This document shows, piece by piece, positions 1 to 33,609 of a DNA stretch of 33,609 nt. Source of the stretch: Bacteroidota bacterium. GTDB lineage: Bacteria > Bacteroidota > Ignavibacteria > UBA10030 > UBA8401. The notes beneath the pieces were generated by a model, which worked only from the letters and a program-made list of their open reading frames with translations, had not been told where the DNA came from and ran no database searches. The stretch is taken from contig JAGWND010000009.1 in assembly GCA_028873075.1 (NCBI GenBank), positions 1-33,609 of the forward strand, given 5' to 3'. Within the stretch, counting starts at the first letter, position 1, and each line of letters starts with the position of its first letter. The translations under genes and the position numbers were made by a program.

Positions 1-102
1 AAAGATAAAGTTGAAGGGGAGTGGATAGGATACGACAAAAAGAATAAAAAGGTATTCACAAAGAAAAGCGACGAAATTATTGAAAAAACAATCAACAAAT
101 AG
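1..102 (+). CDS. C-terminal fragment of an unidentified protein, truncated by the window edge
   Basis: Open frame from base 1: KDKVEGEWIGYDKKNKKVFTKKSDEIIEKTINK, stop TAG at 100-102. Confidence 0.45.
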   Translation, partial: KDKVEGEWIGYDKKNKKVFTKKSDEIIEKTINK

Positions 103-263
103 ATGGATCATTGTCTTAAGTTTGCTACACGAGCTACTTATAATTTAGCTTCCACGGGAAAACTTTACAGAGCCTTCGTGCTTGGCTGTCTCTTCTTCTC
201 ATCTTATTTTTCAGTCAGAGGCAGACATACATTCTTCCCGATTTTATCACAGCGAGGTGTGCG

Positions 264-359
264 ATGGTACGACAATTTATTTTCTTTGCAACAGCAACAT
301 TCATCATCAGCGGATGCACTATGAAGCAGCAAACGCCGGAATCGGTATTTTGCTTTTAA
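264..359 (+). pseudogene. Truncated duplicate of a lipoprotein gene 5' end (31 codons)
   Basis: MVRQFIFFATATFIISGCTMKQQTPESVFCF*; near-identical to the lipobox region of the 1796-3457 gene (IISGCTMKQQTPESV). Confidence 0.7.
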
Positions 360-395
360 GACGAGGCTTTAGTAGATTTCCAAAAAGGAAAAAAG

Positions 396-584
396 ATGGA
401 AACGCCCAACGTTCTTGACATTTCTAAGCTGCCTCAAAATGCTCAGTCGGCATTGCGGGAAATTTACAATCTTTTGCGGGAGAAGAAAGAAGCGCCTAAA
501 AAGAGATTTGAGTATGTTTTTTCCCACCCCGTAAAAGTTGAAAAGATCATTCTTCCTTCCCGAGAAGAACGCAATGCCCGATAA
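396..584 (+). CDS. Putative antitoxin of a VapBC-like module
   Basis: 62 aa, overlaps the start of a PIN-domain ORF by 11 nt; typical antitoxin-toxin layout. Confidence 0.6.
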   Translation: METPNVLDISKLPQNAQSALREIYNLLREKKEAPKKRFEYVFSHPVKVEKIILPSREERNAR

Positions 585-990
585 AGTCTTTATTGATACA
601 AACATTCTCATTTATGCATCACTTGAAAACTCGGGCGGCACAATAAAACGCGAACGGAGCAAAGCTGTTCTTGGCTCTTCTCAGAACGAAATCATCATAA
701 GCGTGCAAGTGCTCAACGAAAGTTATTACGTCCTTCAGCGGAACGGTTTGAGCGATGCGCTGATTCAGAAAATTCTTTCCGACATTGTCCTTTCCACGCA
801 GGTAATTCCTCTTACGGAAAATACAATCCGTTTAGCTTGGGATTTAAAGAACAAATATCAATTCTCGATTTAGGACAGCTTAATCGTAGCATCTGCGAAA
901 GAGTTCGAATGCTCAATTGTTTATTCAGAGGGCCTTCAGCATCAGCAAGTAGTGGAAGAGACACTGCGCATTATTAATCCGTTTGTATAA
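574..990 (+). pseudogene. PIN-domain toxin (VapC-like) with an in-frame TAG
   Basis: MPDKVFIDTNILIYA... PIN start; TAG at 871-873, after which the same frame continues DSLIVASAKEFECSIVYSEGLQHQQVVEETLRIINPFV*. Confidence 0.75.
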
Positions 991-1046
991 AGTAGCCCAG
1001 CCTAAACACATTAACTTCTTCGTCTTTAAAGCAACGAGGTGGAAAA

Positions 1047-1145
1047 ATGAAAAAAAATTTATTCTTCCTTGCAACTATTATCTTTATTATCAGCGGATGC
1101 ACTATGCGACAGCAAGTTCCGCATTGCTTCTGGAAAAAGGAATAA
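1047..1145 (+). pseudogene. Second truncated duplicate of the lipoprotein gene 5' end (32 codons)
   Basis: MKKNLFFLATIIFIISGCTMRQQVPHCFWKKE*; homologous to the N-terminus of the 1796-3457 product. Confidence 0.7.
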
Positions 1146-1171
1146 TTATCTTTTTACAAAGAGGTGAAAAA

Positions 1172-1402
1172 ATGTCGAATCAACAACTCATATCAACCAT
1201 TGAGCCGCTGCCGATACAAGACAAATTAGCATTGATTGAATTTTTGTCTCGCTCAGTGCAGAAAGAACTCGCCGGCAGTGAAACGATCTCTCAAGAAGCA
1301 AAACATACGCTCGCTTTGCTTCAAGACGATCCTTCGTGGCAGTTCCTTAAAGATGCAGAAGAAGACATTTATTCCGAAGCTGATATAAAAGAACGCCGAT
1401 GA
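1172..1402 (+). CDS. Putative antitoxin paired with a MazF/PemK-like toxin
   Basis: MSNQQLISTIEPLPIQDKLALIEFLSRS..., stop overlaps the start of the downstream toxin ORF (1399). Confidence 0.6.
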   Translation: MSNQQLISTIEPLPIQDKLALIEFLSRSVQKELAGSETISQEAKHTLALLQDDPSWQFLKDAEEDIYSEADIKERR

Positions 1403-1746
1403 AGTATCACCGCCGAGAAATTGTTCTCGCACAATTTCCGTTTACCGATGGAACAGGCAAGAAGCTGCGCCCTATCCTTATTCTTGTAGAGTCTTCGCGC
1501 TTGCATTCAGATTATTTGGCAATGTTTATCTCGTCACAATTATCACAAAAAGAAGAACACGACATTGTGATTGATCCAGCCAAAAAAGAATTTGCTTCTT
1601 CCGGATTATCTAAACCATCTCTTATGAAGTTGTTGAAATTAGGAACCATTTCAGAGTCGTTAATTCTTGGGACGCTGGGGGAATTGTCTAAAAGCGAATT
1701 TGTTAAGATTGTTTCATCCCTCGTTCAACTCTTGCAGGCCTCATAA
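1399..1746 (+). CDS. Type II toxin, PemK/MazF family
   Basis: N-terminal RREIVLAQFPFTDGTGKKLRPILIL is typical of PemK/MazF. Confidence 0.75.
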   Translation: MKYHRREIVLAQFPFTDGTGKKLRPILILVESSRLHSDYLAMFISSQLSQKEEHDIVIDPAKKEFASSGLSKPSLMKLLKLGTISESLILGTLGELSKSEFVKIVSSLVQLLQAS

Positions 1747-1795
1747 ATCTCTGCCTCCTTTTACTCTCGTCTCTTGTTACTAAGAAAGGTGTATA

Positions 1796-3457
1796 ATGAA
1801 AAAAGAACTGTTCTTCCTTTCAGCCATTCTTCTCATTATCAGCGGATGCACTATGAAGCAGCAAACACCCGAATCAGTGCTGGAAGCAAAGATCAAACGC
1901 TTCGCTCCGACAGAAATCACGGGCGACATAACAAAGCTTTCTTCCGGCGACAAGGCCGCGCTCGTAAAGCTTATCGAAGCGGCACACATGATGGATAGTA
2001 TTTACATTCGACAGGTGTGGAGCGGCAACGACTCGTTTTTGCACCAATTAGAAGCCGACCGGTCGCAGCTTGGAAAGCTGCGACTACAGTATTTCAAAAT
2101 CAATATGAGCCCGTGGTCGGGGCTCGATCACGATTCTGCGTTCATTCCCGGTGCGCCTCCAAAACCGGACGGCGCAAATTATTATCCGCCCGATATGACG
2201 AAGGACGATTTCAATTCATGGCTCGCCACACTTCCGCCGGACGAAAAGAAAGACGCAACCGGATTCTTTTACGTGATTCGCCTCGGACCTGAAGGAAAAC
2301 TCATGCCCGTTTCCTACGCAACAGAATACCGGACACTTCTCGAACAAGCAGCGCAGCTTCTCCGCGAAGCCGCCGCACTGACGACAAACGAAAGTCTCAG
2401 AAATTTTCTGAACCTGCGCGCCGACGCGTTTCTTTCAAACGATTATTATTCGAGCGATGTTGCGTGGATGGAACTCGACAGTCCGATTGATGTAACAATC
2501 GGTCCGTATGAAGTGTATATGGATCGGCTGTTCAATTACAAAGCGGCATTCGAAGCGTTCATCACATTACGCGACGAAGAAGAAACTGCAAAGCTCGCAA
2601 AATTTTCGTCGTATTTGCAGGAAGTTGAAAACAATCTGCCAATTGACCCGAAGTATCGAAATCCGAAATTGGGAGCGATGTCGCCGATCCGCGTCGTGGA
2701 TGAAGTGTGCACCGGCGGCGAAGCGCGCGCCGGAGTGCAAACGGCGGCGTTCAATCTTCCGAATGACGAGCGCGTGACGCGTGAAAAAGGAACGAAACGC
2801 GTGATGCTGAAAAATGTTCAGGAAGCAAAGTTCCATACTATTCTTCTGCCGATCGCCAACATCGCAATTGATCCGAGCCAGCGGAAAATGGTTTCGTTCG
2901 AGCCGTTCTTCACGCATATTCTCGCACATGAACTGATGCACGGTTTGGGACCGCATACCATCATCGTGAATGGAAAGCGGACCACCGTTCGCCAGGAAAT
3001 GAAAGAGCTTGGCTCGGCGCTTGAAGAAGCGAAAGCGGACATTTCCGGCTTGTGGATGCTGCAATTTTTAATGGACAAAGGCGTCATCGAAAAATCCTTC
3101 GAGCAGCAAATGTACGTCACGTATCTCGCCGGAGTATTTCGTTCCGTGCGATTCGGAACGAATGAAGCGCACGGAAAGGGAATGGCAATGCAATTTAATT
3201 TTCTCACTGATGATGGCGCGTTTGAGTATGATCCCGCAAGTCAAACATTCAAAGTGAATTTTGAAAAGATCAAAGACGCGGTGCGAAAACTCACGAGCGA
3301 GATTATGACAATTCAGGCGCAAGGTGATTACGCGAAAGCAAAAGCATTGCTCGGACAGTACGGTGTGATTCGTCCGCCGATGCAAAATATTCTGAACAAA
3401 CTTACTGACGTGCCGGTAGATATTGCGCCGAAGTTTCCACTGGCAGGCAATTACTGA
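1796..3457 (+). CDS. Lipoprotein, zinc peptidase of the M49 (dipeptidyl-peptidase III)-like type
   Basis: Lipobox LIISGC; HELMHGLGPH zinc-binding-like motif followed by an EEAKAD acidic motif. Confidence 0.65.
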   Translation: MKKELFFLSAILLIISGCTMKQQTPESVLEAKIKRFAPTEITGDITKLSSGDKAALVKLIEAAHMMDSIYIRQVWSGNDSFLHQLEADRSQLGKLRLQYFKINMSPWSGLDHDSAFIPGAPPKPDGANYYPPDMTKDDFNSWLATLPPDEKKDATGFFYVIRLGPEGKLMPVSYATEYRTLLEQAAQLLREAAALTTNESLRNFLNLRADAFLSNDYYSSDVAWMELDSPIDVTIGPYEVYMDRLFNYKAAFEAFITLRDEEETAKLAKFSSYLQEVENNLPIDPKYRNPKLGAMSPIRVVDEVCTGGEARAGVQTAAFNLPNDERVTREKGTKRVMLKNVQEAKFHTILLPIANIAIDPSQRKMVSFEPFFTHILAHELMHGLGPHTIIVNGKRTTVRQEMKELGSALEEAKADISGLWMLQFLMDKGVIEKSFEQQMYVTYLAGVFRSVRFGTNEAHGKGMAMQFNFLTDDGAFEYDPASQTFKVNFEKIKDAVRKLTSEIMTIQAQGDYAKAKALLGQYGVIRPPMQNILNKLTDVPVDIAPKFPLAGNY

Positions 3458-3504
3458 CAGTCAAGCCGCAGAGAACACAGAGACTTTAAATCAAATTGTT
3501 AAAA

Positions 3505-3654
3505 AGAGACATCCGAAAAACTATTTTTAAATAACGCTCTGTCGCACTGAGCGTAGTCGAAGTGCGAAAATTGGAACAACACCATGGTTCGACGGAGTTT
3601 ATCCCGCAAGGCGGGGCTCACCACGACTAACTCGAGAGTTTTTCAGATGTTTCT
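3505..3654. repeat. MITE-like dispersed repeat, copy 1 (inverted relative to the others)
   Basis: Ends AGAGACATCCGAAAAA / GTTTTTCAGATGTTTCT; core matches copies at 7056 and 18446. Confidence 0.75.
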
Positions 3655-3692
3655 AAAAAAATTCTCCGTGAACTCTGTGGCAAACAGTTGAT

Positions 3693-5003
3693 TCAAAACG
3701 TATATCCGCTTTCGCCGTGCTGGCTCAGATCGAGCCCCTCACCCTCCTCCTGCTCTTTCACGCGAATTCCGATTGTTACATCCAACAGTTTCAAAATAAT
3801 CCATGTTGCAGCAAACGAGTAGGCGATCGCTGCAACAACACTCAGCGCTTGCACGCCGAGAAGTGAGGGATTTCCGAAAACCAATCCATCGTTCCCTCCG
3901 GGATTAACCAACTTCGACGCAAACAATCCGGTCGCGAGCGCGCCGAATGTTCCGCCGACGCCGTGCACGCCGACCGCATCGAGAGAGTCGTCATATCCCA
4001 ATCTCGTTTTGACGCCGACAGCAAAATAACACAACACACCTACGCTCAAGCCGATAACAAGGGCGGAGAGCGGTCCGACAAATCCTGAAGCCGGCGTGAT
4101 GGCAACCAATCCTGCGACGGAGCCGGATGCGGCACCGAGGACTGTCGGTTTTCCGCGATGCAGCCATTCAGTAAGAAGCCACGAGACTGCCGCTGCAGCA
4201 GCAGCGATGTGAGTTGCTGTAAACGCAGATGCTGCAAGAGCACCGGATGTGAGCGCGCTGCCTGCATTGAAACCGAACCACCCGAACCACAACAGAGCGG
4301 CACCTGTCAATGTCATCGTAAGATTGTGGGGCGGAGTCAGTTCTCCTTCATGCAGCTTCCGTTTACCGATCACAAGAGCAGCAGCTAACGCCGCAATTCC
4401 CGAGCTGATGTGAACGACAAGCCCCCCGGCAAAATCGAGCGCACCGAGATTGCGAATCCAGCCACCGACTCCCCACACCCAATGGGCTATCGGCGCATAC
4501 ACAAATGTTGACCAGAGAAGAACAAAGAGGAGATATGGACCGAATTTAAACCGCTCGGCAAATGCGCCTGTGATCAACGCCGGCGTGATGACGGCGAACA
4601 TCATTTGAAACATCATAAACGCCTGATGAGGAACTGTTGCCGCGTACTCCGGATTCGGAGCGAGGCCGACACCGCGCAATCCTGCCCAGCTCAGATCGCC
4701 GATGAAATGCCTGATGTCCGGTCCAAATGCGAGACTGTAGCCAAACAAAATCCATTGAATGCTGACGATTCCAATAGCGATAAAGCTTTGCATGATGGTT
4801 CCCAAAACATTTTTCCGACGCACCATGCCGCCGTAGAACAACGCAAGCCCCGGTGTCATCAACATGACGAGCGCCGTTGAGACAAGAAGCCACGCGGTAT
4901 CTCCGGTATTGATTTGAGAAGTGCTTGGACTGTCAGCAGCGAATGCAACCTGAGAACAACCCATCATTCCAGCAACAAGAATTATCCTGCGCAAGCCTTG
5001 CAT
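3693..5003 (-). CDS. amtB: Ammonium transporter
   Basis: TAWLLVSTALVMLMTPGLALFYGGMVRRKN and GYDDSLDAVGVHGVGG, hallmark Amt motifs. Confidence 0.95.
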   Translation of the reverse strand: MQGLRRIILVAGMMGCSQVAFAADSPSTSQINTGDTAWLLVSTALVMLMTPGLALFYGGMVRRKNVLGTIMQSFIAIGIVSIQWILFGYSLAFGPDIRHFIGDLSWAGLRGVGLAPNPEYAATVPHQAFMMFQMMFAVITPALITGAFAERFKFGPYLLFVLLWSTFVYAPIAHWVWGVGGWIRNLGALDFAGGLVVHISSGIAALAAALVIGKRKLHEGELTPPHNLTMTLTGAALLWFGWFGFNAGSALTSGALAASAFTATHIAAAAAAVSWLLTEWLHRGKPTVLGAASGSVAGLVAITPASGFVGPLSALVIGLSVGVLCYFAVGVKTRLGYDDSLDAVGVHGVGGTFGALATGLFASKLVNPGGNDGLVFGNPSLLGVQALSVVAAIAYSFAATWIILKLLDVTIGIRVKEQEEGEGLDLSQHGESGYTF

Positions 5004-5064
5004 CCTGCTTCCCTTTCTTTGTTGAAATAACTTGGACTCATTTCTCCCTACTCCAAAACCATCA

Positions 5065-6300
5065 TCAGTACAGAAGATACTTCCCTCGTTCCTTTTCGAA
5101 CTTTTTCACTTCATCCTGCCACGTGCTCACAATTTCGTCAACAGTTTTTCCTTCGAGAATCATCTGCCGGACACGGGGCGTGCCGCTGAGAAGATCGAAC
5201 CGGCGGTTGTTGAATTTGAAATCGTTCGGGAATAAGTCATGTAATGCCGATACAACAGCGATTCCCGTTTTCACAGGAAGAAATGTATTGCGGTCGGTCA
5301 CATGAATGAAAATTCCAGAACATCGCTCATCTTTGTATTTCGGATTTGACGTAACGTGCTCAATGTCGTGCGGAGTAAATTGAATCGGAACGAACTCTAC
5401 GCCTGCAAGATGGTTGCCGTTCAATTCCTGCGCGAGCTGTTGCGCGTTGATCCACGGCGCGCCGAAATATTCGAACGGCTGCTCCGTCCCGCGCCCTTCG
5501 GAAACATTCGTCCCTTCGATCAAACACGTCCCCGGATACACGGCTGCCGTTTGCAGCGTCGGCATATTCGGCGACGGCTTGATCCACGGGAGTCCGGTTT
5601 CATCGTACCACTCGGAGCGTTTCCAGTTTTCCATTTTCACGACGGTGAGATTTGCTTTCACGCCGTTCGCCAGCCAGCCTTCGTTGTTCGCCATCGTAGC
5701 CAGTTCGCCGATGGTCATGCCGTACACAATCGGCACAGGCGCCCAGCCGACGAATGATTTCAGCGAATCGTCGCGGACCGGTCCTTCGACATCGACGCCG
5801 CGAATCGGATTCGGGCGGTCGAGCACAACGAACGGAATGTGATGTTCCGCCGCAGCTTCCATGGAAAGCATCATTGTGCTCGTGAACGTGTAGAAGCGCA
5901 CGCCGACATCCTGAATATCGTAGACGAGCACGTCAACATTGTTCAGCATCTCGCCGGTCGGCTTGTTGATTTTTCCGTAGAGCGAATAGACCGGCACGCC
6001 GGTCTTCGTATCGACACCGCTTTGAATGCCTTTACCGTCCGGCGCGTCGCCGCGAATGCCGTGCTCCGGACCGAACAACGCAACGAGCTTCACGTTCGGA
6101 TCGTGCATCAGCGCATCTGCAAGATGCATTCCGTTCGAAAGCAGCGCAGAATGATTCGTCACCAATCCAACCCGCTTCCCTTCGATGAGATCATAGTGTT
6201 TTTCAAGAAGAAGGTCGGCGCCGGTCTTCACTGCATTCGTTGAAGAATTCTGTGCTATGAGCAGTGAACAAAACGTGAATAGAGAGAGAATGATTTTCAT
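5065..6300 (-). CDS. DUF1343 family protein (NamZ-type exo-beta-N-acetylmuramidase)
   Basis: GKRVGLVTNHSA, LFGPEHGIRG, VLVYDIQDVGVRFYTF, VLDRPNPI. Confidence 0.85.
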   Translation of the reverse strand: MKIILSLFTFCSLLIAQNSSTNAVKTGADLLLEKHYDLIEGKRVGLVTNHSALLSNGMHLADALMHDPNVKLVALFGPEHGIRGDAPDGKGIQSGVDTKTGVPVYSLYGKINKPTGEMLNNVDVLVYDIQDVGVRFYTFTSTMMLSMEAAAEHHIPFVVLDRPNPIRGVDVEGPVRDDSLKSFVGWAPVPIVYGMTIGELATMANNEGWLANGVKANLTVVKMENWKRSEWYDETGLPWIKPSPNMPTLQTAAVYPGTCLIEGTNVSEGRGTEQPFEYFGAPWINAQQLAQELNGNHLAGVEFVPIQFTPHDIEHVTSNPKYKDERCSGIFIHVTDRNTFLPVKTGIAVVSALHDLFPNDFKFNNRRFDLLSGTPRVRQMILEGKTVDEIVSTWQDEVKKFEKERGKYLLY

Positions 6301-6400
6301 GTGAGTGTCCTTAAAGAAGTGGATTGATGGATTGCTGGATTATTGGATTTTGTTCCATTATTCCATTCATCCATTGTCTCGTGTCTTTGTGCCTGCGCGG

Positions 6401-6943
6401 CTAACCAGTCATTATAAAACGATTGCGCACCAATGCCCACGCAGCAAGCGTCATGCCGTCCCAAATTTTTCTGTCGGAAATCAGCCGGTCTAATTCCTCC
6501 GGCGTGCGGAAAATGATCTCAAATTCCTCCGTCGCATCGGGACGCGGCTTGACAAAGTGCAAATCGCGCGCGATGAAGATTTTGCAAATCTCATCCGTAA
6601 CGCCGTTGTACGGATTGAATTCTCCCGCCGCTTCCCACGACTGCGCACGATAACCGGCTTCTTCTTCTAACTCGAGCCGCGCCATCTCTTCGTACGAATG
6701 CCCGGCTTTCACGCCGCCGCACGGAAATTCAATGCTCTCTTTGTCGCATAAGTAACGGTACTGATTGACAAGCAAAAGATTTCCATCGTGCATCACCGGC
6801 ACGATCATGCTTGCGCCTTCGGTGTGAACAAAATGATATTCCCCTTCGTACCCGTTGGGAATGCGGAACGTATCTTTCATGTACGTCCACCACGGATTTT
6901 TGTAGAGAAGCTGCGACGTGAGCTTTTTCCAGCGAGGAAGCAT
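6401..6943 (-). CDS. NUDIX hydrolase (ADP-ribose pyrophosphatase-like)
   Basis: Nudix box region EFPCGGVKAGHSYEEMARLELEEEAGY. Confidence 0.85.
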   Translation of the reverse strand: MLPRWKKLTSQLLYKNPWWTYMKDTFRIPNGYEGEYHFVHTEGASMIVPVMHDGNLLLVNQYRYLCDKESIEFPCGGVKAGHSYEEMARLELEEEAGYRAQSWEAAGEFNPYNGVTDEICKIFIARDLHFVKPRPDATEEFEIIFRTPEELDRLISDRKIWDGMTLAAWALVRNRFIMTG

Positions 6944-7055
6944 CTCGGGGTTGAAGGTTAAGGGTTCAGTTTGTAAGATTGATGATTCAAGGTTCAGGAT
7001 TCAAAAATGAAAGATGGAAAACTGTAAGGTGAATCGTGCATCCTAAATCAATACT

Positions 7056-7201
7056 AGAACCTTCTGAAAAATTCACTAAACCGCCGTGGTGAGCGAAGGC
7101 GAACCACAATTCCACTCAAATTTTTCGCACTTCGACTTCGCTCAGTGCGACTTCGCTCAGTGCGACTTTCGGTCACAGAAAAATAATTTTCAGAAGTCTC
7201 T
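7056..7201. repeat. MITE-like dispersed repeat, copy 2
   Basis: Ends AGAACCTTCTGAAAA / TTTTCAGAAGTCTCT, core GTGGTGAGCGAAGGCGAACCA...TTCGCACTTCGACTTCGCTCAGTGCGAC. Confidence 0.75.
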
Positions 7202-7205
7202 ACCG

Positions 7206-7625
7206 TTATATCAACTCGCTTTCGGGAAAGAAAAATGCGACTTCAATTTTTCCGTTCTCGGGAGAATCGGAGCCGTGCACGATATTTTCTCCTTTATTGT
7301 CCGCGAATAATTTCCGGATCGTTCCCGGTTCGGCATCCTTCGGATCGGTTGCGCCGATGAGTGCGCGATAGTCGGCGACAGCGTTTTCTTTTTGCAGCGC
7401 CACCGGCACGCACGGACCGGAAGTCATAAACTCGACAAGACCGTTGTAAAACGGCTTGCCTTTATGAACGGCATAAAAGGCGCCCGCTTCTTCTTTCGTC
7501 AGCCGGATTTGTTTCAAGCCGAGAACTTTGAATCCTGCCTTTTGAATTCGTGACAGCACTTCGCCTTGAAGATTTTTCCGCACACAATCGGGTTTCAAAA
7601 TGCACAATGTTCGCTCGACAGACAT
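7206..7625 (-). CDS. ndk: Nucleoside diphosphate kinase
   Basis: [18 protein letters not shown]..., [20 protein letters not shown]. Confidence 0.95.
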
Positions 7626-7666
7626 AGGATTGTAGATGAGTGTAGATTTAAAATTAGTGATTTAGG

Positions 7667-8698
7667 TTAACTTTTTCGCTTTGAAGTTTTCTTTCCCTTC
7701 GGAAAAGCTTTCTTCACACGCGCGGGCTTCTTTGAAGACTTCCTCACTGCAGTTTTTCCGTGCCGCCTTTGGCGCCATGTCCCATTTCGCGATTTTTTCG
7801 CCAGTAAGAGCTTCATCGTCTCGCCGATCAATGCCGGGTTGTCGCACACGATGATTCCCGCATTTGCCATCGCTTCCATTTTTTCCGCCGCCGTGCCTTT
7901 GCCGCCGGCAATGATCGCGCCGGCATGTCCCATGCGCCGCCCCGGAGGCGCGGTGCGTCCTGCAATGAAACCGACAACCGGTTTCTTGACATGATTCTTG
8001 ATGAACTCGGCGGCTTCCTCCTCCGCAGTCCCGCCGATCTCGCCGATCATAATGATCGCGTCGGTCCCGTCATCGTCGTTGAACAGCCGAATCGCATCAA
8101 TGAAGCGCGTGCCGACCACCGGATCGCCGCCGATGCCGATGCATGTCGACTGGCCGATGCCGCGCTCCGTCAATTGCCACACGGCCTCGTACGTCAGTGT
8201 TCCGCTGCGGGAGATAACACCGACACGCCCCGGCTTGTGGATGAATCCCGGCATGATACCGACTTTACATTCTCCCGGCGTGATAATGCCCGGACAATTC
8301 GGTCCGATCAACCGAACCCCGCTGTGGCGTGACCTCACATCATCATAGACCGCAAGCATATCTTTCGTCGGAATACCTTCAGTGATACACACGACAAGCC
8401 GAATGCCCGTGTCCGCCGCTTCCATCACCGCATCGGCAGCAAATGCCGCAGGCACGAAAATGACCGACGTGTCGGCGCCTTCGGCTGCGACAGCGTCGCT
8501 CACCGTGTTGAACACCGGCACCGCACGTTCAAACTGATCTTTCTCGTTTCCTTTGTAGAGCGTTCCGCCTTTCCCCGGCGTCACGCCGGCGACGACATTC
8601 GTTCCGTACAGAAGCATCTGCGACGTGTGAAAAGTTCCCTCGCCACCGGTAATTCCCTGCACAACAATTCGTGACTTCTTATTGACTAAAATACTCAT
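7667..8698 (-). CDS. sucD: Succinyl-CoA ligase alpha subunit with a basic C-terminal tail
   Basis: [52 protein letters not shown]. Confidence 0.93.
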
Positions 8699-8927
8699 GA
8701 CAATTTTTTCGATTAATGAATGAAAAGGTGATTCAGGTTTTAAGATTCAGGGTTCAAGATTTAAGTTTCAAGTTCCGTGGTTCGAAATGTAAGGTTCAGG
8801 AGTTCAAGGCTTCAAGTTTTTAACTTAACGTTTTGACATTGAACTTTCAACTATTGATCTCTGACTTCTGATTTCCGGCCTCCGGCTTTCCTCAAATCTC
8901 ACAGCACGAACCTCGAAACATTTTCAA

Positions 8928-10355
8928 CTACGCCGCTTCCAGAAAATCCGCAACCCGCAACAGCGTTTCCTCGTCAAAATGCTTTCCTAAAATCTGCATG
9001 CCGACCGGCAGTCCTTGATGATCTTTTCCCGCGGGAACGCTGATACCGGGAATGCCGGCAAGGTTCGCCGAGACAGTGTATATATCGTTCAAGTACATTT
9101 GAAGCGGATCTTCCAACTTCTCTCCTAACCTGAATGCAGTCGTCGGGGAAATCGGCGTGATGAGGCAATCCGCTTTTTTGAACGCATCGAGAAAATCGTT
9201 TTGAATCAAGCGCCGGACTTTTTGCGCTTTGCGGTAATACGCGTCATAATATCCGGCAGAAAGAACATACGTGCCTAACATGATGCGGCGTTTTACTTCG
9301 GTGCCGAATCCTTCGCTCCTCGACTTTGTGTACATCTCGGACAGATCGCGCGCTCCCTGTGCGCGGTACCCGTAGCGCGCGCCGTCGTACCGCGCGAGAT
9401 TCGATGATGCTTCTGCTGTCGCAAGAATGTAATACGTTGCAATCGTATATTCGGAATGAGGAAGAGAGACTTCCACCACTTCGGCGCCGGACGATTTCAA
9501 GCGATGTATTTGTTTTTCAATCGCTGAACGGATTTCCGAATTCAGGGCATCGGTGAAATATTCTTTAGGAATGCCGATTTTTAATCCGCGAACATTGCGG
9601 TTCATTGCACCGAGATACCCCGGCACAGGGACATTTGCCGAAGTCGAATCGCGTTCATCGTATCCGGCAATCACTTGAAGAACGTGCGCAACATCGCGCG
9701 CGGAATTTGCGAACGGTCCGATTTGATCGAACGACGATGCGAACGCGACAAGCCCGTAGCGCGACACGCGCCCGTACGTCGGCTTCAAACCGAACATGCC
9801 GCACAATCCTGCAGGCTGGCGAATCGAGCCGCCGGTATCGGAACCGAGCGCTGTCGTCGACATTCCAGCCGCAACAGCAACACACGAGCCGCCGCTCGAA
9901 CCGCCGGGCACGCGCGTTTCATCAAGGGGGTGTTTGACCGGACCAAAGGCGGAATTTTCGTTCGAGGACCCCATCGCAAACTCATCCATGTTCGTCTTAC
10001 CGATGATCACCGCATCGGCGGCGCGCAAGCGCTCGATGACGGTTGCATCGTAAATCGCTTCGTACTTTTCCAGCATCTTCGACGCACACGTTGTCCGTTT
10101 TCCCTTCATGCACAGCACGTCTTTGACGGCAACCACCATCCCAGCCAAAGGACCGGCGGTGCCCCTCTTGATTTTTTGATCAACGCGATGCGCTTCTTCA
10201 AGCGCTTCATTTTCAAAAACGGAAAGAAAAGCGTTTAGCGCGCTTCGCTGATGAATGACGGTAAGATAGTGCTCGGTGCGTTCAACACACGATTCCTTTC
10301 CTGCAGCGAGCCGTAGCCGGTACGAATCAAAAGCGGGTGTGTTCACGAAACTCAA
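8928..10355 (-). CDS. gatA: Glutamyl-tRNA(Gln) amidotransferase subunit A
   Basis: Amidase signature [50 protein letters not shown]. Confidence 0.95.
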
Positions 10356-10666
10356 TGTTGTGTGCGAGTCTGCTCCGAAGGGGTTTTCAATGTGTCGTCG
10401 TAAATTTTTTGTTCCGAGTGCAATGCTTCAGGAGGCTTTTCGGATCCGGAAGCTTTCTCCGAAAGGAGTCCTTTGGACGATTGCGGCGGTTCCGGTGTAA
10501 CAACCGGTTTTGTCAGCTCGCTTTCCACGTCGCGCATCGCGCGCTTAAATTCGGCAATGCCTTTCCCCAAGCCGCGCGCCAAATCGGGAATTTTCTTCGG
10601 TCCAAAAAAAATAATGATGACGAGCAGGATAAGCGTCAGCTCGCCCACACCGATATTCTCAAACAT
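10352..10666 (-). CDS. tatA: Sec-independent translocase TatA/TatB-like protein
   Basis: [44 protein letters not shown]; internal ATG preferred over the longer ORF start. Confidence 0.88.
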
Positions 10667-10733
10667 CTCTGTTACTCTTTCTCTTTCTGATAGAAATTTA
10701 TTTACTGTATTACGCCGCGCAAGAAGAACATCA

Positions 10734-10850
10734 TTCCCGAATGCGTTTGTCGGGAATTCAATTACCAATCAGTCCAAAAAAAATTGGATCCCCGCTTTCG
10801 CGGGAATGACGCAGCGTTGGTTTCGATTGTCAATCCCGATAAAGCCGGGA
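10734..10850. repeat. Cluster of short palindromic repeats between two tatA-like genes
   Basis: ATTCCCGAatgcgtttgTCGGGAAT, GGATCCCCGCTTTCGCGGGAATGACG, TCCCGataaagcCGGGA; the second matches 18331-18356 in inverse orientation. Confidence 0.6.
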
Positions 10851-10867
10851 CATGTAACATCAGCGGT

Positions 10868-11050
10868 TTATTTTTTTTCTTCAGATTTTTTTGAATCATC
10901 TTCTACCACATCCTGCGCATCTTTCATCGCTTTGCGAAACTCCTTCACGCCGGTACCTAAGCCTTTGGCAAGATCGGGGATTTTTTTTGCGCCGAACAGC
11001 ACAAGGATGACCAAGAAGATCAAGATCAGTTCAGGAGCGCCGAGATTCAT
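10868..11050 (-). CDS. tatA: Sec-independent translocase TatA-like protein, second copy
   Basis: [42 protein letters not shown]. Confidence 0.9.
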
Positions 11051-11110
11051 AGAATTTTTCCTTTCTCGAAAGTTACATAAACAAAACTTCCGCAGGCATA
11101 AGGTCTGCGG

Positions 11111-11821
11111 CTACGCCAATACAACAGAATGAATTAACGATGCAAAAATTTTCCTGCCGTCGGCTGAGCCAAGCTCCGGTTCCGACGCTCGCTCCGGATG
11201 CGGCATCATACCCATCACGTTTCCTTCGGCATTCACAATACCCGCTATGTTGTGAAGCGATCCGTTCGGATTCGCTTCATCGCCAATGCTGCCATCCGGT
11301 TCACAGTAACGAAACACAACCTGATTGGTGTCTTCCAACGATTTTACAACATCGTCGCCGGCGAAATAATTTCCTTCGCCGTGCGCAACTGGGATTTTCA
11401 GCACATCGCCTTTTTGACATTCGGATGTGAAGCGTGTTGAAGTGTTTTCAACTCTCAGATGCACGAACTTGCAGACGAAACGAAGCGAGAGGTTCCGCAG
11501 CATCACGCCCGGAAGCAAGCCGGCTTCCAGCAAAATTTGAAATCCGTTGCAAATCCCGAGGACCGTTCCGCCGTTGTTCGCAAAACGAACGACCTCCTGC
11601 ATCACCGGCGAGAAACGCGCAATGGCACCTGTGCGCAAATAATCGCCGTATGAAAATCCGCCGGGGAGAATGATCACATCTGCACCCCGAAGATCCGTTT
11701 CTTTGTGCCAGATAAATTCCGCATCCTGGTTCAAAACATGCTTCACAACATGATACGCATCGTGGTCACAGTTCGAACCGGGAAAAACGACAACGCCGAA
11801 TTTTATTGTTGAGAGTGACAT
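11111..11821 (-). CDS. purQ: Phosphoribosylformylglycinamidine synthase subunit PurQ
   Basis: [41 protein letters not shown]; start ATG overlaps the purS stop (TAATG). Confidence 0.95.
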
Positions 11822-12072
11822 TACGTTCGCTCTTCCACTGTAAACAGATAATCTTCCATCACCGGATTCGCGAAAAGTTTTTTGCACGCCTCTTCGGTGA
11901 CACGCTCAGCTTCCTGCTTCGTTGCAGCATCAATATCAAGTTCAATGTGCTTGCCCATTCTCACATTATGCACGGATGCCGAACCGAGCGAATGAATGGC
12001 ATGCTCAACCGCCTTCCCTTGCGGATCGAGAATGGAGGGACGAAGGATGACGGTAATTTTAGAATGAAACAT
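11821..12072 (-). CDS. purS: Phosphoribosylformylglycinamidine synthase subunit PurS
   Basis: [30 protein letters not shown], immediately upstream of purQ. Confidence 0.9.
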
Positions 12073-12104
12073 AAACGCTCCGTTCCGACAACAGCGCAGA
12101 AAGA

Positions 12105-12878
12105 TCAAACATCATAACTCGTTACTTCTTCAACATCCGTTTCTTCGACTTTTACATCGACCCTGCCTAACATTTTCCGCGCGCTGTGGTACACCCACCG
12201 CATAATTCCCGAAAGAATAAAAAAGACAAAAATGAAAAACAGCGCACGCATCCGCGTCACAACGAGAAGCACGAGTGCAGCCGTCGCGAGAATGATCCTC
12301 CACGGATGGCGCTTCCATCCCTTTCGAGAAAACTTCGGTAACGTATCGTACTTTATCTTGCTTACCATTAACAGCGAAACAACAACGATCAGCGGCGCGA
12401 ACGCATCGCCAGCCAAACCGCGCAGCCCGAACACTTCATCCTGATACGTCAGCACAAAGGCTACGATGGTGATGGCGCTCGAAGGAATCGGCAAACCGGA
12501 GAAATATTCTTTATCGTAGCCGATGAGCTGCACATTAAACCGCGCCAACCGGATGCCGCCTAAAATCAACGGCAGCGAGCTGATCAACATTCCGATGCCT
12601 TCGTAGTGAAAGAGGTACAGCTTGTACGACAAAAAAGCGGGCGCCGCTCCGAACGAGATCACATCGGAAAGAGAATCAATCTCCACCCCGAAGTCGCTCG
12701 ACGATTTTGTTATCCGCGCCATCACGCCGTCAAGCGAATCGAAAATTCCTGCCAGCACAATAAACCACGCCGCAACGTCAAACTGCCCTTCACTGGAATG
12801 AATCAGCGAGACAAACCCGCAGAACATATTCAACACCGTGAAGAGGCTCGGTACGACCGCCCGTGTTATTTTCATCAA
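12105..12878 (-). CDS. pssA: CDP-diacylglycerol--serine O-phosphatidyltransferase
   Basis: FDSLDGVMARITKSSSDFGVEIDSLSDVISFGAAP, CDP-alcohol phosphotransferase motif. Confidence 0.93.
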   Translation of the reverse strand: MMKITRAVVPSLFTVLNMFCGFVSLIHSSEGQFDVAAWFIVLAGIFDSLDGVMARITKSSSDFGVEIDSLSDVISFGAAPAFLSYKLYLFHYEGIGMLISSLPLILGGIRLARFNVQLIGYDKEYFSGLPIPSSAITIVAFVLTYQDEVFGLRGLAGDAFAPLIVVVSLLMVSKIKYDTLPKFSRKGWKRHPWRIILATAALVLLVVTRMRALFFIFVFFILSGIMRWVYHSARKMLGRVDVKVEETDVEEVTSYDV

Positions 12879-12901
12879 AAAACTTTTTTACTGTTCAACG
12901 T

Positions 12902-13654
12902 TTATGCAACTTTTTGCTCCGGTACTACGGCGAGCACGGTTTCCCCCGCGATCGTTTGCTCATTCATAGCTACTTTAATATCGGAATTTTTAGGAACAAA
13001 AACATCAACCCTCGAACCGAATTTTATCATTCCGAAACGGGCGCCTGCGGTTACGGGATCGCCGACCTTTGCCGTGCATACAATGCGACGTGCAAGAAAA
13101 CCGGCAATTTGTTTGAAAAAAACCTTGAATGTCCCCGCATCAATGCCGATGTGTGTTTGCTCGTTGTCGAGCGACGCTTTCTCCTCGAATGCCGCAAAAT
13201 ATTTCCCCTGCACATACCGGAAATAGGCAACTGTACCCCCGACGGGAATACGATTGACATGCACATTGATCGGCGACATGAAGATGCTGATTTGCACGGC
13301 ATCGCTTTTGAGAAAGTCGCTTTCGAGAACATTTTTAATTGCGACAATCGTACCATCTGCCGGAGAGAGAACGAGGTTATTTCCTTTCGGAATTTTGCGG
13401 TCGGGGTCGCGGAAGAAATTCAGCGCAAAAAGAAAAAGAACAAGGGCAACGGCGATAATGAGATGCCGTAGAAAAGGTTGTTCAATAAAAAAATACGAAC
13501 CAGCAATGACTGCAAGGCACATTACAGCAATTGTAAAAAAAACATCGTAACCGTATTTGGTAATCAATCGCCGAACTCCATAATTTGCACTAGATATGCG
13601 ACTCACCTTCAAGCTGAGTCGCATATGGCTGGAACGGGAAAATAATACCAACAA
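12902..13654 (-). CDS. psd: Phosphatidylserine decarboxylase-related protein
   Basis: VLSPADGTI, ISIFMSPINVHVNRIPVGG, FGSRVDVFVP (GS processing site); start uncertain. Confidence 0.9.
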   Translation of the reverse strand: MLVLFSRSSHMRLSLKVSRISSANYGVRRLITKYGYDVFFTIAVMCLAVIAGSYFFIEQPFLRHLIIAVALVLFLFALNFFRDPDRKIPKGNNLVLSPADGTIVAIKNVLESDFLKSDAVQISIFMSPINVHVNRIPVGGTVAYFRYVQGKYFAAFEEKASLDNEQTHIGIDAGTFKVFFKQIAGFLARRIVCTAKVGDPVTAGARFGMIKFGSRVDVFVPKNSDIKVAMNEQTIAGETVLAVVPEQKVA

Positions 13655-13683
13655 ATTGAGGCAAAGTCAAGAAAATGAAAAAG

Positions 13684-13712
13684 TTGCGTTTTTCTTGAAA
13701 AATTTTTATACT
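13684..13712 (+). promoter_or_regulatory. Sigma70-type promoter: TTGCGT-N17-TATACT
   Basis: -35 at 13684-13689 and -10 at 13707-13712 with an exact 17-nt spacer. Confidence 0.5.
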
Positions 13713-13718
13713 GTCTTT

Positions 13719-13895
13719 ACACAACAAAGAAAGTTATTGGTAATATGAAGTTTCTGCGCCGACTTGAAGAGTCGAGAAATGTTTCGGGCTGCTCACGACA
13801 GAAAGCCACGAACACGCCCCAGCGCCTGTTGAAGCACATAACCAAGATCTTACAAGCAGCGAAAAAGTCCCGTGCAACCTACGGGACTTTTTTTT
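13719..13895 (+). ncRNA. Candidate unassigned small RNA (about 176 nt) ending in an intrinsic terminator
   Basis: Promoter-like elements upstream, hairpins CGACTtgaagAGTCG and TTCGGGCT...AGCCaCGAA, terminator at the 3' end, no convincing ORF. Confidence 0.4.
13862..13895 (+). terminator. Intrinsic terminator
   Basis: AAAAAGTCCCGT gcaacct ACGGGACTTTTT followed by further Ts. Confidence 0.85.
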
Positions 13896-13908
13896 GACGC
13901 GCGCAGCA

Positions 13909-15015
13909 ATGAAACTCTCTGAATTTCAACAGGTGCTAGATGAATGGGCGCCGCCGGCAGCGGCGTGGAAGAGTGACAACGTCGGGCTACAAGTCGGCTC
14001 GCGGAGCGCGGAGATCGTGAACATCCTCCTTGCACTCGATGTTACCATGGAAGTGGCGCGTGAAGCGGTGCAGCGAAGAGCGAACCTCATCGTCACGCAT
14101 CACCCTCTTCTCTTTCACCCGCTTCGTTCTTTGACACCGAACTCGCGCGCGGGCGAGATCGCGCTCTATTTGGCAGAACAGAAAATCAATCTCTTTGCCG
14201 CACATACAAATTTGGACAGTGTTCCCGGCGGAGTGAATTTTGTTTTAGCGGAGCTTTTCGGATTGAAAAATATCTCGATCCTCTCACCGCTTGAAGGGAG
14301 TATGGTGAAGGTCGTCGTGTTCGTTCCTAACGAGCATCTCGAGCGTGTCGCGGCGGCAATGCACGGCGCCGGTGCCGGAACATTCACGAAATATGAAGAA
14401 TGCAGTTTCCGTACCGAAGGCGTCGGCACGTTTCGCGGAACGCATGCGGCACATCCTTTCATCGGCGTCAAAGGAATCTTAGAGATCGTTCCCGAAACAA
14501 AATTAGAGATGATCGTTCCTTCGTGGAAGCTTTCCGGCGCGATCAGGGCAATGCTCAGTGCCCATCCGTACGAGGAGGCGGCATACGACATCATTCCTTT
14601 GAAAAATCGTCCTGCAGATGCCGGGCTTGGTGCAATCGGAAATTTGCCCGCCGCGATGTCGCGCGAAACGTTTCTTGCAATGGTGAAGAAAAAAACCGGC
14701 GCTGAGGTGTTGCGGTATTCGGGACACAGCGGCCGCATTCAGCGCGTGGCGGTGTGCGGCGGGGCAGGAAGCGAATTCATCGGCGACGCAGTTCAAGACG
14801 GCGCCGACGCTTTTGTTACCGCCGACGTGCAGTACCATACGTTTCAGGATGCCGAAAAAGACATCCTGTTAGTTGATGCAGGACATTTTGAAACAGAGAG
14901 CCATGTGCTTGCCGCCATCGAGAGCCGCTTGAAAAAGTTTCTGAAGGCGTCGAAACACCCTTCAAAAGTTTATCTAACAAAACGAAACACAAACCCCGTC
15001 TCATATTATTACTGA
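13909..15015 (+). CDS. NIF3-like dinuclear metal center protein
   Basis: NLIVTHHPLLFHPL, LFAAHTNLDSVPGGVNFVLAE, VCGGAGSEFIGDAVQDGADAFVTADVQYH. Confidence 0.92.
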   Translation: MKLSEFQQVLDEWAPPAAAWKSDNVGLQVGSRSAEIVNILLALDVTMEVAREAVQRRANLIVTHHPLLFHPLRSLTPNSRAGEIALYLAEQKINLFAAHTNLDSVPGGVNFVLAELFGLKNISILSPLEGSMVKVVVFVPNEHLERVAAAMHGAGAGTFTKYEECSFRTEGVGTFRGTHAAHPFIGVKGILEIVPETKLEMIVPSWKLSGAIRAMLSAHPYEEAAYDIIPLKNRPADAGLGAIGNLPAAMSRETFLAMVKKKTGAEVLRYSGHSGRIQRVAVCGGAGSEFIGDAVQDGADAFVTADVQYHTFQDAEKDILLVDAGHFETESHVLAAIESRLKKFLKASKHPSKVYLTKRNTNPVSYYY

Positions 15016-15028
15016 AGCTGTAAAGGAG

Positions 15029-15766
15029 ATGCCATTGGAAGAAACACTGAAGTTGTTATATTCACTTCAAATTGTAGATTCAAAATTGGATGAGCTGGAA
15101 GAATTAAAAGGCGACTTGCCGGAAGTTGTGAAAGCAATGGAAAACGATGCGGCCCAAGTCAAAAATGCAATCAAAGAAAAAGAAGCAATCATCGCGTTAT
15201 CAGTGAAAACGAGGAACAAAGCCGATCTTGACATTCACGAGTTCAAAGAGAAGTTGGAAAAATATAAATCGCAACAATATTCCGTTCGCAACAACAAAGA
15301 ATACGATGCGCTGACAAAAGAAATAGATTTTGCTGAACAGTCCATCAAAGACCTGGAAGGGCAATTCAACGCGTCGGAAAAAACGATGGAGGTCGCGAAG
15401 AACGAGATTGCCGAATTGACACACACGTTAGAGGAAGCGGAAAAAAATCTCGCGGAACGCAAAGCAGAACTTGCAGAGGTTTCCAAAGAGACCGAAGACG
15501 AAGAGCTGAAACTGGCGCACCAACGCGATAAGATTAAAGCCCGTTTGCAAAAAGATATCGTGCCGCGGTATGAGCGCATCCGCAAAGCACGCGACGGCAA
15601 AGCTGTCGTTCCCGTCAGACGCAATTCCTGCGGCGGCTGTCACAACCGAATTCCGCCCCAGCGCATTCTCGAGCTTCGCGCCAACACAAAATTGTACATG
15701 TGCGAGCACTGCGGAAGAATTCTCGTATCGCAGGAAATCGCAGAGTCGGTCTCAGTAAATATATGA
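15029..15766 (+). CDS. C4-type zinc ribbon / coiled-coil protein (DUF164, zf-RING_7)
   Basis: Coiled coil plus CGGCHNRIPPQRILELRANTKLYMCEHCGRIL; start codon uncertain. Confidence 0.88.
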   Translation: MPLEETLKLLYSLQIVDSKLDELEELKGDLPEVVKAMENDAAQVKNAIKEKEAIIALSVKTRNKADLDIHEFKEKLEKYKSQQYSVRNNKEYDALTKEIDFAEQSIKDLEGQFNASEKTMEVAKNEIAELTHTLEEAEKNLAERKAELAEVSKETEDEELKLAHQRDKIKARLQKDIVPRYERIRKARDGKAVVPVRRNSCGGCHNRIPPQRILELRANTKLYMCEHCGRILVSQEIAESVSVNI

Positions 15767-15910
15767 TACAGCTGTTGTTCCGGAGTTTTTCCGAAAGGAT
15801 CATTGTGGAAAACTCCAGAACCGGATTCTGTGCGGAAGGTAAACTCCCGTACAACGCATTGAAGATTTTTTTTAATTCATCATCTACTCACTTCCTGATG
15901 CATGCACGCG

Positions 15911-16440
15911 AACATGAGGCACGTCAGGCAATCGCTTTAGTCCTGACCTCATCAGGATTAAGGAGGAAAGTCCGAACTCTATCCCGCACGGCGGGATGGG
16001 CACGGTGCTGGATAACATCCAGGGTCCCGTTCATTCGGGATACGGAAAGTGTCACAGAAAATATACCGCCCCGTGAGATGAGATTACGCCGGAAGAAATT
16101 CATCTTGCAGCGTAATGATCTCACGAGGCAAGGGTGAAAAGGTGCGGTCCGCCACAGCGGACTTAATGTAAGAGCGCACCGCGTCCGCCGCGAGGCGAAC
16201 GGCATGACAAACCCCACCGAGAGCAAAGCCGCGTAGGTCCCGCGTCCTGTTTCTTCGCAAGAAGAAGCGGGAGAAGAAGTGCCCGTTCAACTCTTCTGGT
16301 ACGCCTTGCGTACCGGAAAACGCGGGACGGGTAGGCTGCTGGAGTGACGCAGCAATGCGCCATCGAGAGAAATGGTTGCCTCCCCTTCCGAAGTCGTCGG
16401 AAGAGAAGACAGAATTCGGCTTATCGGCGTGCCTCATGCT
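15911..16440 (+). ncRNA. rnpB: RNase P RNA (bacterial, type A-like), enlarged
   Basis: P1 CATGAGGCACG/CGTGCCTCATG (15913-15923 with 16428-16438), GAGGAAAGTCCGAACTC, ACAGAAAATATACCGCC, GAGCAAAGCC, ACAGAATTCGGCTTATCGG. Confidence 0.95.
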
Positions 16441-16465
16441 TTTTTATTGAAGACCTCGCAGTTTT

Positions 16466-18283
16466 TTGACGGGAGGCGTGCGCATCGAGGAAGTGAGGCA
16501 GATGCTTTTGTTTACGAATTCCGGGGATAAAGCATTGTCACCATTCAAAGAATACCGTTGGAAAGTTGCGGAACCTCCAGACCTTGAGCTTATAAAAAAG
16601 CTTTCAGAAGAATTGACCATCGCACCGTCGCTCGCCGCCGTGCTTATCAATCGCAAGGTTGACGATTTCGAAAAAGCACGGCGTTATTTCCGCCCGACCG
16701 AAGAACAACTGCACGACCCGTTTCTGCTGGACGGAATGCACGTCGCCGTCGAGCGCATTCTCGCCGCCCGCATATCGAACGAAAAAATGCTCGTCTACGG
16801 CGACTACGATGTTGACGGCACGAACGGTGCAAGCATGCTGTACCTTTTCTTCCGCGAAATCGGCTGCAACGTTTCCTATTACATTCCCGACCGCATCAAA
16901 GAAGGATACGGCATCTCACACGCCGGGATTGATCAAGCGAAAAGAACGGGCATCTCGCTCATGGTGGCCGTTGACTGCGGCATCACGGCAGTTGAGCAAG
17001 TTGAATATGCCCGCTCGCTCGGCGTTGACGTTATCATTTGCGACCACCATGAACCGGGGAACACGATTCCGAACGCCGTTGCCGGTCTCGATCCGATCAA
17101 ACCCGCTTCGCAGTACCCGTTCAAATTTCTCTGCGGCTGCGGCGTCGGGTTCAAGCTGATTCAAGCAATTGCGCGAACCATCGGCGACGAAATTTCTGTC
17201 TCGAAGTATTTGGATTTTGTCGCAATCGCGACAACGGCGGACATCGTTCCTTTGGTTGAAGAGAACCGTGTCTTTGTGAAGTTAGGATTGGAATTGATCA
17301 ACAAGAACCCGCGCTCCGGCATTCACGCCTTGCTTCAAAGCGCCGGACTTGAAGTCGGCTCCATCGCAACAGGACAAATTGTTTTCGTGATGGCGCCGCG
17401 CATCAATGCGGTGGGAAGATTAGGCAACGCGATGCGTGCCGTAGACCTTCTCGTCAGCGAAAGTTTCAGCAAAGCTGTAGAATACGCGCGCGTGCTCGAG
17501 CAGGAAAACCAGACTCGCCGGAAAATTGACGAGGACGTTTTTCTTCACGCGCAGCAGCTCGTGGAAGAATATCTCGATGTCGACAGCGACGGGGCAATCA
17601 TTCTTCATCAGGAACAATGGCATCCCGGCGTTATCGGTATTGTTGCGTCGCGCATCGTGGAAAAATATTATCGTCCCGCAATTATGCTCACAACGGTAGA
17701 CGGTGTCGTGAAAGGCTCCGCCCGCAGCGTCGCGGGCTTCAACATTTACCAGGCGCTGAAACGCTGCGAGGGCAAATTGCTCCAGTTCGGCGGTCACAAA
17801 TATGCAGCGGGTTTGACGGTGGACCCTGAGCGTCTTGAAGAATTCAAGGAAGCGTTCAACGCCGTCGCCAAAGAATTACTGACCGACGATCTCCGCACGC
17901 CGGAAATTGCTATTGATGCAGAAATCGATCTCGCGGAGCTTACGCCGAAATATCTGCGCATCCTCAAACAATTTGCGCCGTTCGGACCGAAAAACATGCG
18001 CCCGATGTTCGTCGCACATGATGTCGAGCTTGTCGGCACGCCGCGCATTGTCGGGAAAAATCATCTCCGGTTCAAGATCCGGAAAAACGGCACTACCTTT
18101 GATTGCATCGGCTTCGGCTTGGGCGATCTTCTTCCCCGCTTGAACGGTACACCACCTGAAACCCAGAAAGATCCCGGAACGCAGAACGGCGGAAGGAAAG
18201 ATTTAAGCATCGTCTTTTCTGTTGACGAAAACGATTACACCGGCGTGCAACTTCCGCAGTTGAAGATTAAGGATTTGAAATAA
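16466..18283 (+). CDS. recJ: Single-stranded-DNA-specific exonuclease RecJ
   Basis: MLVYGDYDVDGTNGASMLY, DCGITA, CDHHEPG, VIGIVASRIVEKY, FGGHKYAAGL; start could be 16502. Confidence 0.95.
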   Translation: MTGGVRIEEVRQMLLFTNSGDKALSPFKEYRWKVAEPPDLELIKKLSEELTIAPSLAAVLINRKVDDFEKARRYFRPTEEQLHDPFLLDGMHVAVERILAARISNEKMLVYGDYDVDGTNGASMLYLFFREIGCNVSYYIPDRIKEGYGISHAGIDQAKRTGISLMVAVDCGITAVEQVEYARSLGVDVIICDHHEPGNTIPNAVAGLDPIKPASQYPFKFLCGCGVGFKLIQAIARTIGDEISVSKYLDFVAIATTADIVPLVEENRVFVKLGLELINKNPRSGIHALLQSAGLEVGSIATGQIVFVMAPRINAVGRLGNAMRAVDLLVSESFSKAVEYARVLEQENQTRRKIDEDVFLHAQQLVEEYLDVDSDGAIILHQEQWHPGVIGIVASRIVEKYYRPAIMLTTVDGVVKGSARSVAGFNIYQALKRCEGKLLQFGGHKYAAGLTVDPERLEEFKEAFNAVAKELLTDDLRTPEIAIDAEIDLAELTPKYLRILKQFAPFGPKNMRPMFVAHDVELVGTPRIVGKNHLRFKIRKNGTTFDCIGFGLGDLLPRLNGTPPETQKDPGTQNGGRKDLSIVFSVDENDYTGVQLPQLKIKDLK

Positions 18284-18330
18284 TTCATGTTACGCAAAAA
18301 TAGTTTTATCGAAAAACCAACAACCGGGAT

Positions 18331-18356
18331 CGTCATTCCCGCGAAAGCGGGAATCC
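18331..18356. repeat. Palindromic repeat CGTCATTCCCGCGAAAGCGGGAATCC
   Basis: Inverse of the element at 10786-10811. Confidence 0.65.
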
Positions 18357-18445
18357 AAATTATCGATGCCCGGTTGGTATTAGTTTCGAGTGCCACAAAT
18401 GCGGTATTGCATTTCTCTGACTCGAAACGCGGAAATTAAATTCTT

Positions 18446-18575
18446 GAAACATCTGAAAAACCCTCTAGTTAGTCGTGGTGAGCGAAGTCGAACCATGATA
18501 TTGTTCCAGTTTTCGCACTTCGACTACGCTCAGTGCAACAGAGCGTTATTTAAAAATAATTTTTCAGATGTCTCT
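18446..18575. repeat. MITE-like dispersed repeat, copy 3
   Basis: Ends GAAACATCTGAAAAA / TTTTTCAGATGTCTC; core matches copies 1 and 2. Confidence 0.75.
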
Positions 18576-18621
18576 TCTCAATATTCAATTCTCAATTTGC
18601 AATTTGCAACGGAGTATAACC

Positions 18622-19371
18622 ATGTCCGGCCATTCGAAATGGGCGACGATTAAACGAAAGAAAGCGGTGACCGATGCGCGCCGCGGAAAAATCTTCACGC
18701 AGATCATCAAGGAAATTACCATCGCGGCAAAAATGGGAGGCGGCGATCCTGTCGGAAACCCGCGGCTGCGGCTTGCCGTTGACAAGGCGAAAGCCAACAA
18801 CATGCCCGCCGACAACATCAAGCGTGCAATCATGAAAGGCACGGGCGAACTTCCCGGCGTTACGTATGAAGATGTCATCTATGAAGGCTATGGTCCCGGC
18901 GGCGTCGCGTTGATCATCGAATCCGTTACGGACAATAAAAACCGAACTGTCTCGGAAATCCGCCATGTCCTCGAACGTAACGGCGGAAAGTTAGGCGCGA
19001 GCGGTTCGGTGGCATGGATGTTTCACAAAAAAGGAAGGATCCGCACACTGAAAGGCTCGCTGACGGAAGACGATATGCTCGGCATCATTCTCGACGCAGG
19101 TGCGGAGGATTTGAAATCGGAGAGCGACGCGTATGAAGTGATCACTTCCCCGGAGACATTCGAAGCAGTAAAGAAAGCGATAGAAGCGAAGGGAATCAAA
19201 ATTGAAGAGGCGGAGTTAGAGTTCGCGCCGGAAAATACCGTAAAGGTGGAAGGCGCTGACGCTGAAAAAGTTCTGAAACTGATGGAAGCGCTCGAAGAGC
19301 ATGACGACACGCAACATGTCTATGCCAATTTCGATATTGACGAAAAAATTTTGGCAAACTTCTCAGCCTAA
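18622..19371 (+). CDS. yebC: YebC/PmpR family protein
   Basis: [43 protein letters not shown]. Confidence 0.95.
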
Positions 19372-19935
19372 ATGATCATTCTCGGTGTTGACCCCGGAAC
19401 GCTGTTGACCGGCTACGGCGTTATCGAACGCAACGGCACAACAACGCGCGTGCTTGCTTCGGGCGTCATCAAAAATCTACCGGCACAGTTGATGCCGCTT
19501 CGTTTGCAAAAAATTTATCTCGAACTCGCCGCACTCATCGAAAAATTTCACCCCGATGAGTTTGCAATCGAGACGGCGTTCTACGGAAAAAATGCGCAAT
19601 CCGCGCTGAAAATCGGCCAAGCGCGCGGCGTCTCCGTTCTCGCAGGAGTGAACTACGAAGTGCCGGTAACGGAATATTCGCCGCGTGAAGTGAAAAAAGC
19701 CGTTGTCGGCAACGGCGCTGCATCGAAAGACCAGGTACAGTACATGGTTGTAAAAATTCTGAAACTTAAATCTGCGCCGCACTACCTCGATGCCACCGAT
19801 GCGCTCGCCGTTGCGCTGTGCCACTCGCACCGCATCGGTAAACCGAGAACGGGCTTCAAAGATTGGAGGTCGTACGTTGAAGCGCATCCGGAGCGGGTTG
19901 TGAAGCCCTTGATGAAGATAAAAGGTGAGAAGTGA
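19372..19935 (+). CDS. ruvC: Holliday junction resolvase RuvC
   Basis: MIILGVDPGTLLTGYGVIE, EFAIETAFYGKNAQSALKIGQARGV. Confidence 0.95.
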   Translation: MIILGVDPGTLLTGYGVIERNGTTTRVLASGVIKNLPAQLMPLRLQKIYLELAALIEKFHPDEFAIETAFYGKNAQSALKIGQARGVSVLAGVNYEVPVTEYSPREVKKAVVGNGAASKDQVQYMVVKILKLKSAPHYLDATDALAVALCHSHRIGKPRTGFKDWRSYVEAHPERVVKPLMKIKGEK

Positions 19936-20061
19936 GAAACGGTCCGAGATTTGAGGTTCGTGGTTTCGAATTCTCCATACTCTTTGCTCCCTTCTCCTTG
20001 CTCGGTTCAGGATTCACAGTTCAGTAATTTTTTCATCTTCCATTTCCCATATTCCATTAAA

Positions 20062-20661
20062 ATGATCTCACATCTTAAAGGCGCGCTCGATAGAAAGTCC
20101 CCAACAGAAATTGTCGTGGACGTGAACGGCGTGGGCTACGCTGTCAACATCACGCTTGCCACATTCGATAAGCTTCCGGAGATTGGAAAAGAAATTTTTG
20201 TGCTGACGTATCTTCATGTCCGCGAAGAGACGCAGCAGCTTTTCGGATTTCTCACGGAAACAGAGCGGGAAATGTTCCGGCTCTTGATCTCCGTTTCAGG
20301 CATCGGACCGAAAATTGCACAAGGTATTCTTTCCGGCGCCTCCGCGGAAACTTTGCGCGAGATGATTGCGCTCGGTAACATCAGCAGTCTGACTTCGCTT
20401 CCCGGCATCGGCAGAAAAACTGCGGAGCGGCTTGTTGTTGAACTGCGCGACAAGATAACAAAACTTGAACCGGAAATGACTTCGACTGGAACAAAAACAC
20501 AAGCCGGCATCCGTTCGGAAGCTCTTCTTGCACTCACATCGCTCGGATACAATCGCACAGTTGGGGAAAAAGCAATTCGCTCGGCTCTGCAGGAACTCAA
20601 CGAGAAAGAACCGACGCTAGAAGAATTGCTGAAGCAAGCGATTAAAGCGGCAGGGAGATAA
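20062..20661 (+). CDS. ruvA: Holliday junction branch migration protein RuvA
   Basis: MISHLKGALDRKSPTEIVVDVNGVGY, SVSGIGPKIAQGILSG, LPGIGRKTAERLVVELRDK. Confidence 0.95.
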   Translation: MISHLKGALDRKSPTEIVVDVNGVGYAVNITLATFDKLPEIGKEIFVLTYLHVREETQQLFGFLTETEREMFRLLISVSGIGPKIAQGILSGASAETLREMIALGNISSLTSLPGIGRKTAERLVVELRDKITKLEPEMTSTGTKTQAGIRSEALLALTSLGYNRTVGEKAIRSALQELNEKEPTLEELLKQAIKAAGR

Positions 20662-20709
20662 TTGCAGTAACCAGTATACAGTGATCAGTAATCAGAGGAA
20701 GGCGTTCAT

Positions 20710-21180
20710 ATGAAAACTCTGCCATTGTTCCTAGCTCTTTCACTCCTTTTCCTCAGCGCAGGCTGTAGTAAAACTTCAGTTGACACTTCTGCCGAAAGCA
20801 ACGCGCTTCTCCAAACCGATATTCAATTTTCAAAAATATCCGTTGCACAAGGCGCAGCGGAGGCATTTTATGAATTCATGGACGACAGCTCTGTCTCACT
20901 TTCGCCGAACGCCGATCCTCTCACAGGCAAAGAGAAAATTCATCAGCGAATGTTGAGCGGAGGAAATGAGTACACACTTTCGTGGACGCCGAAGAAAGCC
21001 GACGTTGCGCGCTCCGGCGATCTCGGTTACACATGGGGAACATACGAGCTTTCGTTCAAAGCGGAAGACGGAACGCCGCAGATGCGCTACGGAAAATATC
21101 TGAACATTTGGCGTAAACAAGCCGACGGCTCGTGGAAGATGCTCGTTGACATCGGAAACCAAAGCGCTGAGAAAAAATAA
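20710..21180 (+). CDS. Lipoprotein with a DUF4440/SnoaL-like domain
   Basis: Lipobox FLSAGC; LNIWRKQADGSWKMLVDIGN typical of NTF2-like DUF4440. Confidence 0.7.
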   Translation: MKTLPLFLALSLLFLSAGCSKTSVDTSAESNALLQTDIQFSKISVAQGAAEAFYEFMDDSSVSLSPNADPLTGKEKIHQRMLSGGNEYTLSWTPKKADVARSGDLGYTWGTYELSFKAEDGTPQMRYGKYLNIWRKQADGSWKMLVDIGNQSAEKK

Positions 21181-21746
21181 TGATCGAACACGAACCGTCG
21201 CCGATCCGCCTTCACTACCCTGACAACACTCCAGCCGAACTGCGCACGTTTGAACGATCGGATGCCGAAGCTCTTTTCGCATTGATTGAGAAGAACCGGA
21301 GCGATTTGCGCACATGGCTGCCGTGGGTTGATCTGAATGCTTCTGTCAAAGATTCAGAAAAATTCATCACCAACAGCGCAGAACAGCTTCACGGTGGAAA
21401 CGGATTTCAAATAGGGATTTGGTACAAGGGCGAGCTTGGGGGCGTCATCGGCTTTCATCCGATTGACTGGATGAATCTCTGCGTGATGATCGGGTACTGG
21501 CTCGGTGAAGAATTTCGCGGTAAAGGATTGGTCACAGAAGCAGTACGATTGCTCGTGAATTATGCATTCACGCAGTATCAACTCCATCGAGTAGAAATCA
21601 AATGTGCAACAGAAAATCACAAAAGCATCGCCATCCCGCAGCGGCTCGGATTTACAGAGGAAGGAACGCTGCGCGAGGCGGAACGCTTCAGCGATCATTA
21701 TGTGGATTTGATTGTGTTCAGTATGCTGGAAAGTGAATGGCCTTGA
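21180..21746 (+). CDS. GNAT acetyltransferase (RimJ/RimL type)
   Basis: IGYWLGEEFRGKGLVTEAVRLLVNYAF...HRVEIKCATENHKSIAIPQRLGF. Confidence 0.88.
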   Translation: MIEHEPSPIRLHYPDNTPAELRTFERSDAEALFALIEKNRSDLRTWLPWVDLNASVKDSEKFITNSAEQLHGGNGFQIGIWYKGELGGVIGFHPIDWMNLCVMIGYWLGEEFRGKGLVTEAVRLLVNYAFTQYQLHRVEIKCATENHKSIAIPQRLGFTEEGTLREAERFSDHYVDLIVFSMLESEWP

Positions 21747-21769
21747 GAAGTCCTTGACTTTTCGCAGAA

Positions 21770-23031
21770 GAAGAAAGAAATTAAGGAGGAATACAAGTAC
21801 CGTCTGAGCACAGAGCGCAAAGAAGAAATCCCCGATGCAATCGGTGTTGCCATGGAGGTTCCTGCAAGATATAGATATGAGCTGGGGTTTGGCCCCCACG
21901 TCGAAAAGATGTCGTGCTGATTAGTGTTCGGGTAGATATTTATCCCTCCAGGAGCCACAACGCTGATGTAATTTCCAGTTCCTGAAAAGTCGGAACGCAC
22001 GTCGTTATCCGTCGTTGCACCTACAGCAATAATGCCCTGGCCGAAAGCAGCAGGATATTCCGTGGGATTACCATAGTTGTAGTCATCACTCATTGCCGCA
22101 GCAACCACGCGATTCATCTTAATAAGCATACGCGAGCGCCTCTCGTATTGTCACGCTATATATTGGACCACACCAACTATTGTTAATTGCTTCCGCACCG
22201 CTATTAACGGCGTTGACTATCTTGTTATATGTGTTGGCGTCGCCCCTATATCCATCAGGATTATTGATAGAAATATCTGTTGTACTAAAAATTTGCTCAG
22301 AGAGAATCCGTGCATTCCAATCTACGCCGACACCTCCAAAGCCATTGTCAGCTTTTGCAGCAGCTATCCCTGCGACGTGTGTTCCATGATACTCCCCATC
22401 ATCAACGTCGCCAGTGGCTTTCCCGAAAAGATCTTCACGGCCTGTTTCAACGCCGGCATCCACAATGGCTATGGTCATCGAGGAGCTCACGGTAAAGATC
22501 GACCATGCTGCTTCTGCTTTTATGTCCGCCCCTGATGTCCCACCTGACTGTCCGGTGTTATTCAAAAACCATTGGTTTGCATAATCCGGATCTGTCGGTG
22601 CGGTCAGCAAACGGGCATTCATATTTCTCTGAGCAAAGAGAACGTCCGGAAGTTTCTGCAGCGAAGCTATCACACTACCGACCGACTTACTGACTGGAAC
22701 CGTGATGCTGAAAATCCTCGCCATATCCATGAGTTTAAGGGTATCCCTGTTGGGCAAGACTTTTACGGTGTCGCTTTCATTGAAATTTGGGAAGGTTGAT
22801 TTTATGCCGTTGCTGTCAATTCTGAAGTTTGAGAGAAGTGAGGTCAATGCAGGAGATGCGTTAATCGCCTTAAGTTGCCCTAAAGTCGCTCTCTGAATTC
22901 CAGATTTAAAGTAAACGGAGAATTTCTCTCGTAGGGTCATATTGTTGTGCCAGAACTGCATTCGTAAAGCTAAAAAGAACCAGAACTGAAGCAACAATCT
23001 CTGTTCTTAAATTAATACGTGCGATTTTCAT
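21770..23031 (-). pseudogene. Frameshifted subtilisin-like serine protease (S8)
   Basis: IVDAGVE, HGTHVAGIAAA and NNSWCGP in one frame; AGTSMATPIASG in another; signal peptide MKIARINLRTEIVASVLVLFSFTNAVLAQQYDPTRE in a third segment. Confidence 0.85.
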
Positions 23032-23248
23032 TGTTGGTTCCTTTCAATAAGGTCTTTATATTGTGATTGGTTTTTGATTTAAAAAAACAATAAGCCCTCG
23101 CAGGAACAATTGTCCTGATTTTTCCGCCATCTTTTTGGCGGAAAATAATTCTCCTTGGCGGGGGAATATCAAAGGCAGTTGCCCTCGAGGGCATTGTTAT
23201 CTACGCTTCATAACTCATCACCTTCTTTCAATACAAGTATCTCTCAGA

Positions 23249-23467
23249 TCAATTATTAAATGTGAACTGGGCTTCTGTTTTTGAATTCACATCAATCATC
23301 CACAAAACGCCGTTTTTCAACGACCAATCGTTCGATTGATATGCTGTATAGATAATCTTGCTTCCATCGGGTGACCAACTAAATGGGGAACCAAAGTCAA
23401 CATCCACATAGTAAGTCGTTAATTGTCTTTTTAAGCATGCACTCCGGCACAATTCCAGCCGGCTCAC
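23249..23467 (-). pseudogene. C-terminal fragment of a PD40/TolB-like beta-propeller protein
   Basis: VDVDFGSPFSWSPDGSKIIYTAY...LWMIDVNSKTEAQFTFNN*; no upstream part. Confidence 0.55.
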
Positions 23468-24741
23468 TTCTCCGCAACCCCGGAGGGATTTTCAACATCG
23501 AACCGTTCCGTCTTCACCCACGTGCGGCGTTCCTTTGCAACAAAATCCGCCCACAACGCTCGCGCTACAACGTAAATCCACAACTGACAGTACGTGATGT
23601 ACATGAGCATCATCAGCAGAAAATTTGCCGTCGTATCTTCCCTGTCGTACGAAAGGACGAGAAAAATTTCGAGCAGAAACAACACGACTGCCAAAACCCA
23701 GACTGCCGTGTACGGACCGGGAAGCAGAATGACGATCACATTCGTCACACCCAAAAGGAAAAAAATGTCCGACGCGACAATCGCCGCCAAAAAAATGTAG
23801 TAGAGAGAGAGAAGATAAAACACTTCGAAGCCGAGAAATTTGTTTTTGAAATGCGGGATCTCTCTCACAAACTTCGACACGACATAATTGTTGCCGCGCA
23901 CCCACCGCGTCCGCTGACGAAGCCATACTTTCCAGGTTTCCGGTTCTTGCTCGTACGTCAACGCGTACGGAATATACTTGACGCGGAAATTTTCCATATA
24001 AATCCGCACCGTCAGCTCGGAATCTTCAGTGATCGCCTCTTCATCCCAGCCACCTAATTTTGTCAGAAGGCTTCGGCGGATAACAAAGTTCGTTCCCGGA
24101 ATTGTCGAGACTTTAAACAGCTTCCACCGCCCTGCCTGCAAAATGGACTGAAAGCTGAGCGTTTCAATATTGATAAAGCGCGTCAGAATGTTGCGCGCTT
24201 TGTTCACTGTGCGGAATTTTCCAAGCACCGCGCCAAGCTCAGGATGAAGCAGCAGCTGGGCAACAAGATATTTCAGTGATGAAGGATCCGGCGTGTTGTC
24301 CGCATCGTACACGGCAACGATCTCCGACGTCGTTTTGCTCACGCCGATATTGAGCGCACGTGATTTTCCTTTTCCCCCTTCGCCGGGGGGGATCGTCAAC
24401 AGGCGGATATTCTGATACTGCTTCGCATACTGAGAAGCAATGTCCGCAGTACTATCGGTCGAACCGTCGTTGATAACAACGATCTCTAACTTTTCTTTCG
24501 GATACTCGAGCGCCGACATCGCTTCGAGCGTTCTGCCGATCACTTTTTCTTCATTGTGCGCCGGTATCAGAAGTGAGACGGGAGGAAAATCGAACGGAAC
24601 GGCGTCAACATGCTTCTGTTCTTTTGCAGAAGCAACATAATGGGCGTATCCGGCGATCGTCAGGACGAGCTGGTACGCGATCATGAACCAGATGAGAATG
24701 ACGGCGACGAGAAAAAAAATCTGTAGAATGAGTTCGACCAT
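23464..24741 (-). CDS. Membrane GT2 glycosyltransferase (PgaC/IcaA-like)
   Basis: SLLIPAHNEEKVIGRTLEA, DGSTDSTADIA, YDADNTPD, EAITEDSEL, QRTRWVRGN with TM segments; start at MVELILQ preferred. Confidence 0.85.
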   Translation of the reverse strand: MVELILQIFFLVAVILIWFMIAYQLVLTIAGYAHYVASAKEQKHVDAVPFDFPPVSLLIPAHNEEKVIGRTLEAMSALEYPKEKLEIVVINDGSTDSTADIASQYAKQYQNIRLLTIPPGEGGKGKSRALNIGVSKTTSEIVAVYDADNTPDPSSLKYLVAQLLLHPELGAVLGKFRTVNKARNILTRFINIETLSFQSILQAGRWKLFKVSTIPGTNFVIRRSLLTKLGGWDEEAITEDSELTVRIYMENFRVKYIPYALTYEQEPETWKVWLRQRTRWVRGNNYVVSKFVREIPHFKNKFLGFEVFYLLSLYYIFLAAIVASDIFFLLGVTNVIVILLPGPYTAVWVLAVVLFLLEIFLVLSYDREDTTANFLLMMLMYITYCQLWIYVVARALWADFVAKERRTWVKTERFDVENPSGVAEK

Positions 24742-24839
24742 GTTGCCTATCCAATGTATGTATATGAAGGAAATCATCGTTCTGGATTCAGGATTCACGT
24801 TTCACGATTCTTCGTGCCTTTGCGTTACTTTCAATATAG

Positions 24840-27800
24840 CTATCCTAATTTCTTCCGCCTCACAAGCACCAGCACATAAAAGAAGATAAGCGCACCGCCG
24901 GAAAGAATGCCGAAGAGGACGATGATGGAGCTTGACCACAAGCTTGTCAAATCAACGCCGTAGGAAACGCCGCTTTCGGCAACGATCAGCGCCTGATGCC
25001 TTCCCGGAGGAAGTAGCACACCGTATCGCCCGAAACCTTTCAACGACGTGAACGCATATTCCTGTCCGTCAATGAACACGGCGTACGGAGAACGGTTGAG
25101 TGTTGCAGCGCAGCGTGTCGCGCTTTCGTACGTGAACTGCACGCTTCGCTGTGAGCTTGAAAGAGCAAGCAATCGTCCGGTGATCGAAAGCAGCCGGGCA
25201 CCGATGGCATGATCGGTGAACGGCGGCGTGGAATTTTGTTCCACTTGAATGGTGTGCGTGCCTGCCGGAATAAGAAATTTTCCGTTGCCGGTAGAAAGTA
25301 TATCGCTGCCGTCAACCGAAATGTTCTCGATATCGGGATTGAGATTTAACGTAACGCCGTTGGGAGATGAGATTTCCCATCCGTCGGCAATCGGAGCGAC
25401 ATCGGTATGCACAGCTAACGCGTACGGAAAGAAACGCAAATCCTGCGGCAGCACGCTCGACTCAGAATATATCGTCACTCCCGATGCAGCGGCAGCGGCG
25501 AAATGCACAAGAGCATAGCTTTCAATCCCTGTTTGAATCGTCGTCGGAAACATTGTAAGGCGATTTTCATTCCGAAACGAAAAGATATTCAAATCGAGCT
25601 TCACCGGTGCTGACGCCCCGAAAAGATCGTGATATTGTTTCCCGATTGCAGTGTACCGCCGCGGCGTTGTTGACCAGCGCGACTGGGGGTCCTCAACCTG
25701 AAGCGTAAAATCATATTTGCTGCGGAGCGCGGCAATACGGCGGATGTCAACACCGTGATAGGCGCGAAGCTCCGGCGATCCGATGTTGTCCATCGCCGTA
25801 ACAACGATCGAAAAACCGGGCTTCGTCCTCTGAATGTCGGATGCCATCTGAAGAAAAACATCGTGCAGATGTGTCACCCAATCGGTACGAAAATTTTCAA
25901 ACTCGTGCAGCGATGAATCGCTTGTCAGCCAGTAATGAAGCGAACCGGGATGAAAAATTTCCACCGGATCAAACCCGTACTTTTTCTGAAACAACAGCCT
26001 CGCCGAAGGATGGAAGGGTGCGAAGAATTGCGGGTCCTGCACGCCCCGCCCCGCTTCAAAATACAGCTCGGCAATGTTGACACCGTCAAAATCATTCTGC
26101 GTCAGCAGCGAGCGGTATTGATCAAGAGCTGCTCTCAGCGCGGCAGAATCGGTGAGCGCAACAGGATACCGCCACGACGCGCCGACAAGGTCTTCCCCTT
26201 TGTAATTTTTTTCCCGAAGCTCCGGGTGCTGGTCCCAAAACATTTTGTTGATCTGCGGCGGCTCGAGCCACAAATACACGAGAATACCGTTCGCATGACA
26301 CAGGCGGATCAGCTTGGCGTAATCGTACGACCACTTCGGATATTGGTGCCAGCCCGCCACATCAATCACCCGCACGCCGCGGTCTGCCCATTGCTGAACG
26401 AGCGGCTCAATGCTCATCGTGCGCCGGTCGCCGGGCTCGAAATACAATTCCAAATCATCGCGGCGTACAAGCGGGTGCAAGCCGAATATTTTCTGCACAT
26501 GCTCAAGCAAGTACGGAAAACGGCTGTAGCCTAAATCGCTCACAGGGTCGAAGCGGGCGCCGAGAAAAATAAACCGCCCGTCGCCGTACTTTCGCGCGAA
26601 GGCGACCGGCGCGTCGGTCTTATCGTCAAGACACAGCACCTCGTCACCGACATCAACATCGAAGCGGAAAATATTTTCGGGCCTGTTCCAGCTGATCAAC
26701 TCCTCCGGGTATTCCTTGTCGCGGACACGTTCGACTTCCAAAAATGAACTTGAAAACTTCACACCGACCTCCGCCGCAAGATCATTCTTTCCGTCGGTGA
26801 TCAACGCTCCTCCTTTTCTTACAAAATCCGTGATGGTTTGAAAATCCGAATCTCTCAGAAACTCGACGGCAGCGTACGGAACAATGAGAAGATTGTACGG
26901 AGAGAGATCAAGCGGCTGCCCCGCCGTCAGCGTGTCGAGAGGAATGTGAACCGTCATGAATGCGTTGAGGAAGCTCTGCTGGTCATTCCTGACGCCCCCT
27001 CTTTCTTTCGGCGTGAAGAGCAGCAAGCCGTGGGCGGTTTCAAATTTTTCCTGCGGGAGAAAAACCTTCTCGCTCAGTTTCTGCGCGGCGAATTTCACGT
27101 TTTGCCAGAACGTAAGCTCCTTCTCTTTGTACTCGGTCGGCTCGGCAACATACATCCAGCCCGGATCGAGCATCGGCGTCCGCTCGATCGTTCCTTTCAT
27201 GCGCTGAGATGAAACGTCGCGGCGCTCCATCTTCCCTTCGGGATCAATGTACAGTTCCTTCAGGAATTGATCTTCCATCGAAATGCTGAACGTCCCTTCA
27301 CCGGAAGCGATGATACGGTCCTTCAAATGGACTTCATTGTCCTGATCTTTCAGGTCAATGAACGTGTAGCCTTCCGCTTTGATGCCTTCGACGAGCCGCT
27401 GCAAAAGATCGAGCGGCAGGAACGGATGAAAGAACGCCGCGGCAAAACCGTCGCGCACAGCAAGATTCGCTTTCGCAAACTGGAGAAGCTGGTCCACCGA
27501 GGCTTCCATTTTCACTTCGTCGCTGTCGAGCGGAACATAGCCCAAATTTTCAGGATAAATTTTTTGTCCGTAGAGATCGTGATAAATGATGTACGGGAAG
27601 TATTGGGAATAATCGAGATCGTCAATGGCAAGCCGCTGTTCCATCGCCGAAGAAAAAATTCCGGCGATGGCGGAGTAATCAATTTGCGAGGCGCCGTAAT
27701 GCGGCGTTTCCCAGATCAGCGGGAAAATATTATTCTTCAGACATTCCTCGATACCGACACGGAGTTTTTTCTCCACGAGTTGCTTCGAATCGTTCTTGAT

Positions 27801-28802
27801 CGGCTTGTTGAGATTTTCATCCCAGAACTCGTAGTCGTTCGTCGAAACGCCGTGGTACTGATGCGTTACACCGTGCATGACGATCGTTCCGCCGTGCTCG
27901 ACCATGTAATGAAGCGCGTCAACAAAATCCGGCTTCTCCGACATGCTGATACGAATGCCGGCGCCGGGATCAACATAGAACGGAACAAGAGCGACAAGAA
28001 ACGGAACGCCTTCCGAAGAAAGCAGGTCGGCAACGTTGCGCAGCTGCGACGGATCGGAAAACGGGTTGACATCTTCGATGCGGATGAGCGCGGAATGACT
28101 TTCGGGGTGGTCTTCCCCCAAAATGTCGTGGAGCATGTCGGCGAACAAAAGATAGCGGTCGTTTTCCGTTGCATACCCGAAGGGCGAATCGCCGAAATAA
28201 TAAAAGCTTCCGCCTCCCTGCCCGGCAGGCAGGCTCCGGACAGCGTACGGCGATTGCTTCGTGCCGTTCGCCGCCGTTGCAACGGCGAGCACCTGACAGC
28301 GGCTTGCATCCGTGACTTTGATGATATTGAGATTCGGCTCCGTCTTCGTAAAGTCGTAGCCGTTGCCGTGAACTGCGTCGAAATTCGAGACCGTATCGAA
28401 CGACACGAAACGGAACCCGTACCGCTTCGGCAAATCGTACGAACGGCCATAGGCATCAATGCCGGTGTTGAGCCACACGATCGTTTTCTTCGTCTTGAAC
28501 ATATCGGCGAGAAGCGATTGAGGGACGACGGGTGTTTTCGTGAAGCCTATGTAAAAAGTGAAATTGAAATTTTCAAGCTGCGACGATTTGTATTCCGCCG
28601 ATGCTTCAATCGTTACATTCGTGTTGAAATGTCCGAGAAGCTCCCCCAACTGCCGCGCATCGCCGCGTGCGTAATTCGACGGAACATTCGCTCCTTCATA
28701 CACGACGAGAATTTTTTTCAGGGGGAAATTTCCCGGCGGCTGATCTCCGAAAAGATGTTGAACGTTGAAAAAAATAAAAAGAAGAAAAAGAAGCTGCTTC
28801 AT
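24840..28802 (-). CDS. Giant multidomain protein: DUF2334-like polysaccharide deacetylase, glycosidase-like barrel and C-terminal TM anchor
   Basis: RIEDVNPFSDPSQLRNVADLL...VMHGVTHQYHG...WETPHYGAS; VRVIDVAGWHQYPKWSYDYAKLIRLCHANGILVYLWLEPPQIN; C-terminal SIIVLFGILSGGALIFFYVLVLVRRKKLG. Confidence 0.75.
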   Translation of the reverse strand: MKQLLFLLFIFFNVQHLFGDQPPGNFPLKKILVVYEGANVPSNYARGDARQLGELLGHFNTNVTIEASAEYKSSQLENFNFTFYIGFTKTPVVPQSLLADMFKTKKTIVWLNTGIDAYGRSYDLPKRYGFRFVSFDTVSNFDAVHGNGYDFTKTEPNLNIIKVTDASRCQVLAVATAANGTKQSPYAVRSLPAGQGGGSFYYFGDSPFGYATENDRYLLFADMLHDILGEDHPESHSALIRIEDVNPFSDPSQLRNVADLLSSEGVPFLVALVPFYVDPGAGIRISMSEKPDFVDALHYMVEHGGTIVMHGVTHQYHGVSTNDYEFWDENLNKPIKNDSKQLVEKKLRVGIEECLKNNIFPLIWETPHYGASQIDYSAIAGIFSSAMEQRLAIDDLDYSQYFPYIIYHDLYGQKIYPENLGYVPLDSDEVKMEASVDQLLQFAKANLAVRDGFAAAFFHPFLPLDLLQRLVEGIKAEGYTFIDLKDQDNEVHLKDRIIASGEGTFSISMEDQFLKELYIDPEGKMERRDVSSQRMKGTIERTPMLDPGWMYVAEPTEYKEKELTFWQNVKFAAQKLSEKVFLPQEKFETAHGLLLFTPKERGGVRNDQQSFLNAFMTVHIPLDTLTAGQPLDLSPYNLLIVPYAAVEFLRDSDFQTITDFVRKGGALITDGKNDLAAEVGVKFSSSFLEVERVRDKEYPEELISWNRPENIFRFDVDVGDEVLCLDDKTDAPVAFARKYGDGRFIFLGARFDPVSDLGYSRFPYLLEHVQKIFGLHPLVRRDDLELYFEPGDRRTMSIEPLVQQWADRGVRVIDVAGWHQYPKWSYDYAKLIRLCHANGILVYLWLEPPQINKMFWDQHPELREKNYKGEDLVGASWRYPVALTDSAALRAALDQYRSLLTQNDFDGVNIAELYFEAGRGVQDPQFFAPFHPSARLLFQKKYGFDPVEIFHPGSLHYWLTSDSSLHEFENFRTDWVTHLHDVFLQMASDIQRTKPGFSIVVTAMDNIGSPELRAYHGVDIRRIAALRSKYDFTLQVEDPQSRWSTTPRRYTAIGKQYHDLFGASAPVKLDLNIFSFRNENRLTMFPTTIQTGIESYALVHFAAAAASGVTIYSESSVLPQDLRFFPYALAVHTDVAPIADGWEISSPNGVTLNLNPDIENISVDGSDILSTGNGKFLIPAGTHTIQVEQNSTPPFTDHAIGARLLSITGRLLALSSSQRSVQFTYESATRCAATLNRSPYAVFIDGQEYAFTSLKGFGRYGVLLPPGRHQALIVAESGVSYGVDLTSLWSSSIIVLFGILSGGALIFFYVLVLVRRKKLG
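28213..28233. repeat. Near-perfect palindrome CCTCCCTGCCCGGCAGGCAGG inside a coding sequence
   Basis: Inverted repeat read in frame as part of SLPAGQGGG. Confidence 0.5.
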
Positions 28803-29073
28803 TTGTGTCTCTATGACTTCGTTGCTGAACAAATATTACTTTTCAAAGTACCAAAACTTTGTCGGCGAAGCAAGAAAGAGCCGGTGAATAATCTCATTAT
28901 ATCTACCTAAATAGATTGAACCACCGCTTCAATACTTCGTTGTAATTTGAAAAATGGTGTACATGACCGATTGATGCCGACTACTGAGCGGGCTATATTG
29001 CTTATGGATTTCGGAGAGGAGGAGATTTATTCCCGATGGGGGGAATTTTTATTCAGCAGGTAAAAAGAAAAAA

Positions 29074-29310
29074 ATGATAACCGTACTCATAGGAATAGCG
29101 ATTTACCTTCTCATGCTGTTCTTCAGTGTCAGGTTCTTTCAGACGGTGCACGGATGGGATGAAGAAATGGCATCGTTGTTCGCCGCAAAAGAAAAATCTG
29201 CCCGCGTGAAAGCCCCGCTGCTGCACGAAAGAAGAACGCACCGGAAACGAAAAAATGCGTTCCACCGCGTGTCAAACTCGCGCAGACATACCATAGCCAC
29301 GGCGAACTAA
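29074..29310 (+). CDS. Possible small membrane protein
   Basis: 78 aa, N-terminal hydrophobic helix ITVLIGIAIYLLMLFFSVRFF, basic tail; flanked by intergenic sequence. Confidence 0.4.
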   Translation: MITVLIGIAIYLLMLFFSVRFFQTVHGWDEEMASLFAAKEKSARVKAPLLHERRTHRKRKNAFHRVSNSRRHTIATAN

Positions 29311-29347
29311 TAGTGCGGTCAACGTAAAGCGAGTGTTTAGCCCGCAG

Positions 29348-29800
29348 CTATTCAATCGCTTTTTCGAAACACACACTGTTCTCTACCGCAGCATAGTGCC
29401 CGTAATTTGGAATACGCGTGTACCCTCTTTTTTCATACAGCCGGACCGCTTCCGGCTGCCTTTTCCCGGTCTCTAAAATGCATTTCTTGTAAGACAGCTC
29501 GCCTGCCCATTTTTCCAATTCCGCCAAAATTTTTGTGGCAATTCCTTGCCCCCGGTATTCCGGCAGCGTGTACATTCGCTTAACTTCAATAACGCTGGCA
29601 GTATATTCCTTTATCGCGCCGCAGCCGACCGGCTTACCATCATCGTACGCCACAACTACGTGTTTGATCTTATCAATCTTATTGAACTGGGCATAAAACG
29701 AATGCTGCGCTCCGTCTCTTTCGGTTAAATCCGAATCGAGAAGTTTTACCAACGCGACAAAATCTTGATTATCCGAATTTGTTCTCACTATTCTAATCAT
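29348..29800 (-). CDS. GNAT acetyltransferase
   Basis: RMYTLPEYRGQGIATKILAELEKWA...LETGKRQPEAVRLYEKRGY. Confidence 0.9.
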   Translation of the reverse strand: MIRIVRTNSDNQDFVALVKLLDSDLTERDGAQHSFYAQFNKIDKIKHVVVAYDDGKPVGCGAIKEYTASVIEVKRMYTLPEYRGQGIATKILAELEKWAGELSYKKCILETGKRQPEAVRLYEKRGYTRIPNYGHYAAVENSVCFEKAIE

Positions 29801-29822
29801 TTACAATTGCTCTCATTGAAAA

Positions 29823-30263
29823 CTATTCAATCTCTAACACCTCTGTAACTAACGACACTATTACCGCACGGCTTTCTTTCCATGCTTCCCAAACCGATTC
29901 GCACCATGTTCGGATTATCACATCTCTTTGTTTGCCCGCGGGAACATTCATCACTTCCGCGACAGTTATCTTTCCCCTCAACTTTGGCGGCGTAATCTTG
30001 GGCCACGCCATACGCTCGCCCGCCGTCTTCGTATGTGCCTGCTGAACTTGTTTACCTGTAAAATTCTTTTCAACATACAGATAAAGGCCGGCAAGCGCAA
30101 AAACTACGCCGATCGGCTTTGAATTTTCATCCGCCGTTTGAGCAGTGAACGCATCAACAATATGCTGATGGGTGAAAGAAGGATCGGGATGAGAGAGCGT
30201 GTAATACGAAAGCTCATTATACAATTCTCTCTCAGAATTTGTGTTTCCTTTGCTCATCAGCAC
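29823..30263 (-). CDS. DUF5946-like protein
   Basis: LYNELSYYTLSHPDPSFTHQHIVDAFTAQTADENSKPI...WCESVWEAWKESR. Confidence 0.7.
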   Translation of the reverse strand: MLMSKGNTNSERELYNELSYYTLSHPDPSFTHQHIVDAFTAQTADENSKPIGVVFALAGLYLYVEKNFTGKQVQQAHTKTAGERMAWPKITPPKLRGKITVAEVMNVPAGKQRDVIIRTWCESVWEAWKESRAVIVSLVTEVLEIE

Positions 30264-30265
30264 GA

Positions 30266-31018
30266 TTACAGATATACATTCAAGCCGAAACTAACAAGCG
30301 GGCTGCTAAAATACCATCCCTTACTTGTCCCTGTGTTGTCAAGATGATACGGCACATAATTGGGAAGGTCCGGGATCGAACGATCCTGATTTGATACCGT
30401 TGAACGCCATTGATATTGGATGGTTTCGTTATACATTGCATGTAAAGAAAGCCAGTGCGATGCAAACCATTCTACGCCCACAATTCCTGCCGCACCTCCT
30501 CCCCACTGAATTGTTTTTGAAACATATTTTACCCGCTCCCAATAACTTCTGGAATTAGTTGAATAAAGGTAAGCATTATCAGTAGTATTATTGTAATAAT
30601 TATACGCAATAGCTGGTCCGAGTCCGCAATAGAAATGAACCGGTCCGCTTGGATTCAGATACCACAAATATTGAACGACAACGGCAACATTTGCTGTGCC
30701 ATATGAATTGCTTGTCGAAGCGGTACCGGCACCGGTATCAGCCGCCGTTCCGGAAAGAGAATTCGTTCCATCGTTCGTATTGCCGTAGAACATAATTCCT
30801 CCCCGAATTGCATTCTTTTCAGAAAGCTGATACTTAGCGGCAAATGAAGAGCCTTGAAAAGTTGTGAATGTAAAATTGCTCGCTATTCCGAACTGCAATG
30901 CCCATGAACCTTCTCTCAAGGCAGTACTGTCAAGAGACTGGCCGAAAACTTGAGACGAGGTATAGAGCAAAGCAAGCGTTAAGAGTGAGGAAAATATTTT
31001 GAGATTTAACTTGAGCAT
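30266..31018 (-). CDS. Outer membrane beta-barrel protein
   Basis: Signal peptide plus alternating aromatic strands (VVVQYLWYLNPSGPVHFYCGLGPAIAYNYYNN), C-terminal VSFGLNVYL. Confidence 0.75.
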   Translation of the reverse strand: MLKLNLKIFSSLLTLALLYTSSQVFGQSLDSTALREGSWALQFGIASNFTFTTFQGSSFAAKYQLSEKNAIRGGIMFYGNTNDGTNSLSGTAADTGAGTASTSNSYGTANVAVVVQYLWYLNPSGPVHFYCGLGPAIAYNYYNNTTDNAYLYSTNSRSYWERVKYVSKTIQWGGGAAGIVGVEWFASHWLSLHAMYNETIQYQWRSTVSNQDRSIPDLPNYVPYHLDNTGTSKGWYFSSPLVSFGLNVYL

Positions 31019-31140
31019 TTTTTAATCTCCTGGTAAAAGTTGAGGATTGATTCTTAATGGAATTGATCAAATTTTCCCGGCATCATTCTATCGAATGACG
31101 GCTGGTTAAGGGTGAACTGAGCCTTTTTATCATCAGTCGT

Positions 31141-31177
31141 ATAGTCGTAGGACACCTTTGAGGTGTCCAACGACTAT
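31141..31177. terminator. Strong palindrome between two minus-strand units (terminator or mobile repeat)
   Basis: ATAGTCGTaGGACACCTttgAGGTGTCCaACGACTAT, 16 paired bp with one mismatch. Confidence 0.6.
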
Positions 31178-31185
31178 ATCTGTTC

Positions 31186-31450
31186 TTACCTCAGCAGCAG
31201 CATCTTCCTTACATCCACAAAGCTTCTCGCCGAACCGCTGAGCGGCGTTGCAGTAATGCGGTAGAAATAAATTCCCGATGAGACAACTGCATTCCACTCC
31301 ACTTCATGATATCCGGCATCTTGTCTTGAATAGAATTAGCAACTTGCTTTAATGCCCGCGTTCTATTTTGTTCTTCCAAGCAATGCGCCTGTGTTCGCAT
31401 CAAGTATAAGACCCAGCGGTATCGGTCCGCCTTGATACATAATCAGCGAG
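31186..31450 (-). pseudogene. Relic of a secreted protein ending in a T9SS type A sorting domain
   Basis: RQDAGYHEVEWNAVVSSGIYFYRITATPLSGSARSFVDVRKMLLLR*; upstream in another frame SLIMYQGGPIPLGLILDANTGALLGRT. Confidence 0.75.
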
Positions 31451-31769
31451 ATTGCAGCGGGATTGGGGACCATGTCCTGACTTAACGTCTCAGAGGTTGT
31501 CTCGTTCCATACACTGGAACAGTCCCGCCTGCTGCGGGATAAGACCCGAAAAGCCTGTCCCGCAATGTTTCTATGCCGGAAGGTGTGGTCGGTTCATTGA
31601 CCTCAAAAGATATTCTGGCAATCGAATGTCTGTTGATGCTGCGCGGTGCATGTGCCGCTGAATGCGTTACGTTTTTTCATGCTCTCTTCCGTTCCGGGAA
31701 ACCTCTCCGGTGCGGTACAGGATACTATTTTTTTCTTTGCTGACTCTTGACTTTTTACTTAGTAAAGAG

Positions 31770-31784
31770 GTTAGGCAACCCGTT
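31770..31784. repeat. 15-bp inverted repeat, left copy
   Basis: GTTAGGCAACCCGTT, exact reverse complement of 32673-32687. Confidence 0.85.
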
Positions 31785-31785
31785 A

Positions 31786-32667
31786 TCAGCGAATTTCGGT
31801 TGACCCGTCCCCTGAGAAAATCGGCGTTCCAAAAACTGAAATTGAGATCTGATTTTTGGGATTCTTATCGTTTTTGATGCCAGAAAATTGTGTTTTGAGA
31901 ATAGGGCTAAGGACCTTTGCAAGACTCTCCGCCATATCTAGGTCATTGTTGTTGAGCTCCATTTGAATCGGCGGTGGTGTGCCTGAGAAGAAAGAGGTGC
32001 CGGAGGTGACGCCTTGGACTGGAAGGCCAGCAGATTTCATCAAATCCATCAGTTGTTGAGTGAATAATTGCCGTGCGCGACTTCCATTCTCACAATACAA
32101 AGAGACTTCCTTTAGCCTGTTGGCAAACTGAGATTTCAGAGCCCTGAGCGAATTAAGCACCTGATTTCTGATTTGTGATGATATAGGACGAAAGACGTCT
32201 TGTGTCGAAATAGCCGCAGTGGATTGTTCTAATCGGGAAGTTCGCATTTGCAGCGAAGCCATCCCTTTGGCGAGCTTGGATAGTGCCAATTCAGGTGGAT
32301 CCTTCGGAAACTTGCTTGACGCAAGCTTCTGGAATGGGGATAGGGAGTTCTTGAGATCTATGAGTTCTGAACTGACCTTGTTGAACGATGAAATCGCCTC
32401 TAATTCTCGTCTTGTCGATTGTGCCGCTTGGACAGATAGTGAATCCTTTATTTCACTTAAGTTCGCAACCACTCTGTCGGACTTTTGATCATCAACGACT
32501 ACAAGAATTACTGAGACTATTGCGCCAAGAGTGTATATGGCTAGAAGGCTATTACGAAGTCTTGCAAAGGCCTTGGTTCGTTTATCCCTCCACTTGTAAT
32601 CGAGGGCATGCTCACCCAATGCGGCAAACAATGTGAGCACGATGGAAATTATTTTGGCAGTAAGCAT
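31786..32667 (-). CDS. Membrane-anchored coiled-coil protein of unknown function (candidate cassette gene)
   Basis: Two N-terminal hydrophobic segments (AKIISIVLTLFAALGEHAL; SLLAIYTLGAIVSVILVVV) then a coiled coil; bracketed by the 15-bp inverted repeat. Confidence 0.65.
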   Translation of the reverse strand: MLTAKIISIVLTLFAALGEHALDYKWRDKRTKAFARLRNSLLAIYTLGAIVSVILVVVDDQKSDRVVANLSEIKDSLSVQAAQSTRRELEAISSFNKVSSELIDLKNSLSPFQKLASSKFPKDPPELALSKLAKGMASLQMRTSRLEQSTAAISTQDVFRPISSQIRNQVLNSLRALKSQFANRLKEVSLYCENGSRARQLFTQQLMDLMKSAGLPVQGVTSGTSFFSGTPPPIQMELNNNDLDMAESLAKVLSPILKTQFSGIKNDKNPKNQISISVFGTPIFSGDGSTEIR

Positions 32668-32672
32668 TTGAG

Positions 32673-32687
32673 AACGGGTTGCCTAAC
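32673..32687. repeat. 15-bp inverted repeat, right copy
   Basis: AACGGGTTGCCTAAC, exact reverse complement of 31770-31784. Confidence 0.85.
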
Positions 32688-32872
32688 GGCGTGGCTGCTA
32701 AGCCGCAGCCCAACACAAAAATGCTGATTTTGTTAAATAATTTTTATGATTTTAAAAAATTACATAGTGCAACTACTTTGAACAAGATACTTGAAACGGA
32801 ACGACCAACATTAATATTTCTAAAATGCCGAATGCGAAAGAAGCTGTCGGCTTGAGCAGCTTGTTATAGGGC
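32681..32872 (-). other. Candidate integron attC recombination site
   Basis: On minus: GCCCTATAACAAGCTGCTCAAGCCGACAGC ... GGCTGCGGCTTAGCAGCCACGCCGTTAGGC; 16-bp stem with two single-base bulges on one strand and R'-type GTTAGGC. Confidence 0.6.
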
Positions 32873-32913
32873 AAAATTATTTTTGTCTTGTAATGTTTGT
32901 TGGTTATAGTTGT

Positions 32914-33555
32914 TCATATCTTTTCAGCTAATATATATGTCCGCTTACTTTGATATTCCACATCACTATTATATGGATGACGCTCAATGGCATCTATTAT
33001 TTGAAAACCAGTTTCTTGCAGTAATTCTATTATCTTTTCTGTTTGGAAGAAGTACAAATCTATATCAACATCTATATCATTGGCTTTATCGAAATGCACT
33101 ATCTTGTCGCCAGCGTGAAAGGAAAATAAGAATTGTCCTTCTTTTTTTAGCACTCTGTTTACTTCACTAAAAGCCATCTTGATTTGATCATAAGTAAAAT
33201 GCACAATAGCGTAGAATGCAACCACGCTCCTAAAATAGTCTGACTTGTATGCAATGTTCAGAAGATCTCCCGTTTCAAATTTAATTTTTGGAAATAGCCT
33301 CTTTGCAACATCAATCATTCTGGCAGAGATGTCAATGCCAATAATATTTTTTAAACCGTGATCATAAAGAAATTTTGTTGTATGTCCGGGTCCGCAGCCA
33401 AAGTCTGCACACAATCCTTTTTCTTTATTCATTAATGCAAACTCTTTCAATAATAAACGATCTAAATGTTTTTTAGAAAGTTCATCACTGCGATGAGCTG
33501 CATAATCATCAGCTACATCGTCGTAACATTTTATTATTGTTTCTATTGACTGCAT
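32914..33555 (-). CDS. Class I SAM-dependent methyltransferase (candidate cassette gene)
   Basis: LCADFGCGPGHTTKFLYDHGLKNIIGIDISARMIDVAKRLFP...FETGDLLNIAYKSDYF. Confidence 0.9.
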   Translation of the reverse strand: MQSIETIIKCYDDVADDYAAHRSDELSKKHLDRLLLKEFALMNKEKGLCADFGCGPGHTTKFLYDHGLKNIIGIDISARMIDVAKRLFPKIKFETGDLLNIAYKSDYFRSVVAFYAIVHFTYDQIKMAFSEVNRVLKKEGQFLFSFHAGDKIVHFDKANDIDVDIDLYFFQTEKIIELLQETGFQIIDAIERHPYNSDVEYQSKRTYILAEKI

Positions 33556-33609
33556 TCTCAGTTTTCCCTTTCTAAAACAATTCTCTTTGAAGTTTTTCCA
33601 TTTCTAACC

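What the first reader, a model, noticed from the sequence alone, without database searches (positions are those of the whole stretch)
264..1890. Two toxin-antitoxin modules each preceded by a duplicate of the target gene's 5' end
The lipoprotein leader occurs three times: MVRQFIFFATATFIISGCTMKQQTPESV (264), MKKNLFFLATIIFIISGCTMRQQVP (1047) and MKKELFFLSAILLIISGCTMKQQTPESV (1796, full-length gene). The nucleotide match is strong, e.g. ATCAGCGGATGCACTATGAAGCAGCAAAC. The order is leader, PIN module, leader, MazF module, leader plus intact gene. It looks like two successive insertions that each regenerated the 5' end of the lipoprotein gene, a strategy known for integrative elements but not one I know for bare TA modules.
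Basis: partly seen in the sequence, partly recalled or inferred. Interest (0 to 1): 0.7.

Follow-up and report, generated by a model that had tools for sequence, protein, structure and literature searches.

The report
Toxin-antitoxin arrays between duplicated gene ends
Two small toxin-antitoxin gene pairs sit inside the start of a lipoprotein gene, separated by divergent copies of that start, and the same layout recurs at the starts or ends of unrelated genes in related bacteria, which suggests a recurring way for such addiction genes to settle in a chromosome without a transposase.

Summary
Three divergent copies of one gene start (264, 1047, 1796) alternate with a PIN module, whose toxin has an in-frame stop, and an intact MazF/PemK module. 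A sister species supplies the empty site. There, leader A and its 5' flank (window 180-345, 93-95% identical) run straight into the gene body, with no TA genes. No gene-body remnants and no other orthologue with repeated leaders were found, so decayed tandem genes are unlikely.

The leader now fused to the gene (C) is not a copy of A. It is a different allele over its first ~37 nt and its 5' UTR, joined in a 45-nt near-identical stretch.

The layout is not unique. At 106 PIN loci in the order, gene-end duplications span the toxin in 7, against 24 of 6807 random intervals. Nine other loci show it at gene starts or ends, two as clear leader-TA-leader-TA-gene arrays.

Best explanation: one-sided homologous recombination with relatives' DNA, with addiction keeping the additive products. 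The mechanism is inferred. Closest precedents are restriction-modification insertion with long target duplication, and ICE/IME replacement of prfC/dusA 5' ends.

The parts
180..345 (+). native 5' flank (84 nt) and first 82 nt of the gene, leader A, left stranded upstream of the inserts
   Evidence: 95% and 93% identical to the two intact loci of the sister species, where it runs on into the gene body (alignment)
264..359 (+). short ORF left of leader A (31 aa: signal peptide, lipobox, stop after 13 further residues)
   Evidence: ORF list; leader peptide identical to the sister's gene over its first 24 residues
396..584 (+). putative antitoxin of module 1 (62 aa, no known family)
   Evidence: ORF upstream of and overlapping the PIN gene; no Pfam or NCBIfam hit
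574..990 (+). PIN-domain toxin gene of module 1, interrupted by in-frame TAG at 871-873
   Evidence: Pfam PIN 1.2e-13 when read through; stop counted by the genome search
1010..1145 (+). leader B: second copy of the gene 5' end with part of the 5' UTR; short ORF 1047-1145 (32 aa)
   Evidence: 80% to leader C over 70 nt; 5' UTR similar to that of A, shuffle p=0.003
1172..1402 (+). putative antitoxin of module 2 (76 aa)
   Evidence: ORF overlapping the toxin start by 4 nt; weak, sub-threshold VapB15-family resemblance (0.017)
1399..1746 (+). MazF/PemK-like toxin of module 2 (115 aa, intact)
   Evidence: Pfam PemK_toxin 2.9e-9, above cut-off
1796..1832 (+). leader C, imported part: first ~37 nt of the working gene
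   Evidence: differs strongly from native leader A and from both sister loci, while the rest of the gene is 86-91% identical to them
1833..1877 (+). 45-nt near-identical join region, counterpart of 301-345 (91%)
1796..3457 (+). intact target gene: 553-aa lipoprotein with partial Peptidase_M49 similarity
   Evidence: Pfam PF03571 1e-13; single-copy orthologues in relatives

Best explanation
The TA modules entered the 5' end of the lipoprotein gene by recombination with DNA of related bacteria in which a TA module lies directly upstream of the same gene. On the gene side the incoming DNA crossed over inside the shared gene sequence, within a 45-nt near-identical stretch just after the signal-peptide codons, so the gene kept working with an imported leader (C). 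This left a short truncated native leader (A) as a scar. Leader B is the scar of the same kind of event between the two modules, either here or in the donor. Products that add a module survive because losing a resident TA module is punished by its stable toxin, so successive events build arrays of the form gene end, TA, gene end, TA, gene. Shown: the empty site in the sister, the native status of A, the foreign status of C, recurrence at unrelated genes and at both 5' and 3' ends, coding-type divergence between copies, and different TA modules at one orthologous gene end in two congeners. Inferred: the one-sided recombination step, the donor, the order of events, and selection by addiction.
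For: Empty site in the sister (two contigs) with A joined to the body, and 346-1832 absent. A is 93-95% identical to the sister over 166 nt although now untranslated into the gene, whereas C is only ~68-73% identical to the native leader while the body is 86-91%; so C was not copied from A. Join region of 45 nt. B/C differences spare codon position 2 (1 of 14). Pooled over eight loci, one comparison each, mismatches by codon position are 37/25/50, with position-2 depletion p=0.007: the copies diverged while coding, as alleles do. PIN loci are spanned by direct repeats in 24 of 106 versus 107 of 2710 random intervals, and by gene-end duplications in 7 of 106 versus 24 of 6807. Parallel arrays: L240, four copies of a signal-peptide start interleaved with TA-like pairs; L257, three copies interleaved with two PIN modules. 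3'-end versions: L149, L229, L287, L294. The L294 insertion is shared by two species, with the displaced copy 88% conserved. Allelic modules: PIN in G002 and TumE in G000 at the 3' end of the same FG-GAP gene. No recombinase, attC or other Rfam family in the insert, and no junction motif shared between loci.
Against: No donor genome with TA directly upstream of leader C was found; 98 genomes of the order hold no DNA relative of the insert. In L210 the native gene context is intact and the gene-start copy sits on the far side of the TA module, beyond a neighbour gene, so not every case is an end replacement. In L257, L287 and L245 displaced copies carry a 16-nt palindromic insert that this model does not explain. 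The codon-position signal is modest and the comparisons are not fully independent. The left-junction microhomology cannot be read without the donor. The window case itself rests on one MAG contig.
Confidence: 0.5

Rival explanations
1. Each unit is a small non-autonomous integrative cassette, like a CIME, carrying its own version of the gene end as an att site and integrated by a tyrosine recombinase acting in trans. Tandem accretion at the same site gives the array, and the attR side supplies a new 5' end, as SXT does for prfC and IMEVchUSA3 for dusA.
For: The architecture (attL, cargo, att, cargo, attR with a divergent new N-terminus) matches closely. For dusA the new 5' coding sequence shares 61% over 35 residues with the native one (PMC8409611). 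Both copies A and B break at similar positions, and both units are about 750-780 nt.
Against: No recombinase gene in the inserts. No junction motif shared between loci (1 of 36 pairs below p=0.02 on one side, 2 of 36 on the other and both within one locus). Targets differ (lipoprotein, asd, PckA-like gene, ABC genes, FG-GAP gene) and both ends of genes are used. No virus contig holds the core.
Confidence: 0.22
2. Insertion with long target duplication, as proposed for restriction-modification modules: the module inserted by itself and duplicated about 45-100 nt of the gene end, and the copies drifted apart afterwards.
For: Long, variable duplications of the order of 100 bp are reported for RM systems (PMC3874152). 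L210 (91%) and L203 (97%, same genus) have flanking copies similar enough to fit.
Against: In the window the stranded copy A is still 93-95% identical to the sister's gene, while the working leader C has changed far more than the body and has a different 5' UTR. Duplication followed by drift predicts the opposite.
Confidence: 0.15
3. Three tandem copies of the whole gene existed, and the TA genes replaced the bodies of the first two.
For: All three leaders look like real gene starts, with ribosome-binding sites and coding-type divergence.
Against: Sister species single-copy at the locus on both contigs; no body remnants in either insert; no repeated leader upstream of about 80 orthologues; truncation at nearly the same codon twice would be a coincidence.
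Confidence: 0.06
4. Assembly or binning artefact that joined strain variants.
For: The genome is a fragmented MAG of 347 contigs, and the contig starts only 179 nt before the homologous segment.
Against: The copies are short and divergent, and no exact overlap longer than about 29 nt could join them. The same architecture is found in several independent MAGs, and one insertion is shared by two species.
Confidence: 0.04

Closest known systems
Restriction-modification systems inserted with long and variable target duplication (Nobusato et al. 2000; Furuta et al. 2010; reviewed in PMC3874152)
   Same: An addiction module without transposase or integrase is found inserted in the chromosome between direct repeats of order 50-200 bp derived from the target.
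   Different: Here the cargo is TA modules in arrays, the repeats are gene ends, and the copies are divergent alleles rather than a plain duplication. The review states the phenomenon for RM systems, not for TA systems.
ICE SXT/R391 in prfC and IMEVchUSA3 in dusA (PMC8409611)
   Same: Insertion near the start of a gene strands the native start and supplies a new promoter and a divergent N-terminus that keeps the gene expressed.
   Different: No recombinase, no mobilisation genes, inserts of about 0.75 kb holding only a TA pair, many different target genes and both ends of genes.
TA-bearing dif (pdif) modules of Acinetobacter plasmids and cassette arrays of chromosomal integrons
   Same: Tandem small TA cassettes separated by a repeated sequence.
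   Different: The repeat is the coding 5' or 3' end of the local host gene and differs at every locus; no attC was recognised by Rfam.
CIMEs and accretion in integrative elements (from general knowledge)
   Same: Recombinase-less segments between att sites stacked in one gene end.
   Different: No related autonomous element and no common att core were found.

Membership tests
VapBC-like type II TA (PIN toxin) | two-gene operon with a PIN-domain toxin | tested here: met
   PF01850 1.2e-13 with a 62-aa ORF overlapping upstream; the antitoxin family was not recognised
VapBC-like type II TA (PIN toxin) | intact toxin reading frame | tested here: not met
   in-frame TAG at 871-873
MazEF/PemIK type II TA | PemK/MazF toxin with small upstream partner gene | tested here: met
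   PF02452 2.9e-9; 76-aa ORF overlapping by 4 nt
Integrative element with 5'-end replacement (SXT/prfC, IME/dusA type) | own or recognisable site-specific recombinase | tested here: not met
   none among ORFs of the insert or its surroundings
Integrative element with 5'-end replacement (SXT/prfC, IME/dusA type) | divergent new gene start supplied by the insert, native start stranded | tested here: met
Integrative element with 5'-end replacement (SXT/prfC, IME/dusA type) | conserved att core across insertions | tested here: not met
   no shared junction motif across loci
Insertion with long target duplication | flanking direct repeats of order 100 bp absent from the empty site | tested here: met
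Insertion with long target duplication | repeats are copies of one target sequence | tested here: not met
   C is a different allele from native A over its first 37 nt and its 5' UTR
Integron cassette array | attC sites and an integron integrase | tested here: not met
   no Rfam match in window 1-3600 or in six other loci apart from one tRNA; no integrase among the ORFs of the window
dif-module (XerCD) cassette | 28-bp Xer sites flanking the module | not tested
   the repeats are coding gene starts and were not scored against a Xer profile

The most novel reading that the evidence does not exclude
A recombinase-independent system of TA cassettes: allelic TA modules next to gene ends spread between species by one-sided homologous recombination, and addiction converts what would be allele replacement into stacking, so that arrays of gene end and TA are a fossil record of successive transfers. 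The same process would explain the long target duplications of restriction-modification modules, whose mechanism is open.
Probability: 0.3. Interest if true: 0.8.

Novelty: new variant of a known kind. Interest (0 to 1): 0.6.

Why it matters
How chromosomal TA modules that have no transposase or integrase move and accumulate is an open question. The window supplies an insertion with an empty site in a sister species and shows that the inserted side brought its own divergent gene start. The survey shows that this is a recurrent pattern (about 20-fold enrichment of gene-end duplications around PIN toxins in one bacterial order), at both ends of genes and sometimes in arrays. It makes a mechanism testable: addiction selecting additive products of inter-species recombination. 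It links TA modules to the unexplained long target duplications of restriction-modification systems.

Tried and rejected
Search for a donor: DNA of the insert in 98 genomes of the order, PemK protein in viral contigs, the 18-nt core in 391 genomes and in viral contigs: nothing beyond the sister; two one-mismatch matches were chance. Decayed tandem genes: rejected. Plain target duplication: rejected for the window. Common junction motif: not found. The weak similarity of the sequence after leaders A and B (p about 0.01 global, 0.33 local) was judged insufficient. A 16-17-nt palindrome inside displaced copies of three other loci looked like a possible signature but is a dispersed repeat in 29 of 98 genomes and absent from the window's genus. 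Several PIN-spanning repeats (for example L214, L260, L205, L268) are intergenic repeats, not gene ends, and are not counted as cases. Promoter and terminator scan of 1-3800 gave no more than chance.

Full report
What was checked. The window holds three in-register copies of one gene start, at 263-332, 1046-1115 and 1795-1864. They alternate with two small two-gene modules and end in an intact 553-aa gene. Pfam identifies the first toxin as PIN (1.2e-13 when its in-frame TAG at 871-873 is read through), the second as PemK/MazF-like (2.9e-9) and the gene as a partial Peptidase_M49 relative. No fourth copy exists in the genome. The shared 18-nt core is found exactly in only two of 391 genomes of the class, this one and its sister.

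The empty site. A congener, G001 (MAG DBS2-5.bin33 by its contig lengths), carries the gene on two contigs that are 89% identical to each other. In both, the native 5' flank and a leader of type A run straight into the gene body. Window 180-345 is 95% and 93% identical to them and window 1833-3441 is 86-91% identical. Window 346-1832 is absent, and no TA gene is present between flank and gene. Leader A is therefore the native 5' end, stranded by insertion. Among about 80 further orthologues with upstream sequence, none has a repeated leader, and the two inserts contain no remnants of the gene body.

The working leader is foreign. A plain target duplication would leave the working copy native. 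Instead, C differs from A at 24 of 81 leader positions and has an unrelated 5' UTR, while A still matches the sister almost exactly. A and C are near-identical only over 45 nt (301-345 and 1833-1877), which is where the join must lie. Leader B resembles A in its 5' UTR (shuffle p=0.003) and C in its coding part. B/C differences spare second codon positions (1 of 14), as expected if both once were functional gene starts.

The pattern is recurrent. PIN toxins were located across the 98 held genomes of the order, and stretches around 106 of them were examined. Direct repeats of at least 35 nt span the toxin in 24 loci, against 107 of 2710 random intervals in the same stretches. Restricting to repeats in which one copy is the terminal part of an ORF of at least 150 codons and the other is outside a gene gives 7 of 106 against 24 of 6807 (Fisher p about 3e-7; intervals overlap, so the p value is nominal). 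One of the seven (L245) is doubtful, because the ORF that qualifies there is the PIN ORF itself, and L257 is counted twice. Counting by eye, including shorter or mis-started ORFs, nine loci besides the window show gene-end copies around TA modules. Gene starts: L210, L240, L244, L250, L257. Gene ends: L149, L229, L287, L294.

Parallel arrays. In L240 four copies of the signal-peptide start of an outer-membrane-like protein alternate with a PIN pair, DUF2283 and DUF6883/DUF4926 genes and another small pair, and the last copy is fused to the gene. In L257 three copies of a signal-peptide start alternate with two PIN modules. L250 has four copies of a signal-peptide leader between small gene pairs, although the copy nearest the next gene is not fused to it. 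These are the same layout as the window in other genera and families.

3' versions, persistence and hotspot. In G002, of the window's genus, a PIN module lies between two copies of the last ~110 nt of an FG-GAP gene, both ending on the same stop codon, with a third partial copy beyond. At the orthologous gene end, the window's own genome has a TumE-family module instead. The L294 insertion is shared by G058 and G057, with displaced copy, TA and working end all 88-90% identical. G060 has the TA module, and three congeners (G056, G031, G059) have the gene without a TA match. Insertions are thus stable through speciation and not assembly artefacts.

Mechanism. Shown: insertion, native A, foreign C, recurrence at unrelated genes and at both ends, and coding-type divergence between copies (pooled 37/25/50 by codon position, one comparison per locus). 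Inferred: incoming DNA from a relative with a TA module beside the same gene crosses over inside the gene on one side and is joined illegitimately on the other, duplicating the gene end. Addiction then favours products that add a module over those that lose one. This accounts for arrays, divergent copies, the use of both gene ends, the absence of a recombinase, and different modules at one site in sister species. It does not account for L210, where the native gene context is intact and the copied start lies beyond a neighbour gene, nor for the 16-nt palindrome inside displaced copies in L257, L287 and L245. A recombinase acting in trans on small cassettes remains possible. Against it are the lack of a shared junction motif and the variety of targets.

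Comparison with what is known. Restriction-modification systems, also addiction modules, are reported to insert with long and variable target duplications of the order of 100 bp, unlinked to any mobile element (PMC3874152; PMC3031569). Searches of the held library for TA together with target duplication found no report of this for TA modules, but most subscription papers are not held. Replacement of a gene's 5' end by a divergent one is known for SXT in prfC and an IME in dusA, where the new coding sequence shares 61% over 35 residues with the native one (PMC8409611). The window works like these but lacks their defining recombinase and att core, so it is not filed as a member. I class it as a new variant of a known kind.

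Limits. The window case rests on one MAG contig that starts 179 nt before the homologous segment, and synteny with the sister is broken both upstream of 180 and downstream of 3446. No donor was found. The survey used one toxin family in one order.

Noticed in passing
L257:5744-5759 and 6604-6619 (-), L287:5522-5537, L245:1650-1665 and 2579-2594: A 16-17-nt near-palindrome (consensus about CTCTACGAGTCGTAGAC) is dispersed in 29 of 98 genomes of the order, up to about 30 copies each, and absent from the window's genus. In three TA loci it sits inside displaced gene-end copies, with an uninterrupted copy nearby for L257 and L287.
   Followed up: partly
L317:1475-1550: A tRNA-like sequence interrupted by the same palindrome lies about 300 nt from an intact tRNA-Ala gene (L317:1130-1203); only the latter is predicted as a tRNA.
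   Followed up: partly
L342:709-1459 (window's own genome, contig C189): A TumE-family module sits at the 3' end of an FG-GAP gene, where congener G002 has a PIN module between duplicated gene ends.
   Followed up: partly
window:871-873: In-frame TAG interrupts the PIN toxin gene, so module 1 may be dead.
   Followed up: yes
window:1-179 and 3447-3692: Synteny with the sister breaks just upstream of the homologous 5' flank and just after the gene; the neighbouring DUF2723-like gene of the sister has no close match in this genome.
   Followed up: partly
L051 and L052: The sister MAG holds two 89%-identical versions of the locus on separate contigs, which suggests a mixed bin of two related populations.
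   Followed up: no
L203:4737-4807 and 5699-5769: In the sister genome a PIN gene lies between 97%-identical 71-nt repeats, one of them inside the neighbouring 312-aa ORF; this looks like a recent case of plain duplication.
   Followed up: no
L208:5498-5876 and 7435-7813: A 379-nt duplication (85%) involving the 3' end of a long ORF, not spanning a PIN gene.
   Followed up: no

Follow-up and report, generated by a model that had tools for sequence, protein, structure and literature searches.

Evidence for a chromosomal-integron attC site and a recurrent 26-mer junction in an Ignavibacteria contig lacking an integrase gene

We analyzed a 33,609-nucleotide stretch of DNA, referred to here as the window, which constitutes the whole of contig C110 in a draft genome of 3.39 Mb and 347 contigs. 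We conclude with high confidence that positions 32681 to 32869 of its minus strand are an attC site of a chromosomal integron, joining the cassette of a methyltransferase gene to that of a 293-amino-acid orphan gene. The identification as an attC rests on sequence, structure, homology, covariation, the ends of the cassettes, and the IntI-bearing integrons found in the same family. In all, the site is ordinary integron biology accompanied by one unexplained recurring junction, a 26-mer at the far end of the second cassette.

Boxes and stem of the attC site

The site is 189 nt long and, on the minus strand, has the order R''-L''...L'-R', as delimited by covariance model R1, homologous attCs, and covariation. 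The R' box, GTTAGGC (32687 to 32681, minus strand), was read from the sequence; it opens the cassette of the 293-amino-acid gene, fits the consensus GTTRRRY, as the earlier note had stated, with its cleavage at G/TT, and places the recombination point at G/TTAGGC. The R'' box, CTATAAC (32863 to 32869, minus strand), closes the methyltransferase cassette and was assigned from its sequence and from a box type common to homologues in the class. Its AAC pairs with the GTT of R', although only 5 of its 7 bases agree with the wider consensus RYYYAAC. The stem joins positions 32694 to 32709 (GCTGCTAAGCCGCAGC) to positions 32843 to 32860 (GCTG[T]CGGCTT[G]AGCAGC) with 16 of 16 bases paired. This is the imperfect L''/L' stem of an attC, with extrahelical bases on one arm: the only unpaired bases, T32847 and G32854, both lie on the plus (folding) strand, six bases apart, within the segment that forms the minus-strand L'' arm (32843 to 32860; spacing T-N6-G). 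The L' arm, GCTGCGGCTTAGCAGC (32694 to 32709, minus strand), is supported by sequence and covariation, and an AT-rich loop of ∼130 nt separates L'' from L' in minus-strand order. The stem and both bulges had been described in the earlier note and are present letter for letter.

IntI recognizes the extrahelical T and G of the folded, single-stranded bottom strand. In the window, the plus strand would be the "bottom" strand; when single-stranded it would fold into a hairpin whose extrahelical T and G would be recognized by IntI, with recombination at G/TTAGGC. Recombination of attC sites as folded bottom strands under IntI has been described, and T-N6-G bulges are of the type excised efficiently by tested integrases, with some exceptions for VchIntIA (PMC3053210). 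The 60-bp aadA1 attC of class 1 integrons shares with the window site the R''/L''/L'/R' order, a near-identical core (TCAAGCCGAC...CGGCTTA), and extrahelical bases six apart (C and A on the top strand, corresponding to T-N6-G on the folding strand). The difference in length, 60 versus 189 nt, is due to the long AT-rich terminal loop of the window site, which also has an L'-R' spacer of nine rather than six bases and no IntI nearby.

The joined cassettes and their surroundings

The site lies between two open reading frames on the same strand, the arrangement that the earlier note had reported: a methyltransferase gene with its stop at 32914 (minus strand) and a second minus-strand frame starting at 32667. 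The first (32914 to 33555, minus strand) encodes a 213-amino-acid class I SAM-dependent methyltransferase of generic type (Pfam Methyltransf_25, 2.5e-19); the contig stops 54 nt upstream of its start, and the start of its cassette lies beyond the contig end. The second (31786 to 32667, minus strand) encodes the 293-amino-acid protein, which gave no match in Pfam, NCBIfam, or PADLOC and no relative in the genome and viral contig collections scanned.

The two R boxes of a single cassette are expected to be complementary, and those of the second cassette are. Its 5' end (32669 to 32687, minus strand) is complementary to its own 3' end (31770 to 31788, plus strand; ...AACGGGTTGCCTAAC on the minus strand, with an R'' box GCCTAAC at 31776 to 31770), as in integron cassettes. 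The start, TTAGGCAACCCGTT, and the end, AACGGGTTGCCTAA, form a 19-nt inverted repeat with 95% complementarity.

To the left of the cassette region, positions 31200 to 31330 (minus strand) hold what appears by eye to be the remnant of a secreted-protein C terminus (...FYRITATPLSGSARSFVDVRKM), type IX secretion-like; the array therefore borders ordinary chromosomal genes. A near-perfect intergenic inverted repeat at 31140 to 31178 (TATAGTCGTAGGACACCT / AGGTGTCCAACGACTATA) is probably a terminator, and Rfam places a class A bacterial RNase P RNA at 15916 to 16439.

Covariance model, homologues, and controls

A covariance model was made here from 27 other attCs, aligned with the window site left out; these came from arrays beside true IntI genes in several phyla, from a class 1 plasmid, and from relative G013. 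Within the window, as the earlier note had proposed to check, the top match of the model was 32681 to 32869 on the minus strand (30.9 bits, E 5.3e-5), and the second match reached 10.5 bits. At the bit score of the window site, the genome-wide E value is about 0.005 (a match on contig C274 with 31.1 bits has E 0.00475). The genome-wide search retrieved two further attCs, C161:19-181 (48.7 bits) and the aforementioned C274:14498-14565, both at contig ends. The window site is not among the genome-wide matches listed, most likely because scoring covered 150 of 987 first-pass candidates. A search of the genome for cassette-end patterns and a blastn search with the site returned no additional attC, whereas the covariance model did.

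Matches to the model are present in 14 of the 22 family genomes. The nearest relatives of the window site by blastn are attCs in other families of the class, with matches at 79% over 159 nt (E 4e-29) and at 73% over 188 nt; shuffled queries gave at most 33.7 bits, compared with 122 for the real site. The earlier note had listed as caveats an imperfect R'' box and a span of about 190 nt, long for an attC. Neither is odd for the clade: attCs of ∼160 to 190 nt are usual there, one homologue in G060 is likewise exactly 189 nt, and many R'' boxes have TATAAC or CATAAC at their end. Because homologues in the clade share this length and the TATAAC box, the 189-nt span and CTATAAC are normal there.

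In an alignment of 23 homologous sites, 91% of stem cells form standard pairs, and double changes occur in 63 cells, versus 22 in shuffles; sliding the stem partner by 1 to 3 columns abolishes this covariation signal. DNA folding of the plus strand, also suggested in the earlier note, recovered the stem with a z score of -2.3 relative to shuffles (minus strand, -1.7), values whose modest size presumably reflects the long AT-rich loop.

Two rival readings were weighed against these results. An intergenic inverted repeat, such as a transcription terminator, could resemble an attC, and the site does lie between genes; attC sites are themselves thought to carry weak terminators (PMC9892861). We consider such a look-alike very unlikely given the 130-nt AT-rich loop, bulges confined to one strand, exactly placed R boxes, and homology and covariation with attCs from cassette arrays; the covariance match and the cassette ends also disfavor it. 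For chance pairing, we scanned for R boxes combined with a bulged stem; on a class 1 integron plasmid, this procedure picked up the cassette attCs, which have identical T-N6-G bulges. The window site scored 53 and the runner-up on the same strand 41. First-order shuffles with the composition of the window (10.1 Mb) contained 2 sites scoring at least 53, one with the identical bulge pattern, and shuffles with local composition (29001 to 33609; 9.7 Mb) contained none. A chance inverted repeat can thus be dismissed: a single shuffled site in 10 Mb equals the score and bulge pattern, but ∼0.003 are expected per window, homologous sites occur at other loci and in other families, and the cassette ends are extended.

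Overall, the attC interpretation of the earlier note is borne out by the covariance match, the homologues, the covariation, and the cassette ends, and its call for further attC copies was answered by C161, C274, and the family genomes.

Integrases in the genome and its relatives

The earlier note saw no integrase in view, which proves true of the entire draft genome: no IntI above the cutoff was found there or in two congeners (G006 and G007). A true IntI above the curated cutoff does occur in 7 of the 22 family genomes; in G013, for instance, intI is followed by three attCs (core CTCAAGCCGAC...CGGCTTAG). None of the three outcomes that the earlier note regarded as fatal to its proposal, i.e., no covariance match, no similar sites, and no intI in relatives, was obtained.

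Complete integrons have been reported in the Chlorobi/Ignavibacteriae group (PMC9024848). Cassette arrays with a true IntI likewise occur in the window's family, while the window is a fragment without intI or an adjacent attI. Integrase-less attC clusters (CALIN) are proposed to be degraded integrons, and IntegronFinder 2 reports them only from two sites up (PMC9024848). The window resembles a CALIN in its orphan attC and cassettes, but the contig carries one intact attC, with the other two on separate contigs, and so falls below the threshold of at least two attCs close together.

Since no IntI was found in the genus, the array would be either a relic or one on which an enzyme absent from the assembly acts in trans. 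The site would have recombined in the past through a family-type IntI and would now be dormant or served in trans. That the array is still mobile, with an intI that the draft assembly simply lacks, is a possibility to which we give the smaller share of our confidence. In relatives, most intact intI matches are found near the end of a contig, integrons are often split across contigs in drafts (PMC9024848), and the attC-bearing stretches of this genome are at contig ends; on the other hand, the estimated completeness is 100%, and both congeners, including G006 with 40 contigs, likewise lack IntI.

One candidate integrase was rejected. A XerC/D-like integrase on contig C264 was not accepted as an IntI: its best model is NF040815 (below cutoff), and it skips positions 179 to 229 of TIGR02249, which we take to be the place of the IntI-specific insert. 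At this locus (C264, 625 to 1808), an 87-amino-acid GIY-YIG open reading frame interrupts the XerC/XerD-like tyrosine recombinase gene; bordered by copies of a perfect 15-bp inverted repeat (GTTCACCCCGTGAGA), it resembles a small mobile element. Adjoining the split gene (1873 to 2540) is a YoeB/YefM-type toxin-antitoxin pair flanked by GTTATGCGTTATTGCGTTGCGG and CCGCAACGCAACAAACGCATAAC, which are complementary in the manner of cassette ends; the attC model gave no match there. The start of a second XerC/XerD-like integrase, truncated by the contig end, is present at C226, 3073 to 3369.

A recurrent 26-mer after cassette R'' boxes

Directly after the R'' box GCCTAAC of the second cassette, where the L'' arm of an attC is expected, stands the 26-mer CTCTTTACTAAGTAAAAAGTCAAGAG (31744 to 31769, minus strand). 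The genome contains three exact copies, all after CCTAAC (one in the window and two on C161), and a copy with three mismatches likewise follows AAC. As a pattern prefixed with CTAAC is biased toward R'' boxes, 149 class genomes were searched free of any prefix constraint; of the 13 hits, 12 follow TAAC and 1 follows TGAC. At ∼50 places in the class, a cassette-end box is immediately followed by the 26-mer, and this junction is both real and recurrent. At many of the ∼50, the start of the upstream cassette is complementary to the R'' box (the control median is a match of 9 bases, and only values well above it are informative), and these starts adjoin an attC L'-R' or an attI-like YCTAATYAYTA. 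About 10 junctions have part of an ordinary attC 45 to 500 nt downstream of the 26-mer, and in some of them L'-R' and the following cassette are intact; remnants reach E<1e-4 in 9 of 50 and are weaker in others. In the alignment of the 26-mer (A3), row L170 was left out as being on the wrong strand.

Two other settings deserve mention. At L262 (G195:C1), near-identical units of ∼380 to 430 nt that start with the 26-mer lie between consecutive cassettes, possibly as an unusual-repeat array. In G006, G007, and G015 (L231, L219, L226, L227, and L207), dispersed single genes lie between an attI-like YCTAATYAYTA/GTTAG and the 26-mer; these single-cassette units have no attC, and no IntI was detected in the genomes. 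The 5' flanks of single-gene units have little in common across genomes beyond the last ∼12 bases.

Conservation is limited to a 26-nt core, with no encoded transposase or reverse transcriptase and no intron structure: four loci gave no Rfam intron match, and no transposase was recognized in the open reading frame lists. An intrinsic terminator was rejected by eye, there being no GC-rich stem. Known attC-targeting elements include IS1111-attC insertion sequences (PMC11187229) and group IIC-attC introns (PMC7923331). Like the 26-mer, these occupy a fixed place at one attC end (R'' for the introns), but they are coding, whereas the core of the 26-mer is short and noncoding, and the 26-mer starts after RYYYAAC rather than inside TTGT/T. 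A limited literature search found no description of the junction.

The 26-mer may cap attC sites, or it may itself be an attC arm of an unusual kind. More specifically, a short noncoding element with the core CTCTTTAMTAAGTAAAAAGTCAAGAG would insert or recombine precisely after the cassette R'' in several families of the class, so that the L'' arm is replaced and the cassette locked; it would be either a freezing cap or an attC whose unconventional arm serves the integrases of the clade; we hold this proposal to be evenly poised. The second cassette of the window keeps its R'' box, and its attC arm appears to be replaced or interrupted by the 26-mer. With the 26-mer in place of the arm, no ordinary recombinogenic hairpin is predicted at this end.

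It is possible, though we find it less convincing, that the 26-mer is not an insertion and instead forms the 5' arm in another kind of attC. Near-identical units of R''-CTCTTTAATAAG...TTTTAACATAACACGCC-R' (∼380 to 430 nt) separate successive cassettes with matching ends in G195. The 3' half, TTTTAACATAACACGCC, however, occurs in only two genomes, pieces of ordinary attC lie downstream of the 26-mer in ∼10 cases, and where an ordinary L'-R' is left intact, pairing between its L' and the 26-mer is poor in three junctions. More doubtful still is an inverted attI-like end, such that single cassettes lie between two attI-like sites. The single-gene units of G006, G007, and G015 would fit, with YCTAATYAYTA/GTTAG on the left and the 26-mer on the right, and the left element resembles the presumed attI beside intI in G013. 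Against this, an exact-pattern search of 294 class genomes found no empty attI-26-mer site, and several copies of the 26-mer have remnants of an attC behind them.

Implications for integrons of the class

With the site at 32681 to 32869, a long attC type specific to the clade is added to those known, and its array is one in which cassettes persist although the integrase appears to have been lost. Should the 26-mer prove to be a cap, it would offer a simple route by which cassettes lose mobility and become ordinary chromosomal genes.
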